Below are positions 1 to 64,000 of a DNA stretch of 64,000 nt, one piece after another; positions within the stretch are counted from its first letter, which is position 1; each line of letters begins with the position of its first letter. The translations under genes were made by a program, and so were the position numbers. The stretch covers positions 1 to 64,000 of the forward strand of contig CALGAW010000059.1 in the NCBI GenBank assembly GCA_937959115.1. Reading direction: 5' to 3'. Source of the stretch: an uncultured Saprospiraceae bacterium. GTDB taxonomy: Bacteria > Bacteroidota > Bacteroidia > Chitinophagales > Saprospiraceae. The notes under the pieces were generated by a model. The model was not told the DNA's origin, did not search any database, and was given only the letters and a program-made list of their open reading frames with translations.

Positions 1-608
1 GCAAAAACCAAGCGAATTAAAAATTGCTAAATTTTTAATAAAGCGTCTTTAATGAGCGGCAACAAAAGCATCCGAGGTAAAATTCACTTCCCAACCATTG
101 CTGCAATGGACGTTAGCTACCTGTGTTGCCTTTCGCTTTTCTTAATCAATATACACTTCATTTCAAGGAATTAATCTACAAATCTTTGCCTACCTAGAGA
201 CCTTGGAAAGCGTTAAGTTTTCCGAGGATCTTCGACCCGCAGGAAAATAGCGACTCAGTAGCTGCGGTTTACCAAGGGAAATAACCTTCCTGACTAGGAA
301 AGTGCTACCACAGAGTATACACTCAATTCACGTCTTCTCGATCACGTAAGTATTCCGTCCTACTCGTTTTTTGATCGACTGATTTACACATCCTATTGTA
401 TTCTAAGTGGAAGGCAACATCTATATAAAGGCGACTGAGCGCTTCAATGGCGTATATATTACTAACGTCCGAACTAAAATCACCCCTTCAACACATTAAA
501 CATATTTTGCCCTCAAACCACAAAAACCACAAACACGAGCCTACAGACTGCACGATAAAAGACTCTAAAAACAGACCACGCTTAACACGTTGCAAATCCG
601 CTTCCTCC
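1..608. other. Gene-free, hairpin-rich region
   Basis: I see no convincing gene here. The stretch from about 95 to 325 is less AT-rich than other gaps in the window and holds several short inverted repeats. These are CCATTG/CAATGG (95-109), CCTTGGAAA/TTTCCGAGG with one G-U pair (201-227), CCGCAG/CTGCGG (237-267) and TTCCT/AGGAA (287-300). That density suggests a structured RNA or an eroded element, but I could not match it to tmRNA, RNase P, 6S or SRP RNA. Confidence 0.4.
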
Positions 609-1763
609 TTACCGATCTCCGAAATTCTGCACCCAGTATTCACCAACCTTAGCGGCTCCAATCTCAGTAAAGTCTTTACTCATCATGTTTTTACAATGGC
701 TAGAGCTTGCTTTCCAACTTGCAACGGCTGCTCTAACAGTAGGGCGACCTTGGCTTACATTCTCAGCCACCGCTTTCCAATTGTATCCAGCCTGTGTGAC
801 ACGGGTGCCAATCTTTGAACCGTTGCTGCCAGTATGGCTGAGTCTCCCCGTTCTTGACATGTCAGTAGCATGCGCTTTTGAAGAGGTGGCTAGAGCACTC
901 GACCATCGCAAAGGAGGAACTGGGCTATAGCGCACACCACCACAGGTGCAACCAGCAGAGCGAATGGCATTGACTTCTCGCAACATGTCTCCCCTTAAAT
1001 TAGTGATCGGCCCAGCGTGACTGCCTGAACTGCTAGGCCTTGAAGTACCAGAAGAACTCGGTCTTGTGGCGACAGAACCAGAAGAACCACCGCGCGGAGT
1101 CGCCAGCACTTGTGCCCAATACCCATTGACTTGAGCAATACCGATTTCCTTGAATGAGGCTTTCATGATATCCTTGCAATTCATTTTGCTACGTTGCCAA
1201 TTGCCAACAACCTCCGGAAATCGGGTCGAATGATCTGAGATGTTTTGAGCCGCATCAGCAAACTGATAACCTGCCCGTTTCATATTGCCTCCGATGTCGC
1301 CATGACCAAGTCGCTTATTGCTGGCCATTTGCGAGGCATTTGTACGCGCTGCAGTAGCTAACTTTGAACTCCATCGTAATGGAGGAACTGGTGAATAGCG
1401 TTTCCCACCACAGGTACATCCATTTGTACGTAAACGATTGATCTGTGCTAGGAGCGACTGCTGAGACGAACCAGCAGAACTTGAAGTTGGTGGTCTAGAT
1501 GTTGGTTTGGGAACCGTCGTTGTAGTTGTCCTAGGAGCTGAAGTTGTTACATTCTTTGTTGTGCTTGAACTAGATTTCTTTCTAGCCGTTTTCTTCTTGG
1601 ATGATTCCTTTTTTTCCTTCTTTTTCGTTACTTCTTCCTTCTTTTCTACAGCTACTTTCTGATCCACTTTTGCTGTGCTTTTCTTGTCTGATTTACAAGA
1701 AGATACAAGGAGTATTCCAAGTAAGAAAATAACGATAGTAAGGAAAAAATAACGATTCAGCAT
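609..1763 (-). CDS. Lipoprotein with two CAP (SCP/PR-1) domains
   Basis: The N-terminus is a lipoprotein signal ending in LVSSC, so the protein is probably membrane-anchored on the periplasmic or outer side. A Lys/Ser/Thr-rich linker of about 75 residues follows, then two homologous CAP domains separated by a Ser/Gly/Arg linker. Each domain starts with the same signature (GCTCGG..RYSPVPPLRWSS), so an internal duplication is visible. CAP proteins often act extracellularly, but the usual cavity residues are only partly kept: the second copy has AENVS, the first has AQNIS, and the terminal His motif is absent. The gene lies 10 nt after a membrane-protein gene on the same strand, so an operon is likely. 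The specific role is unknown. Confidence 0.85.
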   Translation of the reverse strand: MLNRYFFLTIVIFLLGILLVSSCKSDKKSTAKVDQKVAVEKKEEVTKKKEKKESSKKKTARKKSSSSTTKNVTTSAPRTTTTTVPKPTSRPPTSSSAGSSQQSLLAQINRLRTNGCTCGGKRYSPVPPLRWSSKLATAARTNASQMASNKRLGHGDIGGNMKRAGYQFADAAQNISDHSTRFPEVVGNWQRSKMNCKDIMKASFKEIGIAQVNGYWAQVLATPRGGSSGSVATRPSSSGTSRPSSSGSHAGPITNLRGDMLREVNAIRSAGCTCGGVRYSPVPPLRWSSALATSSKAHATDMSRTGRLSHTGSNGSKIGTRVTQAGYNWKAVAENVSQGRPTVRAAVASWKASSSHCKNMMSKDFTEIGAAKVGEYWVQNFGDR

Positions 1764-1773
1764 GCGGTTGATA

Positions 1774-2427
1774 TTAGTAGTTGATCAAATGGTACTTCTC
1801 TTTTAGTGCAATCCAAGTGCCAAACAGGAAGATGCCTACACTTAGATTAAACCCGGAGACAATGAGGTAGTTCCCAATTATTGGAACAAATATATACAAC
1901 AAGATAAAAATAACAAAAGAAAATACTGGCGTACAGTAGATTATCCATTTAGGAAAGTAGGATTTGCCCTTCATTACCCAATAGGAAAAAATGCTTGAGG
2001 TGATGATAACAAGGAAAACAAGTATGGTACTAATCGGTTCAAAAAACACCCTTCCCCTTTCAATCAATTCGGTCGGATCCCCTTGGCTGTCAACAAGCAT
2101 CCAAATCATTGCTACAAGCCCATGATACAAAACGCCTAGAATCAGCATAAACACTAAAAATGAAAAGGCGCGCACAGGAACCCCATCTCCTGCAGGCTTT
2201 AAGGCTTTAACGACCCACCACAACCCTAGCAAGTACATTGGAATGCTAAAAATACCCAGATAATGCCCAATTAACAATCGAGTATAAGGAACATCTTTCA
2301 AATACAGATAATCCATTAAATGATAGCCCCCGTTTGGAGAATAAAGAATCATCATATCCGCAATAGCAGCAAATAAACTGGCAATAATACTTACCCACAT
2401 CATTTTCTTGAAAGAAGATTCCTTCAT
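1774..2427 (-). CDS. Six-helix membrane protein of unknown function
   Basis: The 217-residue protein is almost entirely hydrophobic, with about six predicted helices and short loops. Its first helix carries an acidic pair (AIADMMIL) and the C-terminus is basic and probably cytoplasmic. The pattern resembles small DUF-type integral membrane families common in Bacteroidota, but I could not assign one with confidence. The gene is first in a likely two-gene minus-strand unit with the CAP lipoprotein. No catalytic motif is visible. Confidence 0.75.
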   Translation of the reverse strand: MKESSFKKMMWVSIIASLFAAIADMMILYSPNGGYHLMDYLYLKDVPYTRLLIGHYLGIFSIPMYLLGLWWVVKALKPAGDGVPVRAFSFLVFMLILGVLYHGLVAMIWMLVDSQGDPTELIERGRVFFEPISTILVFLVIITSSIFSYWVMKGKSYFPKWIIYCTPVFSFVIFILLYIFVPIIGNYLIVSGFNLSVGIFLFGTWIALKEKYHLINY

Positions 2428-2825
2428 TTATCTTATTGAATTTTAAACTTCGATTATACTTATCATTGTTTCTTCCTACAAATATAGATGATGAGAATTG
2501 ATATCATGTTGAAAAAGAAAGATTATATTTTTGAACGTACATTTCTCAAGATCCTTAGCGACCCATTGTATAATTTACAACCACAAGATGCTAACAGATT
2601 CAATAATAATGTCGCATTTTCAATGCTTGGTTTTTATTTTATCAGACGACCCGAGACTTATGCAACGGGCCATAATAATTGTGCATTTTCGATGCTTATC
2701 ATGCTCTTTTCAATTGGTATTTGATATGGAATCAAACAACGATCGCTCAAAGTGAAAAATGAGGGTCATTAATAATTGAACATTAAACATTAATTACTAT
2801 TTTACGTCCTAAACAACATCTAATA
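2428..2825. other. Intergenic region with a 24-bp direct repeat
   Basis: This gap separates divergent genes. It contains two near-identical 24-nt copies at 2605-2628 and 2674-2697 (21 of 24 matching) and an AT-rich stretch around 2770-2800 of a type seen in other gaps (TTAATAATTGAACATTAA). An open frame at 2488-2724 covers both repeat copies and would read NN(V/C)AFSML twice. It lacks a recognisable family or ribosome-binding site, so I do not call it a gene. Confidence 0.45.
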
Positions 2826-4151
2826 ATGCGTCGTAGATTTATATTCCTTTATTTATCAATAATAATCCTTACTCTTCAAAATTGCGTTATGCGTCACACC
2901 CACGATTCCATTGCTCCTGGTATCTGGAGAGCGACCCTCAAGCTAGAAGGTTCTTCAGTGAAAGAGAAGTTTAAAGCGAAAGACCGTTCAGAAAATGTAA
3001 TTGACGAAATCACAGAAGGCGAACTCCCTTTTAATTTTGAAGTGAAGTACGAAGCGGATAAAAAAACCCTTTACTTTGAATTTATCAATGGCGACGAACG
3101 AATCAGAGTAGACGATATCGTGATCGGACGCAACAGAAGAACAGGAACAGATACCTTGTCTATCCGATTTCCACACTATCAGTCACGCATTGAAGCAATT
3201 TATGAGGAAAATGTGATGGAAGGAGAATGGATTGTCGATTCCAAAGAAAATTACAGCATTCCCTTTGTCGCGTTTTACGGTAAAGATTATCGATTTTCTA
3301 CCTTACGGAAAAAACCCACTCTAGACTTGAATGGGAAATGGGAAGTACAGTTTAGCCCGAATACAGAAGACGAATTCCCTGCAATCGGCGAGTTTAAAGC
3401 CAATGAAAACCACGTAACAGGTACCTTCCTAACTGAAACAGGCGATTTCAGATTTTTAGAAGGTACCGTACAAGCAAACAAACTCTACCTTTCGTGTTTT
3501 GATGGTGCTCACGCGTTCTTGTATGAAGCAAAAATCCTAGAAGACCAATCAATGATCGGAGCTTTTTGGTCAGGTAATCATTATAAAACAACCTGGACAG
3601 CTAAGAAAAACCCAAATGTGCAACTAGCAGATCCTGAAACCATGACTTATCTAAAACCTGGTTTTGAATCCTTTGATTTCAGCTTTCCTGATAAAAACGG
3701 AACAATGATCTCGCTAAAGGATGATCGCTACAAAGGCAAGGTAAAACTAGTACAAATACTAGGAACTTGGTGCCCAAACTGTGCCGACGAAACACAATTC
3801 CTATCAGAATATTACAATACCCTAAAAGGAGAGAAAGACGTAGAAATCATCGGACTTGCCTTTGAACGATACAAAGAAAAAGAAAAGGCTTTTAACGCAA
3901 TTGGAAACTTCAAGAAACGATTTGACGTAAACTATGAAATCCTGTTGGCCAATGGAAGTAGCTCAAAGAAAGAGGCAGCAGAAGTACTGCCAATGCTAAA
4001 TAAGATCATTTCTTACCCAACATTGATTTTTATTGATAAAAACAACAAAGTAAGAAAGATACATACGGGTTTTTCAGGTCCGGCCACCAGTAAATATGAG
4101 GGTTTCAAAAAAGATTTTGCTTCCTTTATAAATCAGTTAAAGAACGAATAG
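2826..4151 (+). CDS. TlpA-like thioredoxin-fold lipoprotein
   Basis: A lipoprotein signal ends at LQNC. About 260 residues of beta-rich sequence follow, and then a C-terminal thioredoxin-like domain from about residue 280. The redox motif is WCPNC (W315 to C319), followed by a late cis-proline-like SYPTLIFID segment. TlpA/ResA-type proteins reduce disulfides in the cell envelope; in Bacteroidota many have a long N-terminal domain of unknown role, as here. The N-terminal region looks like repeated DUF4369-type beta units, but this is uncertain. The gene stands alone, 94 nt before the TIR-like/SDR fusion gene. Confidence 0.85.
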   Translation: MRRRFIFLYLSIIILTLQNCVMRHTHDSIAPGIWRATLKLEGSSVKEKFKAKDRSENVIDEITEGELPFNFEVKYEADKKTLYFEFINGDERIRVDDIVIGRNRRTGTDTLSIRFPHYQSRIEAIYEENVMEGEWIVDSKENYSIPFVAFYGKDYRFSTLRKKPTLDLNGKWEVQFSPNTEDEFPAIGEFKANENHVTGTFLTETGDFRFLEGTVQANKLYLSCFDGAHAFLYEAKILEDQSMIGAFWSGNHYKTTWTAKKNPNVQLADPETMTYLKPGFESFDFSFPDKNGTMISLKDDRYKGKVKLVQILGTWCPNCADETQFLSEYYNTLKGEKDVEIIGLAFERYKEKEKAFNAIGNFKKRFDVNYEILLANGSSSKKEAAEVLPMLNKIISYPTLIFIDKNNKVRKIHTGFSGPATSKYEGFKKDFASFINQLKNE

Positions 4152-4245
4152 TAATTTTTAAATTCTTTCGTTATTTTTACATGCTATTGCTTAATTGAAC
4201 TTGCCAGTTGTTGTTAAGCACTTAAAGCCTTAAATTTTATATAGA

Positions 4246-6144
4246 ATGAGTAAAGAACACATCTTTCTGACATATTGTACAGAAAACAAGCCAGTTATTG
4301 ATCAACTAGTAAACGATCTTACCCCATATGGAATCACGTTCACCCATGATCTTCGAAAAGAAGACGAAATGGATGCAACGACTCGAGTAATGAAAGAACA
4401 GAAGGATCCCGTTTTCTTTTTTGTAAGTAATGACTTTTTATGCTCTAGTGAAGGAATGCATAAAATCCAATCTTTTATAAAAGATACAAAGATAAATCTT
4501 AAACCAGTCCTAATTGGACAATTAGCAGAAGATCAAGCATATGCAGAATATTGGGAACAAGAATACGCTAATTTAAGAGCTAGAAAAGATAATATTCCTC
4601 CATCCGAAAAAGATACATACAACTGGCGCGTTTTTATCGTCCGCAAAATAAGGGATAATGCTGCTAAAACTTCTGCACAACTCAAAGAACTGACCTACCT
4701 GCCCCTAGAAACACTGCAAGCATCTAATTATCATGAAATATTTGATGCCCTAGGAATAGAAGTTCGCGAAACCCAACCAATCGTGCAACCAGTTGCTGAA
4801 GTTGCACCTGCCGATCCAGATGTCATCCAACCGAGCACAATAACGTCAGAAGTAGTAGAAGCAACATCAACCATTAAAGATGATATCATTAAAGTTGGTG
4901 GCAGTATCGCTGCTGGAGGAGTCGTTGGAAGTGTTGTCAACAAATTGACTAATCCTGTAGAAGAGGTAGCAAATAATCTTGTGGCTGATGCACCAGTATT
5001 GGAAGTTCCTTCAATCGAAACGCCAGTGGTGGAAACACCAAGTATAAAAATTCAAGAAATTAAAGCTCCTGTTGAAGAAACTCCTGTTGTAGAAGCTCCA
5101 ATTGTGGAAACGTCCGTTATGGAAACACCTGTTGTGGAAGCACCTATTTTGGAAACTCCTGTTGAAGAAGCTCCAATTGTGGAAGCACCTATCGAAGAAA
5201 CACCTTTAGTAGAAACGGAGACTTCAACATCCATTAATGATTTCTTAGATGAAGACGAGGATGAAGATGAGGATGAGGATTTCCACATGGTAAAAGTAAA
5301 ATCCGCCAGACAGGAAGAAGGCGCTTCACTAGATAAAGCCAGATCTGGTAAACGACAACGAAAAGTCTCAAAATGGAAAGGGACAACTGCTCTGATCACT
5401 GGAGCAACTTCTGGGATTGGATTGGCGACAGCCAAACGGTTTGCAAAAAAAGGATTTGACTTAGTCATTACAGGTAGAAGACAACATCGCCTAGAAGAAA
5501 TCAAGCAAAACATTGAAAATAAATATGGTGTTAATGTTGAAATGATTGAATTTGATGTTCAAAATAAAGAACAAGTTGACAAGGCCATTAAAACATTGAA
5601 ATCCAAGAAACTATCGGTTGATCTATTGATCAATAACGCTGGCCTAGCCAAAGGACTTGCTCCTTTTCATGAATCTTCTGTTGAGCATTGGGAAACCATG
5701 ATTGACACCAACGTCAAAGGTCTATTGTACGTTACGCGCGCAATCGCTCCATTGATGGTGAAGCAAGGAAAGGGACATATCATTAACATCGGATCTATTG
5801 CTGGGCGAGAAGTCTATCCAAAAGGCGCTGTATACTGTGCTACCAAACATGCCGTTGATGCAATCACAAAGTCATTGCGCATGGATCTTATGCCGCATGG
5901 CATAAAAGTGAGTTCAGTCTCTCCTGGTCATGTAGAGACAGAGTTTTCCATTGTTCGATTTGATGGTGACAACAAGAAAGCAGATAACATGTACAAAGGA
6001 TTTGAACCACTAAAAGCGGATGATGTAGCGAGAACAGTATTATTTATTGCGACACAACCCGCAGGAGTAAATATCCAGGACGTTTTAATGTTCAGCAGCG
6101 ATCAAGCTTCTGCAACACACATTAATCGCAAAAACGGTAAATAA
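4246..6144 (+). CDS. TIR/SEFIR-like domain fused to a short-chain dehydrogenase
   Basis: Residues 5 to about 140 resemble a TIR/SEFIR fold: a first strand HIFLTYCTENK, a helix, a YGI turn, then VFFFVSNDFL. A Gly/Ala-rich stretch at 214-234 follows, then a repetitive linker of VE(T/A)P units (about 250-325) and an acidic run at 335-345. Residues 378-632 are a complete classical SDR: TGATSGIG (385-392), NNAG (463-466), N489, S517, Y530 and K534. This part resembles YdfG-type NADP-dependent dehydrogenases. In my alignment the usual TIR catalytic Glu falls on Lys73, so NADase activity is doubtful. The stop codon abuts the pyrophosphatase start, so the two are probably co-translated. The domain combination looks unusual; its function is not known to me. 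Confidence 0.85.
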   Translation: MSKEHIFLTYCTENKPVIDQLVNDLTPYGITFTHDLRKEDEMDATTRVMKEQKDPVFFFVSNDFLCSSEGMHKIQSFIKDTKINLKPVLIGQLAEDQAYAEYWEQEYANLRARKDNIPPSEKDTYNWRVFIVRKIRDNAAKTSAQLKELTYLPLETLQASNYHEIFDALGIEVRETQPIVQPVAEVAPADPDVIQPSTITSEVVEATSTIKDDIIKVGGSIAAGGVVGSVVNKLTNPVEEVANNLVADAPVLEVPSIETPVVETPSIKIQEIKAPVEETPVVEAPIVETSVMETPVVEAPILETPVEEAPIVEAPIEETPLVETETSTSINDFLDEDEDEDEDEDFHMVKVKSARQEEGASLDKARSGKRQRKVSKWKGTTALITGATSGIGLATAKRFAKKGFDLVITGRRQHRLEEIKQNIENKYGVNVEMIEFDVQNKEQVDKAIKTLKSKKLSVDLLINNAGLAKGLAPFHESSVEHWETMIDTNVKGLLYVTRAIAPLMVKQGKGHIINIGSIAGREVYPKGAVYCATKHAVDAITKSLRMDLMPHGIKVSSVSPGHVETEFSIVRFDGDNKKADNMYKGFEPLKADDVARTVLFIATQPAGVNIQDVLMFSSDQASATHINRKNGK

Positions 6145-6801
6145 ATGCAACATATGGTAAAGACTTCCCTTTTAAAGGCGAGTCTCTTGTTGATCTTGGT
6201 TGGATTGCTTACGAACTGTAAGCAGTCTGCCCCAAATGACCTTGATTATTCTGCCTTGCCTACCTATTCCAATTTTAAGGCGAAGACACTAAATGCTGTC
6301 ATTGAGATACCAGCAGGCACAAGCAAAAAATACGAGTATCAAGCATCAAACAATCAATTTGTAATTGACAAAAAGGATGGAAAAGACCGTATTGTGAATT
6401 ACCTACCCTATCCTGGTAACTATGGATATATTCCCTCCACCTATCTCGATCCTAAAAAAGGAGGAGATGGTGACGCCATAGATATTCTTGTCCTGAGCGA
6501 ACACCAACCTCAAGGCACTGTAATTGAAGTAAAGCCAATTGCTGTTTTCCACATGCATGACAACAAGGAGCGGGACTCGAAAGTAATTGCCGTTCCAGTC
6601 GATGAAGCGCTGCAAACCTTTAAGGTAAATGATTTCAAGGAATTGAATACCGATTTTCTAAAAGCTAAAATTGCAATTGAATACTGGTTTACAAACTACA
6701 AGGGTCCAGATAGCTTAATCACTGAAATACACTGGCAAGATGAGATTGCCGCCTATCGAGAAATCAATAAGTGGCTGGTAGAAAAGATTGGGGAAGAATA
6801 A
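6145..6801 (+). CDS. Inorganic pyrophosphatase, family I, lipoprotein form
   Basis: The sequence has the fold markers of soluble family I pyrophosphatases, which hydrolyse PPi to phosphate: YPGNYGYIPST and the metal-binding aspartates of D108-G-D110-A-I-D113. The usual Pro/Glu of this signature is Ala. It differs from cytoplasmic enzymes in a lipoprotein signal ending at C25 (LLTNC), which points to a membrane-anchored periplasmic enzyme. Either the Met at 6145 or the one at 6154 could start it; the first directly follows the upstream stop codon. A link to the fused dehydrogenase upstream is suggested only by this tight coupling. Confidence 0.9.
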   Translation: MQHMVKTSLLKASLLLILVGLLTNCKQSAPNDLDYSALPTYSNFKAKTLNAVIEIPAGTSKKYEYQASNNQFVIDKKDGKDRIVNYLPYPGNYGYIPSTYLDPKKGGDGDAIDILVLSEHQPQGTVIEVKPIAVFHMHDNKERDSKVIAVPVDEALQTFKVNDFKELNTDFLKAKIAIEYWFTNYKGPDSLITEIHWQDEIAAYREINKWLVEKIGEE

Positions 6802-6899
6802 TTAATGATGAATGAAACTCCTAGTAATATTAATTTGTGGGCAATCAGTGTCCCTGTCCACTTAATACCAATTACGAATCAACGATTCTTCAGTAATAA

Positions 6900-6930
6900 T
6901 TGATCATTAATTAATAGTTACGTATCTTTG
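6900..6930 (+). promoter_or_regulatory. Bacteroidota-type promoter of the ferredoxin gene
   Basis: TTG at 6900-6902 and TATCTTTG at 6923-6930 are separated by 20 nt. This fits the Bacteroidota primary sigma consensus (TTTG / TANNTTTG) and lies 26 nt upstream of the ferredoxin start. The spacer carries one of the AT-rich TTAAT-type sequences seen in other gaps. Confidence 0.6.
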
Positions 6931-6955
6931 TCCTCGATTTTAAATTTCGAATGTT

Positions 6956-7303
6956 ATGGCGATTATTATTACCGATGAATGTATTAATTGTGGAGCGTGT
7001 GAGCCCGAGTGCCCAAACACTGCAATATACGAGGGTGGAATTGAGTGGAAAATGACGGATGGTACTGACCTTAAAGGAACAGTGATTGTCCCAGGAGGAA
7101 ACAGCTACGAGGCTGAAGCTGAACAGGAACCTGTAGACATGGATGTCTATTACATTGTCCCTGACAAGTGTACTGAGTGTGTTGGTTTTCACGAAGAACC
7201 CCAATGTGCAGCTGTCTGCCCAGTAGATTGTTGCGTACCAGATGTAGACCATGAGGAAACTGAAGAGCGATTGCTGGAGAAAAAGGCATTTATGCATCTT
7301 TAA
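6956..7303 (+). CDS. 2[4Fe-4S] ferredoxin, Alvin/YfhL type
   Basis: The first cluster motif is C9-x2-C12-x2-C15-x3-C19-P. The second is the spaced type CTEC-x8-C-x3-CP, typical of Alvin/YfhL-like ferredoxins. The 115-residue length fits the longer Bacteroidota versions, which have an acidic insert between the clusters. It would serve as a low-potential electron carrier in the cytoplasm. It has its own promoter-like sequence and no obvious enzyme partner nearby. Confidence 0.93.
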
Positions 7304-7356
7304 AAGAAGGCTTTTCATCAATACTCCTACTCTGATACTACCATAATCACAAACTT

Positions 7357-8697
7357 GTGAATCAGATCAGCAAACAACTTGTTCAATCCATTTCTGCGAA
7401 GCCATTGGCTTTGTTTCGTATTGTATTTGGTGTTTTAATGGCGTGGGAGTTAATCGACTATCGGTTTTTTCGCTCAGAAATCAACGACTTTTTCATCAAC
7501 CCGACTTTTCACTTTTCTTATCAAGGGATGGGCTGGATTCCAACCTTATCTGCTACTGCGTTTAGCCTATTCTACTGGCTACTAATTGGCTTATTCATCT
7601 TACTAAGTATCGGATTGCTGTATCGCCTCGTGAGTGTCTTGTGTTTCCTAGGATGGTCTTGGCTGTTTTTCATGGAACGGACCATCTATTTTAACCATTG
7701 GTATTTGGCTATGCTGATCTTGTTTCTCCTCGTATTTCTCCCTGCCAATCAAGCTCTTTCAGTCGATGCTAAACGTAGTCAACAAAGCGATGATCCAACA
7801 ATACCCTTCTGGTGTACAGCATCCCTTGCGCTGTTAACAGGCATCGTATACTTCTTTTCGGGAACTGCAAAACTAAATCCTGATTGGCTGATCGGCCAAC
7901 CGTTAATATTGGTTTTCCAGCAGGAATTAGGTCATTTGCCTCAACTCGTTCAGCAGCTCCTAGGAGATCGGTCTGTCGGTTTATTTGTGAGCTATCTCAC
8001 TATTATTCTGGAGCTGTGTGCCCTCCCCTTGCTGATTTGGCAACGTTCCAGAATGGGCATGGTGTTTCTGTTGATTGGGTTCAATCTGTTAAACTTATTG
8101 TTCTTTCCAGTAGGAATCTTCCCGTTACTAATGATTGCTTTGACATTATTGTGGATTCCAGTTGGGGAATCACTCGATTCACCGGCTCAATCATCAACCG
8201 AATCCCTAGGTATACCTCCTTGGATTAAACTTACTTTTACGTTCTTCTTCGTCCTTCAGTTTCTACTACCCGCTCGCAGGCTAATGTACAGTGGTAGCCA
8301 GCTTTGGGCGGAAGAGGGATTGCTTTTTTCCTGGCCAATGTTTACTACTTACAAAGGCGGCGATGCTATGTATTTAATCGATGCTGGTGACGATGCACCA
8401 TTAGACACGATCCGTCCACAGCACTTTGATTTAACTGGCGGACAGTATACTCGTTTGGTTAAGAATCCGGATTGCCTATTGCAGTATGCGCATCATTTGG
8501 GTAGGCTGTATGCGGAGAAGGGGTTCACGAATGTCTCGGTGTATTGTGATTCCTGGGTGCATTTGAACGGAAAGCCTTTGCAACGGTTTGTGCATCCAAA
8601 TGTGGACCTAATGCAGGAGCAGCGGCGGCTGATCACCCCTTACTGGTGGGTATTGCCCTTAGAGGGCACTGTGCGCGCTGGGCAAATTCGGGAATAG
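7357..8697 (+). CDS. HTTM / vitamin K-dependent gamma-carboxylase-like membrane protein
   Basis: The N-terminal half has several transmembrane helices in the HTTM arrangement (ALFRIVFGVLMAWE; ERTIYFNHWYLAML). The conserved FSGTAKLNPDWL motif is present. In human gamma-glutamyl carboxylase the equivalent Lys is the proposed active-site base; here it is K172. The soluble C-terminal part (about 310-446) is typical of the family. The start is GTG; there is no in-frame ATG upstream. Bacterial homologues rarely have a known substrate and none is suggested by the neighbours. Confidence 0.85.
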   Translation: MNQISKQLVQSISAKPLALFRIVFGVLMAWELIDYRFFRSEINDFFINPTFHFSYQGMGWIPTLSATAFSLFYWLLIGLFILLSIGLLYRLVSVLCFLGWSWLFFMERTIYFNHWYLAMLILFLLVFLPANQALSVDAKRSQQSDDPTIPFWCTASLALLTGIVYFFSGTAKLNPDWLIGQPLILVFQQELGHLPQLVQQLLGDRSVGLFVSYLTIILELCALPLLIWQRSRMGMVFLLIGFNLLNLLFFPVGIFPLLMIALTLLWIPVGESLDSPAQSSTESLGIPPWIKLTFTFFFVLQFLLPARRLMYSGSQLWAEEGLLFSWPMFTTYKGGDAMYLIDAGDDAPLDTIRPQHFDLTGGQYTRLVKNPDCLLQYAHHLGRLYAEKGFTNVSVYCDSWVHLNGKPLQRFVHPNVDLMQEQRRLITPYWWVLPLEGTVRAGQIRE

Positions 8698-8722
8698 CGG
8701 ATTGATTTGCTAGGTTCTTTGC

Positions 8723-9856
8723 CTATTCGTTATTAAACTCCTTGAAACTGTAGCTTGAACTTCTCCCACCAGCAGTATCTTTTTCAAGAATATTTTTCTG
8801 AATCAGGTCTTGAATATCTCGTAAAGCGCTATCTCTAGAGGTTTTAGTAATTTTCGCCCATTTAACTGTGGTTAATTTTCCATCAAAACCATCTAGGAGT
8901 TTATTCAAGACTTTTGTTTGTCTTTTATTAAGCGTAACATCTTTTAATTTTATCCAAAAATTGTGTTTTTCTAGAACTTTTTGAAGTGTTTCTTCAGAAC
9001 TTTCTAACGCATTTAGCAAGCAGGTTAAAAACCAGACGAGCCAATCCGTTATGTCTAGTAATCCTTTCTGGCAGTTTTCAAGTACTTTGTAATACCCTTT
9101 ACGCTCTATTCTTATCTGACTAGACATTGAATAGAACCGTTCGGGAATACCATCTGCTCTTGTTAATAATAAATCTGTTAATGCTCTTGCAATTCTTCCA
9201 TTACCATCTTCAAATGGATGGATTGTAATAAACCAAAAATGGGCAATCCCTGCTTTAATGACTGGATCTAGGCGAATCTCATGGTTTAACCAATCTATTA
9301 GTAATCTCATTTCTGCGGGTACGATGTGGGCTGGAGGTGCTTCAAAGTGTACCTTTTCTCTTCCTATGCCTCCTGAAACCACTTGCATTCTTCCTTTCAA
9401 ATCTTTTCGCCATTCACCAACTAAGATACTGAATCGCCCGCTTCTTCCTGAAGGAAACAAGGATGAGTGCCACCCAAACAATCGATCGACTGTAATTGGC
9501 CCATTCGCATATTGGGTTGCATCCAAAAGCATATCAACTACCCCATCAACATTCCTATCCGAGTGAACTAATCCACTTATTTCAAGCCCTAACCTCTTTG
9601 CTAAGGAGGAGCGTACTTGTTCAGCACTTAATAATTCACCTTCTATTTCACTTGTCTTAAGAATATCTTGAACCAATGTCTTAAAAGAGGCTTCTACTTG
9701 CATTTCAAACCCTAGACTTTCCATTCTGCCTAATATTTTACCTTGCAGGTGGCGTACACTTCCTAATAGTTTGACGATCAGCTCATCGTCCCAAGTAAAT
9801 GTGGGCCAATTTGCTCTTTGATGAATGTATAAAGGCATTCCTCGCTCTTTTTGCAT
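8723..9856 (-). CDS. Fic family protein, class II, with C-terminal helix-turn-helix
   Basis: Residues 213-224 carry the complete Fic motif HPFEDGNGRIAR, so the protein should transfer AMP (or another nucleotide) to a target hydroxyl. Residues 68-73 (TSEIEG) fit the (S/T)xxxE(G/N) inhibitory helix placed before the Fic core, which makes this a class II, self-inhibited enzyme. The N-terminus (YIHQRANWP) matches the DUF4172 extension, and the last 70 residues look like a winged helix. A GAGGTG ribosome-binding site 7 nt before the Met at 9856 supports this start over the internal Met at 9838. No antitoxin gene is adjacent, as expected for class II. Confidence 0.92.
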   Translation of the reverse strand: MQKERGMPLYIHQRANWPTFTWDDELIVKLLGSVRHLQGKILGRMESLGFEMQVEASFKTLVQDILKTSEIEGELLSAEQVRSSLAKRLGLEISGLVHSDRNVDGVVDMLLDATQYANGPITVDRLFGWHSSLFPSGRSGRFSILVGEWRKDLKGRMQVVSGGIGREKVHFEAPPAHIVPAEMRLLIDWLNHEIRLDPVIKAGIAHFWFITIHPFEDGNGRIARALTDLLLTRADGIPERFYSMSSQIRIERKGYYKVLENCQKGLLDITDWLVWFLTCLLNALESSEETLQKVLEKHNFWIKLKDVTLNKRQTKVLNKLLDGFDGKLTTVKWAKITKTSRDSALRDIQDLIQKNILEKDTAGGRSSSYSFKEFNNE

Positions 9857-10090
9857 TAAATAACACCTCTAATTTATGCATTTTATTTTATCTCTGCAAT
9901 ATTTGCATTGATTATTGTCTCAACATTTTCCCTCACCAAAACAAGATATTTATAGCTTCTCCTTAATTTTCTGGCTTGTTTTTACCTTAAAGTACTTGAG
10001 GTATTTACAATAAATTGCTATAGATTCAGCAAATTGATTTTCTTTGGTTCTCCCATTAAATATTTATTCGTTGAGGAAGACGTTACCAAA

Positions 10091-10456
10091 TCATCTTGAC
10101 CCTCTACACACAAATCCTGACGCTTGACAGGTACTAACAAGCACATTCGGCAAACAATTGTCATTCCCACCAATCGTACAACAACAACGATCATCATCGC
10201 TAGTTTTTAGTGCAAGAACTCCGCTCAATGAAATATGAGTAGTGGCATTCCTTAATACAGCTAGCTCGTTTGCATTTAAATCCAATGCTCCAGTGTTTAC
10301 AGCTGCTTCGATGGCTGGGTAATTTGGGTTTAGTGATTGCCTTTCTGCATCTAGGAGGCTTGGGGATGAATTAGATTCGAAACTGGTAAACGCAAATGCA
10401 CTTAAGATGATGCAAAAGAATAGACCAATTGACAATTTTAAATTCAAATTGCTCAT
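10091..10456 (-). CDS. Small secreted six-cysteine protein, possible peptide precursor
   Basis: From the Met at 10456 the protein has 121 residues: a signal or leader helix (IGLFFCIILSAFAF), a polar Asn/Leu-rich middle ending in LNANELAVLRNATT, and a compact C-terminus with six Cys (CCC, then three single Cys, the last in VCRGSR) and a TIGG site between them. This organisation recalls leader-plus-core peptides of Bacteroidota, but I see no modification or export gene beside it. It could equally be a disulfide-rich secreted protein. An in-frame upstream Met at 10516 would add a basic, unlikely leader. Function unknown. Confidence 0.7.
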   Translation of the reverse strand: MSNLNLKLSIGLFFCIILSAFAFTSFESNSSPSLLDAERQSLNPNYPAIEAAVNTGALDLNANELAVLRNATTHISLSGVLALKTSDDDRCCCTIGGNDNCLPNVLVSTCQASGFVCRGSR

Positions 10457-10620
10457 TTTATATTTTTTTATTGGATTAGAATTACTAGGAATTTTACGTG
10501 TAGTAGCTATTAACAAATAGCATACTCATCACAAATTCAATATGCATAAATATAACAAAAACAACTTGCAAGCACAACAACACTTTTCTTAAATTAACGT
10601 TATTGAGATAATAGAAATTT

Positions 10621-10628
10621 TATATTTG
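10621..10628 (+). promoter_or_regulatory. Probable -7 element of the HabB-like gene
   Basis: TATATTTG fits the TANNTTTG consensus and lies 29 nt before the start of the HabB-like gene. A TTG is present upstream at 10603-10605, but its 15-nt spacing is shorter than usual. Confidence 0.4.
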
Positions 10629-10656
10629 TTCTTTATCATGAAAACACCACAACAAG

Positions 10657-11094
10657 ATGACTGCACAGACAGAACGCAAACACGTTAAAAAGTTGATTTT
10701 CGCCGGAGTACTTTTGTTCTTCTTTGGCTTATTAAACGGCGCGGCGATTCCTTCTTTTGTCAATCCTAAACTTGGCTTATCTGCTCATCTATCTGCCATG
10801 CAGCACGGGTTTGTCTTAATTCTATTTGGATTGATTTGGGATCGATTAGAACTATCCGACAAAAGCTTAACATGGTGTTACCGATTAAGTGTATTCAGCA
10901 TGTATGGTATTTGGATCGGATTAGTCCTAGGAGCCGCTTGGGGAACAATTTCTGGCACTCCCATGGCTGGAGCAGGTTTTGGAACGACTCAAGAAAAGGA
11001 AACCATCGTCAATTTTCTGTTAAACGCTGGAGCAGGCGCGATTGTTATTGCAGTGATCCAAGTATTGTATGGTTTAGTAAAATCGAAATCATAA
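10657..11094 (+). CDS. HabB-like four-helix membrane protein
   Basis: The 145-residue protein has four transmembrane helices. Its central motif NPKLGLSAHLSAMQHGFVLI strongly resembles hydroxylaminobenzene mutase (HabB) and related small membrane proteins. HabB converts hydroxylaminobenzene to 2-aminophenol, but most relatives have no proven substrate, so the reaction should not be assumed. It is a single-gene unit convergent with the sulfotransferase. Confidence 0.75.
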   Translation: MTAQTERKHVKKLIFAGVLLFFFGLLNGAAIPSFVNPKLGLSAHLSAMQHGFVLILFGLIWDRLELSDKSLTWCYRLSVFSMYGIWIGLVLGAAWGTISGTPMAGAGFGTTQEKETIVNFLLNAGAGAIVIAVIQVLYGLVKSKS

Positions 11095-11104
11095 CCACTA
11101 AGAC

Positions 11105-12502
11105 TCAACTATTTTTTTTTAAAAGTAAGTCTGAATAGATTTTATCCGCTTTTACTAGAAGAGCTTCATTTACTTCCATTGATTTGTTGGTTGGATTTGG
11201 TTTAGGCTGAAATTTAATGGGTGCATCCTTGGATAAACTAATTCCGATGTAAGTTTCCAATTCCCTTTTCACATATTCAGGGTTGGCTAAAAACTCCTCA
11301 TAGCTCACCAAACATAGTCCACTCGTGTTTAAACGCACGGAAACATAAGTATAGTAATTAATCCAAACAGTTAACCAATAATTTATGCTTCGTTTATTGT
11401 GGCTATCGAGTGATAATTGGCCATCGAATGAAAAATATTTATGATTCAAACCAAATTCATAATGTCCTAGCCAATCCATGTATTTTAAGATAAAATCATC
11501 CTCCTTTTGTTTCTTTGTGAACCGATTGTGTTGATTTAGCAACGAAGCTGCATGATCCAAAGGTTTTCTAAAAATTAGTATTAGCTTTAATGGAATTCCA
11601 TGATTTAAAAAACTTTCATAGCGTAAAATGAAGTTGTTATTTTTAGCCAAATAGATCGTATTCTCCTTCTTCCTAAATTGGTCTTGATAGCAGCTATACT
11701 TTGACACAAGTTCTCTGGTCACATTGTGCATTTTTAGAGCATCCGCATGGATGTATTCATCATTTAAAAAAACTTTGAAAAAATACTCTTCAAGCGCTTC
11801 AATAGAATGCTCACTGAACAATACTTGGTCACCATGTGCACGTTCTTTCTTTTTGCCCGCTTTAGGACGATAGATCTTCGCCCACAAATTTGGCGCTAAT
11901 AGAAATGGGACATTTGCATAGCGGATAGAATGGAACCGAGCATCATCATACAAAAGGTTTGTCAGTGCTGTTGTGCCTGCTCTAGCCAAACCTGATACAA
12001 TAACAAAGGGTTGCTCAGACATCTCTTGTTTTATCTTAGTGTTTTTGACTTCCCGATGGAACAGAAACTTGCCAATGTTATAATTGTCAAGAACGATGGT
12101 ATGTAACAGCTTTGACCAATAAGAATAGTCTGTCTTTTTCTTGAAAATCAACAAGGGCAGACTACCCAATAGCATACAGCCATAGAAACTTATTGAAGAG
12201 GTATCAGCAAGGTAGTTTATCTTACTTGCTGCATATAGATAAGGTAGAAGTATCCCACACATTAATACTAGTAGAAGTAAAAAAAATGTACTGAGCAGGT
12301 TTTTAAGTAGATCAAATAGATTCCCTAATATGCGTTTATCTTTTTCAATTTCACTTAAAGAACTATTTAGAAGTATATCTAATTGTTTCGTAGCAGAAAT
12401 TGCTAAATTATAAAAGGGTTTTTTTAGAAGAAACGTGATTCCTAAACAGAATATGGCTGTACCCAATATGACAAGAATATAGTAAATACTACTTATTGCC
12501 AT
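11105..12502 (-). CDS. Membrane-anchored sulfotransferase
   Basis: Residues 166-180 contain the 5'-phosphosulfate loop of PAPS-dependent sulfotransferases (VSGLARAGTTAL), and a 3'-phosphate segment (FRKPLDHAASLLNQHNRF) follows about 140 residues later. Unlike cytosolic members, it has about three hydrophobic helices in the first 120 residues (near 5-26, 69-93, 105-120), so the catalytic part is tied to the inner membrane. Its start lies inside the end of the 51-residue membrane-protein gene (14-nt overlap), and an arylsulfotransferase precedes that. The three therefore look like one sulfation unit. The acceptor is unknown. Confidence 0.88.
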   Translation of the reverse strand: MAISSIYYILVILGTAIFCLGITFLLKKPFYNLAISATKQLDILLNSSLSEIEKDKRILGNLFDLLKNLLSTFFLLLLVLMCGILLPYLYAASKINYLADTSSISFYGCMLLGSLPLLIFKKKTDYSYWSKLLHTIVLDNYNIGKFLFHREVKNTKIKQEMSEQPFVIVSGLARAGTTALTNLLYDDARFHSIRYANVPFLLAPNLWAKIYRPKAGKKKERAHGDQVLFSEHSIEALEEYFFKVFLNDEYIHADALKMHNVTRELVSKYSCYQDQFRKKENTIYLAKNNNFILRYESFLNHGIPLKLILIFRKPLDHAASLLNQHNRFTKKQKEDDFILKYMDWLGHYEFGLNHKYFSFDGQLSLDSHNKRSINYWLTVWINYYTYVSVRLNTSGLCLVSYEEFLANPEYVKRELETYIGISLSKDAPIKFQPKPNPTNKSMEVNEALLVKADKIYSDLLLKKNS

Positions 12503-12644
12503 TGAGTAAGTTCTTTAGGTAAGCAACACCTCGTTTTATTGGCCGTATTGAGACGATGATCAGACTTGATAATACAAGAAATAGAATAACAATGACTAAA
12601 ACAATAGTGGCAACTCCAAGGCCTGGCCCAATGTATAAATACAT
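12489..12644 (-). CDS. 51-residue membrane protein in the sulfotransferase operon
   Basis: This short frame reads MYLYIGPGLG, then one long hydrophobic helix (about residues 11-33), then a basic tail (RPIKRGVAYLKNLLNGNK). It starts 2 nt after the arylsulfotransferase stop and overlaps the sulfotransferase start by 14 nt. The tight packing and single well-formed helix argue that it is real. The YIxPG start recalls tiny membrane proteins that occur beside sulfotransferase genes, but I know no function. It could be a partner or anchor of one of the two enzymes. Confidence 0.75.
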   Translation of the reverse strand: MYLYIGPGLGVATIVLVIVILFLVLSSLIIVSIRPIKRGVAYLKNLLNGNK

Positions 12645-12646
12645 AA

Positions 12647-13954
12647 TTATTGATTTAAGAAGTTAAGATGCTCGTGTATTGTCATCCAATGTGGGTGTTC
12701 TGTTGTTCCTCCACTAGGTTTATTAGCATATTTTTTAAAAATGACTTTATTATCGTCAAAAATATAAATTTTCCCTGTTTCCGTACTTTCAACAAACAAG
12801 CTTCCATTTTTGAGAAACGTATGAACTCCTTGCCTTGGAGTATAAACATTTTCCGTTTCAAAAAGATCTAAAAATGGAGTCGAAAATGTTGAATCGAGAA
12901 AATCATAAACCACAATATTAGAAATATTAAGTGTTAAATTCGTCTTTTTAGCATTTTCAATGTCATTCTGAGAAGCTAGCGCATTTGTAGCAACACGATT
13001 ATTATTAAATATAGAAATTTTACCGTCCGAAACAACATCAACATCGTGTTGTGCGAGGAATGGGCCAGAAATAATGCGCAAGATTTTATCCGTTTCAGGT
13101 CGATAGTGAATAATCATTGACCGATTTCGAAGACTTAATAGAAGATCGCCCTGCATCCAGAATTTACCGTTAGATAGAATGGGTTCGATATCATTTAAAT
13201 GAAAAAGGTCAACACCATCTGACTCCTCTTGATTTGCATAACCATGAACCAAATTAATATATCCATTACTAATCAATAGCTCTGAGAGTGGCTTTTCAAA
13301 AACTATTTTACCTGTTTGAGGATCTATTTTTGTTAAAACGTCATCTCTAAAATAGATTGGTTTTTTAGGAGGACTTCGTGTAGTAATGATATTTACATAA
13401 GTACTTGCCCAAATATAATTGTCGTGAGACATATTTAAAGAATGATGGTAATATCGAGAAGTATCTTGCCATATAATATTCGATGATTTATCAAGACGAA
13501 ATAGGTTTTTAGTACCATACAACATACCAATCATAGACATATCCTTAAGTAGAATTGGGTTTTGCGGATAAGCAATCGGAAACCATTCCGAAGGACCATA
13601 ATATTGTTCTTTTGTAAAAGACCAGCTGTTTAAAATTGAATCCGTTTTCAAGTTACTTAACTCATAAACATATTTATTGGATTCAAAATGAGCATTTAGA
13701 GAAAATAAATCGTGGTCTAACCTATTTATTTCCTCAAAATCGTCATCTACTCGGACTTGATAAGGTGGAAGGCTATCTAGTGACCTGAATACATTTACAA
13801 CGGTTTGTGGAAAAGTGGAAAAAGCTTGAATAGGTTGAGTAAGAAATCCTAACTTTTTACCGCCATCATTTACATGATATACAGACCAAGCAAATATATT
13901 CAATAGTGCTATTATCAAAATTATCTTGCTTGATACGATAACGATTTTTTCCAT
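12647..13954 (-). CDS. Arylsulfotransferase (ASST) family protein
   Basis: After an N-terminal membrane anchor (IVIVSSKIILIIALLNIFAW) the protein shows beta-propeller-like features of the arylsulfotransferase family: HHSLNMSHDNYIWAS, VHLNDIEP-type HLNDIEPI, and SLRNRSMIIHYRPETDKILR followed by QHDVDV. Family members move a sulfate group between phenolic compounds without PAPS and usually work in the periplasm. I start it at the Met at 13954; a longer frame to 14041 would run into the upstream peptidase gene. It is followed within 2 nt by the 51-residue membrane protein. Confidence 0.82.
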   Translation of the reverse strand: MEKIVIVSSKIILIIALLNIFAWSVYHVNDGGKKLGFLTQPIQAFSTFPQTVVNVFRSLDSLPPYQVRVDDDFEEINRLDHDLFSLNAHFESNKYVYELSNLKTDSILNSWSFTKEQYYGPSEWFPIAYPQNPILLKDMSMIGMLYGTKNLFRLDKSSNIIWQDTSRYYHHSLNMSHDNYIWASTYVNIITTRSPPKKPIYFRDDVLTKIDPQTGKIVFEKPLSELLISNGYINLVHGYANQEESDGVDLFHLNDIEPILSNGKFWMQGDLLLSLRNRSMIIHYRPETDKILRIISGPFLAQHDVDVVSDGKISIFNNNRVATNALASQNDIENAKKTNLTLNISNIVVYDFLDSTFSTPFLDLFETENVYTPRQGVHTFLKNGSLFVESTETGKIYIFDDNKVIFKKYANKPSGGTTEHPHWMTIHEHLNFLNQ

Positions 13955-13983
13955 TTCTATTCTGAATAACGTAAAATTATTTA

Positions 13984-15738
13984 TTACCGTACCCGATAAA
14001 CAGGATACCGCCGATGAGTCTCCTCGTAATGAGGCGAGCATTCATAAATAAACTGCAATTGCCGCTCCGCCGAATCAGCAAAAGTGGCATCAGCCAATTT
14101 CTCCGCTTCAAACTTCTTATGGATTTCCGAATCCGTCTCTAGCAATTCGACAGCCCGGTCTTCAAAGACATAAGAAGAAAAGTGCTCCTTTTGCTGCAAG
14201 ATGGAATCAAAAAAGCCCCAAGCAAAAAAAGAGTCATGCCCCTCCGGCTCCAAAACCTCCAATAAATACCGATTACCAACCTGATTCAAGGGGATGCGAT
14301 AATCCCCCTTGTAAAACTGAATCGCCTCTTGTCTTGTGTCTACTTGTACATTAAAATGCAAATAATGCCCCTCGTAGGGCGTTTTAGTCGTCTCCTCATC
14401 TGTAATGTAATAAACATCTACAGCGACCTCCTCATCACGCGTTAAACGCTCCATTTGGATGTTATTTGCCTCCAGTCGTTCGATTACCTCTTTCCATGCT
14501 TGTGGAATAATGTAAAAAGAAGGCTTATCCACCGTTTTATCCGCCTTGTAATGATTTAAAAACGGAATCTTCTTATCATACGGCTTGGAATGATCGTAGT
14601 ATAACCGATCCTTGCTCGAAACACCACTTGGCTTATAGCCTGCCTCATATCCCTTAAATGTTGTTTCACCTACCTTTTCTTTGTCCAACGTCCAGTGAAT
14701 ATCAAATTGGGCTTGCGTCTTAGTTGCCTCCCGCTGTTCAGCAGTTAACCGTTGGATCGTTTTTCCTTCCTCACTATTCAGGAGTGCAAGCACGATTCGC
14801 ATAAACTGATAGGTTGCTTCCACTCGATCTTTGTAAGGCTTGAGCATGTGTGCTTCTGGTATAAAACCAATGGTATTAAACACGCCACTGTACCCTGTTG
14901 AATAACGTGGGGAGTCAAGAAAACCCATAATCCCTTGGTCAGGCGTTTTTTGAGCATAAACGTATGGACACATTTCCCAACCAGCCTTATCCATGGAGGA
15001 ATAAAGCTGAGGCAGGAGTTGATCGTTTAGATATGGACCGAGCTTGCCACCAAGTTTATTGTGTTGCGTAGCAATCATCGTCATGGTATACTGATAATCA
15101 GCACCATTACTGGTATGATTGTCAATAAAAAGATCAGGCATCCACTCGTGAAATATCTTCGTAAACGTAAACGCATTTCTAGAATCACACTTGATAAAAT
15201 CTCGGTTTAGATCCAAATGACGGATGTTTCCACGAAACCCATAACTCTCTGGGCCGTTTTGGTTCGCTCTAGTATGTGAATTCCGATACAAGGCGCCTCC
15301 AATGTTGTAAATCGGAATGGCAATGATCACCACTTCATCTAGCAAGGCAGTCAGCTCCTTGTGAATCATGAGATCACGAATGAGGCGCATTGTTGCATCT
15401 ACCCCACAAGGTTCTCCTGGATGAATGGCATTATTTACCAATAAAATCCGCTTCCCTTTTGCTCGAATCGAAGCGGGATCAGTATCTCCGTCCTTGGAAA
15501 CGATTGCGAGATGAATCGGTTTTCCTACATCAGATAAGCCATATTCCTTGAGTGTAATTGCCCCATACTGCTTTGAAAAACCTTGGTACCAGTCAATTGT
15601 CTCTTGATAAGTCGCAGTTGTATTCGGATTGGTTTCTTGTGGAAGGGTCAAAAGCGGATTTTTTTTTCGTTGTGCAAAAGCAGTCGTTTGAAGTAATACG
15701 ATAAGTAGAATAAAGCAATTACGAAAGACTAGATTCAT
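13984..15738 (-). CDS. Secreted zinc carboxypeptidase, M14 family
   Basis: A signal peptide (to about QTTAFAQ) precedes an M14 domain. The zinc ligands are visible: H106 and E109 in AIHPGEP, and H208 in DNHTSNGADY. The catalytic Glu is likely in GFIPEAH. The conserved HLDLNRDF segment is also present. The last 200 residues are a Bacteroidota-type extension of unknown fold. M14 enzymes trim C-terminal residues or act on peptidoglycan peptides. The gene ends 29 nt before the arylsulfotransferase start, so they may be co-transcribed, though a functional link is not evident. Confidence 0.92.
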   Translation of the reverse strand: MNLVFRNCFILLIVLLQTTAFAQRKKNPLLTLPQETNPNTTATYQETIDWYQGFSKQYGAITLKEYGLSDVGKPIHLAIVSKDGDTDPASIRAKGKRILLVNNAIHPGEPCGVDATMRLIRDLMIHKELTALLDEVVIIAIPIYNIGGALYRNSHTRANQNGPESYGFRGNIRHLDLNRDFIKCDSRNAFTFTKIFHEWMPDLFIDNHTSNGADYQYTMTMIATQHNKLGGKLGPYLNDQLLPQLYSSMDKAGWEMCPYVYAQKTPDQGIMGFLDSPRYSTGYSGVFNTIGFIPEAHMLKPYKDRVEATYQFMRIVLALLNSEEGKTIQRLTAEQREATKTQAQFDIHWTLDKEKVGETTFKGYEAGYKPSGVSSKDRLYYDHSKPYDKKIPFLNHYKADKTVDKPSFYIIPQAWKEVIERLEANNIQMERLTRDEEVAVDVYYITDEETTKTPYEGHYLHFNVQVDTRQEAIQFYKGDYRIPLNQVGNRYLLEVLEPEGHDSFFAWGFFDSILQQKEHFSSYVFEDRAVELLETDSEIHKKFEAEKLADATFADSAERQLQFIYECSPHYEETHRRYPVYRVR

Positions 15739-15767
15739 CGATGGTATTTTTTATGAATGTTCAAATG

Positions 15768-16622
15768 CTAAACAATAAACTCAGATAAGTCTCCCATCTT
15801 ATCCATTACAATTCGACCTCTATCATTCCGTTTTAGGATTCCCGCTTCAATCTCAGGTGCGTGCTCAAAAAAAGTAATGATTCCTTGATCTAGCACATCC
15901 GTCAATATCCGCTTCTTCTCTTCAATGGTGACTAGAGGGCGAATATCGTAGGACATCACATATGGCAACCCAACATGATTAGGAGAGGCAAGCAGATCAG
16001 CGCAATACAATACTTTCTGATTGCCTATTGCGATTTCGGGGAGCATCATTGCCTCCGTGTGCCCATAAGCAAACCTGATGTTAAATCCTGGCAAAAACTC
16101 AACGCCATCTTCTACATCAATAAACTTCAATTGACCTTGCTCCTTTAACGGAACAAAGTTTTCCTTAAGGAATGAAGCGCGTTCCCTAGCGTTTGGTTCA
16201 ATCGCCCACTTATAGTGTTTTTCATTCGTCCAGTATACAGCATTTGGGAACGTTGGAGTTAGTTTGCCATTCTTGTCATAATCGACTGAACCACCGACAT
16301 GATCAAAGTGAAAATGAGTGAGAAAGACATCTGTAATCTCTTCTGGAGCTAGGTTGGCCTTAGTTTTCAAGGAATGGAGTAAGGAAGCATCCCCATGAGG
16401 TTCAAAATGGCTTCTGAATTTCAGATCCTGCTTATTACCAAATCCGGTATCAATTAAGATGTTTCGATTGCCAGTTTGTACTAGCAGGCAACGCATGGCC
16501 CAAGTACACATATTGTTCTCATCGCAAGGGTGCATTTTTTGCCACATCTTTTTCGGAACTACACCAAACATAGCTCCACCATCAAGTTTAAAGAACCCCG
16601 TATCGATTACAGTTAATTTCAT
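15768..16622 (-). CDS. MBL-fold hydrolase (YtnP / AHL-lactonase-like)
   Basis: The metallo-beta-lactamase motif HFHFDH (103-108) is complete, followed by GG and later metal-ligand positions (YGHTEAM, YCADLL). The layout, with an N-terminal DTGF strand and an insert around residue 70, matches the YtnP/AiiA-like group, some of which open lactone rings of signal molecules. Substrate specificity cannot be read from sequence. Its ATG shares one base with the ribH stop (TAATG), so translation is probably coupled. Confidence 0.85.
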   Translation of the reverse strand: MKLTVIDTGFFKLDGGAMFGVVPKKMWQKMHPCDENNMCTWAMRCLLVQTGNRNILIDTGFGNKQDLKFRSHFEPHGDASLLHSLKTKANLAPEEITDVFLTHFHFDHVGGSVDYDKNGKLTPTFPNAVYWTNEKHYKWAIEPNARERASFLKENFVPLKEQGQLKFIDVEDGVEFLPGFNIRFAYGHTEAMMLPEIAIGNQKVLYCADLLASPNHVGLPYVMSYDIRPLVTIEEKKRILTDVLDQGIITFFEHAPEIEAGILKRNDRGRIVMDKMGDLSEFIV

Positions 16623-17137
16623 TAGAATCCTATTTTGCCTTTAAGATCACCGTGATTTTTCTTAAGATCTGCCATTCTGATGGCGGTTACTGCTGCTTCA
16701 ACGCCTTTGTTTCCGTGCTTGCCGCCTGCTCTGTCTTTTGCTTGCTGCATATCATTGGGCGTCAGCAATCCAAATATAACTGGTTTGCCAGTAGCGATCC
16801 CCATTTGAGTGAGTCCGTTGGCTACTGCCTGATTGATATATTCATTGTGGGCGGTTTCTCCTTTTATCACACAACCTAGGCAGATCACTACATCTGGGCT
16901 TTTGCTCTGAAGCAGAAAACGCGCTCCTGTGGTGAGTTCGAATGCGCCAGGTACCTGAATGGTATAAACATTTGCCTTGTCTGCCTTGTGTTTTAAGAGT
17001 GTATCAAAGCAACCTTCATACAAGGCGTGTGTAATCTCTTCGTTCCAATCTGACACCACGATGCCGAATGATAATTCCTTTGCGGATGGAATGTTTTTCT
17101 CGTCGTATTTAGATAAATTTTTTAATGCACTTGCCAT
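16622..17137 (-). CDS. ribH: 6,7-dimethyl-8-ribityllumazine synthase
   Basis: This enzyme makes the direct precursor of riboflavin. Family markers are VSDWNEEITHALYEGC, VPGAFELT, the catalytic-site region GCVIKGETAHNEYI, and PVIFGLLTPN. The length (171) is normal. The TPR gene upstream is a common neighbour of ribH in Bacteroidota, but a terminator-like hairpin at 17304-17328 separates the two here. Confidence 0.96.
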   Translation of the reverse strand: MASALKNLSKYDEKNIPSAKELSFGIVVSDWNEEITHALYEGCFDTLLKHKADKANVYTIQVPGAFELTTGARFLLQSKSPDVVICLGCVIKGETAHNEYINQAVANGLTQMGIATGKPVIFGLLTPNDMQQAKDRAGGKHGNKGVEAAVTAIRMADLKKNHGDLKGKIGF

Positions 17138-17292
17138 CGTTCTTTAATTTTTAAAATAGAATGTAACTAATTGGTTTAAAACAGTTAGGAAGTAGACTAT
17201 TCATCATTATTACGCTCGTTTTTTCAATAACAAATTATAATTTATCCTTAACTACTAGTATCAGTGGTTTATATCTATTATCTGGTTACAAA

Positions 17293-17328
17293 TAAAACAA
17301 AAAAAGGTAAGACATTACATCTTACCTT
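17293..17328 (-). terminator. Rho-independent terminator of the TPR gene
   Basis: A perfect 9-bp inverted repeat, AAGGTAAGA (17304-17312) and TCTTACCTT (17320-17328), has a 7-nt loop. On the minus strand it is followed by a T-rich run. It lies 57 nt after the TPR gene stop. Confidence 0.8.
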
Positions 17329-17384
17329 CAGGATTATAACGCAACATTTTTTAATTACTTAAAAAACGTCTTATTATGTTGTTA

Positions 17385-18086
17385 TTATCTATTACTTACC
17401 CTAGCGATGTACTTGTCAATTGTCGTGCCCTGAATTGATTTAGGATACTCGCTTTTGATTTTTTCATACATTGAAATAGCATCGTCTTTTTTCCCTTGTT
17501 TTTCCATCAACATACCTGCTTTTAACAGATAGTAAGGTGTCACTACTTCGTTTGTTGCTTTATCCGATGCTTGCTTGTAATAACTCAATGCTTTGTCCAT
17601 GTCATTTAACTCTGAATGAGCATCGCCAAGTAAACCAAGTGTTGTAGAAGGCGTTACGCTTCCGGCTGGGCTAAAATCCTCAAGGTATTCAATCGCTTTT
17701 GCGTATTGACCTAAATTCAAATAACAAACACCTGCGTAGTAGTTTGCTAGATTTCCAGCATTCGTTCCGCTATACTCATCAATAACTTCCAACAATCCAG
17801 GATATTCACCACCTGGGTTAGTCAATGCTAATGCAAAAGAATCTTTTAGAAATTGATTTTCCGCTCCATACAATTGTGCAGAGGCTTCTTTTTCTTGCGG
17901 AGCTTTGATTAAGTTCTTATATACGTACCATCCGCCGAACAAAAATACAAATCCAAATAATGCTCCTAAAATAAGCATTTGGTTGCGCTGATAGTACTCT
18001 TTGGCCTGTTCTTGCTTTTCTGCCAAGTCAATTAATAACTCCTCTTCTTGTTGCTTTTTTTTATTTTTTCTCTTTGCCATTTTCAT
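17385..18086 (-). CDS. Membrane-anchored tetratricopeptide repeat protein
   Basis: A very basic, charged N-terminus (KRKNKKKQQ) is followed by a single transmembrane helix (MLILGALFGFVFLFGGWYVY, about 35-55) and then four to five TPR-like helical pairs. The arrangement resembles YfgM-like proteins that assist proteins leaving the Sec channel, but that is only an analogy. The ATG at 18086 or the one at 18080 could start translation. Upstream of ribH this gene order is usual for the phylum. Confidence 0.85.
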   Translation of the reverse strand: MKMAKRKNKKKQQEEELLIDLAEKQEQAKEYYQRNQMLILGALFGFVFLFGGWYVYKNLIKAPQEKEASAQLYGAENQFLKDSFALALTNPGGEYPGLLEVIDEYSGTNAGNLANYYAGVCYLNLGQYAKAIEYLEDFSPAGSVTPSTTLGLLGDAHSELNDMDKALSYYKQASDKATNEVVTPYYLLKAGMLMEKQGKKDDAISMYEKIKSEYPKSIQGTTIDKYIARVSNR

Positions 18087-18193
18087 TCAAATTTGCGCAA
18101 AGGTACTGAAACTTTTAATTTCTCGACAACTTTTTAGTAAAAAAGGTTTCGGGAATTATTATAATACATATTTTAAAGATAAGCGGTAGGAGT

Positions 18194-18949
18194 TCACTCT
18201 GCTTTTCCAGCTGATTTTTCCTTCCAAAAAAATGTCTTATAAATTCCCATTAAAGCAAAATAAACAAGCGTTATGATTGCGATAAGTTTCCAAGCAAAAT
18301 GCGCATGTGGAAAGGTGTATAATAAGGCAAAGTTTGATATTAAAAACAAGCCAACAATAGACACTGTGAGAAGATAAAGTTGTTTTGTACGACTAGGATA
18401 TAAAAATTTGATGGGGACAAAGTGCAGCACACAGAAGAAAATCAACCAACCAAAATTCACCCATTGACTCCAACTAAAAACAAAAATCATATAATACGCT
18501 ACAAGATTCCACATGACAGGAAATCCTACAAAATGATTGTCATCTGAGACCATACCTTTCTTGCCATAATAAAACACAGAAGTCAGCAACACCACAGCGG
18601 TTATAAGTGTCCGTATCCATTCTTCGTTTGGTAGCAGATAGACGCCATTCTCATTATAGGCATAGATAAAATAGGCAGGAATTAAAGCATAGGTCGCAAA
18701 ATCGATGATATTATCGACCGTTCCACCTTCAAAATTAGGCAAGACCTCCTTTACTCGAAACTTTCTTGCAAACGTTCCATCGACACCATCAATAATCAAA
18801 GTAATGACGAGCCACCACATCGCTGTTGCCCAGCGTTCTTCCGAAATTGCTACGATAGATAGAAATGCTGCGATCACCCCAGAAGCTGTCAACCAATGTA
18901 CACCCCAAGCTAACAGACGCTCAGTAAGGCTAAATGAAGATTTTTGCAT
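18194..18949 (-). CDS. pcs: Phosphatidylcholine synthase
   Basis: The CDP-alcohol phosphotransferase motif is complete: DGVDGTFAR, then eight residues, then an EGGTVDNIID segment. Several stretches closely match rhizobial Pcs (HWLTASGVIAAFL; RKFRVKEVLPNF; FPVMWN; FVPIKFLYPSR). The enzyme joins choline to CDP-diacylglycerol in the inner membrane, and about seven helices are visible. I start it at MQKSSFSL; a frame reaching 19033 would take in an AT-rich intergenic stretch of a type seen in other gaps. Choline would have to be taken up; no choline transporter is nearby. Confidence 0.85.
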   Translation of the reverse strand: MQKSSFSLTERLLAWGVHWLTASGVIAAFLSIVAISEERWATAMWWLVITLIIDGVDGTFARKFRVKEVLPNFEGGTVDNIIDFATYALIPAYFIYAYNENGVYLLPNEEWIRTLITAVVLLTSVFYYGKKGMVSDDNHFVGFPVMWNLVAYYMIFVFSWSQWVNFGWLIFFCVLHFVPIKFLYPSRTKQLYLLTVSIVGLFLISNFALLYTFPHAHFAWKLIAIITLVYFALMGIYKTFFWKEKSAGKAE

Positions 18950-19154
18950 CCTCAAATATAAATAACAATCAACAATTATTAATGAATAATAGTGAACAAT
19001 GAACGGAAGATGAATAATATAAAGCGCTGACAATCAATATTCAACCGTGGATTTAGCAATAGGATCCTGACTCAAATTTGTTAATAATTACATTAAGTAC
19101 TACCCTTTTTAACTGACTATCAAGTCGATACATATAGATAATTAACACCACTAA

Positions 19155-19508
19155 TTAATCATTGTTAATATATTCATCTAGAATTTCTTCTAAGTTTGGT
19201 TTCGGAACCAATCCTTTAAATTGCTCTACCAATTTCCCTTGATTGAAAATCATCATTACAGGAATTGATTTTATCTGGAAGTGTTGGCTCAAACCAGGAT
19301 TAATCTCTGTGTTTACCTTTGCAACTAACGCCTTTCCTTCGTATTCTTCTGCTAGCTCATCGATGATTGGTCCAAGCATTTTGCACGGACCACACCAGTC
19401 TGCATAAAAATCAAGCAAGACAGGAACTTCAGATTTTGCGACCAACTCATTAAAATTGGCATCTGTAATCTGAGTGGTTGGATATTTAGGTTTTTTCTTC
19501 CAGAACAT
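19155..19508 (-). CDS. Thioredoxin
   Basis: The redox centre WCGPCK sits in the usual place after a VLLDFYADWCGPC strand, and the cis-proline is in KSIPVMMIF. Length 117 is typical for a cytoplasmic thioredoxin, apart from a short basic N-terminus (MFWKKKPKYP) that might be a non-standard extension. It is a single gene with no obvious reductase partner nearby. Confidence 0.94.
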   Translation of the reverse strand: MFWKKKPKYPTTQITDANFNELVAKSEVPVLLDFYADWCGPCKMLGPIIDELAEEYEGKALVAKVNTEINPGLSQHFQIKSIPVMMIFNQGKLVEQFKGLVPKPNLEEILDEYINND

Positions 19509-19810
19509 TGAATGTCGTTTTGGTTGTTAAACGTTATCGTTTAAAGTTTGGTTGAGTTTTATTCGAACTACAATCGTATTTGTCGGCTATCAGACGTCTA
19601 AAAATAAGCATAATCGATTAAAACCGATGTTTTGTATCTGGGAATTATTTAGGAATACGCTTCGAAAAGGCGCTTTTGGTTAATAAAGTAATCCTTAATA
19701 AGGTCACATTTTAAATGCTCAAACCAATTTCAGAAGAGAGAATGATGAAATTATTAATTGTTCATTATATATTATATATTATCCTTAACTTAACCCAAAA
19801 TCTCCAACAT
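19509..19810. other. AT-rich gap upstream of the hydrolase-like gene
   Basis: No gene is seen. The last 70 nt contain an AT-rich stretch (ATTAATTGTTCATTATATAT) of the kind scattered in other gaps, and an open frame that could extend the downstream gene to 19715 but looks non-coding. Confidence 0.4.
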
Positions 19811-20869
19811 ATGCACTATGTTTTTCTAATTCATGGCTCTTCTTGCCCGGATGATTGGTTTGAAACTACCGTCCAAGCACTAAAAGACAATGCGAAATCA
19901 GCAATTCCTGATCAGTATGACAGTGCCATCAGCACCGTGGAATTTGTTAAACTAGAATATGCAAAACTGTTACAAGACAACCTAAAGACACTGATAGATG
20001 GAGGATTAGCCATTCCTAAAATCAATGACTGGCTTCAATTGGCACAGGAACGAGCAGACAGCGGTGCAAACCTTGTCGATGGTCCCGACCCAAAAGGCAT
20101 CACAGCCAACTTCTTGCTTGAATTTATAAGAGATGTGATCTCCTACAACTGGAATACGGAAATGATTCGGTACGTCCTTAATCATATCAGTACAAAGGTG
20201 TTGGATATTGTAGAACAAGCACAACAGAACGACCGATTTTCCTTTATCGCCCATGGTGTCGGATGCAAAGTCATTTTTGACCTCCTACAACAGCTCTATG
20301 GGGATCACTATCGGCTCAATCCTGACGGAAGCCCTAGCATGGGGGCATTGTCCATCGCAAATCTATACATGATCGGTAACACCGCACCGCTGATGAGTAA
20401 GCTCGATGCCTTTCATTACAATGTTGATGAAAGTCATGTGAGAATTCACGATCCAATGGCCATTCCTAGGCAAGGAGGTGTCGTCAAGCACAATTTTAGA
20501 ATCATCAATCACAAGTATGACCTAATCAGCCAATTAGGTAGTGGCATTGCGATCAATCCTTCTGTTTATTCAAGTAAGATACTGCTAGACGATGTAACAG
20601 GAATTTGGATGCACTCTTTGTTGAAATATGTCAACCATCCAGCAGTTTACTGCACCTTCGTTGAAGACTTTTTACTAGGAAAAAACCAAGCAATTGCCAA
20701 TAAAAATGACTTGATCCGAACGTATAGCCAAGACCTTGCTTGGCAGAGCAAAGTGAAGGAAGTCAAAGAAATTTTTCAACATTATGGACAAGATCGTGAT
20801 TTTGACTCTTCTTTATCCTTATTCGATTTTGTAAAATCAACAGCAGAAACCATATTAGAACAGGTATGA
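19811..20869 (+). CDS. Alpha/beta-hydrolase-like protein lacking the nucleophile serine
   Basis: The protein begins directly with MHYVFLIHGSS, a lipase-type oxyanion strand, and later has a nucleophile-elbow context FIAHGVGCKVIFDLL. In active lipases this elbow is GHSxG; here the Ser position is Gly149, so the classical mechanism is unlikely. Otherwise it resembles large soluble lipase-like hydrolases (352 residues). A longer frame from 19715 runs through AT-rich intergenic sequence, so I start at 19811. The next gene overlaps the stop (ATGA), suggesting a functional pair. Confidence 0.75.
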   Translation: MHYVFLIHGSSCPDDWFETTVQALKDNAKSAIPDQYDSAISTVEFVKLEYAKLLQDNLKTLIDGGLAIPKINDWLQLAQERADSGANLVDGPDPKGITANFLLEFIRDVISYNWNTEMIRYVLNHISTKVLDIVEQAQQNDRFSFIAHGVGCKVIFDLLQQLYGDHYRLNPDGSPSMGALSIANLYMIGNTAPLMSKLDAFHYNVDESHVRIHDPMAIPRQGGVVKHNFRIINHKYDLISQLGSGIAINPSVYSSKILLDDVTGIWMHSLLKYVNHPAVYCTFVEDFLLGKNQAIANKNDLIRTYSQDLAWQSKVKEVKEIFQHYGQDRDFDSSLSLFDFVKSTAETILEQV

Positions 20870-21948
20870 GAACACTAAAAAACAGCCTTGCGTTAATCCT
20901 CTGCTTCCTTTGGAGTGTTGCCCAGCTGTATGGCCAGACAGAATCAAAGATTTATCAGGAATACACTGTCCTTCAAAAGAAAGGAACTGATTCTAGCTAC
21001 CTCAAACAATGGACTCAAATCGATTATTTTCTAAAACTCACGGAACCGTTCTATCAGCTGACACAAAACGGGAATAAAATCGATTTGTTAGAACCACCAG
21101 GCCACTTGCAGCGAATGGATCCAAACTTCTTTTCTACCTTAGAAGGCAAGCGGGACTGGCTAGAATACAGTTATCAAAAAGTAAGCGACCTCAATGAATA
21201 TGAGCGGGTTGCACTGCCAACGGTGGGCAAGAAGCTGTTCTCAACCTTTAAAATTGAAGACACTAGTCACCCGATGTTTGAAGCATTAGACAAGGATCGG
21301 CCCTTACTCTTAAAAGGTAAAAATTTTCACCCGCTAATCAGTGCAATCTCAGCCTTAAATTTCGAGCAATTGATTGCCAATTCACAAGCGTACAATAAGG
21401 AGGTTCTGGAAAACCTGACAAAATATGAAGCCAAGTACCGAGCAGGATACCGCAACCGAAATATCCTTGATTATTTCCTAATGGGTGGAATTCGTGGTAT
21501 AAAAGATCGGAAAATGCGAAAAAACGGCAAGTATGATAACAATGGAGGAATGACGTTACTATCTCCTCCTGGCCGTGTGGAATTGATCTTGCTTTCCAAT
21601 CCCATTCTAACTGTTGCTTCCCCCTCGCTGAAAGGATTTAAGGAGGATCCGAAGAGCTTGTATGTGATGTCTCAGCTCATTGGCTTTGATGTGTTCAGAC
21701 CAGATTTCTCAAAATACTATGGAGTTGCCTTGTTTCACGCATCTCCTATTGACACTGAATTCACCTTCTTTGAGCGGCCGTACATAGGACTTGAAATCCA
21801 TTTTAACAAGGAGATCAATTTAGGGGTGGCTACTGAATACTCCATTCTAAGTAGTACACGACAAGAAGACTATGGCTTAAAACTGTTTTTAACTATTTCT
21901 ATTTTTGACCGGTTTTTTGCTCGGCCCAGTAAGCTCGAGGCTCCTTGA
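20866..21948 (+). CDS. Secreted protein of unknown function
   Basis: A clear signal peptide (LALILCFLWSVAQLYGQ) is followed by about 330 soluble residues with no family I recognise. Features include an Arg/Lys-rich patch in the middle (GIRGIKDRKMRKNGKYDNNGG) and a C-terminal stretch of alternating beta strands (YIGLEIHFNKEINLGVATEY; GLKLFLTISIF) that could be membrane-facing. Its start overlaps the stop of the hydrolase-like gene by four bases, so it is probably made together with it. Confidence 0.75.
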   Translation: MRTLKNSLALILCFLWSVAQLYGQTESKIYQEYTVLQKKGTDSSYLKQWTQIDYFLKLTEPFYQLTQNGNKIDLLEPPGHLQRMDPNFFSTLEGKRDWLEYSYQKVSDLNEYERVALPTVGKKLFSTFKIEDTSHPMFEALDKDRPLLLKGKNFHPLISAISALNFEQLIANSQAYNKEVLENLTKYEAKYRAGYRNRNILDYFLMGGIRGIKDRKMRKNGKYDNNGGMTLLSPPGRVELILLSNPILTVASPSLKGFKEDPKSLYVMSQLIGFDVFRPDFSKYYGVALFHASPIDTEFTFFERPYIGLEIHFNKEINLGVATEYSILSSTRQEDYGLKLFLTISIFDRFFARPSKLEAP

Positions 21949-22464
21949 GAAGTAATTGAAGATTTTCTCGTTTCTAGGCATCTTACCACTCAATACTGTT
22001 CTTCTCTACGCCAATAAAAAAGTCGCAAACCTATATTTTTGGGGTATATGGAATGCGACCAATCTGAAACCTAAGCTAAACTCACTATGTAATGAGTACG
22101 CAACAAATGTAATCAGTTCTTGAATACCAAGTTGGCCAAGTTTTCTATATTATATAATTTCCAAACTGGTTTTTAGATTTCAATATCAACCATAATTAAA
22201 TCACAATCAGCCAATTATAAGTAACAAATATCTGAAAGAATTAAAGTTTAAACTGATAAAAGTAGAAATTTTTCAAAAAGAAAATTAAATACTCGCTATT
22301 GATGATTTCTAGTCGCTCCATTGTTGCACGATTAATTTTAAAGCCTTAATTTTTAACCCGAAATGTGCAGTTCTTACAACATCGGTCAGCTTTTTCCTCT
22401 TGTTTTCAACAGTATGTTTTAATAATTCTCTTAACAAATTGAAAACCTCATTTATCAGTACCTT
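21949..22464. other. Gene-free gap between convergent genes
   Basis: Only AT-rich sequence and small hairpins are seen (ACTCA/TGAGT near 22080; the terminator-like structure at 22016-22059). No coding remnant was recognised in any frame. The gap is long for convergent genes in this window. Confidence 0.4.
22016..22059 (-). terminator. Possible terminator
   Basis: GTCGCA (22022-22027) pairs with TGCGAC (22054-22059), and on the minus strand a run of six T follows. It lies about 400 nt after the methyltransferase stop and could end a long transcript of that run. The inner part of the stem is poor, so confidence is moderate. Confidence 0.35.
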
Positions 22465-23292
22465 TTAACTCCAAAACCCCATAGTCCATGGTTTGGCGGC
22501 TTGTGTGACTAGCTTCATGTGTTCAGGTTGTTGCTGTTCTTTTCTGAAAAACACGAGCCCCATGTAATACAAATCAACCGTAAGTGTGACAGAAGGATGC
22601 TGCTTGATGGTTTCCCAAGCTTCTAACATGCCGGGCGACCAGTAAATGTCATCAAACACAAAGACCGAATTGTTATCTGCATACGGTAGACAGGCTTCAA
22701 AGTAATTAAGCGTAGCTTCTTTACGATGATTGCCATCAAAAAACACATAATCGAGTTTGCCTGCTAACCCCTTTAGAATTTCAGGCAGCAAATCATCAAA
22801 ATTACCCGTTTTTAGTTGAATGTTTTTTGCCTTTGAGTTGACAAACATCCCCCTGGCGAATTCAGCGACTTGAGGACTGCCTTCCATGGTAATCAGCTGT
22901 CCTTGGGTATGCCCAAATGCTTGGTAAAGCGTAGAGAGCCCAAGCGAAGTACCAAACTCAAGCATGGTCTTTGGCTTAAGATACTGAGTAAGCCGAAACA
23001 ACAATTGACACTGCGCTTCAGGGCTGACAGCCGATTTAGCAATAGAGGCAATCGTTCTTACATTGCTATTACTTACGTGCGACCCAGCCCCTAGATCCTT
23101 AATGGTAAGCTCGTGCTTACTTGCTTGCAACTGTTTCCTAGTAGCACTGAGCGAAGCAAAGATATAGTATTGCCGATCATCCTCTAACACCTCCTCTATC
23201 AACTGAAATAGGAAGGGAGAGTGCACCTTGTATCTGGTCACTGCTTTTCTATAAAACTGTAGGTAGCTTTTTATTTGAAATGCTTTACTCAC
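22465..23292 (-). CDS. Class I SAM-dependent methyltransferase (O-methyltransferase-like)
   Basis: The cofactor strand is MLEFGTSLGLSTLY, followed by ITMEGSPQVAEFARG and DYVFFDGNHRKEAT, an arrangement typical of catechol O-methyltransferase-like enzymes (DUF of YrrM type). The acidic VFDDIYW segment may bind a metal. The substrate is unknown. It is last in the minus-strand run that starts with the subtilase, separated from prmC by 194 nt of poorly coding sequence. Confidence 0.85.
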   Translation of the reverse strand: MSKAFQIKSYLQFYRKAVTRYKVHSPFLFQLIEEVLEDDRQYYIFASLSATRKQLQASKHELTIKDLGAGSHVSNSNVRTIASIAKSAVSPEAQCQLLFRLTQYLKPKTMLEFGTSLGLSTLYQAFGHTQGQLITMEGSPQVAEFARGMFVNSKAKNIQLKTGNFDDLLPEILKGLAGKLDYVFFDGNHRKEATLNYFEACLPYADNNSVFVFDDIYWSPGMLEAWETIKQHPSVTLTVDLYYMGLVFFRKEQQQPEHMKLVTQAAKPWTMGFWS

Positions 23293-23332
23293 GGCGCGAA
23301 GATAATGTAAATTCTTGAAAGACTAGACTGAA

Positions 23333-23517
23333 GGCGGAGACAGAAGACTGTTAGAGTCCATTCTTCCTTCCAAGCCATTTGCTCGAATCTATTGTGACCA
23401 CAGTGGCCATATTAGATGCTATTCCTGTCCCTGTGGACTCAATCTATTTATTGGAGGGTTCGAAGGGTATCTTCAGCCACGAATCTTCAAGCTACTTCTG
23501 TCTTCCGTCTTCTCCCC
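23333..23517. repeat. GGAGACGGAAGAC-type dispersed repeat, two copies
   Basis: A GGAGACAGAAGAC copy lies at 23335-23347 on the plus strand. A GGAGAAGACGGAAGACAGAA copy lies on the minus strand at 23494-23517, where it also encodes the last residues of PrmC. A third copy is at 33640-33678. The shared purine-rich core suggests a simple dispersed sequence. Confidence 0.5.
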
Positions 23518-24356
23518 CGCACCATCCTTAGCTTACCGTGCATATCATTTACCCCTTCAATTGAAGAGAAACCTTTGGTGCGCATCCACTCTAGCAGCTC
23601 CGAGCCATTAAACTCATTTACTTCAAAGTACAGTGTGCCCCCTGCTTTGAGTTTCAGCAATGCAAACTCTACAATGATCTGATAGAAAACCAAGGGATCA
23701 TTATCAGCAACAAACAAGGCTAAATCAGGTTCATAGTCCAATACATTCCGCGACATCACCGCTTTTTCCTGTACTGGGATATAGGGCGGATTGCTTACAA
23801 TAATATCGTAATTGGGCAGTGTTACCCAGTGATCTCGGTTCAAAATATCTAGTTGAATCATCTGAGCTTCCAATTGCAGGATTGCTTGATTCTCTTTTGC
23901 TAACGCTATGGCTTCCTTAGAAACATCCGCCCCCGTAACTGACAATAATGGGAGATGATGTTTCACTGTTAACGGTATACAGCCTGTCCCAGTGCCGATG
24001 TCGAGTAAACTGCCCCCTTCTCCTGTATGCGTCTTCTTTCGAATGTCTTTAATGATTAGATGCACCAACTCCTCTGTCTCTGGCCTTGGAATCAGTGCTC
24101 TGCGATCAGATTTAAACCGCAAACCATAAAAATCTGCCCAACCGATCACATGCTGCAACGGTTCATGCTTCATTAGCCGTGCCTTAATCTCTAGTAGTTT
24201 TGAGGTTTGATTTTCACTTAGTGGCTGCTCTTGATTCAAATTAATCTCAGGAAACACATCTTCAAACACGATTGTCGCCATATTTCCAGCTTCCCTAGCA
24301 GAATAGATATCTGACAAGCTTTTTACTAGTAACTCAAATGCTTCCTTTACCTGCAC
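23487..24356 (-). CDS. prmC: Peptide chain release factor N5-glutamine methyltransferase
   Basis: The enzyme methylates the glutamine of the GGQ motif in release factors. It has the expected GTGTG cofactor loop (DIGTGTGCIPL) and the substrate-binding NPPY (189-192). The N-terminal helical part (RARLMKHEPLQHVIG) is also typical. The start is GTG. The C-terminus is odd: the last nine residues (GRRRKTEVA) are encoded by a purine-rich repeat that occurs elsewhere as non-coding sequence. The gene lies in a run with yciH, Nudix and a subtilase. Confidence 0.95.
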   Translation of the reverse strand: MQVKEAFELLVKSLSDIYSAREAGNMATIVFEDVFPEINLNQEQPLSENQTSKLLEIKARLMKHEPLQHVIGWADFYGLRFKSDRRALIPRPETEELVHLIIKDIRKKTHTGEGGSLLDIGTGTGCIPLTVKHHLPLLSVTGADVSKEAIALAKENQAILQLEAQMIQLDILNRDHWVTLPNYDIIVSNPPYIPVQEKAVMSRNVLDYEPDLALFVADNDPLVFYQIIVEFALLKLKAGGTLYFEVNEFNGSELLEWMRTKGFSSIEGVNDMHGKLRMVRGRRRKTEVA

Positions 24357-24381
24357 AATCTGTTCTACTTTTAATTAATCA

Positions 24382-24705
24382 TTACGAACCCCCAGCTTTC
24401 TTGGCTTTGTAGCCAGCATTGGTCAAAATATCAACGATCTTATCGCGGTTGTTTCCTTGGATGATGATTTCTCCATCCTTGGCAGATCCACCAACTCCAC
24501 ACTTGCTTTTTAGAAGGCTTCCGAGTTCTTTTAAGTCATCTGTAGTCCCAACGAATCCTGTGATTAGAGTGACCTCTTTTCCTTTTCTTTTCTTTCTATC
24601 AATCCATACTTTTAATTGTTGGTGTGCAGGTGGGAGTGTTTCTTGCTCGTCTTCCTGATCGTTATAATCACTGTAGACCTCGTATCTATTTTTTTTCTTT
24701 GCCAC
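24382..24705 (-). CDS. yciH: Translation initiation factor eIF1/SUI1-like protein
   Basis: The C-terminal 60 residues carry the SUI1 fold: VTLITGF, LKELGSLLKSKCGVGGS and IIIQGNNRDKIVDIL. The KCGxGGS turn is characteristic. A short acidic N-terminus precedes it. YciH-type proteins bind the small ribosomal subunit and influence initiation fidelity. The start is GTG, 4 nt after the Nudix stop, so translation is probably coupled. Confidence 0.9.
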   Translation of the reverse strand: MAKKKNRYEVYSDYNDQEDEQETLPPAHQQLKVWIDRKKRKGKEVTLITGFVGTTDDLKELGSLLKSKCGVGGSAKDGEIIIQGNNRDKIVDILTNAGYKAKKAGGS

Positions 24706-24709
24706 GTTT

Positions 24710-25240
24710 TTAAGATTTAGTTGATAATCGAATTAAAGCTAACAATCCGCAATCTATATTTACGATGTTGGTAGTGGTCGAGTCTGTTAACAAAGCCTGT
24801 AGTTCACTCAGTGGGACTTTGCGAATGCTAGTAAACTCAAACTCTTCCAATGCTTGTTCGGCTACTTTTTTACACCCAGTCGCTAGAAAGGAGTGTTTCA
24901 CTATATGCGAATATGGACCAGGTACTTCCTTCAAAAGTTCTATGTTGGCGGCCGCATATCCCGTTTCTTCAAGCAACTCACGTCTTGCCGCTTCAGCAGG
25001 AGGTTCATCTTTGTTGATATATCCTGCGGGGAATGCCAGAAGCTTCCGTTCAGGGCCTGGGCGATACTCTTCTACCATTAACACTTCATTATCTGTGGTA
25101 ATTGGAACAATAGAAGCAAATGTTTGATCATCAAGAATATCGTATTCATTCGTTTTGCCATTTGGGAGTAAGAAGCGTTTTTTAATGATGCTTCTAAAGC
25201 TTTGGTAGGCAAGAGATTCACCTTGTTTCTTCCAATCCAT
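24710..25240 (-). CDS. Nudix hydrolase, ADP-ribose pyrophosphatase-like
   Basis: The Nudix box is complete (GYINKDEPPAEAARRELLEE followed by TGY), with the upstream strand RKLLAFPAG typical of ADP-sugar pyrophosphatases that act on ADP-ribose or similar compounds. The N-terminal FRSIIKKRFLLPNGKTNEYDI hairpin supports this group. Its ATG shares one base with the subtilase stop (TAATG). The substrate is inferred, not proven. Confidence 0.9.
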   Translation of the reverse strand: MDWKKQGESLAYQSFRSIIKKRFLLPNGKTNEYDILDDQTFASIVPITTDNEVLMVEEYRPGPERKLLAFPAGYINKDEPPAEAARRELLEETGYAAANIELLKEVPGPYSHIVKHSFLATGCKKVAEQALEEFEFTSIRKVPLSELQALLTDSTTTNIVNIDCGLLALIRLSTKS

Positions 25241-26895
25241 TATTCCTTGATGAATTTTTCATGAAATATTTTTCCATATTGATAAAGTGACAAGTAATAA
25301 ACACCAGGTTTCCAATCTTTTACATTGTCAATCGTTAAATGGCTATACGTATTTTCAGACAGTTCATATTGATTCGTGTAAACGACTTTCCCTAGGACGT
25401 TTCTTACCTCTACCACATTCAAACCAGCGCTTTCGTTCCAAACAGAAAATCGATATCGATCCTTTACTCTTGCTATTTTCTTGCGACTACTATACTGTGT
25501 TCTACCACCGCCCATGTGACTTGAATTGTCAGAAAGCGAAAGGTAAGCAGCATAATAGTCTGGTACTCCGTACCCAAGTCCAGTACTAGGATCTGTGTTG
25601 AGGTGCCCATTTGTTCGAACAGCCTCCATGATTTCCATATTTGATTTATCAGGAAACGCTTGCCATAGGCTTGCCACCATCCCTGCAGTCACAGGTGCAG
25701 CGAAGGAGGTACCATCAGCGCGATCCGCAGAATAACCGTATAATGAGGCCACTGTGGTCGATGATCCCTTAGCAGATACATCTGGTTTTACTTGCTTGTC
25801 AGCGCTTGGCCCGAATGAGCTAAAGTAGGATTTTCTTCCTACTGCATCTACAGCACCAACCGCTAGTACCGAATCACCATCTGCAGGTGCACCGATAAAC
25901 TTCCAGGCACCAGCACCGGAATTCCCAGCACTATTGACCACTAGAATCCCTTTACTGGCGGCAACATCTGCTCCTTTGGTTACCCGAGTGGTGTTGCCAT
26001 CCATGTCCTTATAGGTATAATTCATCCGTTTATCGTCAAATTGGGTATAGCCGAGACTAGAATTGATGACATCAGCGCCTAGACTATCTGCATACTCAGC
26101 GCCGACGACCCAGTTGTCTTCTTCAATTCGTAGTTCTGAAGAGGTTTCTTCTGTTTTCACACATACATAGGATGCCCCTGGGGCTGTTCCGATCATTAGG
26201 CCTGGTATATTGGCGGCCATCGTAGATAACACTTGCGACCCATGCGAACTTGATTCATATGGGTAATAATCGTTCATCACAAAATCTCGTCCTTGTAGCA
26301 ATCTACCATCTGCTCGCAAGCTATCGAAGAAAGGCATGATGTCAACATTATTAAACCCACCATCGAGTACGGCAACGAGCATTCCTGATCCATCATACCC
26401 TAAATCGTGGAGGATATGACCGTTTAGCTGTTTGATCTGGTTGGCTGCTTCTCCGTATTTATCTTCAGATTTCTCAAAAGATGTATAAGGTATAGGATTT
26501 TTTGGTCGGTGCGCTCTATTCGGCTTACTTACACCTACGGCCTCACCATGTTTTATACATGGAAGTTTCATTATCCTAAGAAACGTAGTACTATCAGCTG
26601 TAATCGATGCTCCGTTCAGCCATTTCGAGGTATAATTGACTTCTGCACCTAGGTCTCTTAACTGAAAAATATAATTGGGAGTAACGGGTAGGTCATTCTC
26701 TTTAATCGGAATTCCTTGTTTTTTTCTGCGCTCCAATGCTCTAGGAGACAGGTATTCTAACGGTTTAAAAACGCTGTAGGGATTATTGTTTTTATCCGTA
26801 AATTCAACCCAAAACTTATCGTATTGCTTATAATTATCCTGACCAAGTAGAGAAAAAGATGTCAACAATAATATCCATATACCAATGAACCTCAT
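25240..26895 (-). CDS. Secreted subtilisin-like serine peptidase with T9SS-like C-terminal tail
   Basis: A signal peptide (to about LLGQ) precedes an S8 domain with the triad D178 (VLDGG), H218 (SSHGS) and S397 (GTSFAAP). The C-terminal 80 residues (from NESAGLNVVEVRNVLGK to YYLSLYQYGKIFHEKFIKE) look like a type IX secretion sorting domain, so the enzyme is probably exported across the outer membrane. An inhibitory prodomain would fit residues 25-120. It heads the run down to prmC. Confidence 0.93.
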   Translation of the reverse strand: MRFIGIWILLLTSFSLLGQDNYKQYDKFWVEFTDKNNNPYSVFKPLEYLSPRALERRKKQGIPIKENDLPVTPNYIFQLRDLGAEVNYTSKWLNGASITADSTTFLRIMKLPCIKHGEAVGVSKPNRAHRPKNPIPYTSFEKSEDKYGEAANQIKQLNGHILHDLGYDGSGMLVAVLDGGFNNVDIMPFFDSLRADGRLLQGRDFVMNDYYPYESSSHGSQVLSTMAANIPGLMIGTAPGASYVCVKTEETSSELRIEEDNWVVGAEYADSLGADVINSSLGYTQFDDKRMNYTYKDMDGNTTRVTKGADVAASKGILVVNSAGNSGAGAWKFIGAPADGDSVLAVGAVDAVGRKSYFSSFGPSADKQVKPDVSAKGSSTTVASLYGYSADRADGTSFAAPVTAGMVASLWQAFPDKSNMEIMEAVRTNGHLNTDPSTGLGYGVPDYYAAYLSLSDNSSHMGGGRTQYSSRKKIARVKDRYRFSVWNESAGLNVVEVRNVLGKVVYTNQYELSENTYSHLTIDNVKDWKPGVYYLSLYQYGKIFHEKFIKE

Positions 26896-27622
26896 ATAAT
26901 ACTGTCTTTTTTTGCAAGTTAGTTTATTTACTCCAAATTCACTTTATTTTTAAACTGGATTCCACTGTTTTCTTTGGCAATGCTTAAAACAATGAATTCT
27001 ATTGATAGAATACTTCAAGGTTTAAGCCAAGTTTTGATTATTGAAAAATATAGATTTCTAGATCCTTTACTTCTAGGGAAATTTAAATTGGGGAATATTC
27101 AGAATAGGTAGAGAAAACAAGGAAAAACATCCAACAAAACCACCCATTTATTACAAAAAAGTGCAATCCAATCAAAAAAATGTCACAGAATATTTTTATA
27201 AACACCTAAATATCAATGACTAAAACCACATTTCCCTAGAATTTTTACGTTAATTTTGAATTTAATGAAAATTTAAAATTTTATATCTAAAATCAACATT
27301 TTGCAATATTTAATTTACCATAATTCAATTTTTAGAATTTTTATTTTGTTTTTTATTTTTTTTCGTTCAAATACAGAATTTAATTTGCAAAAGGTATTGT
27401 TTTATAATAATAATTGATTTACCTTTGTGGTCTTGAAAATGAAAAGCGTTCCCACGGTAGAATAAAACAGGGCTAAACCAATTGATATTTTTATTTTTGC
27501 TCTATCTGCCGCTTTACTTACTTAAAATTTTGCATTTTAGTTAAAGTTCAAGTAATAATTTGGACAGCATTGACATTATTAAGTAAAAATTGTAAATTGT
27601 AATCGAATTAAAATATATTATT
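26896..27622. other. Long AT-rich regulatory gap
   Basis: No gene is seen. The gap is very AT-rich, with several A and T tracts at 27080-27380. The only clear signal is a promoter at 27397-27427, which would give the paralogous secreted-protein gene a leader of about 190 nt. A regulatory leader is possible but no fold was recognised. Confidence 0.4.
27397..27427 (+). promoter_or_regulatory. Bacteroidota-type promoter
   Basis: TTG (27397-27399) and TACCTTTG (27420-27427) are 20 nt apart and fit the phylum consensus. The leader to the downstream start is about 190 nt long. Confidence 0.55.
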
Positions 27623-28054
27623 ATGAAAAAGTTTTTTGTACTCGCCGCTCTCGCTTTTGGAACTCAGTTCTTAATGGCTCAGACTCAGAAGACTTTCGTT
27701 AAGTCTTTCAACGTCGATGGTAATAACTTCGTTGTCGTTAAGCTTGACGGTGCAGTTGAAGTAAAAGAATGGAATGAACCAATTGTTAGAGTGCATACGA
27801 ATGTAGCATTGGAAAATGGTAGCGCAAGTGTACTTAAGCAATTCTTAATCCTAGGAAGATATAACCTTACTGGTGGTTTGACAAACGGAGATTTTGTTAT
27901 TGAATCTGCCAATAGAGTTCAAAATGTAAAGTATAGAGGACAAATTCTTGAAGAAAAAGTAACATACACGGTATTTGTACCAGCGAATGTAGAAGTAATG
28001 GTTAATGACGAAGAAACCACAACAGCTGTGGAGGGTTCAAATCCTAGTTTATAA
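27623..28054 (+). CDS. Secreted beta-rich protein, paralogue of the next gene
   Basis: A signal peptide (VLAALAFGTQFLMAQ) precedes about 120 residues of strand-rich sequence (VVVKLDGAVEVKEWNEPIVRV). The run resembles the adhesin-like DUF2807/DUF4097 type, in which short beta strands stack, but this is a loose comparison. The neighbour at 28154-28765 has the same order of motifs (FKxxNxxxLxLxxxxExxExW; ALxxxGRYxL), so the pair arose by duplication. A terminator at 28084-28112 separates them. Confidence 0.8.
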   Translation: MKKFFVLAALAFGTQFLMAQTQKTFVKSFNVDGNNFVVVKLDGAVEVKEWNEPIVRVHTNVALENGSASVLKQFLILGRYNLTGGLTNGDFVIESANRVQNVKYRGQILEEKVTYTVFVPANVEVMVNDEETTTAVEGSNPSL

Positions 28055-28083
28055 AAATAAACCATTTTATCGATGGAGGAAAA

Positions 28084-28112
28084 GGGCTACAAAAAATTGT
28101 GGCTCTTTTTTT
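28084..28112 (+). terminator. Rho-independent terminator
   Basis: A nine-pair stem, GGGCTACAA (28084-28092) with TTGTGGCTC (28097-28105) including two G-U pairs, is followed by seven T. It lies 30 nt after the secreted-protein stop. Confidence 0.75.
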
Positions 28113-28153
28113 GTTTAAATAATCTTTGTATTTTGTTATTAAAATAATAAAGA

Positions 28154-28765
28154 ATGAAATTGGTCTTTACTTTTCTGTTGACATTCAGTGTCGCTTTACA
28201 GTCCTACGCTCAGGTTGTAAAAACACTTTACAAGACATTTAAATCGGAAAATATAACCGCCCTCAATCTACAATTCGATTACGAAACAGAAATCGAAGAA
28301 TGGAAGGATCGAAAGATTTTGATTGAAACTACGGTTAGCATTACCAATTCTAAACGTCATATACTGGACGCTCTTGCTGAAGCTGGCAGATATGAATTGA
28401 AAGTTCAAGAAGGTAGTACCCTTGCATTAAACTTTAAAGATCTTTCTAAAACAATTACTTATAAAGGGGTGGAATGCTGGGAAAATCTGACCGTAAAAGT
28501 ATATGTGCCAGAAGGCATGAAAGTCACCCAGGTGCCTATCGTAAAGCGTGAACGTCCTGAACTAGCGGTAGAAGACAATCCAGAAGACATCATTGATCCA
28601 TATAGCCAACCCGTCTCGCAAGATGAAATTGATAGCTATTTCTCCGATGAACCAGATTATGGTGATCAGCCAGATATCGAATATCAGGATTATGGTGAAG
28701 ATATTGATTATGATGCAATATTTGGTCCCTCTGGCGGAAGTGGTGACCAGATTACACCTCCATAA
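28154..28765 (+). CDS. Secreted beta-rich protein with acidic C-terminal tail
   Basis: This is a diverged copy of the preceding gene: signal peptide, then the same strand pattern (TLYKTFKSENITALNLQFDYE; EEWKDRKILIET; AEAGRYELKV). After about residue 145 it gains a long Asp/Glu/Tyr-rich tail (SDEPDYGDQPDIEYQDYGED) that ends in GGSGDQITPP. The acidic tail could bind cations or a basic partner. The family is not recognised. Confidence 0.78.
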   Translation: MKLVFTFLLTFSVALQSYAQVVKTLYKTFKSENITALNLQFDYETEIEEWKDRKILIETTVSITNSKRHILDALAEAGRYELKVQEGSTLALNFKDLSKTITYKGVECWENLTVKVYVPEGMKVTQVPIVKRERPELAVEDNPEDIIDPYSQPVSQDEIDSYFSDEPDYGDQPDIEYQDYGEDIDYDAIFGPSGGSGDQITPP

Positions 28766-29088
28766 TAGTCCGGTCCATTAAAAGTAGGTTCATCCTATTT
28801 TGTTCAAACAGTATTTGTGAACCATAGAACCTCCGAGCCACAAGTGCTATATTAATAGGAAATCACCCTAATAATTGACGGAAACAATGTGTTCGGTTTC
28901 ACAAAAAGAAATAGAAAAGATTAGTCAACCTTGGATTCCGCTTTAACAAAATCACCTATTGTTGTAGCTAAAAAGAATCAAATTCCAAGTAAATAGACGT
29001 TTATTGAAAACAGATTTGCACAAAATCCGTGTTTCTATGAACTTTCAACTCCTTATTTTTGTAATTTTGTTATTCATACAGACTTATC
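28766..29088. other. Gap upstream of mnmA
   Basis: No gene is seen. A -7 element lies at 29054-29061; the rest is unremarkable AT-rich sequence. Confidence 0.4.
29054..29061 (+). promoter_or_regulatory. Probable -7 element for mnmA
   Basis: TATTTTTG fits the TANNTTTG consensus and lies 27 nt before the mnmA start. The upstream -33 element is weak. Confidence 0.4.
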
Positions 29089-30189
29089 ATGAGTAAACAC
29101 GGAAAAGTACTAGTAGCAATGAGTGGTGGCATCGACAGCACAGTGACCGCAATGATGCTGCACGAGGAAGGCTACGAAGTAATTGGAATCACCATGAAAA
29201 CATGGGATTATGCGAACTCAGGTGGTGGCGGAAAGGAAACTGGTTGCTGTAGCCTCGATTCGATCAATGACGCACGGGCAGTCGCCGTGGACAGAGGATT
29301 TCATCACTTCATCGTAGATATCCGCGAAGAGTTTGGCAATTATGTGATCGATAATTTTGTAGACGAATACCTAGCAGGACGTACACCAAATCCTTGCGTA
29401 TTGTGTAATACGCATATCAAATGGGAATCCTTGCTCAAACGAGCTGACACACTGGACTGTGAATTTATCGCTACTGGACACTATGCTCAAATCGGTGAAT
29501 CGAACGGACGAAAATATATCACGAAGGCTGTAGATCGGAATAAAGATCAGTCCTATGTTTTGTGGGGCTTGAGCCAGGAATGCCTGAGTAGAAGCCGTTT
29601 TCCTTTAGCAAAATTGACAAAGCCTGAAGTTCGGCAAATGGCGCATGACTGGGGCTATACTGATCTTGCAAAAAAAGGAGATAGCTATGAGATTTGCTTT
29701 GTGCCTGACAATGACTACAGAGGCTTCCTTAAGCGGAATGTGCCAGGGCTAGAACAAGAAGTAGATGGTGGAACATTTGTTGATACCGAAGGCAAAAAGC
29801 TAGGTACGCATAAGGGATATCCTTTTTACACAGTTGGTCAACGGAAAGGCCTAGGAATGGCATTTGGAGAACCGATGTTTGTAACGGAGATCATTCCAGA
29901 ATCTAATACCATAGTGCTTGGAAGATCAGAAGACTTGGTTCGCAATGCGATGTATGTCGGGCAACTCAATTGCTTAAAATATGAATCATTTCCGGATGGT
30001 ATGGAGGCTTTAACCCAAATCCGATATGGAGATCCAGGAGCATTAGCCAAAATCAATGCGAAAGGCGAATCACTAGAAGTTGAGTTTTTAGCCAATGTGA
30101 AAGGTGTCGCACCAGGTCAGTCCGCTGTTTTCTATGAAGGAGACGATGTGATTGGAGGAGGCATCATTCAACGATATCCACAAAATTAA
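29089..30189 (+). CDS. mnmA: tRNA-specific 2-thiouridylase
   Basis: The ATP pyrophosphatase loop SGGIDS (12-17) is at the N-terminus. The catalytic cysteines are in NPCVLCN and in SYEICFVPDNDY, and the C-terminal part has the usual GxGMAFGEPMFV run. The enzyme makes the 2-thio group of wobble uridine in tRNA for Lys, Glu and Gln, using sulfur relayed from a desulfurase. Length 366 is normal. The gene stands alone. Confidence 0.97.
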   Translation: MSKHGKVLVAMSGGIDSTVTAMMLHEEGYEVIGITMKTWDYANSGGGGKETGCCSLDSINDARAVAVDRGFHHFIVDIREEFGNYVIDNFVDEYLAGRTPNPCVLCNTHIKWESLLKRADTLDCEFIATGHYAQIGESNGRKYITKAVDRNKDQSYVLWGLSQECLSRSRFPLAKLTKPEVRQMAHDWGYTDLAKKGDSYEICFVPDNDYRGFLKRNVPGLEQEVDGGTFVDTEGKKLGTHKGYPFYTVGQRKGLGMAFGEPMFVTEIIPESNTIVLGRSEDLVRNAMYVGQLNCLKYESFPDGMEALTQIRYGDPGALAKINAKGESLEVEFLANVKGVAPGQSAVFYEGDDVIGGGIIQRYPQN

Positions 30190-30499
30190 TTGACATTGGT
30201 TATTGAGTGCTATTCCTGGCTAGCCAAAAAAATTAGACGTGGGTGTAGACCTCTCACTTCTAGTAGAATGAACAGGTCATTGAGATAATCGGTTGAGATC
30301 TCTTGAGCATTATGAAATTTGTCCTTGGTTTTCTCTTTATTTATGGAAATCTGCTGTAGAGAAGAAACACATAATCATCTTTTATTCATGTGGTATTATT
30401 TTTGTAAATTTATTCTTTTTAGAAGATTTAGATAATTTTTTAAACAAAATGCAGTTATACTAGTATAACTACTTAGAACTAAGCGCTACCAACAATATC
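30190..30499. other. Gap upstream of the lipoprotein gene
   Basis: No gene is seen. TATTTTTG at 30397-30404 may be a -7 element for the lipoprotein gene at 30500, which would give a leader of about 90 nt. No other structure is evident. Confidence 0.35.
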
Positions 30500-31255
30500 A
30501 TGAAGTCATTACAATACCTTTTTATCATCCTTGCAAGCGGATACCTCCTATTCAGCTGCACTTCCTGTGGTACTCCTGAGCCAGAGGATATTGATTTAGG
30601 AATAAACTATTATCCATTGGAAGTTGGGAAATTTCGAATTTACAAGGTAGATTCGATTATTTATGACAATAAGAACAACACCATTGTACAGGATACAAAC
30701 TCATTTTTCTTAAAGGAAGAATTAACAGACACTATTCGTGACAACCAGGGTAACTTAGTGTACACCCTAGAACGATTCGAACGAGCTGACATAAATGATA
30801 CGTGGCGTGTGAAGGACGTTTATGGTGTTACATTGATTGATTATCAGCTACACACCGTTGAAGAAAATCAGCGGTTTATCAAACTAGTCTACCCTGTTGG
30901 TGTTGACGTAGCTCCTTGGAATGGCAACACGTTTATCGATGAGTTTACAACGGTAGACATTGCTGGAGAAAGTATTGAAATTTTCAAGGGTTGGTTGTAT
31001 GAATACTCTGAGGTTGACGTTCCAATGCAAATACAATCTATTGTCTTTGACTCTACACTTACGGTCATTCAAGCAAGTGAAGATAATCTTATTGAGTATA
31101 GATATTCTACTGAAACTTACGCTAGAGGTGTTGGTTTAATCAAAAAGGATATGCAAATTCTAAACACACAGTGCTATAATTGTGGTACTGATACTTGGGA
31201 AGAAAAAGCAGAAAAAGGCTTTATTCTCAAACAAGAAATCATTGATTATAATTAG
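30500..31255 (+). CDS. Lipoprotein of unknown function
   Basis: The lipoprotein signal ends in LLFSC. The soluble part begins with INYYPLEVGKFRIYKVDSI, a hallmark of a Bacteroidota lipoprotein family whose members have a single beta-rich domain. Residues 190-230 carry a two-Cys turn (TQCYNCGTDTW). No function can be assigned. It is a single-gene unit ended by a strong bidirectional hairpin. Confidence 0.78.
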   Translation: MKSLQYLFIILASGYLLFSCTSCGTPEPEDIDLGINYYPLEVGKFRIYKVDSIIYDNKNNTIVQDTNSFFLKEELTDTIRDNQGNLVYTLERFERADINDTWRVKDVYGVTLIDYQLHTVEENQRFIKLVYPVGVDVAPWNGNTFIDEFTTVDIAGESIEIFKGWLYEYSEVDVPMQIQSIVFDSTLTVIQASEDNLIEYRYSTETYARGVGLIKKDMQILNTQCYNCGTDTWEEKAEKGFILKQEIIDYN

Positions 31256-31293
31256 ATTCGCATTCAAGTGGTTGTTTCCACTCTATTTAATAG

Positions 31294-31328
31294 AAAAGAC
31301 CTGATTGCATCATGCCATCAGGTCTTTT
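31294..31328. terminator. Bidirectional terminator
   Basis: A 12-bp perfect stem AAAAGACCTGAT / ATCAGGTCTTTT has an 11-nt loop and a T run on the plus-strand side (A run on the other). It lies between convergent genes ending at 31255 and 31353. Confidence 0.85.
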
Positions 31329-31352
31329 TTAATTTTCTAGTTTGTTGAACGA

Positions 31353-31706
31353 TTAGTCAACTAGGTGATCTGCGATCTCCATACCTTGATTTTTAGGATC
31401 TTCGCCATACTGGTTGCTTCCTTTTTCACCTTCCATAACTGCAAGGTAAATGTTGTAAAAAGGAATTAAACAGAACCAACCACTCTTACCTACATCATGC
31501 ATTCTTCTGATTGCAACAGCAATTGACGGAACAAGTACTCCAAGGCTATAAATTGTTCCTATTAGAGTTGTACCTATCAGACCGCCTACAAATCCTAGAG
31601 CAATGCTAATAATTAGGTTAAATAGAACAAAATACCAGTATTCTGATCTTCTTGCTCTTCCTTCAAAAACAGCATATTTCTTTAAAACTTCTAAATACCA
31701 ATTCAT
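31353..31706 (-). CDS. DUF805 membrane protein
   Basis: The 117-residue sequence has the DUF805 pattern: KKYAVFEGRARRSEYWYFVL before the first helix, later LVPSIAVAIRRMHDVGKSGW, then a helix and IYLAVMEGEKGSNQYG. These small inner-membrane proteins have no proven function. It is a single gene. Confidence 0.88.
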   Translation of the reverse strand: MNWYLEVLKKYAVFEGRARRSEYWYFVLFNLIISIALGFVGGLIGTTLIGTIYSLGVLVPSIAVAIRRMHDVGKSGWFCLIPFYNIYLAVMEGEKGSNQYGEDPKNQGMEIADHLVD

Positions 31707-31831
31707 TTTTTTGACTTTTATTGTTATTAAATATTATTACCTAGGAATTGAAGTTTATTTGCTTGGATACATTTTATTGTTTCTTTGAATGTATTGGGTC
31801 TCCTATAAAATTCACTTCGGTTAGTTCAATT

Positions 31832-33469
31832 TTATTCTTTGACGACCAGGTCACCAGATTCTGCCCAGTTTACGTATTTGTCTTGGAATTTTTTATCAAT
31901 GCTTCTACGTTTTACCTTCATCGTAGGGGTAAGCATTTCATTTTCTACCGTCCAATCTTCCTTGAGGAGAACACATTTACAAATTTTTTCATGCTTCTCG
32001 CAGGTCTTGTTCACCTGTTCTAAGGTTTCCTTAATGTTATTAGATACTTCGTTTTGGTCTAGGGCCTGTGCTGCCTCAGAAAGTACAACTAAAGCTAGCG
32101 GTTGGTGTAAATTGGACCCCGTGACACATACTTGTTCAATGTGCGTGTTTGTCGCTATTCTTGCTTCAATTGGTTCTGGAGCGATGTACTTGCCTTTAGC
32201 GGTTTTAAACAATGCTTTTACCCTTCCGGTAATAAATAAAAACCCATCGTTATCAACATGGCCAGCATCACCTGTGCACAGATATCCATCTCGAAATGCT
32301 GCTTCCGTTAATTCAGGCTCTTTGTAATATTCCCGCATACTAGCTTTAGATTTTACTAGAATTTCGCCGTCTGGTTCTATTCTTACATCTACTTCAGGAA
32401 ATGGTTGGCCCTGTGATCCTTTTTTTGCTTTCCCAGGTCTCGTGTAGTGGGAATAGGCGCAATTTTCTGTCATTCCATATACTTCTTGTAGGTTTACTCC
32501 TAGCTTGCCCCACCATTCTAATAATGCAGGTGGTGTAGGTGCTGCCCCTGTAAGGAACGAGTGTGCTTTTTGTAAGCCTAAGCCTGTTTTGATCTTCTTT
32601 TTTACAATTCCCGATACAATCGGAATTTTCAACAACGTATTGAGTTTCTTTTGCGGCATTTTTTGAAGAATCGCCATTTGAAACTTTGTCCAAATCCTAG
32701 GAACACCAAAGAAAACACTAGGCTGTGAAGCACTTAAATTTTCAACGAAGGTATCAAGGGATTCAGCAAAGTAAATCGATCCTCCTTCATACAATGTGCC
32801 GATCTCAGTAAGCATGCGTTCAGCAATGTGAGACATTGGAAGATAGGAGAACATTCTAGCTTCTTTACCCCCTAAGTCTACTTCAGTAAGGGCGTTGGTT
32901 ACTGCAAATATCAATGATTCAAAGTCATGCACTACGCCCTTTGGTCTTCCAGTGGTTCCAGAAGTGTAGATGATGGTCATTACTTTAGATGGATCTATGT
33001 TTGGTTCTCCTTGGATTGGTTCATTATTCTTAATCAAATCAGACCATTGCGTAAAGCCTTTTGGGCCATAGTTTGGAAAGGAGATGCACTCCACGTGCTC
33101 AGGAACTCCTCGCTTCATCCCGTCCCAATTATCTAGTTTACCAACAAACAGCAAAGAAGCTTCACTGTGCTGCATTACGTAGTTTAGATTCATATCCTTT
33201 ACATTCGGATACACTGGAACGGAGATATGCCCAGACATCATAATTGCTAGATCACACATGACCCAGTAAGCGCAGTTTTTGGAAACAAGACCGATCTTAG
33301 ATTCTGGTGGCAGATTTTTTGCTTTTAAAGCAGCTGCAAGACGACGGATTTCATCTGCTGCTTCTTTGTAGGTCCAAGTCAGTGTCTTACCATCAATTGG
33401 TTGACTTAAAAACAGTTTATTGGGCTGTTCTTTTTCCCATTTGTATAGTTTTTCAAGTGGTGATTGCAT
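31832..33469 (-). CDS. AMP-forming acyl-CoA synthetase (long-chain type)
   Basis: The adenylation motif YTSGTTGRPKGVVH is intact, followed by the A5-type QEVYGMTENCA and the C-terminal lid residues around GDAGHVDNDGFLFITGRVK and KYIAPEPIE. It activates a fatty acid to its adenylate and then CoA ester. Length 545 is normal for the FACL/FadD-like group. Chain-length specificity cannot be read. The gene stands alone. Confidence 0.92.
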   Translation of the reverse strand: MQSPLEKLYKWEKEQPNKLFLSQPIDGKTLTWTYKEAADEIRRLAAALKAKNLPPESKIGLVSKNCAYWVMCDLAIMMSGHISVPVYPNVKDMNLNYVMQHSEASLLFVGKLDNWDGMKRGVPEHVECISFPNYGPKGFTQWSDLIKNNEPIQGEPNIDPSKVMTIIYTSGTTGRPKGVVHDFESLIFAVTNALTEVDLGGKEARMFSYLPMSHIAERMLTEIGTLYEGGSIYFAESLDTFVENLSASQPSVFFGVPRIWTKFQMAILQKMPQKKLNTLLKIPIVSGIVKKKIKTGLGLQKAHSFLTGAAPTPPALLEWWGKLGVNLQEVYGMTENCAYSHYTRPGKAKKGSQGQPFPEVDVRIEPDGEILVKSKASMREYYKEPELTEAAFRDGYLCTGDAGHVDNDGFLFITGRVKALFKTAKGKYIAPEPIEARIATNTHIEQVCVTGSNLHQPLALVVLSEAAQALDQNEVSNNIKETLEQVNKTCEKHEKICKCVLLKEDWTVENEMLTPTMKVKRRSIDKKFQDKYVNWAESGDLVVKE

Positions 33470-33919
33470 CGTTTCGAAGTTTTAGTAAGAACTCTCAATA
33501 TAGTTGTAATAAATGGAAAATTGCAAAATGAATTTTGAAAGTTATTAACGTGCTACATTCATAGGACTAAACATACAGCCTATTATTAGTGTGCGATTTG
33601 GATATTAACTAAATTAATCATTTGACAATTAAAGTGTTAAGAGGGAGGAGAAGGACGGAAGACAGGAGACGGAAGATCGAAGTTAAAAGAGTGTGGAGTA
33701 TTGTTTTAAGGAATCAACTCTTCTAATGCTTTGTATCAATTAGGCTTAAAACCTACTGTTGAAAGGTTAAATTATAAATTATTGATGAAGTATAACATCT
33801 GGTATTAAAAACCAGTCAAGTTGGAAAGAGCTGTTTGTTATGCGTGACACGTTACCATAAAACTCCGAGAGGAAATAGTATACAGAGCTATTGGACATTA
33901 ACGATTACTAACTAGTTAC
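33470..33919. other. Gap with a purine-rich repeat
   Basis: No gene is seen. A purine-rich stretch at about 33640-33680 (GGAGAAGGACGGAAGACAGG) resembles repeats at 23335 and 23494. The stretch near 33890-33915 has the AT-rich TTAACGATTACTAAC style found in other gaps. Confidence 0.45.
33640..33678 (+). repeat. GGAGACGGAAGAC-type dispersed repeat
   Basis: GACGGAAGAC occurs with nearby GGAGACGGAAGA, sharing the core of the copies at 23335 and 23494. It is probably a simple purine-rich repeat that has spread in this genome. Confidence 0.5.
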
Positions 33920-34696
33920 TTAGTACCCTGTGACGAGTAGATTTTTGGCGCCTTTCATACCGCATTTCTGATATTTGTGGTAGGCTGCTGCTGCTCGGTG
34001 CTGGATGTCTTCTGGACTTTCATTGTAGACCCACCCCTGCACTGCTGCCTCAAGTGTATAAGCCTCTGGAGCCATTAAACCAGTCGTCCAGAGCAATGGG
34101 TTGGCATCCATACAGTTGATGATGTCTTTGAAATAGTTTTTGGTGATGCATCCTAGTAAGATCACATCCCGTTTATCACAATTAACTGGCAAAACGCAGC
34201 CGAAGGGATAGTGAAAGTCCATGAGACCGTTGTGACCAATATAAGAAATGAGGTTTGCCGAACCACCTATTGGCAGTGCAACGCCATTTACATCAATGGT
34301 ATCTCGCTGATAGCCGCCACTTGAAAATATAAAATTGAGGGTAGTCAATTGGATATAGGCTCCGTCGTAGGCATCAGCTACAAGATACACCTCTTCTTTT
34401 TGATGTTTAAACACGATTCGTTCTAGTACCTTATAGGGAAGCGAGGCAGAAGCTTTTTGAGTTTGTACTAACTCCCAGTTCGAACTTTTCTTGAGATGGG
34501 TCTTTACCCCGTATAGGGCGCCCCAATACAGATTGCTGTTAGGGTCTTGTCCATTGCCAATCGACTTGGGTACAGGGACAATTCCTTGGTTTTGGTTATC
34601 GCAAAGTGCTACCATTACATGGACAACACGCGGTTTTGCGCTTAACGATAAGGCAATCCCAATGCTTATTAATACTAGTAGAAAAATTCTTTTCAT
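33920..34696 (-). CDS. Secreted protein, possible clan CD-like fold
   Basis: A signal peptide (to about SLSAKP) precedes a soluble protein (VHVMVALCDNQNQGIVPVPK at the start). Residues near 170-200 contain SYIGHNGLMDF and then, 28 residues after that His, VILLGCITKNYF. A His-Gly-like turn and a later hydrophobic strand with Cys is the pattern of clan CD peptidases (caspase, gingipain, CHAT). The spacing is plausible but no family was confirmed, so function remains unknown. Confidence 0.75.
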   Translation of the reverse strand: MKRIFLLVLISIGIALSLSAKPRVVHVMVALCDNQNQGIVPVPKSIGNGQDPNSNLYWGALYGVKTHLKKSSNWELVQTQKASASLPYKVLERIVFKHQKEEVYLVADAYDGAYIQLTTLNFIFSSGGYQRDTIDVNGVALPIGGSANLISYIGHNGLMDFHYPFGCVLPVNCDKRDVILLGCITKNYFKDIINCMDANPLLWTTGLMAPEAYTLEAAVQGWVYNESPEDIQHRAAAAYHKYQKCGMKGAKNLLVTGY

Positions 34697-35022
34697 TGTT
34701 TATGTTCTAAGTACACCTAATAATAAAACAGAAATTTGGGATGTTTAGTTTCCAAGGGGTTGTTAATTATACGTTTTTTAGCGTTAATTATTCTTTAATA
34801 CAATTATTCGTTTTACTGGTGTTAGGATTGGAGAATTGATGCCCTATCGATGATTGCTAGCGCAAACCTCACAAGTCTAACAAGACGTCCCAGATTCATA
34901 TTTTTAGTGAGGTTAAGGATGATGTAATGATGTAGTAGGTTGTAAGAATAAAAATCCCCTCCACAGAAGATTGTAGAAGGGATTTTGTACTATTTTAGTG
35001 TAATAAGTTTTAGTTTGATCGA
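34697..35022. other. Gap upstream of the secreted-protein gene
   Basis: No gene is seen. A terminator of the downstream minus-strand unit occupies 34951-34986. The remainder is AT-rich. Confidence 0.4.
34951..34986 (-). terminator. Rho-independent terminator
   Basis: The repeat AAAATCCC (34951-34958) and GGGATTTT (34979-34986) has a loop that can add CACA/TTGT pairs. It follows the lipoprotein gene ending at 35023 on the minus strand. Confidence 0.7.
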
Positions 35023-35622
35023 TTATCTTGGTTTAGACAAATCGAAGGCTGCACTGAAACGCTTTTTGGATCCTCTTAAGATCGTGTAGGTTAACATTTT
35101 TCCAGCATCGTCCATATCTAGCACCCATTTATTGTTTTTAGCGGGTGGAATCATCTTAGCAGTCGCTGCATCGGCAGGGAATGTTTGCGAGGCAGCAGAA
35201 CCGCCTTTGCTGGAGCCACCGAAATTGGTAATTTTAGCTGGTTTTCCATTATCTCCTGTGATGTGCAATTTGAATGAAAGATTGTCATTTTCGTTGGTCA
35301 ACTTCCACTTTTGAGAGAAGTCTTCTCCTTGTACAAACTGAATGCTGACTTCTTTGTCATTGCAATATTCTAATTGGATGTTTAGGTTTTTACCTTTGAA
35401 GAATCCTGGGTTGTAAGAATCGAGCAACTTTCCGGTATACGTTTTTCCACAGTACGGCTTAAATTTATTAACAAATTGGGCATTTGCGGTCAACGGCTTT
35501 TCAACTTTCTTCTCTACTTTTGTAGCTGGTTCAGTGGTTGCTGTGTTTGCAGATTGATCGCTAGAACAACTAAAAAGGAAAAGAAGTGTAATGGCTAATG
35601 CCAATTGAATGATGGTTTTCAT
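35023..35622 (-). CDS. Lipoprotein of unknown function
   Basis: A lipoprotein signal ends at LFSC, followed by a Thr/Glu/Lys-rich linker and a small beta-rich domain (PYCGKTYTGKLLDSYNPGFF; NIQLEYCNDKEVSIQF; NKWVLDMDDAGKMLTYTIL). Two Cys (in PYCGK and LEYCN) could pair. No family was recognised. The gene for a membrane protein lies 9 nt upstream, so they are probably co-transcribed. Confidence 0.72.
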   Translation of the reverse strand: MKTIIQLALAITLLFLFSCSSDQSANTATTEPATKVEKKVEKPLTANAQFVNKFKPYCGKTYTGKLLDSYNPGFFKGKNLNIQLEYCNDKEVSIQFVQGEDFSQKWKLTNENDNLSFKLHITGDNGKPAKITNFGGSSKGGSAASQTFPADAATAKMIPPAKNNKWVLDMDDAGKMLTYTILRGSKKRFSAAFDLSKPR

Positions 35623-35631
35623 ATAAATTAT

Positions 35632-36072
35632 TTAGAAGATTTCGTGTAAATACATACTATGTTCAAATACAAAGACATGGACAAATAACCAAATTACTGA
35701 TAGGATTCTGGCAGGCCACACTAACTTAGGACGTTGCTTAACGATATAGTAACCAGCAACAAGCATAATCGGATCAGAAATTAGGCGATTGGCCCAGAAT
35801 TCAACTCCTTGAAACCAGTGTTTTACAAGTTCGCCAGCAAGGCCCGTTTCTAGATAGTGCTCAAGGGTTTCCCAAGCAAAAGCTAAGAGAAGTACTCCGA
35901 TTAAGTCAAAATACTTAGTCGTAATTAATTGATTAGAGGATGATAATTGGTTTTGAAATACCTTTGCATTTTGAGTAGCAACAAAAGATCCAATCGAAAG
36001 GCCTGATAGTAGATGTTCAAATGTCCAAACATCGAAAATAGCCACTGTTTTTAAACCCCAAATAATTTCCAT
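35632..36072 (-). CDS. Four-helix membrane protein of unknown function
   Basis: About four helices are visible, with conserved-looking polar motifs HLLSGLSIGSF, AFAWETLEHYLETGL and HVFVFEHSMYLHE. Histidines and glutamates within helices might bind metal or heme, but this is speculative. It heads a small minus-strand unit with the lipoprotein. Family not recognised. Confidence 0.68.
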   Translation of the reverse strand: MEIIWGLKTVAIFDVWTFEHLLSGLSIGSFVATQNAKVFQNQLSSSNQLITTKYFDLIGVLLLAFAWETLEHYLETGLAGELVKHWFQGVEFWANRLISDPIMLVAGYYIVKQRPKLVWPARILSVIWLFVHVFVFEHSMYLHEIF

Positions 36073-36138
36073 CGCGCAAAGCTACAAAGATAATCTAGAA
36101 CAACAATTAAACTGTTGGAAATTATGATTGTCCGTTGA

Positions 36139-36759
36139 TTACATAGTTGAATTTTCTACTTCTGTGCAAGACTTCTCTACGTCTTTCTTGTATTTGCAGG
36201 TTTTCACCAATGCCTTATTTGAGTCGTAGAAACTCCATTTACCACAGCGCATTCCATTTTTGATTTTGCCTGAAGCAGAAGCTCCATCTGCAAGCCTAAA
36301 GTTTTGTTTACCTTTTTTGGCTTTTAATTCAGAAATGAATTTTTTATCTGCTTCGTAGCGTTCCATGTTAAATGCACCCGTGTCTTCTGGTATAATTGTG
36401 CTTCGAGTGCAAATACCAGATCCGAAATTACCATTTTCTAGTTTTCTTCCCCAGATGAACCATTTATCTCCTTCAGTGATATTCAATCCACACATTGCAC
36501 CATCCAGTGCAGTTTCAATGGTTATCGTGCTTTGATCGGTTTTTATATTTTCAGTTACTTGAAAGGTAATTGTCTTGGACCAATTCTCTTTATCTACAAT
36601 CACATTAACAGCAACACCTTCGAAAATGACACCTGCATTGGCATAGTCCTCATAAGTAATTTCTCCAGGAGGCCGGCAACTGCAAGCGATCAAGGAAATA
36701 GTTATGCAAGTAAAGAGTAACGTATTAAATACGTTAAGTAGTATTTTAGTCTTATTCAT
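36139..36759 (-). CDS. NTR/TIMP-like lipoprotein with C-terminal MORN-like repeat
   Basis: After a signal, the mature part begins with CSCRPP, like TIMP proteins whose N-terminal Cys sits in the CxC motif. It then shows the NTR pattern (YEDYANAGVIFEGVAVNV; later AMCGLNITEGDKWFIW and GICTRST). NTR domains often bind proteases or other proteins. Residues 155-190 (ASASGKIKNGMRCGKWSFYD) look like a MORN-type repeat found in YwqK-like antitoxin modules. Lipidation at the first Cys of CSC is possible (LIAC). Function unknown. Confidence 0.75.
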   Translation of the reverse strand: MNKTKILLNVFNTLLFTCITISLIACSCRPPGEITYEDYANAGVIFEGVAVNVIVDKENWSKTITFQVTENIKTDQSTITIETALDGAMCGLNITEGDKWFIWGRKLENGNFGSGICTRSTIIPEDTGAFNMERYEADKKFISELKAKKGKQNFRLADGASASGKIKNGMRCGKWSFYDSNKALVKTCKYKKDVEKSCTEVENSTM

Positions 36760-37016
36760 AAGAACAATTTATGGTTAAAATGCCAATAATAACAGCAAGT
36801 TACGAGTATCTACTTAATTTTTATAAATATTAGGAAGTTTATGTGATTATGAATTGTAGAATTATAATTTCTCAAAATTGGTCGTAAAGGCCTAACTCTA
36901 GTACGTTTGTAAGGGTTATACTTGCAGGTTATTTCTAAAACCCATTGATTTGGTGCTGTTTAAACTTAAGTTTTGTTATTAATCCTTAGATTTGAATAGA
37001 AATACATTTTAATCTT

Positions 37017-37751
37017 ATGAACTATTTGCCTTTTATTCTCCTATTACTAGTCGGTTGCACACCGAAAACAGCAAAAGTGCTCACGGAAAACGCCCTTCAA
37101 ATTGAGTACCGACAACCAGATCTTAAGCCGAATCGCTTCAATGTCGCTTTTCTTGTGATGGAAGGGGTGTATAACACTGAACTGACAGCACCTTATGATA
37201 TCTTCCAGCATACGATTTTCAGGAAAGGTGTCAAACAGATGAATACTTTTATCGTAGCCAATACTCGAAATCCGATAACGACCTTCGAAGGCATACGGAT
37301 TTTACCTGATTACAACTATCTGAAGGATGATTTGCCTCACATTGACATACTTGTCGTTCCAAGTGCTGAAGGACATCTGGACAAAGATCTTGAAGATGTT
37401 AAAATGCTTGAGTTTGTTCGTAATACAGCAAAGACGGCACAGTTTATCACGTCTCATTGTGATGGTTCATTTGTGTTGGCTAAAGCGGGTGTTTTGGATG
37501 GTGTAGAATCCACTACCTTCCCTGGAGACATTGCTGCCTATCGTAAAATGTTTCCTAAACTGACAGTGCACCAAGATGTGTTGTTTGTGCATGATGGGAA
37601 ATTCATCACCTCTGCTGGAGGTGCAACGTCTTTTGAGGCATCGCTCTATTTATGCGAACTGTTGTACGGAAAAGTTATTGCGGAACGCTTGGCCAAGGGG
37701 ATGGTGATTGACTGGAATTTGGAGGAGGTGCCGCATAAAGTGATTGATTAG
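37017..37751 (+). CDS. DJ-1/PfpI family lipoprotein
   Basis: A short signal ends at LLVGC. The DJ-1/PfpI fold follows: FNVAFLVMEGVYNTEL, then VVPSAEG, the nucleophile elbow with Cys in ITSHCDGSFVLAKAG, and FITSAGGATSFEASL. In this superfamily the elbow Cys is catalytic or redox-active, and relatives near the AraC-associated group (isonitrile hydratase-like) share this layout. A membrane-anchored version is unusual. It ends convergently with the alpha/beta hydrolase. Confidence 0.85.
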   Translation: MNYLPFILLLLVGCTPKTAKVLTENALQIEYRQPDLKPNRFNVAFLVMEGVYNTELTAPYDIFQHTIFRKGVKQMNTFIVANTRNPITTFEGIRILPDYNYLKDDLPHIDILVVPSAEGHLDKDLEDVKMLEFVRNTAKTAQFITSHCDGSFVLAKAGVLDGVESTTFPGDIAAYRKMFPKLTVHQDVLFVHDGKFITSAGGATSFEASLYLCELLYGKVIAERLAKGMVIDWNLEEVPHKVID

Positions 37752-37778
37752 TGCTTAGGGTTCTAAGACTTGATTTTG

Positions 37779-38624
37779 CTAAACGGTTATCCATTTTAGG
37801 ACTTCAGGATATATCTCTTTTTCTGCTGCGCGGGAGTAGATCAACCGGCTGTGACTATACTCCTCGGAGAAGCCTGTTTCTTTTCCACAGACAAGCAGTT
37901 TATTGGTTGGATTTTTAAAGCTTTCTAGATAATCTTTGCATCCTGCTTCTGGTGCTACAAAATTGTCTCCCGAACCACAGATTGACAATATTGGGATTTG
38001 TATTTGGGGCATTTCTAACTTGTAATCCCTACCCGTTTCGCTTGTGAACTCTTTTGCTAAATTCCAATCGAGCCATTGTTTCATAAACGAATAATCTTCA
38101 TTGTGTGGCCTTCCAATCAGTTTGCCCGGGAGATAGCTAAACGCCCTGCCCAACCCTTTACCAATCAACAGTTTCAACCGATTACTAGGGGTATAACCTG
38201 CTCCAAATGACTGGCAGCCAAAAAAGACCATTCGCTTGATTCTCTTGATGTTTTCTGGATACTCGATTAGGTTGATCGTTACGCTAATTCCGCCACCGCT
38301 GTGCGTGACACAATCAATTTTTTCTAGTTTTTGTTCTTGGAATAAAAAATGAAATGCTCTTTTAATTTCTTCCTTGCCAATCTTTTCAAAATTGTAAGGT
38401 TCTTTTATGTATGAACTGCTTCCATGGTTCCTCCATTCTAGTATCCAGCAAGTATAGCCTCTTTTAACCAAGAATTCACTGATCCCCATGCAGATCTTTT
38501 TGTTTGAGAAGGTTCCGTGGGTTAAAAACACATCTTTCCCTAGGCTGCTGTCCTTGGAACAAATTTTCCAAAATGCTAGAGTTGCCTTGTCTTTAAATGT
38601 TAAATCGATCCGACTTTCTTTCAT
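37779..38624 (-). CDS. Alpha/beta hydrolase
   Basis: The oxyanion strand DVFLTHGTFSNKKIC and the elbow CVTHSGGGISV (Ser in THSGG) mark an active serine hydrolase. A later Asp/Ser context (SICGSGDNFVAPEAG) and a C-terminal His in EEYSHSRLIY complete a plausible triad. The lid is short. It could be a lipase, esterase or lactonase; the substrate cannot be told. Confidence 0.88.
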   Translation of the reverse strand: MKESRIDLTFKDKATLAFWKICSKDSSLGKDVFLTHGTFSNKKICMGISEFLVKRGYTCWILEWRNHGSSSYIKEPYNFEKIGKEEIKRAFHFLFQEQKLEKIDCVTHSGGGISVTINLIEYPENIKRIKRMVFFGCQSFGAGYTPSNRLKLLIGKGLGRAFSYLPGKLIGRPHNEDYSFMKQWLDWNLAKEFTSETGRDYKLEMPQIQIPILSICGSGDNFVAPEAGCKDYLESFKNPTNKLLVCGKETGFSEEYSHSRLIYSRAAEKEIYPEVLKWITV

Positions 38625-38803
38625 CTGTTCTATTGTTGTCCCTTCTTTTTATAGGAGCAGGTCTTTATCTAACGAATGCATTAATGATTTTGTTGAAATT
38701 AATATTCTAAAGATCCAATTCAACGCTAATTATAATTCTTCTTTTAAATTAAAGGATATTATTGCTAGTAATCGTTACTTCAACATAACGCTGAACTTCT
38801 AAC

Positions 38804-39382
38804 TTATAGTCGAAACACCACCCGCCTCACTTCCCCACTCTTGAGACCTTCAAGCGGACCTTCACCTAACATCCAGCTTGCCAGCCCGACACGTACAAGG
38901 CGTAAAACAGGATGTCCAACACCGGCACACATACGTCTTACCTGTCTATTTTTGCCTTCAGTAATCTGGATGGACATCCAAGTGTCGGGTACTGTTTTCC
39001 TCACTCTTATCGGTGGTTTACGAGGTGGTAAATCTACTTCATTGAGAAGAACTGCCTTACAAGGAGCCGTTTTAAACTCTTTTTTCTTTATGCGGATCAT
39101 CATTCCACGTTGCAGCCGTTGAAGCGCTTTTTGATCAGGGATGCCTTCTACTTGCACCCAATAGGTCTTTGGTTGTTTCGACTTAGGGTTCAACAGTTTT
39201 GAATTGACTGTTCGGTCATTTGTCAAAAGTAATAATCCTTCACTATCTGCATCTAAACGGCCGACAGGAAAGGCATTCTTAGGAAAATTAAAGTTTAGGT
39301 CAGCTAGTGTGACATGCTCTGGCACTTCGCGGGTGAATTGGCTTAACATGCCAAACGGCTTATATACTATGAAGTAATCCAT
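38804..39382 (-). CDS. rluE: Pseudouridine synthase, RluE-like
   Basis: The catalytic aspartate lies in GRLDADSEGLLLLTND, the RsuA/RluB/E/F pattern. The start YFIVYKPFGMLSQFT and the later EGKNRQVRRMCAGVGHPVLRLVR support RluE, which modifies one uridine of 23S rRNA. No S4 domain is present, as in RluE. It is the last gene of an operon with the RecB-like helicase (3-nt gap) and the FAD enzyme. Confidence 0.88.
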   Translation of the reverse strand: MDYFIVYKPFGMLSQFTREVPEHVTLADLNFNFPKNAFPVGRLDADSEGLLLLTNDRTVNSKLLNPKSKQPKTYWVQVEGIPDQKALQRLQRGMMIRIKKKEFKTAPCKAVLLNEVDLPPRKPPIRVRKTVPDTWMSIQITEGKNRQVRRMCAGVGHPVLRLVRVGLASWMLGEGPLEGLKSGEVRRVVFRL

Positions 39383-39385
39383 CTA

Positions 39386-42300
39386 CTAAAGTAACGTCAT
39401 TTGTTTGGCCTTTAGTTGAACTCCAACTTCAGTTAAAATACCACCCATCAAATAGTTCACATAGATTTTTGCTGTTGGATACGCCTTTTTTAATGCTAGG
39501 AAGATCTGGCTGTTATCCTTTAAATCTTTAAGTTGTTTCTTGGCATTGCCTTCAAATTCGGAATGAACGATGATACTTATGGCCCCTCCTTTCTCTAGGA
39601 GAATCCCAGCTGTGGCCTTGACTATTTGTGTGTTTACTTGGGTGATGATTTGCTGATTTACGATTGTTTTTTCTGGTTCAAACGTTTCAATCAAATATTG
39701 ATGAAACGTGGTGATCTGCTTTCGATAACGATTAGCCTCCGCACCATCCTCAATAGAAGAATTGAACAACTCTGCTAATCGTTTTTCACTTGAGACTGTT
39801 CCATTCGTAAGAATTGTTAGTGCAACCTTCACGAGGAGCTTAAAGTCTTCTACTTCAATTGTTTCAAGAAGTGTTGGCTTAGCATAGGATTTAGAATCTA
39901 ATAGTTGAATGTCAATCAATTCCTTGGCCTGATCACCTGCTTCAATATACAATGGTTCATGTTTTTTCTTTCCAGCTCGTTCCTCTTCAAACATGATTTG
40001 CTGTTGGTTCATCTCAGTGACTGGGAAATTTTTCGATAGGATAAATTGCTGTTGATGAATTGGGACTTCGGTATTGTCCCATTTCCAGGGACTATTTGTA
40101 TCCGCAATATTCAGCACATTGTTTTTTTCATCTCCTTCATTACAGACCCGATTTAGTACTTTAGTTGCAGAATTTCTAGTCGGAATAATCAAATAATCTC
40201 TGGCTCGAGTAAAGCCTACATACACCAATCGTTTTTCTTCATCAAGTGCTTTCAACCTTGTTGCTTCCTTTAATGGACTAGCATCAATTCGTTCTACCAA
40301 GTTTGTTTTTTGTTGCTGGTCTGCATACGGGTTAATCCAAAATCGTAGCCAGCTATCTGATAATGGATCATCAATATTGATTTCCTTGGTATCTCTGATC
40401 ATACTGCTTCCCCAATAACTGCTTTTCAAGTTACTTTCGAGTGAAAGGCAAATCACAATCGGCCATTCCAACCCTTTACTTTTGTGATAAGTCATTACGT
40501 TAACTGCATTTTGGCCAAGCCCAGCTCCTTGCGAATCTAGTTGATTGCGTTCTAGGTTGGTTAGCCATAAAACTAATCCTCCAAGAGAAGCGGGATCATG
40601 TAAGCGGTTACAGTTTTCTTCGTATTCGAATGCGAGTTTACGTAAGGCGTCAATATTGTCGAGTCGTTGCTGCTGATTGCCCCAGCGTGCTGCTTTTCGT
40701 CTGATATCTAGTTCCTCAATAACGAGGTTTAAGATCTCGGTTCCGGATAACTCCCGGGTTGTTTTTCTGATTCTAGCGAGTAGTTCTACTAGTTGATGCT
40801 CTATGGCCCATCGCTTTTTTGCTCGTTCATTGGTTGTCTCTTGCTCGTTGAGAAAGTCGATTCTACTTTCTACGATTTCACTTAGTGATTCTTCCTCTAA
40901 CAATAAGAGAATTTCAGCTGTAGACAAGGAGTCAGAAGGGTTTAATATGTACTTCATACAAGCCAAAATCATTTTGATTTCGATTGTTTTTAATAACCCT
41001 GCCTGTGCCATTGCAGAATCAATACCAGCTTTGCTTAGCATGGAAGCAATTTCTGCACACATCTTATTCGAACGACATAAGATTGCTACATCTCCTGGCC
41101 TTGCCTTGCGGCTTTTTTGTTCTCCCTTTGGTAAAATGTAAATCCCTTTCTCCAATTGGGTCCTTAGTTGCTCAGCAGTACACCTCAACATCCAAGGAGC
41201 ACTGGTTCTATTTCCTTCATCCAATTGAAAATGCCAGTGTTTTATTGCGGTTTCCAATTCAATCGGTTCAGCATTAAAATTTGGATCTGTCGGGTTGTCT
41301 AGCTTTGTTCTTTTGGCTAGAAGCCTGATTTGTTCTGTGGGAAATTCGGCGAAAGCCTCAGTAAAAATACTATTGACCATATTGACTAGATCTTCCCTTG
41401 ATCGCCAGGAATGTTGTTGAATATCTTCAGGTTTTACGCCACCAAGTGCTTTTACGATTCCCATCATGAGTTCTGGCTCTGACCCTCTAAAACCATAAAT
41501 AGATTGCTTGGGATCCCCTACCCAGATTGACACATCTGCAAAATCGGATAGTTTAAGGAAGATTTCCAGTTGCATTGGGCTGGTATCTTGAAACTCATCG
41601 ACTAGGAGCAAGTCGATCTCTTCACGAAGCACCGCTGCCACTTGAGGGTGTTTGACAAGTGTAAGGATGAGGGATTCCATATCGGCATAATCAATCAACC
41701 CTCTTCGCTGTTTATAGGCTTGGTATTCTTTAATTGCTTGGACACTAATATCAAAACAGTTGCGAATGAATGTAGTGATGTCTTTTCTAAACGCTGGATG
41801 TTGTTCATGTTGTTTAGCGAATTCAATGAGGTCGGACAATAATTCCTCACTCTTTTTACCCACCTTTATCTTTACGATAGCAGCCCATTCATACCAATTA
41901 ATTTGATTAGACCATCTCAGCTTGTTAAGCGCAGATTTAAGTTTCCCTAAGCCGGTTTGAGTCGCTTTAGTAGAATCGTTTTCATTGTTTTCAATGGCAT
42001 GAATTGTCGTAGTTAATAAGTCTTGAAATTGCTTTTCAAGCGCTTCCGAATCTTCAGTTGACACCTCAGGTAAAAATGCGCAAAAAGATTCAATAGATCG
42101 ATCTCTACTTTCGTTGATTTTTTCAATGGAGAAGTTGTATTCCCTCGTTTTAGACGTAATTTCTTTTACAAATTTTCGCCAATCAATTCGCTCTTTTTTA
42201 TACAATCCTAATCGTTCGGATAAGGCTTCCATTTCTTCTATTCGCCTAATGGTTAGAATACTTGCAAGTGAATTATTGAATATTTGTTGTGTTTCTTCGT

Positions 42301-42622
42301 TAGGAATAACAGCTACTTGTGGTGAAACACCTGCTTCAAATGCAAACCGTTTCAACAACTTTATGCCTAGACTGTGTACCGTCCCAATCAATGAATTCGA
42401 AACCTGATCCGCTTGTTCCGTTAAGCCTTCTTCTAACAATTTAGTTCTTACACGCTCTTGGAGTTCTGCTGCCGCCTTATTCGTAAAGGTGGTGGCTATA
42501 ATTCCAGTAGGTCTGACCTTGAATTTAGAATCTGGTTGTAGCAAACCAACTAATTCATTGGTCAGTCGAAAGGTTTTACCACTTCCTGCACCGGCAGATA
42601 TTATTCTAATGTTTTTTTTCAT
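39386..42622 (-). CDS. RecB/AddA-like UvrD-family helicase with degenerate nuclease end
   Basis: All helicase motifs are present: Walker A SAGAGSGKT (10-18), LLLVDEFQDTSPMQ, GDPKQSIYGFRG, VMTYHKSKGLEW and LVYVGFTRARDYL. The C-terminus is about the right length for a RecB-type nuclease domain, but the usual G-D-D-Y-K set is not seen; the corresponding region reads GILLEKGGAISIIVHSEF. So the protein may be a helicase without nuclease activity. No AddB-like partner is adjacent in this window. The upstream FAD gene lies 17 nt away. Confidence 0.88.
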   Translation of the reverse strand: MKKNIRIISAGAGSGKTFRLTNELVGLLQPDSKFKVRPTGIIATTFTNKAAAELQERVRTKLLEEGLTEQADQVSNSLIGTVHSLGIKLLKRFAFEAGVSPQVAVIPNEETQQIFNNSLASILTIRRIEEMEALSERLGLYKKERIDWRKFVKEITSKTREYNFSIEKINESRDRSIESFCAFLPEVSTEDSEALEKQFQDLLTTTIHAIENNENDSTKATQTGLGKLKSALNKLRWSNQINWYEWAAIVKIKVGKKSEELLSDLIEFAKQHEQHPAFRKDITTFIRNCFDISVQAIKEYQAYKQRRGLIDYADMESLILTLVKHPQVAAVLREEIDLLLVDEFQDTSPMQLEIFLKLSDFADVSIWVGDPKQSIYGFRGSEPELMMGIVKALGGVKPEDIQQHSWRSREDLVNMVNSIFTEAFAEFPTEQIRLLAKRTKLDNPTDPNFNAEPIELETAIKHWHFQLDEGNRTSAPWMLRCTAEQLRTQLEKGIYILPKGEQKSRKARPGDVAILCRSNKMCAEIASMLSKAGIDSAMAQAGLLKTIEIKMILACMKYILNPSDSLSTAEILLLLEEESLSEIVESRIDFLNEQETTNERAKKRWAIEHQLVELLARIRKTTRELSGTEILNLVIEELDIRRKAARWGNQQQRLDNIDALRKLAFEYEENCNRLHDPASLGGLVLWLTNLERNQLDSQGAGLGQNAVNVMTYHKSKGLEWPIVICLSLESNLKSSYWGSSMIRDTKEINIDDPLSDSWLRFWINPYADQQQKTNLVERIDASPLKEATRLKALDEEKRLVYVGFTRARDYLIIPTRNSATKVLNRVCNEGDEKNNVLNIADTNSPWKWDNTEVPIHQQQFILSKNFPVTEMNQQQIMFEEERAGKKKHEPLYIEAGDQAKELIDIQLLDSKSYAKPTLLETIEVEDFKLLVKVALTILTNGTVSSEKRLAELFNSSIEDGAEANRYRKQITTFHQYLIETFEPEKTIVNQQIITQVNTQIVKATAGILLEKGGAISIIVHSEFEGNAKKQLKDLKDNSQIFLALKKAYPTAKIYVNYLMGGILTEVGVQLKAKQMTLL

Positions 42623-42639
42623 AACAAGGGTTTGTTTCT

Positions 42640-44202
42640 TTAGGCTTCAATAAATTTCATTATTGCTTTTGCAACATTTTGTCCATCCATGGCTGCCGAT
42701 AAGATTCCGCCTGCATAACCAGCACCTTCGCCACAAGGGAACAATCCTTCAACTTGTTCATGCATATAGGTTGTTCTATTCCTAGGAATTCTTACGGGTG
42801 AACTTGTTCTACTTTCTACACCAATTACATTTGCCTCAGCAGTGTAATATCCTTTTAATTTTTTATCAAACTCTTGCACCGCAACTCTTAATCTAGAAGC
42901 AATTTGCTTAGGAAGTAGCTGATCTAGACGTGCTGGCAATAATCCAGGAATATACGAAGTTTCAGCTAACGAAGTGGACAATTTTCCATGCACAAAATCT
43001 GTTAATCGTTGGGCAGGTGCCTTTTGACTACCATCTCCTGCCTTGAACATTGTCTGCTCGACAGCCTGCTGATAGGCCAATCCTGCAAATACGCCATGCG
43101 AGTCATACGCTTCTAGATCCTGTAACTCAATTGCTACCACCGTCCCAGAGTTTGCATAATTAGAGTTACGCTTAGACAAAGACATTCCATTTACCACAAT
43201 TTCTCCTGGCGCGGTGGCTGCTGGCACCACCAATCCACCGGGGCACATACAAAAGGAAAAAACACCACGGTGCCTTACCTGACAAACCAATTTATAACTA
43301 GAAGCAGGTAGATTTTCTTCTCGTTCCTTTTGCCGATATTGCGCATGGTCAACAATGGATTGGGGATGTTCGATACGTACGCCTAATGCAAAGGGTTTTG
43401 CCTCCATTGCAATGTTCTTTTCGGCTAGTAGCTTAAAGATATCCCTTGCGGAATGCCCCGTCGCCAAGATCACTGCACTACCTTTATAAGTCTTCCTATT
43501 TTCGTCAATCGCACCAATCATTTTGCCTTTTTCCATCAGGAAATCCGTTACAAGTGTATTGAAGTGAATTTCCCCACCGTGTGCTAGGATTGTTTCTCTG
43601 ATGTTGCTGACTACACCAGGTAATTTATTGGATCCTATGTGCGGATGGGCATCTATAAGGATGTCAGGATTTGCTCCATGTTCTACTAGTAAACGCAGTA
43701 CTTTAAGGTAGTTACCTCTTTTCAGAGAACGGGTATACAGTTTACCATCGGAGTACGTCCCAGCTCCGCCTTCTCCAAAGCAATAATTGGAATGCGGGTT
43801 GACTACACCGAATTGCTGAATGGCGCGCAAGTCTTTTCTGCGTTCACGGACGTCTTTTCCTCTGTCCAAGACGATTGGCTTGAGTCCTAGTTCTAGAAGC
43901 TCTAACGCGGCGAAATAGCCGGCAGGACCTGCGCCGACGACGATGACCTGTTTGCTTTTTGCTGTTGTTTTTTTAAGGGCATCTAGTTGCCTTGGTTCTG
44001 CAGGAGGAATATCTTTTGAGAAGACTTCGACGCGTAGTCTGTAAATGGGTTGTTTGGAACGGGCATCAATGGATCGACGGGTGATTCTGAATTCTGTGAC
44101 CTCTTCTGGAGAACGCATCAGTTTTCTGAGGGCTGTTTCTTTGATCAATGCGATGTTTTGGATGTCTCTGGGCAGTATGACCAGTTCCGTTTGTTCCTTC
44201 AT
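42640..44202 (-). CDS. FAD-dependent dehydrogenase (COG2509-like)
   Basis: Residues 86-102 carry the FAD-binding GAGPAGYFAALELLELG motif; further along are FGEGGAGTYSDGKLYTR and the ILATGHSARDIF strand. The N-terminal 75 residues form a separate small domain (LRKLMRSPEEVTEFRITRRSID). This class of large FAD-dependent enzymes of unknown substrate is common in bacteria. It begins the operon that continues with the RecB-like helicase and rluE. Confidence 0.88.
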   Translation of the reverse strand: MKEQTELVILPRDIQNIALIKETALRKLMRSPEEVTEFRITRRSIDARSKQPIYRLRVEVFSKDIPPAEPRQLDALKKTTAKSKQVIVVGAGPAGYFAALELLELGLKPIVLDRGKDVRERRKDLRAIQQFGVVNPHSNYCFGEGGAGTYSDGKLYTRSLKRGNYLKVLRLLVEHGANPDILIDAHPHIGSNKLPGVVSNIRETILAHGGEIHFNTLVTDFLMEKGKMIGAIDENRKTYKGSAVILATGHSARDIFKLLAEKNIAMEAKPFALGVRIEHPQSIVDHAQYRQKEREENLPASSYKLVCQVRHRGVFSFCMCPGGLVVPAATAPGEIVVNGMSLSKRNSNYANSGTVVAIELQDLEAYDSHGVFAGLAYQQAVEQTMFKAGDGSQKAPAQRLTDFVHGKLSTSLAETSYIPGLLPARLDQLLPKQIASRLRVAVQEFDKKLKGYYTAEANVIGVESRTSSPVRIPRNRTTYMHEQVEGLFPCGEGAGYAGGILSAAMDGQNVAKAIMKFIEA

Positions 44203-44645
44203 GGTGTGATTTGTTCAATCTGAAAGCGAAATTAAAATAATCAAAGGATAATTGAGCATTAAAATTTAATTATCCTACATCTCCCTGTCATTTTTCAATT
44301 TGATCTGTTAATCTTTTTGCGGTTTCCTTGATCTGATTATTTATAAAAAATGACCTGCATATGGAATGACTTCAAACTCAGTAGATTCGGAAATGGGACC
44401 AAGCGTTGGCCCTCGATTTATGATTTTTAGTTCACGATCAACCCCCTTGGCTTGGAAACGAGCTCTTAACAGTCAAAATAAATGCCAGCAAAGCATTAAA
44501 AGAGAAAGGAGTAACCTATACAAGGACATAATTGTTAAAACAGTCATAAAAAATGTTAATAAAATGTTGATAACCTCTGCTCTGGCATAAGGATTGCCCT
44601 TTACAAACCATTGATTGTATTATCTTTACTGCAAAAATAGGATAA
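44203..44645. other. Gap with protein-like remnants on both strands
   Basis: No intact gene. On the minus strand 44341-44472 is open and reads LLRARFQAKGVDRELKII, then NRGPTLGP, but no start codon is available. On the plus strand 44424-44531 is open and reads NELLTVKINASKALKEKG with no start. An AT-rich style seen in other gaps is near 44245. It may be debris of a lost gene. Confidence 0.35.
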
Positions 44646-45938
44646 ATGTCTAAAAGCGAACAGCTTACCGTCGTACTGCTACTCGTTGCGAGTACAATAC
44701 TGGCGCAAAAACCAGTTTACGTGAAAGCAGTAGCAAGGCCAGGAGATGGCGTCTACTCCTTACTGCGCTGGTACAACATAGAAAAACAACGGTGCAATGT
44801 AGACCATTTCTATAAGATAAATGAAATGAAGTCGGATGCTCCCCTGAAATCAAATCGGTTGTATCATCTTCCGATTTATGCTTATCCCTATAATGGAAAA
44901 TCCATACGTAGTAGTATTGGGGACAATAATATGGACAAGGCAAAGCGAATACAGAAGTACAATGAACAAATGGTCATTGCTAAACTGCGCGCCAAGACGT
45001 ATCAAGATACAAAAGTGCTTTGGGTACCGCACCATGAAATGGGCTGTAAATCGAAAGCAGCCATTCCCACTAAGCCAGATCAAGAACCAAAAGAGGTTAC
45101 CGTTACCGCTACCCCAGGAAAACCCGCAGTCTCAACACCCAAGCCATCAGAAGAGCCAGAACCACCAACTCCAAGTATTGAGGCAAACCCCGCCAAGCGT
45201 TTGTACCCAATATTTGGCAAAAAATATGAAAAAGTGCCCCTAGTAGACAATAAGTTGAAAGGCAGTGTCTACTACGTAGTCGGCGGCCATGGCGGTCGAG
45301 ATCCAGGCGCCATCGGTAAGTCGAAAACAGGTCAATCCCTTTGCGAAGATGAATACGCATATGATGTGTCCTTGCGTTTAGCAAGAAACTTACTGAAAAG
45401 AGGAGCTACTGTTTATGTGATTACCCGTGACCCAGACGATGGGATTCGCTCAGGGAATATTCTAAAGTGTGATACAGACGAACGATGCTGGAAAGACGTT
45501 AAAATAGCAGCAAATGCTAAGGACAAACTGGTACAGCGAGCATCTGCCGTCAATAAACTATACGAAAAACATAAGCGAGCAGGTGCCAAAAACCAAACAA
45601 CAATTATGATCCATGTCGACTCACGCAGTGTACGGCAGCGTGTAGACTTGTTTTTCTATCACTTCCCCAATAGCAAAAGTGGGAAGAAACTAGCAAGTAC
45701 CTTGCATTCAGTAATGGATCAGCAGTATAAAATCCACCGAAAAAACGGGAATTATTCTGGTACTGTAAGTGGAAGAGACTTGTTTATGCTTCGGGAAACG
45801 AAACCGTCAGCTGTATATGTTGAACTAGGAAACATTCAGAATAGAGCGGACCAAGCGCGCATCACCATTGAAGGAAATAGACAAGCACTAGCAGATTGGC
45901 TTATGATGGGACTGCTCAAGGCAAATTCCAAACGATAA
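44646..45938 (+). CDS. N-acetylmuramoyl-L-alanine amidase with LysM-like N-terminus
   Basis: A signal peptide (to about TILAQ) is followed by a LysM-like segment (PGDGVYSLLRWYNI to SNRLYHLPIYAY), a Pro/Glu/Thr-rich linker, and an Amidase_3 domain. Its zinc ligands fit GGHGGRDPG, EDEYAYDVSLRL, MIHVDS and the catalytic Glu in VYVELGNIQN. The enzyme cuts the lactyl-peptide bond of peptidoglycan in the periplasm. It is first in a three-gene overlapping unit with an unknown gene and murI. Confidence 0.92.
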   Translation: MSKSEQLTVVLLLVASTILAQKPVYVKAVARPGDGVYSLLRWYNIEKQRCNVDHFYKINEMKSDAPLKSNRLYHLPIYAYPYNGKSIRSSIGDNNMDKAKRIQKYNEQMVIAKLRAKTYQDTKVLWVPHHEMGCKSKAAIPTKPDQEPKEVTVTATPGKPAVSTPKPSEEPEPPTPSIEANPAKRLYPIFGKKYEKVPLVDNKLKGSVYYVVGGHGGRDPGAIGKSKTGQSLCEDEYAYDVSLRLARNLLKRGATVYVITRDPDDGIRSGNILKCDTDERCWKDVKIAANAKDKLVQRASAVNKLYEKHKRAGAKNQTTIMIHVDSRSVRQRVDLFFYHFPNSKSGKKLASTLHSVMDQQYKIHRKNGNYSGTVSGRDLFMLRETKPSAVYVELGNIQNRADQARITIEGNRQALADWLMMGLLKANSKR

Positions 45939-46612
45939 TGGCTGTCAAACTTATCTCGATAGTAATCACCTGTTTCTTAGGAATTTCTATGAATGGACAG
46001 ATCAACTGGAAAGTAGATTCCAAGCAAGCAACGAATGATGTTGGACCAACACACCAACACTATTTAACAGGAGTTTCGTTCAACTCTTCAACCGTAGAAT
46101 GGGCAGCAAAAGCTCCTAGTGTTTATACAAAACAACCGTTTTATACTGGAAAGACTAAAATTGATGTCAATCAATCCAATCAGCTTCCTGTTTTTTTATC
46201 AGATCAGCCCTACTCCAATAGCTCAATCATTGCCATTCCCTATACAGCGGGACTGCTGATACTTGACGCCCAAACAGGAAAGCAAATTCAATGGATGGAG
46301 AATGAATTGGAAGGAAATCACATTTTCCCTTCGATGCGCAATGCCTATTGGTTTGATGACGGAACGTATAAAATTTCATGCGGCAAAAAAACCTTCGAAT
46401 CGGATTTAGTTTATAATGCCTCCTTTTTAAAAGAATTTAAGCAGTATTTATTGTATTTCAACCACCGTCAGCTTGTGATCTTAAATAAGAAAAACGGTAA
46501 AATTTTGGATACGGTGGCGCTAGACAAACGCTTGGAAAAAAAGGCAAGAGTTTATGCGACCGCACAATGGAAGAAACTAACTGTTAACTGGGATGGAATA
46601 ATCTATCGATGA
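45938..46612 (+). CDS. Secreted protein of unknown function in the amidase-murI operon
   Basis: I start at the ATG at 45938, which shares one base with the amidase stop (TAATG). A longer frame to 45896 lies inside the amidase gene. A signal peptide (ISIVITCFLGISMNGQ) precedes a soluble domain with strands such as SSIIAIPYTAGLLILDAQTG and YLLYFNHRQLVILNKKNGK that look like propeller blades. Its stop overlaps the murI start (ATGA). The coupling suggests a cell-wall role, but none is known. Confidence 0.8.
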   Translation: MAVKLISIVITCFLGISMNGQINWKVDSKQATNDVGPTHQHYLTGVSFNSSTVEWAAKAPSVYTKQPFYTGKTKIDVNQSNQLPVFLSDQPYSNSSIIAIPYTAGLLILDAQTGKQIQWMENELEGNHIFPSMRNAYWFDDGTYKISCGKKTFESDLVYNASFLKEFKQYLLYFNHRQLVILNKKNGKILDTVALDKRLEKKARVYATAQWKKLTVNWDGIIYR

Positions 46613-47388
46613 GCAAGAAACTTCCATACAACAACCAGCCAATCGGCGTATTTGATTCGGGGGTCGGAGGATTATCGATTCTCTCGGCATTGACCAAGCT
46701 GCTACCAGATGAGTATTTCTATTATTATGCAGATACCAAGCATTGTCCTTATGGTCCACGCCCAGCTGAAGAAATTATTGAGTTATCCAGCAAGGTTGTT
46801 GACTTCCTGCTTGAGAAGGGCTGTAAAATGGTTGTGGTTGCCTGTAATACAGCTACAGCCGCAGCCATCGATCACCTACGCAGTCAGTACAGTATTCCCT
46901 TTATTGGGTTGGAGCCAGCAGTAAAACCAGCTGCAAAACTGACAAAAACGGGGCATGTTGGGATTCTAGCAACCGAAGGCACGTTTCAAGGACGTTTATA
47001 CAAGGAAACCAGTCAACAGTTTGCAGATCATGTCACGTTGCATTTGCAAGTCGGCAAGGGATTGGTCAAAGCCGTTGAGCAGAATGCAATTGAATCAGAG
47101 GCGACTAAAACACTGCTGAGTGGTTATCTGCAACCAATGCTAGAAGCTGGAGTGGACCAGATTGTCCTTGGCTGTACCCACTATCCATTTTTGATTCCTG
47201 TAATCGAAGAATTGGTTGAAGGGAAGGCAACTATCATTAATCCCGCTCCTGCAGTGGCTCGCCAAGCAGTTAGAGTGTTGAAAGAGCAGAGTATTGAAGC
47301 GCAGGCAGGGCTTGGGCAAGTGGTATTGTTGGCTGCTTCAGGAGCGTCTGATCGAATGTATAGCTTGTGGGCAGAGGTAGGTGATTAG
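46609..47388 (+). CDS. murI: Glutamate racemase
   Basis: The enzyme makes D-glutamate for peptidoglycan. The signature FDSGVGGLS starts the protein, and the two catalytic Cys are C79 (VVACNTATA) and C189 (LGCTHYPFL). Length 259 is normal. It is co-translated with the preceding secreted-protein gene by a four-base overlap, and the amidase is the first gene of the unit. Confidence 0.96.
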   Translation: MSKKLPYNNQPIGVFDSGVGGLSILSALTKLLPDEYFYYYADTKHCPYGPRPAEEIIELSSKVVDFLLEKGCKMVVVACNTATAAAIDHLRSQYSIPFIGLEPAVKPAAKLTKTGHVGILATEGTFQGRLYKETSQQFADHVTLHLQVGKGLVKAVEQNAIESEATKTLLSGYLQPMLEAGVDQIVLGCTHYPFLIPVIEELVEGKATIINPAPAVARQAVRVLKEQSIEAQAGLGQVVLLAASGASDRMYSLWAEVGD

Positions 47389-47484
47389 CCTATAGATTAG
47401 ACCCAAAATCCAACCGATCAGCAAAATAGAAAATTCGTGAATTTTCACTCTACACGTTAAATTTAAATTGTTGGCAGATGGTAA

Positions 47485-48171
47485 TTAGATTTTTCTTGCT
47501 TCTATTAATTTTAACTTCCTTCTAATAAAAACATAGTAATACGAGCTAAAAAAGCAAAAAGTAAGGAGCACAGGAAACAAAACAGGGCGATGTACGATGG
47601 TCCTAGGATTGATTTCTAACCATTCGCAATACAAAGCATACAGCACAAAAACGGCAAATAAGATGATCCGAAAGGCTAACCACGCATAAGCATTTAATCG
47701 AAACAATAGTTCTGAGGTTTCTTGGTTACTTCCATTCGCTTCTTTATACACCAAAAATGAGTTGTAAAAGATACCAGGCAAAATGAAAAATGCAATAAAT
47801 GTATAGTAAATCGGTAAGTCTGAGTTGTAAAGAAAATAAGAAATAAATAAGGCCATCACTAGATGATGTACAACACCAAACCAGTCTATTTTCCGACCGA
47901 TAAAAAAGACAATAGCAACCGCAAACAAATAAAAGGAACCTGCTAAGGTTAAAAACAAAGTACTTGCTTGATTCTGTGGGGCTACATAATCCGTTAAGGA
48001 TTGAAAAAACAGGAAGTAGATTAAGGTAAATATTGTACAATAAATAGCATGAATCACAGTAATAGCATTATATCTCTGATTAGCCGTCACAAGATATTTA
48101 CTATTAATGATCTTCAGTAAATAATAAAGAATTAGCCAAACAAAAGAATAAAGGATTAAATTGACGACCAT
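47485..48171 (-). CDS. TLC-domain-like integral membrane protein
   Basis: About seven helices are visible. The segment RKIDWFGVVHHLVMALFISYF carries a His pair in a helix start, like the HH of TLC-domain (TRAM/LAG1/CLN8-like) proteins involved in lipid metabolism. Resemblance elsewhere is weak, so this is tentative. I start at MVVNLILYS (48171); a frame to 48273 would add a more charged N-terminus. It is divergent from the DUF4442 gene. Confidence 0.65.
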   Translation of the reverse strand: MVVNLILYSFVWLILYYLLKIINSKYLVTANQRYNAITVIHAIYCTIFTLIYFLFFQSLTDYVAPQNQASTLFLTLAGSFYLFAVAIVFFIGRKIDWFGVVHHLVMALFISYFLYNSDLPIYYTFIAFFILPGIFYNSFLVYKEANGSNQETSELLFRLNAYAWLAFRIILFAVFVLYALYCEWLEINPRTIVHRPVLFPVLLTFCFFSSYYYVFIRRKLKLIEARKI

Positions 48172-48316
48172 AGGAGAACTTATGATTTTAGTTGATTGCA
48201 ATATATAGTTGTTTAGCTGAAACTGAAAATATAGGAATTGGAAATATCTTGATAGACGCCTTACTTCTATCATTTATTAAAATAATAGGTATCTTTATCA
48301 AATAAAACGATCAAAA

Positions 48317-48844
48317 ATGGAAGCAGTAGACCAGCAGACAGCGATTGAGTTTAATCCGAAACAAAAAGCAGTTGTAAAGATGTTGAAGGATTTAGGTTCT
48401 TCTTGGAAGTTTAGATTGTATCTTTTTCAAAGACTACCAGTCGCCTGGTTTATAGGGACTAAGCTAAAAAGTGTTTCACTTGATAAGGCTGCAGTCTCGA
48501 TTCCTTTTGGCTGGCGTTCGCAAAACCCTTTTCGTTCTATTTATTTCGTTGCACAGGCAAGCGCTGCTGAATTACCTGCAGGTTTGTTAGCTTACTTGAA
48601 CATCCAATCGACTGGAAAGAATGTTTCTATATTACTATTACGATACCAAGCAGAATTTTCGAAAAAAGCAGTTTCAACGACAACATTTTACTGTGACGAA
48701 AGCGATGTTTTAAGAAAAAGCATAGCCAACGCCATCGAAACAGGAGAAGGACAGGAATGCACAGTAACTGTGACAGGCAAAATGGACAATGGAGATGTCG
48801 TTTCAGTGAATAAAATAACGTTTGGCTTTAAGTTACGATCATAA
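48317..48844 (+). CDS. DUF4442 hotdog-fold protein
   Basis: The 175-residue protein matches the DUF4442 pattern: a first helix, then LKSVSLDKAAVSIPFGWRSQNP, IYFVAQASAAELPAGLLAYL and a final strand set (GDVVSVNKITFGF). This family shares the thioesterase-like hotdog fold, but activity is not shown. A promoter-like TATCTTTA lies near 48286, shortly before the gene. Confidence 0.82.
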   Translation: MEAVDQQTAIEFNPKQKAVVKMLKDLGSSWKFRLYLFQRLPVAWFIGTKLKSVSLDKAAVSIPFGWRSQNPFRSIYFVAQASAAELPAGLLAYLNIQSTGKNVSILLLRYQAEFSKKAVSTTTFYCDESDVLRKSIANAIETGEGQECTVTVTGKMDNGDVVSVNKITFGFKLRS

Positions 48845-48931
48845 GTCGTTCTATCATCTAAACGCAGCTAATTCATAGCATTCTTATTATTAAGCAGTTA
48901 GAAAAGTTGTTTTATTATCTTTCATGCAATC

Positions 48932-48962
48932 CTGATTTTTAAAGATTATCTAATTATCTTTG
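48932..48962 (+). promoter_or_regulatory. Probable promoter of the DUF423 gene
   Basis: TATCTTTG (48955-48962) matches the -7 consensus. The -33 position holds CTG instead of TTG, 20 nt upstream. It lies 62 nt before the DUF423 start. Confidence 0.45.
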
Positions 48963-49024
48963 TGGCGAAATGATTGTCCCCAAAGTACTTTGAAAGTTGA
49001 ATACTTAATGGATTTTCAAGAAGC

Positions 49025-49435
49025 ATGATTAAAAATTATATGATATTAGTTGGTGTACTAGGCGTCTTTGCAGTCTCCCTTGGTGCATTTGGAGCTCATA
49101 AATTGGCGGATTTAGTTACAGCAAAGTCGCTATCTGCTTTCCAAACAGGAATTCAATATCATTTTTATCATACACTAGCAATTCTTGGAACGATTCAATT
49201 ATTTTTTAACACACACCATTCCAACCTATTGAAAAAAGCAATTTGGGCATTTGCCCTCGGTATATTGCTATTCTCAGGGTCTCTTTACTTTTTAGCTTGT
49301 AGTCATTTATTTTCACTTCAACATTTGAATAAAATGATTGGTCCGATCACACCAATTGGTGGCTTATCCTTTATTATTGGCTGGGGAATTTTAATTTATG
49401 TTGGTTTTACAGAAACGAAATTCAAAAATGAATAA
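49025..49435 (+). CDS. DUF423 membrane protein
   Basis: Four helices and the family signature LGAFGAHKLADLVTAKSLSAF with YHFYHTLAIL place this in DUF423 (YgdD-like). No function is established for the family. It overlaps the start of the M32 peptidase gene by eight bases, so the pair is likely co-translated. Confidence 0.88.
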   Translation: MIKNYMILVGVLGVFAVSLGAFGAHKLADLVTAKSLSAFQTGIQYHFYHTLAILGTIQLFFNTHHSNLLKKAIWAFALGILLFSGSLYFLACSHLFSLQHLNKMIGPITPIGGLSFIIGWGILIYVGFTETKFKNE

Positions 49436-50930
49436 AGAAAAACAGTACAAAACGTACACAGAAAGGATGCAAAAAATTGCAGATATCAATAATGCGATAG
49501 CAGTTCTTGGTTGGGACAAAGAGGTCAATCTTCCAGTAAAAGGAGCAAGGTTTAGAAGCCAACAGGTCGCTACCCTATCTGGAATCTCTCACGAGTTGTT
49601 TGTAGACTCAGAATTCGGCGATCTACTGGAACAATTGAATGCAGGAAACAGTCTAGACATAAAACAAAAGAAAAATGTAGCCCTGTCTTTAAAAGACTAT
49701 CAGCGGAATAATAAGCTTTCAAAAGAATTTGTGATTCGCAGATCTAAAATAGTTTCTGAATCTTATCATGCTTGGGTAACAGCGAATAAACAATCTGATT
49801 TTGAGATTTTCAAGCCTTCGCTTAAAAAACTTGTCGACCTGAAACTAGAGGAAGCCGAGTTGATCGGTTATGAAGAGCATCCTTACGATGCGCTTCTAGA
49901 TGAATTTGAGCCAGGAATGACAACAGCAGAACTAGAAACTCTTTTTATTGATGTTCGAGAGCAATTGGTTGAATTTGTCAAGGAGATCAAGCAACAGCCT
50001 GAAATCAACAGTGCTTTTCTTAATCAGTTTTACCAAAAAGATAAACAATGGGACTACGGAATCGAGATCCTGAAAACTATTGGTTATGATTTTGGAGCTG
50101 GCCGACAAGACATCTCTCCGCACCCATTTACGACTAACTTCTCCTCAGAGGACGTGCGTGTAACAACCAGAATTGACGAAAACGATTTTTCTAACATGCT
50201 TTGGAGCTGTATTCACGAAGGCGGACATGCGTTATACGAGCAAGGCTTGCCAAGTGACCAATATGGTTTGCCGCTAGGCGCTCATATATCTCTAGGCATC
50301 CATGAGTCTCAGTCTAGACTTTGGGAAAACAATGTTGGAAGAAGCAAGGCGTTTTGGAATCACCACTATCCTGCACTTCAAGCGTTATTCCCTGAACACC
50401 TAGGGGATTTATCCGTCGATGCTTTTTATGCTGCGATCAATAAAGTACAAGCCAATTTGATTCGTACGGAAGCAGACGAATTACATTATCACTTTCATGT
50501 ACTGATTCGTTTTGAGATTGAGAAAGGCTTACTGGAAGGTTCTATTCCGTTTGACGAAGTAAAGGACATCTGGAATGCAAAATACAAGGAATATCTAGGC
50601 GTTGATGTCCCAAATGATAGCAAGGGGATTCTTCAAGACATTCACTGGTCACATGGCAGTTTCGGGTATTTCCCTACTTATTCGTTAGGTAGTTTTTATG
50701 CAGCGCAGTTTTACAATCAAGCTGAAAAAGACATTGCTGGCTTAGAAGGAAAAATTGCTTCTGGTAATACAAGTGAACTGCTTGACTGGTTAAGAACGAA
50801 TATTCACGCACACGGCCGATTTTACTCATCACAAGAAATCTGCGAAAAGGTAACTGGAGAACCACTTAATTTCAAGTACTTTATGGACTATGCTCGAAAG
50901 AAATTTGGTTCTATTTATGGATTGAAATAG
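49428..50930 (+). CDS. Metallocarboxypeptidase, M32 family
   Basis: The metal-binding motif HEGGH (263-267) sits in CIHEGGHALYEQGL, as in Taq carboxypeptidase. Other family segments are HPFTTNFSSEDVRVTTRID, GIHESQSRLWENNVGRS and EADELHYHFHVLIRFEIE. It removes C-terminal residues from peptides in the cytoplasm. I start at MNKEKQY (49428), which overlaps the DUF423 stop; a frame to 49398 lies fully within that gene. Length 500 is normal. Confidence 0.94.
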   Translation: MNKEKQYKTYTERMQKIADINNAIAVLGWDKEVNLPVKGARFRSQQVATLSGISHELFVDSEFGDLLEQLNAGNSLDIKQKKNVALSLKDYQRNNKLSKEFVIRRSKIVSESYHAWVTANKQSDFEIFKPSLKKLVDLKLEEAELIGYEEHPYDALLDEFEPGMTTAELETLFIDVREQLVEFVKEIKQQPEINSAFLNQFYQKDKQWDYGIEILKTIGYDFGAGRQDISPHPFTTNFSSEDVRVTTRIDENDFSNMLWSCIHEGGHALYEQGLPSDQYGLPLGAHISLGIHESQSRLWENNVGRSKAFWNHHYPALQALFPEHLGDLSVDAFYAAINKVQANLIRTEADELHYHFHVLIRFEIEKGLLEGSIPFDEVKDIWNAKYKEYLGVDVPNDSKGILQDIHWSHGSFGYFPTYSLGSFYAAQFYNQAEKDIAGLEGKIASGNTSELLDWLRTNIHAHGRFYSSQEICEKVTGEPLNFKYFMDYARKKFGSIYGLK

Positions 50931-50937
50931 AGCTTAA

Positions 50938-50991
50938 TGCTTGGTAATTTGTACTTAGTATTTTAGTACTAACACGAATGATTCCCAAGCA
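50938..50991. repeat. Large imperfect hairpin between M32 and RNase H genes
   Basis: TGCTTGG (50938-50944) pairs with CCAAGCA (50985-50991), and the interior has TTAGTA and TACTAA arms. The flanking ACTAAACACTAAGGACTAATC resembles other intergenic stretches. It may be a terminator or an inserted small repeat. Confidence 0.45.
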
Positions 50992-51020
50992 CTAAACACT
51001 AAGGACTAATCACTTTAAAA

Positions 51021-51653
51021 ATGGCAAAGAAGAAGTATTATGTGATTTGGGAAGGCCATGAGCCCGGGATTTATGACAATTGGCCAGAAGCTAAGCGTCA
51101 GGTGAACGGATATGAGGGTGCGCGATACAAGTCTTTCAAATCTAAGGAAGAAGCTGACGATGCTTATTATGGCAATTCTACAGACTATATCGGTACAAAA
51201 AAGAAGGCGACTACCCAAACGACGGTTTCAGCCAATTACGATGCTGAGATTATCTGGGAAAGCATTGCTGTAGACGCGGCTTGTAGTGGCAACCCTGGCA
51301 TTATGGAATACCGCGGTGTTGACACGAAAACTGGTGTTGAGTTTTTCCGCCTTGGCCCGTTTAAACAGGGTACAAACAACGTAGGCGAGTTTCTAGCATT
51401 AGTGCACGGTTTGGCCTACCTGAAGCAGAAAAACAGTACAATTCCGATTTATACAGATAGTCGGACTGCTATGGCCTGGGTGCGGAATGGCAAACATAAG
51501 TCTAGCTTAAAACGGTCGTTTGTAAACGATAAGCTGTTTGTATTGATGGAGCGGGCAGAGCGATGGGTGAAGGCCAATACCTGGGAAAATCAAATCATTA
51601 AGTGGGAAACAAAAAGGTGGGGAGAAATTCCTGCTGACTTTGGTAGAAAGTAA
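51021..51653 (+). CDS. rnhA: Ribonuclease H1 with N-terminal viroplasmin domain
   Basis: Residues 5-50 form the caulimovirus viroplasmin-like domain (YYVIWEGHEPGIYDNWPEAK and KSFKSKEEADDAY), which binds RNA:DNA hybrids. The RNase H core has the four acidic residues D85, E123, D146 and D206. It removes RNA from hybrids in replication and repair. This fused form is common in Bacteroidota. Confidence 0.92.
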   Translation: MAKKKYYVIWEGHEPGIYDNWPEAKRQVNGYEGARYKSFKSKEEADDAYYGNSTDYIGTKKKATTQTTVSANYDAEIIWESIAVDAACSGNPGIMEYRGVDTKTGVEFFRLGPFKQGTNNVGEFLALVHGLAYLKQKNSTIPIYTDSRTAMAWVRNGKHKSSLKRSFVNDKLFVLMERAERWVKANTWENQIIKWETKRWGEIPADFGRK

Positions 51654-51664
51654 CTTAGTTAATC

Positions 51665-52132
51665 ATGAAAAACATCAGACCCGTTGAGAAGAATGACCTA
51701 GATGCATTAAAACAAGTGCTAGACTCCATCGAGCTATTTCCTTCGACAATGTTAGAGAACATAATTGCTGATTACCTTATCAACCCAGACTCAGAAGACA
51801 TGTGGTTTACGCTTACCCAGGACGAGCATCCTGTTTCAATTGCCTATTGTGCACCAGAAAAGCTGACGGTTGGCACTTATAATCTGTATGCTATTGGCGT
51901 TAGAGCAGATCTTCAAGGGCAAGGCATTGGCGGTCAAATGATGACGTATATTGAAGAGCAATTGAGTCAAAACGGGCATCGTATCCTAATTGTAGAAACA
52001 TCTGGAAGTGCTGATTTTGAATTGACTCGCAAGTTCTACCTAAAGAATAACTATATGCTTGAAGCTACGCTTCGCGATTTTTGGGAGGAAGGCGATGACA
52101 AGGTTATTTTTTGGAAAAAGCTCAAGCATTAG
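51665..52132 (+). CDS. GNAT acetyltransferase
   Basis: The acetyl-CoA binding motif is VRADLQGQGIGGQMMTYIEEQ. The other strands (LNLYAIGV-type before it and ILIVETSG after) fit the GNAT fold. The substrate is unknown. It begins 12 nt after rnhA and is probably co-transcribed with it. Confidence 0.88.
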   Translation: MKNIRPVEKNDLDALKQVLDSIELFPSTMLENIIADYLINPDSEDMWFTLTQDEHPVSIAYCAPEKLTVGTYNLYAIGVRADLQGQGIGGQMMTYIEEQLSQNGHRILIVETSGSADFELTRKFYLKNNYMLEATLRDFWEEGDDKVIFWKKLKH

Positions 52133-52240
52133 ATTAGATCACTACTACACTTAATTAGCGTTCATTAATAATTGAACATTAACGGAATGAATTCCTAATT
52201 AATAATTACCTTACAGTTTAATCAACTCTAAATTTCAAAT

Positions 52241-52855
52241 TTGAAAAACTTAATCGTTCTACTCACTATCGTTTTCGCAGGATGCACTGCGACTAAGAAT
52301 ACTACTATTCAAAAGGATACTAATAATTCTATCCAACAAGATTTTTCAAATTATCTAGAAAAGATTGCAAGTAAAGATTTTACCGCTGCTATGGAATACT
52401 TGGTTCCTGAATTTTTTGAAATTTTCCCTAAGCAGGAAATGATTAATATCATGGAAGAAACCTTCAATAATCCATTGATGGAATTCAATATAAAAAACCC
52501 AAAAATATTAGACGTAGCCAAAACGGTAGAAGAAGGTGAAAAATTCTATTCTAAACTATCTTATACCCAAGAGATGGAAATGAAAATGGGTGATGACGAA
52601 ACGGAGTCTGAAGCAGAAAAAGCGGTGAGAATAATAGAAGAAAAAAAGTTTTTCGATCAGTCATTCGGTGAAGAAAACGTATCCTACAACGAGGAAACTG
52701 GCTATTTTGTAGTCAAAGCAACAGAAGAAGCAGTAGCTGTCTCCCTAGACGGCAAATCAGATTGGAAGTTTTTAGTCATCCAGAAAAACCAGCAGGCCAT
52801 CGCTAAAAAACTTATTCCTGAAACGATTCTGGAAACTTTTGACATCTTTAAATAA
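52241..52855 (+). CDS. Lipoprotein of unknown function
   Basis: The start codon is TTG; the signal ends at FAGC. The mature part is helical and acidic (FSNYLEKIASKDFTAAMEYL and EMEMKMGDDETESEAEKAV), and the last half is beta-rich. There is no recognisable family. An AT-rich intergenic stretch with TTAATAATTGAACATTAA lies upstream. Confidence 0.7.
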   Translation: MKNLIVLLTIVFAGCTATKNTTIQKDTNNSIQQDFSNYLEKIASKDFTAAMEYLVPEFFEIFPKQEMINIMEETFNNPLMEFNIKNPKILDVAKTVEEGEKFYSKLSYTQEMEMKMGDDETESEAEKAVRIIEEKKFFDQSFGEENVSYNEETGYFVVKATEEAVAVSLDGKSDWKFLVIQKNQQAIAKKLIPETILETFDIFK

Positions 52856-52870
52856 AAAAAGGATTAAGTC

Positions 52871-53551
52871 TTACAAAGACCAATAAAAATAAAGAACGAT
52901 TACGTTCATTGGAAGTATAAATTTTATCCACCAAGGAGTAACGTCATCAATTGCCGTATCAATTATATCATCCAATTTATTGGCAACATCCACTGCGATC
53001 TTAGCTTGGTTTTCACCATCTATATCATTTACGTTGTACCAATTTGCCATCTTTATAAATGGGATTTTATCAAAGAGTTTTCTAGCCACCCATTCAAGAA
53101 TACCTGGTAGTTTTGAGAGTTGACGATTCAAGTAAGTAATCACACGTTCTATAGAAAGTTTAAGATCCTGCTGACTTGCCGATTCCATTAAAATCTTGGC
53201 AAATAGTTTCCCGATTTCAACCGTGATCTTTTTAAAAAACTGCTCGTGCATTAAGCGCAATAATTTAGTTGCCGTTACATAATAAAGCCAAATGGAATAA
53301 ACAAAGGGAATTGCTACAATGATTAACGAAAATGCCCGATATCGCCTGATTGTCCAAAATTCAATGTTTGCCTGGAACCAATAGATTATTTTCCATAAAA
53401 CTGCCAGTTCATTAACTAAAATGACAATACCCATTGGGATAACAAATGAAAATGCAATGATTTTAAACCATTGTAAAAAAGAAACATTTTCCTCCTCCCA
53501 AGAAAACTCTAGGTTTGTAAAAACATCTATATTTTGATTGCCATCATTCAT
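52871..53551 (-). CDS. Membrane protein of unknown function
   Basis: Three to four hydrophobic segments are visible: one near residues 28-50, one near 70-95, and a C-terminal WIKFILPMNVIVLYFYW. Between them are amphipathic helices with basic and acidic residues (DLKLSIERVITYLNRQLSK). No family was recognised. It is convergent with the preceding lipoprotein gene. Confidence 0.7.
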   Translation of the reverse strand: MNDGNQNIDVFTNLEFSWEEENVSFLQWFKIIAFSFVIPMGIVILVNELAVLWKIIYWFQANIEFWTIRRYRAFSLIIVAIPFVYSIWLYYVTATKLLRLMHEQFFKKITVEIGKLFAKILMESASQQDLKLSIERVITYLNRQLSKLPGILEWVARKLFDKIPFIKMANWYNVNDIDGENQAKIAVDVANKLDDIIDTAIDDVTPWWIKFILPMNVIVLYFYWSL

Positions 53552-53656
53552 TCAAGCAAAGGTATAGAATTATTGATCGCAAATAATAACATTTAATTGA
53601 AATAAATTAAAGCCAATAATTAAACTTAATCCTTAACGATTAACATTATTTCCACT

Positions 53657-53664
53657 TATTTTTG
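53657..53664 (+). promoter_or_regulatory. Probable -7 element of the DUF2199 gene
   Basis: TATTTTTG fits the TANNTTTG consensus, 27 nt before the DUF2199 start. The upstream -33 element is weak. Confidence 0.4.
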
Positions 53665-53691
53665 TAGTAAATCATCTCTTAATCAATTGAT

Positions 53692-54207
53692 ATGAAATTT
53701 GTCTGTAATTGTTGTGGAATCGAACAAAGAGAATATCCTGCGCTAGTATATCCTACGCCTGAGTATTATACCTACCTTTCAAAGGAAGAACAAGATAAGG
53801 CAAAGATGAACACAGATACCTGTATCATTCAGGAGGGTGACGAAACCTATCGATTCATCAGAGGTGTCTTTGTCCAGAAAGTAATCGATAGCTGCCAGGA
53901 TTTAGAATACGGACTTTGGGTTTCCTTAAGCGAAAAAAGCTTTCTAGATTATAAGGAGCAATCACATAAAGCAGGACACAAAGAAGTCTACTTTGGGTGG
54001 CTAAACGCACAGTTGCCAGACTATGAACCAGCTGAAATGGAAAACATCAAAACCCTCGTTATCACGCAAGGGAATAGTCTACGCCCTATCATTGAAGTTG
54101 TTACAGATCAAGAAAATCAGACAAAATTTGTAGCAGATTGTAAAAACGGCATTACAACAGAAGAAGCATTAAAACGAATCAAAAGAGTCGTACAAAACAA
54201 GGGTTAA
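53692..54207 (+). CDS. DUF2199 family protein
   Basis: The N-terminal CNCCGIEQREYPALVYPTPE, with a Cys cluster that could bind zinc, and the later EYGLWVSLSEKSFLDYKE and GWLNAQLPDY are DUF2199 hallmarks. Function is unknown. It is a single gene with its own promoter-like element. Confidence 0.82.
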   Translation: MKFVCNCCGIEQREYPALVYPTPEYYTYLSKEEQDKAKMNTDTCIIQEGDETYRFIRGVFVQKVIDSCQDLEYGLWVSLSEKSFLDYKEQSHKAGHKEVYFGWLNAQLPDYEPAEMENIKTLVITQGNSLRPIIEVVTDQENQTKFVADCKNGITTEEALKRIKRVVQNKG

Positions 54208-54259
54208 AAGTCAAATGACCATAGCGTTGTAAGATTAGATTGGAGCATTTGAAACAGTA

Positions 54260-54670
54260 CTATTGTTTCAATAATTTCCCACGACAAGGTTCAATGCATG
54301 GATAATCAACAATCAAATTTGGCCCAAAGATTTCGAACGTTAGATCAGTGCAATTTGCAGTAGTTATTATCCAATCCGTTAAAGAATAAGTTCCGTTGGT
54401 CGGAGTATTTGACGGCATCCCAGTACACAAATCCCCATTAGAAGTAACCGTCCCATTGCTATGGAGTTCTACGATTACATTGCTCGTAATCGGTTGGAAT
54501 GTGCCGCTTCCATCTCCTGGATCCAAGAGATACTCAATCATTTTGTACTTACCAACTACACCAAGATCAACTGGTTTCTCCATAATAACCGCTCCAGTAT
54601 CGACCAATTCTTTCTTGGTACATGAGGATGAGAGACTAATAATTGCAAGAAAAAAAAGTAAGTTTTTCAT
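54260..54670 (-). CDS. Lipocalin-like small lipoprotein
   Basis: I start at MKNLLFFLAIISLSSSC; a frame to 54775 would add a non-typical leader. The mature part of about 120 residues is beta-rich (VGKYKMIEYLLDPGDGSGTF; VIVELHSNGTVTSNGD; GTYSLTDWIITT), a lipocalin/calycin-type pattern with two or more Cys (LCTG, CTDL, CIEPC). Ligand unknown. Confidence 0.72.
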   Translation of the reverse strand: MKNLLFFLAIISLSSSCTKKELVDTGAVIMEKPVDLGVVGKYKMIEYLLDPGDGSGTFQPITSNVIVELHSNGTVTSNGDLCTGMPSNTPTNGTYSLTDWIITTANCTDLTFEIFGPNLIVDYPCIEPCRGKLLKQ

Positions 54671-54947
54671 ATCCGATATAATAGTTGATTTAAAACTAAA
54701 ATTGTATAGAACAAGGATTATATTTTCATTCCTTGAACTTAAAATTGATTTTATTTCATAAATAAATATACGCACTTTTTCCTGAAAATGCTCTAGTAGT
54801 TACACCACCTGAGCTTAATAGTTATACGTATATAAAGTAGGTAAAAAAACACCTCACTTAATAAAAACTCAACTTTTTTTGTCTATATTAATTGATAACT
54901 AACTCTTTGATTTTTAGACTTTAGAAATTTTAAAAATACTTATACTA

Positions 54948-57900
54948 ATGACACGTTCCATGCAACAACTAACCCTAATCAGTATTACCCTGCTATTCTT
55001 AATCATTCATATTACAGCATCCGCTTGTGAAAACATAGAGAATGGAGAATTCAAGTTTGGGACTACAGCTTGGGACTACTGGCAAGGCAATGGAGCAAAT
55101 GGTTCGTTTAGCGTTACAAATGAGGAAGGAGTTATCAGTATATCCAACGGAGCAAGCGGCTCATCAGATGTCAGACTCAGGCAATTTGGACACATCTTCG
55201 AAAATGGAAACGCCTACACTGTCTCGTTTAAAGCAAAAGCCACCAGCCCCAGAACCATAGAAATTAGAACACGGCAAACTGTTAGCCCATGGACAACCTA
55301 CCATCAGGAAATAGTAAACCTCACCACCAGCTATCAGACCATCACCTTCCAATTCACCATGAATGAGCCAGATGATTTTGACGGCAGAATTTCATTTTTA
55401 TTGGGAGGTAACAATGCATCTATTTATCTCGATGATGTTTCATTGCAAGATGATGGATGTGTGATCGTACCCGTCACCCACCCAGTAATTATGGGAGATG
55501 AAAGTCAGTATGCAGCACTCAGAGCAAAATCGAGTCAAGCGCCATTTAGTCAAATCAAAAACCAAGCGATTAACGATGCAAATAGTAATTCTTGGCTCAG
55601 CTCTCAGTATTACAGCTCATCATCATCTTATATACATAGAAGTCTAAGATTAAAGGACATTACAAATGCTTGTGCATTGGGTTATATCCTTGATCCATCA
55701 AATGAAGCATTTTATGTGAATAAAGCAACCACACAAATGCTTGATGGATTTGCCTACCTTTCAGCCAACCGTCCTAGTGGCTGGGAAGGGAATGTCCCAC
55801 TTGGCGCTGCGGTTTTCAACTCTATTCTAGCACTAGATATCATGTACAATGACATGGCGCCCTCAGATCGATCTACCATAGAAGACTACATCAATGGCTT
55901 GGCCAATTCACTGAGCAACAATTGGGCACCTTCTGCGCAAGCCATTAAAGCAATTTGGGCATTGTATACTGGTGATCAAACCAAATATAACCTAATGGTA
56001 AAGCAGCATGACATTGAGCTATTTGCAATGTTTTCACCAGATGGCGTGTTTTATCCAGGTACTGGATACGCAGGAGCTAGGATGCTAGGCGATGACAGGA
56101 ATCAGAAGCATTTTCTCCTAGATATCCTAGAGCATAGAGGTGAAAACAACTACTACAACAATCCTAAGTTAGTCAAAGGGCATGAGTGGATTTTCGGTTA
56201 TTCTACTACGCCTTTCGGCAAATGCTTTCCTTTTGGAGACTCAGCACCAACAAGTACCAACGGAAAATGGTCTAACAGTGGCGGTTCCTACAGGGCCGTT
56301 AATTTTAGTCAAGATGCAATGGAATATTCTAATAATTTACTGGTTTATGATACGCCAAAGCCAAACCTTGTCCTTTACTTCGTCCTTGAACCAAACACCT
56401 ACGACCCAACACTTGAGGGTCATGCTCCTAGCAAAATCTTCCCAGATGGCGGTGCTTGGTTTAGAGAAAAGACATTTAACACAAATATACTCTCTAGTGC
56501 CTTGTGGAACGTGACATCGCTTGAAGCCCATCAACACTATGAGACAAACGCTATTTCATTGGCGGGTCACGGAGAATTATTGTTGACAAATGCTGGTTAC
56601 AACGGGTATTATTCTTCACAAGGAAGTTATACTTGGGATGACATCAATAAGCGAGCGGTATCCGCAAATACGGTATTAATCGATTATCCATTAAGCAATA
56701 GCACAAATGGAAACTTCCCTGCTACCAACAACCATGTCAACAAAACTGGCGCAGGCATCGAAGAAGGATTGACGACAAACAAATTAGATTATGCCTGTGG
56801 AAACTCAGGTAACGCACTTCCTAATGGACAGCATCAGCGGAATTTTCTATTCGTTCATCCAGAAGGGCAGACTCCTGGTTACTGGATTTTGATGGATGAT
56901 ATCTCGACTTCTGGTAGCAACTCTACCGGACATATCGCCTTGCATCCACACAGCACAAACGTAACTACAGTAGCCACCGACAAGGAATACCGCTGGTCAA
57001 TCAATGAATTTAGCAATACAACCGCCTACCTCTCCATTCATCTAGCACAGCAGCCCGATAACCTACAGCTATTAGATGGCATTTCTACAGATTGGGATGG
57101 TGGCGTAGAACACAAATACCTTTATTCTACTTATGACCTAGGAAGCACTGGGCATCGAGAGATCATTACCCTACTCTTCCCGCATCAGTCTTCAGGCAAT
57201 TCGCCCAATACGACACAACTCAATACAAGCAGTTATACAGGAATTGTGGCTGACATGGGAAACACAATAGAAGATCACACCCTTGAATCTAGTACCCCAA
57301 CGCAATCAATCACTTATGGGAATCATAGTTTCGCAGGAGCGATGTCTACGTTTAGAACCAATGCAGGAACAGTTGATTGGTATTTTGTAAAAAGAGGAAC
57401 ATCCTTTTCTTCTGGCAACAATCGTTTTTCCGCTGGTGCTCCAATAAGTCTCTTCATGGATGGCCGTATTGGTAAGGTAACGACTGCAAATGCGACTCAA
57501 CTAAGTCTTGCTGTAGATCAAATTAATATGGCATGCGCACAATTATTTTTAAATGGCCAACCAGCGGCTTCTACCCTAAGTAACGGGATGATTTCCTTCA
57601 CTCTTCCAGCAGGTACCTATAACATTTTGCTTGAAGAGCGTTGCCTAGAGCTTGAACTATCTGTATTTCTAGAAGGCGTGCTTAACACGAATACTCAATT
57701 AATGTCTGATCAACTAAGCAACTTAAATCTATTACCACTTACTGATCCATATGTTGGCACCTACAATGCTGATCCGAGTATTTTCACTAATCCCTCGCTT
57801 AAAGTAGTGGACTGGGTTTGGATCGCGCTACTCGACAAAAACAACCCTAATCTAGAAATTGAAGGGCAAGCTGGCATTCTACTCTCGGATGGACGTATCA

Positions 57901-58295
57901 TTGCTGCAAATGGAGAAACATTGAATTTTGCAAGCTCATCGAATGATTATTACCTCTTCGTTAAGCATCGTAATCACTTACCAATCATGTCAGCCAATTG
58001 GGTGTCCTTTACGAATGGGCAATTGACGAGCTACGATTTTACTACGCAAAATAGCTATACGGGTGGTGGTAGTGGCCAGAAAAACTTAGGGACTAAATGG
58101 GCAATGTTTGCAGGTGATTCTACGCCAAGTCCAATTGGTCATGATATCAATGGAGCAGATAAGATTTTATGGCTGTCTCAAAATGGCTTATTCCTTCAAT
58201 ATCTTGAAGGAGATTACAACATGGATGGTGATGTCAATGGAGCGGATAATCTATTGTTTTACAAGAATACAGGGACTTTTTCAGGTGCCCCGTAA
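54948..58295 (+). CDS. Large secreted heparinase II/III-like polysaccharide lyase with CBM-like and EF-hand-like domains
   Basis: A signal peptide (to about HITASA) precedes a carbohydrate-binding-type sandwich (about 28-170, with ENGNAYTVSFKAKATSPRT), then a large helical toroid and beta domain of the heparinase II/III or alginate-lyase type (DGVFYPGTGYAGARMLGDDR; EAHQHYETNAISLAGHGELL near residue 526). The C-terminus holds two loops like calcium-binding dockerin repeats (GHDINGADKILWL and GDYNMDGDVNGADNLLFY). It probably cleaves an acidic polysaccharide such as alginate outside the cell. The exact substrate is not clear; no neighbouring carbohydrate transporters are visible. Confidence 0.85.
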   Translation: MTRSMQQLTLISITLLFLIIHITASACENIENGEFKFGTTAWDYWQGNGANGSFSVTNEEGVISISNGASGSSDVRLRQFGHIFENGNAYTVSFKAKATSPRTIEIRTRQTVSPWTTYHQEIVNLTTSYQTITFQFTMNEPDDFDGRISFLLGGNNASIYLDDVSLQDDGCVIVPVTHPVIMGDESQYAALRAKSSQAPFSQIKNQAINDANSNSWLSSQYYSSSSSYIHRSLRLKDITNACALGYILDPSNEAFYVNKATTQMLDGFAYLSANRPSGWEGNVPLGAAVFNSILALDIMYNDMAPSDRSTIEDYINGLANSLSNNWAPSAQAIKAIWALYTGDQTKYNLMVKQHDIELFAMFSPDGVFYPGTGYAGARMLGDDRNQKHFLLDILEHRGENNYYNNPKLVKGHEWIFGYSTTPFGKCFPFGDSAPTSTNGKWSNSGGSYRAVNFSQDAMEYSNNLLVYDTPKPNLVLYFVLEPNTYDPTLEGHAPSKIFPDGGAWFREKTFNTNILSSALWNVTSLEAHQHYETNAISLAGHGELLLTNAGYNGYYSSQGSYTWDDINKRAVSANTVLIDYPLSNSTNGNFPATNNHVNKTGAGIEEGLTTNKLDYACGNSGNALPNGQHQRNFLFVHPEGQTPGYWILMDDISTSGSNSTGHIALHPHSTNVTTVATDKEYRWSINEFSNTTAYLSIHLAQQPDNLQLLDGISTDWDGGVEHKYLYSTYDLGSTGHREIITLLFPHQSSGNSPNTTQLNTSSYTGIVADMGNTIEDHTLESSTPTQSITYGNHSFAGAMSTFRTNAGTVDWYFVKRGTSFSSGNNRFSAGAPISLFMDGRIGKVTTANATQLSLAVDQINMACAQLFLNGQPAASTLSNGMISFTLPAGTYNILLEERCLELELSVFLEGVLNTNTQLMSDQLSNLNLLPLTDPYVGTYNADPSIFTNPSLKVVDWVWIALLDKNNPNLEIEGQAGILLSDGRIIAANGETLNFASSSNDYYLFVKHRNHLPIMSANWVSFTNGQLTSYDFTTQNSYTGGGSGQKNLGTKWAMFAGDSTPSPIGHDINGADKILWLSQNGLFLQYLEGDYNMDGDVNGADNLLFYKNTGTFSGAP

Positions 58296-58370
58296 CGTAA
58301 CGGCAACTTTCTTCCAAGACAATTTAGCCAAATTCATTAACTTTATCCCTAGATAATTTAGTAATTTCCT

Positions 58371-59507
58371 ATGCCCATTTCCGCACACCGTCTTGACCAA
58401 TACCGTCTACAGTCTGACCCCATCGCTGACACTACCGTCAAAGCACTACATGATCAGCTTGACAGTAAAGCCATCTGGAAATGGTATCAACAGTTTATCA
58501 GCGAGCTAGAAACACCAGATTACCAGACGCTCCCGCAACCACTTGCAGCGTTCTTTGAACACAATCAACAGCTGCCCGCATGGCTCGATCAGGAGCAAGT
58601 CAGACAAGCAGAACAACTGTTCTTGGATATTGGACCGCTATATGCTGTTTGCTTGTTACTCCGCTCCTTGCCCATTGGTTATAGCTCTTTAAAAGTTGTA
58701 AAGGTCCTCACTTCCACTGGCTACCTGTCAAGAGATGTAAAACAAGGAACGGCTAAGCGTATATTGGAAACCACGCAGTTCGTTTTGAATGTCATGCGCA
58801 AGGATACGTTTACTCCAAACTCAAGCGGGATAAAGCATACACTTAAGGTCCGTTTCCTGCATGCTATGATCCGATATCACTTGTTAAAGCATGATTGGGA
58901 CACTACCAGCTACGGTATCCCGATCAACCAAGAGGACATGGCAGAAACCATTTTGACCTTTTCAGTAGGCTCTATCAAAGGACTTGACCGTCTCAATGCT
59001 GGTCTCTCGATGGCTGACAAAGATGCTTTGGTGCATTACTGGGCGATTATCGGAGTGCTCATTGGTGTAGAAGAGGCCTTGCTTCCAAGAGATTTTAAAA
59101 CTGGGGAACAAGTGTATGAGCAAATCCTAGATCGCCAATCAGCACCTTCAGAAGACGGTCAGCTATTAACTAGGGCGCTCTGCAATTTTGGAAGAGGTTT
59201 TCTGCCAGTAAAGCACATGCCAATGCTTCCTGAGTATTTGATCACCTACTTAATCGACAATCCTAAATACAGTGATGCGATTGGTATTCATGGGCCACGG
59301 AGTGCGAAGGACAAGTTACTGTTTGCTAGTATGATGCGAAGCGTGCGATTGCTCAATAGCCATAAGCAGAACAAACTCATAGCGGGTGTTACTAGAAGGA
59401 TGAACAACGTGTTTGCCAATAACCTTAAGCTGTATTTTGATACTGAATTTGACTTAAAACTCATTATCCCGAAGGAAATCAAGGCGGCTTGGAAGCTGAA
59501 ATACTGA
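58371..59507 (+). CDS. MpaB/DUF2236-like (latex-clearing-protein-type) oxygenase
   Basis: The central helices match the DUF2236/MpaB family: PLYAVCLLLRSLPIGYSSLK, then VRFLHAMIRYHLL (RFLHAMIR at 161-168), then a SYGIPINQEDMAETILTFS segment. In characterised relatives (Lcp, MpaB) a heme is bound by His and Arg of such a set, and polyisoprenoid or similar carbons are oxidised. The role here is inferred from family only. No signal peptide is seen. Confidence 0.85.
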   Translation: MPISAHRLDQYRLQSDPIADTTVKALHDQLDSKAIWKWYQQFISELETPDYQTLPQPLAAFFEHNQQLPAWLDQEQVRQAEQLFLDIGPLYAVCLLLRSLPIGYSSLKVVKVLTSTGYLSRDVKQGTAKRILETTQFVLNVMRKDTFTPNSSGIKHTLKVRFLHAMIRYHLLKHDWDTTSYGIPINQEDMAETILTFSVGSIKGLDRLNAGLSMADKDALVHYWAIIGVLIGVEEALLPRDFKTGEQVYEQILDRQSAPSEDGQLLTRALCNFGRGFLPVKHMPMLPEYLITYLIDNPKYSDAIGIHGPRSAKDKLLFASMMRSVRLLNSHKQNKLIAGVTRRMNNVFANNLKLYFDTEFDLKLIIPKEIKAAWKLKY

Positions 59508-59541
59508 ATTAACTTAGTCAAGGTTTGCTTATCTTTAAAAT

Positions 59542-59985
59542 ATGAAACACATCCTAGAAATCGAATATGGTAAGAATTTACCAAAAAGTTATTTAGATTA
59601 TCTCTTGTCAGATGATACTTTAGAAGTAATCGTAAATGAGCATGATTATAGTGATAAATATGAAAATCGATATTGGATTTTAATGCATCAAAATGAGCTT
59701 CTTGAGGTTATGGAAATGAATAGTGTTGGGAAGGCGAAAAATTATGAATGCTTAAAACTGTACGTAAAGATGTTCATGGAATTTTCAAATTCACAACAAA
59801 TAGATTCTAATGTAGGAGACATCCCAAAATCGAGAATAGAGAATAGTTTTGTATTCGCAGAGGAAAATGGTGATTATTTATATTTAGATATAGATGATAA
59901 TTCTTCAATTTGGATTTATTATCATGACGGAGGAGATGTAAAAAAAGTGTTTAATTCTTTTGAAGAACTTCTGAAATTTCAATAA
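59542..59985 (+). CDS. SUKH (SMI1/KNR4)-like protein
   Basis: The C-terminal half reads ENSFVFAEENGDYLYLDI, then an SSIWIYYHDGG stretch and FNSFEELL, the standard SUKH core. In bacteria these proteins often act as immunity proteins for polymorphic toxins, but no toxin or secretion gene is next to it. It starts 34 nt after the MpaB-like gene. Confidence 0.82.
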   Translation: MKHILEIEYGKNLPKSYLDYLLSDDTLEVIVNEHDYSDKYENRYWILMHQNELLEVMEMNSVGKAKNYECLKLYVKMFMEFSNSQQIDSNVGDIPKSRIENSFVFAEENGDYLYLDIDDNSSIWIYYHDGGDVKKVFNSFEELLKFQ

Positions 59986-60113
59986 TATTTTTTTGTGAAA
60001 CGGAAAATATAAATTAGATAAAAAAGAACCTCAAACATTCAACAAAACACGCTACCGAATCCTCCTTAAAAAGGACTAGAGTGCGCCTTAGGAGCTAAGT
60101 TCATCACGTTCAT

Positions 60114-60151
60114 TCAAAAAAAAGTGCCGAACGTTCATAAATTCAGCACTT
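60114..60151 (-). terminator. Rho-independent terminator of the MbnH cluster
   Basis: The arms AAGTGCCGAA (60122-60131) and TTCAGCACTT (60142-60151) form a stem with one mismatch and a 10-nt loop. On the minus strand a run of eight T follows. It lies 22 nt after the diheme gene stop. Confidence 0.8.
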
Positions 60152-60172
60152 ATCAGTAGAGTGTATTATGAC

Positions 60173-61315
60173 TCAGAAGGGATTGGAATAAACCTGACTA
60201 TTCATAAACGTTGTGTCTGTAAACGTTTTTAGAAAAGCCAATAACTCCGACCTCTGAATTGAATCCAAAGTAACAGGGTAAACCAATACATCCTTGTTCG
60301 GACTTGATTTACCACCTGAGCTATAATGATCAATCACTTCTTCTAATGTCTCGAAGCGGCCATCATGCATATATGGAGCAGAGTGCTCTATGTTCCTTAA
60401 GGTCGGCACCCTGAATTTACCATTGTCTGAAGGGATATTTGTAACACCTCCTAGTCCAAGATCTGCAAAGTCTGCTAGGGTAGCAGCTTCCTGTGTGCCA
60501 TTGTTCAAAAATTCATTCGTTGTTAGCAATGGCCCGCCGTGACAATGGCCACATTCGGTATCTGGAAATCGTATTTTGTTTGGAGCAAGATCAAAAAACA
60601 TATCGTGCCCTGCCAATTCATCATCATTGAGAAACAAGTCACCTCTTATGAATTTATCGTACTTAGAATTCCCCGATATGATTGACCGTTCAAACTGAGC
60701 GATCGCTTTAGCAGCAAGTTCCTTGGTAATTTCTGCCTTATCCTCAATGCCAAACGCTTCGCGGAAATAAGTTGGATAGTCATCGTGTACAGATAGTTTA
60801 CAAATCACTTCGCCCCAAGTGGTATGGAGTTCGATCTCATCTTCCACTGGCAATTCAGCTTGTTCCTCTAGTGTATTGACACGCCCATCCCAAAACAGTG
60901 GATTGTGATTAAAAGCAAGATTCATTAAAGCCATTGAACTTCGTGTTCCAGCAATGCCATCCACGCCTTCACTTACAGCCTCATTATCTGTAAAATTGGA
61001 TGATTGCATGTGGCAACTGAAGCAACTCATTGTACTATCAGCTGAGAGAATGGGATCGTAAAACAGTCGTCTTCCTAGCTCAATCCCTTCAATCGTTAGC
61101 GGGTTGTTTGGTGCTGGTACCATCGCAGGGAAATTTGCTGGAATCGCAAGTGTTGCAGGCGTTGGATTGTATGCAATGCCAGTCAAATCACCAGTAGTCG
61201 GCTGGCATGTTGACGGTGCTGGATCAATAGGTGGATCATGTTTACAGCCATAAGTCACCAAAAGACAACAAAAGGTTATTAGCAAGGTTGTGTGGTTAAA
61301 AATTGACGGCTGCAT
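60173..61315 (-). CDS. Diheme cytochrome c peroxidase-like lipoprotein, MbnH/MauG type
   Basis: Two c-type heme motifs are present: CFSCH (98-102) and CGHCH (255-259). A signal ends near VTYGC, so it is probably a lipoprotein in the periplasm. The layout of a MauG-like enzyme is seen (LGRRLFYDPILSADSTMSCF; ELLAFLKTFTD at the end). In the MbnH system a related enzyme oxidises a Trp of the copper protein MbnP. Here an MbnP-like gene lies 4 nt upstream, which fits that pairing. Classical peroxidase activity is an alternative. Confidence 0.92.
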   Translation of the reverse strand: MQPSIFNHTTLLITFCCLLVTYGCKHDPPIDPAPSTCQPTTGDLTGIAYNPTPATLAIPANFPAMVPAPNNPLTIEGIELGRRLFYDPILSADSTMSCFSCHMQSSNFTDNEAVSEGVDGIAGTRSSMALMNLAFNHNPLFWDGRVNTLEEQAELPVEDEIELHTTWGEVICKLSVHDDYPTYFREAFGIEDKAEITKELAAKAIAQFERSIISGNSKYDKFIRGDLFLNDDELAGHDMFFDLAPNKIRFPDTECGHCHGGPLLTTNEFLNNGTQEAATLADFADLGLGGVTNIPSDNGKFRVPTLRNIEHSAPYMHDGRFETLEEVIDHYSSGGKSSPNKDVLVYPVTLDSIQRSELLAFLKTFTDTTFMNSQVYSNPF

Positions 61316-61318
61316 TGT

Positions 61319-62080
61319 CTATCTTATTGAAATTGAGTTAATTAAATTATCTGAAATTGTTGAGGAAAAAATCATAGAACTTGTATTACTTGGCAGTGTA
61401 TGCACCACAGGATCATTAACTAAATCAATTGTTGATTGACTATTTGCAAAGATTTTTTTCGCGTCAACTTCAAACTGTAACGTATTTTCTTTTCCCTCTG
61501 CAACCTCGAAATTTGTTGAAATCGCTCGTGTTCTAAACATGTCATCGACTCCTGTATGGTAAGTAAATCCTACGAATTCTCCGTTGCTATCTGCATCTTG
61601 TCGTCCTTCTATCTTCGCAAAAATGTAGCTATTCCAACTATCCCAATACTCTGACTGGTTACTAGGTCCAAGAGGATGATCGTACCCAAAACTCGCGGGC
61701 AGTGATGCATTGTCGGCAGCAGGAACGCCAATGCTAAACTCTATTTTGTCATAATTCCCAGAAACGGGATCTGTGATAACGATTGACTGTCCTTCAGTTG
61801 CACCAGTACTTGTTTTGTTGTTTGAGGTAAAATCAATGTCTTCTATATCGATAATTTGCACAACTTCTGCTCCAGCATATAATTTCACATCACTAACGTA
61901 AAATCGGAATCCAGTCATTTTAATGGGCGAACCATCAAAGTAATTGTAAGTCGTAATTTCATCCAAAAGTAAAGGAGCTCCGTCGTAAACTGCCTTAAAG
62001 TTAACGGTAAGCGTTGTTGGTTTATCCTTACAACCTAGGAGCGTAAGTGAGACAATTAAGAGGATAAGTATATTTTTCAT
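61319..62080 (-). CDS. MbnP-like copper-binding lipoprotein
   Basis: The lipobox is LLGC19. The soluble domain has the MbnP pattern: TGFRFYVSDVKLYA, NYDKIEFSIGVP, then SEYWDSWNSYIFAKIEG, which puts W148 and W151 in the segment where MbnP carries the Trp that its MauG-like partner converts to kynurenine. H177 (FTYHTG) and H229 (VVHTLP) are candidate metal ligands. I prefer the ATG at 62080 over a TTG at 62086. The gene lies between the diheme enzyme and a second MbnP-like gene. Confidence 0.85.
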   Translation of the reverse strand: MKNILILLIVSLTLLGCKDKPTTLTVNFKAVYDGAPLLLDEITTYNYFDGSPIKMTGFRFYVSDVKLYAGAEVVQIIDIEDIDFTSNNKTSTGATEGQSIVITDPVSGNYDKIEFSIGVPAADNASLPASFGYDHPLGPSNQSEYWDSWNSYIFAKIEGRQDADSNGEFVGFTYHTGVDDMFRTRAISTNFEVAEGKENTLQFEVDAKKIFANSQSTIDLVNDPVVHTLPSNTSSMIFSSTISDNLINSISIR

Positions 62081-62094
62081 TATCAATAGTTTAT

Positions 62095-62886
62095 TTAAAT
62101 GCTATGCTGTCTAATTGCTTGCGGTAAATTTATAACAAGTTTCGAAGTGATAGTGTTTGAATTATCATTTAAAAAATCAATATTTTGCAATAAGATCTTG
62201 TAATCAATATCCAATTCTACCCAAGTATCAAACGCAATTTCGGGCCTAATAGTATAAGGTATAACAACATTTTGTAATTCGTATGCCTCATAAATTTCGG
62301 AAAACGAACCATTCACTCTAACCCGCAATCTTAAAGATACTAGGCTATCTACACTTTCCTTGTACATCAGGTCATTTTTTAGCGGATGTGCTTCTTCTAG
62401 CGAGTCAAAATTAATTTGATTGGCTAATTCATCCAATCCTAGATTCAACTCAAGCGAGTCATAATCAGCTAAACGATCGAAAATACCCGCATTGTATTCT
62501 AAAACACTTTCATCGATCAGTAAATAACGATCTGCAGTATCAAGATTGCTGTTATCTTTTAGTATAAATGTAGTGGTATCCCTTACGGTTGTCTTATTAC
62601 CTGCTTGGTCAATAAGTGATAGTTTTGTCGTATAAACCTTAAAATCCTGAATATAAAAGGTATTGCCACCTGCGTCTGTCAATTGTTGATCTACAGTAAA
62701 ACCAACCGTATCAAGCATTGAATAAGTCCGTAATCTCAACGATGCCAATTCGCAGCAACAGTCTTTATCAGCTCCTGGATTATAGTTCACTGCGCCTGGA
62801 TTCAAACAGCCTTCTTCTCTTGAACAACTAGTGGCTAGCAAACAAACAAAAGTTAAAATTGCAATGATTTTTAGAAGATTATTCAT
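62095..62886 (-). CDS. Second MbnP-like lipoprotein, lacking the Trp segment
   Basis: A signal ends in LATSC (start at MNNLLKIIAI). The mature part starts with a Cys-rich NYNPGADKDCCCEL stretch of the type found as small calcium-loop repeats in the phylum. It then has the MbnP-like order FYIQDFKVYTTKLSLI and YDSLELNLGLDE, but where the neighbour has WDSW this reads SVDSLVSLRLRVR with no Trp. It may bind copper without modification or act as a partner. It heads the three-gene unit. Confidence 0.75.
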   Translation of the reverse strand: MNNLLKIIAILTFVCLLATSCSREEGCLNPGAVNYNPGADKDCCCELASLRLRTYSMLDTVGFTVDQQLTDAGGNTFYIQDFKVYTTKLSLIDQAGNKTTVRDTTTFILKDNSNLDTADRYLLIDESVLEYNAGIFDRLADYDSLELNLGLDELANQINFDSLEEAHPLKNDLMYKESVDSLVSLRLRVRVNGSFSEIYEAYELQNVVIPYTIRPEIAFDTWVELDIDYKILLQNIDFLNDNSNTITSKLVINLPQAIRQHSI

Positions 62887-62940
62887 GTGAAACATTCCTA
62901 GCAAAATTCATGCGAGAGGCTTTTTTCATTGCTAAATATT

Positions 62941-62990
62941 AGTTGTTAGTTGTTTACTGAACGAACGCTCTGTTCACAACTAACTGTTTA
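62941..62990. repeat. Inverted repeat upstream of the MbnP-like unit
   Basis: GTTAGTTGT and ACAACTAAC form a 9-bp stem around a loop of about 22 nt, in the gap between divergent genes. It could be an operator for either unit, but this is only a suggestion. Confidence 0.4.
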
Positions 62991-63073
62991 ACAACATTTT
63001 ATTCATACTAATTCTGAATTAATTTATTTTCAATCACAAATAACAATCACCTCTCCAAAACACTATTAATCAA

Positions 63074-63104
63074 TTGTCAATTGAAAATGAATTTGTTATC
63101 TTTG
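63074..63104 (+). promoter_or_regulatory. Bacteroidota-type promoter of the peroxiredoxin gene
   Basis: TTG (63074-63076) and TATCTTTG (63097-63104) are separated by 20 nt. They lie 25 nt before the ATG at 63129, which makes the earlier ATG at 63081 an unlikely start. Confidence 0.6.
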
Positions 63105-63128
63105 CAGCTCATTATAAAAAATAAACAC

Positions 63129-63599
63129 ATGTCAATTAAAGTTGGAGATAAAGCACCAGATTTCAAACTGTTCAATACCGAGAAAAAAGAGATAGCACTA
63201 AGCGACTACCAAGGAAAAAATGTTGTTTTACTGTTCTTTCCGCTTGCGTTTACAGGCGTTTGTACAACTGAATTGTGTACGATGCGAGACGATATTGCGA
63301 AGTACAACAATCTAAATGCAACCGTTCTTGCGTTATCAGTAGATAGTCTGTTTGTCCTTGAAAAATATAAAGAAGAGCAAAAACTCAACTTTGACTTATT
63401 AAGCGATTTCAACAAAACAACTGCGAAAGAATATGGCGCTTTGTATGAAGATTTTGTACTGGGAATGAAGCATGTAGCTAAGCGATCTGCGTTCGTGATT
63501 AACGCTGAAGGAACCATCAAATATGCAGAGGTTTTGGAAAGTGCAGGAGATTTACCAAATTTTTCTGCCATTTTGGAAACTTTATCTGCATTAAATTAG
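63129..63599 (+). CDS. Peroxiredoxin, AhpE/BCP-like
   Basis: The peroxidatic Cys is C45 in [13 protein letters not shown], with a possible second Cys at C50. The start [11 protein letters not shown] and the later [16 protein letters not shown] fit single-domain peroxiredoxins. It would remove hydroperoxides using a thiol reductant such as thioredoxin. I start at 63129 because the promoter lies just before it. Confidence 0.93.
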
Positions 63600-63671
63600 T
63601 TAACTTTATGACCAGAAAGTTTTTTAGCTTTCCTTTAATTGTTTTTGACATTAACATCTAATAATTTAACT

Positions 63672-63971
63672 ATGCGTTTTAACACAGATATCCTCGAACA
63701 GGAAGATGTATTAGTAGAAGAATTGACAGATACGGGCAGTGCCTACCGATTGATTGTATGGAATGATGATGAAAACACCTTTGACTGGGTCATCAAATCC
63801 TTCATGGAAATATGTGGGCATACAGTAGAACAAGCAGAGCAGTGCTCCCTCATTGTGCACTTTAAAGGAAAAGCAATCGTAAAAACAGCTGACCTCAAAA
63901 CAATCCGTCCTATGAAAGAAGGATTGATCGATCGTGGTATCAATGCGACTTATGAACTAGCAGAGGCTTAA
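63672..63971 (+). CDS. clpS: ATP-dependent Clp protease adaptor ClpS
   Basis: The 99-residue protein has the ClpS core: YRLIVWNDDENTFDWVIKSF and later HFKGKAIVKTADL. It delivers N-end-rule substrates to ClpAP in the cytoplasm. I start at MRFNTDIL (63672) rather than at the frame start 63639, because the added residues do not match the family. It is downstream of the peroxiredoxin gene. Confidence 0.93.
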   Translation: MRFNTDILEQEDVLVEELTDTGSAYRLIVWNDDENTFDWVIKSFMEICGHTVEQAEQCSLIVHFKGKAIVKTADLKTIRPMKEGLIDRGINATYELAEA

Positions 63972-64000
63972 TTTATGGTCAAATTTTAAAGCAATACAAA

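Follow-up and report, generated by a model that had tools for sequence, protein, structure and literature searches.

The window analyzed here, a 64,000-nucleotide stretch of DNA from an uncultured Saprospiraceae bacterium, carries a single open reading frame of 632 aa (4246..6144, + strand) in which a TIR-like domain is joined to a short-chain dehydrogenase (SDR). The TIR-like domain (aa 1–168, roughly 170 residues; 4246..4749) includes an invariant Trp103 (codon 4552-4554) and is followed by a low-complexity, Pro/acid-rich linker (aa 169–370; 4750..5355), in which a repetitive VETP/EAPI stretch leads to a (DE)n run from aa 335 and a basic stretch at the end. A search for a transmembrane segment in this linker gave a best 19-residue hydropathy of 1.4, which is too weak. 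The remainder is a classical, YdfG-like SDR (aa 376–623; 5371..6114). A ResA/TlpA-like redoxin lipoprotein (441 aa; 2826..4151) is encoded 94 bp upstream of the fused gene, and a lipoprotein inorganic pyrophosphatase (218 aa; 6145..6801; Pfam E 4.6e-35, lipobox-like LLTNC) lies downstream, all on the + strand. As an earlier note on this DNA had observed, the ATG of the pyrophosphatase directly abuts the TAA of the fused gene. That note had also read the frame as a fusion of a TIR-like domain, a repetitive linker, and a complete SDR, which the open frame, Pfam and profile matches, AlphaFold2 models, and homologues all bear out; it had overlooked the tetratricopeptide repeat (TPR) block of relatives and the conserved upstream neighbor. 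A chance or mis-called open frame was rejected, as homologues of the fusion occur in many genera. Elsewhere in the window are a lipoprotein-like frame with two CAP (cysteine-rich secretory) domains (609-1763), which has a homologue at the same place in a congener (G002), a small ferredoxin-like frame (6956-7303) directly before a vitamin K-dependent gamma-carboxylase-like protein (7357-8697; HTTM domain, 184 bits; VKGC lumenal domain, 115 bits), and a Fic/DOC-family protein with an N-terminal DUF4172 (8723-9856).

When the N-terminus was scanned alone, Pfam TIR_2 matched aa 6–92 of the window protein (E 5.5e-5) with 24.1 bits, short of the 28 bits that the curated cut-off requires, and the TIR identity is only suggestive from the window sequence by itself. 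The same model matched 12 of 14 homologous N-termini (best E 2.5e-7), one of which (L025) exceeded the cut-off, and a family profile searched against the Protein Data Bank reached the MyD88 TIR domain at 3.5e-5. An AlphaFold2 model of the window N-terminus, built from 33 sequences (pLDDT 82.7, pTM 0.71), displays the strand-helix order of a TIR domain followed by a long helical extension. Its best Foldseek matches in the Protein Data Bank are the TIR domains of RPS4/RRS1, RUN1, TLR15, and TcpB (E 5.5e-4 to about 1e-2, TM about 0.5), in line with the earlier proposal that this part is TIR-like. At the family level, a flavodoxin-like beta-alpha fold thus coincides with a TIR-specific sequence match, and the TIR-like assignment is supported by the TIR_2 and MyD88 matches together with the predicted fold.

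The catalytic glutamate that defines TIR NADases, located in the helix that follows strand C (SxxCxxE), is absent from the window protein, which has Lys73 in that column (codon 4462-4464). The glutamate is missing from 64 of 65 SDR-fused TIR domains and present in one, whereas 18 of 19 homologous TIR domains of non-SDR architecture retain it; on this alignment, the loss is specific to the SDR fusions. Most SDR-fused TIR domains have lost the BB-loop Asp as well. The nearest non-SDR relatives are TIR-TPR, TIR-NTPase-like-WD40, TIR-EAD11, and Schlafen-TIR proteins. Like the fusion, TIR-TPR proteins (Group 6 of a published TIR survey, PMC7075850; here L082, L083, and L086) begin with a TIR domain followed by TPRs, but those found here stop after the TPRs and keep the glutamate, while the fusion lacks it and continues into a C-terminal SDR. 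The TIR-NTPase-WD40 and TIR-EAD conflict-system proteins (L084, L091) share a homologous TIR domain, including its C-terminal YxxxW helix extension, yet they keep the glutamate, have a scattered distribution, and contain no SDR. The SARM1 and Thoeris ThsB NADases resemble the SDR-fused TIR in fold class but depend on the glutamate that it lacks.

The identity of the C-terminal half as an SDR is certain, with Pfam adh_short covering aa 381–568 (E 1.6e-60). Its catalytic residues are intact, as the earlier note had stated (N489, S517, Y530, and K534, with a glycine motif from T385), and Arg411 of a GRR sequence suggests NADP(H) as the cofactor. All 48 fused or split proteins display the classical SDR signature (TGxxxGIG, NNAG, and the N-S-Y-K tetrad), with the catalytic Asn, Ser, Tyr, and Lys, the glycine motif, and the NADP-type Arg invariant in 48/48. 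The nearest solved structure is 3asu/3asv (205 bits), which we take to be E. coli YdfG, followed by yeast YMR226C and sulfoacetaldehyde reductase types. YdfG (NF007829) is likewise the best NCBIfam SDR model, although its score of 238 bits falls below the equivalog cut-off of 411 bits, as do the scores of the stand-alone relatives. Because the best-matching model remains under its cut-off, a 3-hydroxy-acid/serine-type substrate is only inferred. The fused SDR thus matches YdfG-type enzymes (NADP-dependent 3-hydroxy acid/serine dehydrogenases) best along its entire length and, like them, has every catalytic residue and the NADP-type GRR; it differs in its sub-cut-off score and in carrying an N-terminal TIR-linker(-TPR) extension, which measures 370 aa in the window and 550–800 aa in relatives.

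Among 120 genomes of the GTDB family holding Saprospiraceae, Lewinella, and Phaeodactylibacter, 102 encode an orthologous SDR at E <1e-60, in almost all cases as a single copy. By an approximate count from open-frame lengths, about 65 of these 102 are fused, one is split (G065), and about 35 are stand-alone proteins of 255–290 aa. The TIR profile was found in 74/120 genomes and 69/112 genera of the family, in 59/299 genomes of the order (all but three within the same family), and in 9/395 genomes of the phylum. The fusion, which the earlier note had allowed might be absent from all relatives, is instead kept in some 60 genera. Carriers of the N-terminal extension include type strains, and named examples are Phaeodactylibacter xiamenensis KD52, P. 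luteus, Lewinella cohaerens DSM 23179, and Flavilitoribacter nigricans DSM 23189. Relatives of 717–1159 aa have a TIR domain, a long, disordered acidic linker, six TPR-like hairpins with many Pfam TPR matches, a coiled helix, and the SDR. In the L. cohaerens protein as modeled by AlphaFold2, these correspond to a TIR domain at residues 1–190, disorder at 207–300, six TPR-like helix hairpins at 302–511, and a helix at 536–566 before the SDR. In two species (G065 and G335), TIR-TPR proteins of 562 or 546 aa and the SDR are encoded by adjacent genes 8–11 bp apart (L135:4405-6908; L136:1042-3497). Only these two were counted as genuine splits; G076 (L137) was set aside, as its only interruption is an in-frame TAA within the TPR block. 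In the linker, otherwise disordered, a conserved DIPGIxLL-like motif lies about 30–60 aa past the TIR domain of several relatives (L132, L113, L116, and others). Among 44 fused proteins, 17 contain the pattern [ILV]PG[ILV]x[ILV], compared with 0.3 expected on shuffling; the window protein lacks it, and the motif was therefore left out of the interpretation.

Across the family, 39 of 44 fused loci and 14 of 15 stand-alone ones have the redoxin lipoprotein gene as their immediate upstream neighbor, in the same orientation; the gap to the next gene is often −8 to 40 bp. The N-terminal arm is therefore a feature that one and the same locus may have or lack; where the fusion is present, the arm sits between redoxin and SDR. 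G065 and G335 have the order redoxin, TIR-TPR, and SDR as three genes. Further upstream, many loci encode a conserved, roughly 176-aa protein and a GltP/DctA-like symporter. The former lies 5′ of the redoxin gene (e.g., L028:8961-9491), at position −2 in about 32 loci, and has no Pfam or NCBIfam match.

In a tree of the SDR domains, members of the family fall on one side and those of other families of the order on the other (SH-aLRT 99), the exception being a second, outside-type copy in G063. Fused and stand-alone labels are clustered on this tree far beyond shuffled labels, with at least three changes between the two states within the family. Given these changes, the fusion could have arisen either by a single gain followed by losses or by several gains. 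TIR and SDR distances are correlated (Mantel r 0.785, p 0.001; permutation maximum 0.35), as expected if the two halves travelled together. Mean identity is 39% for the TIR domain versus 63% for the SDR. In close species pairs, the dN/dS of the TIR domain is about 0.01–0.05, similar to that of the SDR, and that of the linker and TPR region is higher than either. These ratios indicate that the TIR domain, like the SDR, is under purifying selection and is not decaying, despite the loss of its glutamate.

Several alternative accounts of the locus were weighed. A profile of the TPR block matched 47 of 48 fused proteins, with the window protein as the sole exception; it has no such block at the linker position and hence does not combine TIR, TPRs, and SDR in one frame, although its TIR domain, SDR, and upstream neighbor mark it as orthologous to the TIR-TPR-SDR family. 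Both congeners of the window species carry the block, and with a repetitive linker in the window, one might suspect that the assembly collapsed there and that the real protein resembles its relatives. As seen in relatives, however, the TPR block lacks near-identical repetition, and the reading frame runs unbroken across the join, which makes such a collapse quite unlikely. The adjacency of the pyrophosphatase invites the view that it forms one functional unit with the TIR-SDR protein, to which the earlier note had described it as coupled. The two frames abut in the window, and 11 bp separates them in congener G002, but no other fused locus has the pyrophosphatase next to it; six other genomes encode homologues on different contigs, and congener G001 has none. 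The neighborhood comparison led us to reject the partnership: the adjacency is specific to the genus, the neighbor is incidental, and a joint unit is extremely improbable. The earlier note had further pointed to TIR domains that use NAD, and an active NADase or cyclase sharing dinucleotides with the SDR could be envisaged, considering that the TIR fold is present in the fused protein and that TIR domains of other proteins are able to cleave NAD (PMC8494770). Against this, the activity of characterized TIR domains requires the catalytic glutamate (PMC10022894; PMC7075850), which is conserved in >70% of all TIR domains (PMC7075850) and is missing here along with, in most cases, the BB-loop Asp. 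With the glutamate lost from nearly all fused TIR domains and kept by their non-SDR relatives, NAD cleavage is unlikely; the NADase reading was rejected on this column of the alignment, and an active NADase or cyclase is very improbable.

We consider it reasonably probable that the protein is a metabolic, housekeeping, NADP(H)-dependent SDR of the YdfG group with an acquired N-terminal assembly arm of catalytically dead TIR domain, acidic linker, and TPRs; the fusion is probably a scaffold rather than an NAD-signaling system. A single-copy, vertically inherited YdfG-group dehydrogenase, acting on 3-hydroxy-acid/serine-type substrates, would have gained the TIR-linker-TPR module at its N-terminus. 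Solved SDR relatives are tetramers, and a tetrameric SDR would display four flexible arms. The TIR domains may then associate among themselves or with a partner, and a client may be bound by the TPRs, such that the arm multimerizes or docks and the enzyme becomes clustered or localized. The window species would have lost the TPR part of the arm, leaving the TIR domain and a shortened flexible linker. Consistent with an assembly arm, TIR-TPR still adjoins the SDR in the two species where the gene is split. The SDR does not need the arm, however, since about one-third of the family does without it and the window species does without its TPR part. A related but rather unlikely account is a signal-responsive effector, in which the SDR would be activated or inactivated by clustering once TIR-TPR has sensed a signal or partner, with a resulting change in a signaling metabolite or in the NADP(H)/NAD(P)+ pool. 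The TPR, NTPase-like/WD40, EAD11, and Schlafen-type partners of the nearest TIR relatives are typical of regulated conflict systems (PMC7159879), and the TIR domain evolves fast relative to the SDR. Yet the fusion is inherited vertically in single copy, its synteny with the redoxin gene is stable, stand-alone SDR orthologues occupy the same locus, and PADLOC gave no useful match: its anti-phage models returned none for the window protein and, among relatives, one marginal 16-bit match in the TPR region of one protein.

Returning to the assembly-arm reading, one may tentatively entertain a broader version, in which a catalytically dead, immune-derived TIR domain serves family-wide as a polymerization or docking module for an oxidoreductase of central metabolism and forms signal-controlled enzyme clusters outside immunity. 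Other residues might serve catalysis in some TIR-like enzymes, which counts against regarding the domain as dead. TIR domains have been studied almost exclusively as immune signaling or NADase modules; here, one without the glutamate is kept under strong purifying selection on a metabolic enzyme across some 60 genera. The locus also supplies natural controls, with the arm present, absent, encoded as a separate gene, or devoid of TPRs, and the role of a non-enzymatic bacterial TIR domain therefore becomes directly testable in cultivated strains. TIR-TPR proteins and SDRs are each known, and the novelty is their combination; consistent with the earlier note, which knew of no described system of this kind, no description of a TIR-SDR combination was found in the open-access literature searched.

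Other arrangements were seen among the TIR homologues. In five proteins (L087, L088, L089, L093, and L097), a homologous, Glu-bearing TIR domain is followed by a hydrophobic, membrane-span-like segment and then by a C-terminal domain with no Pfam match. In another (L101:1446-2999), which is lipoprotein-like and contains repeats, the TIR domain is C-terminal and is preceded by a hydrophobic segment.
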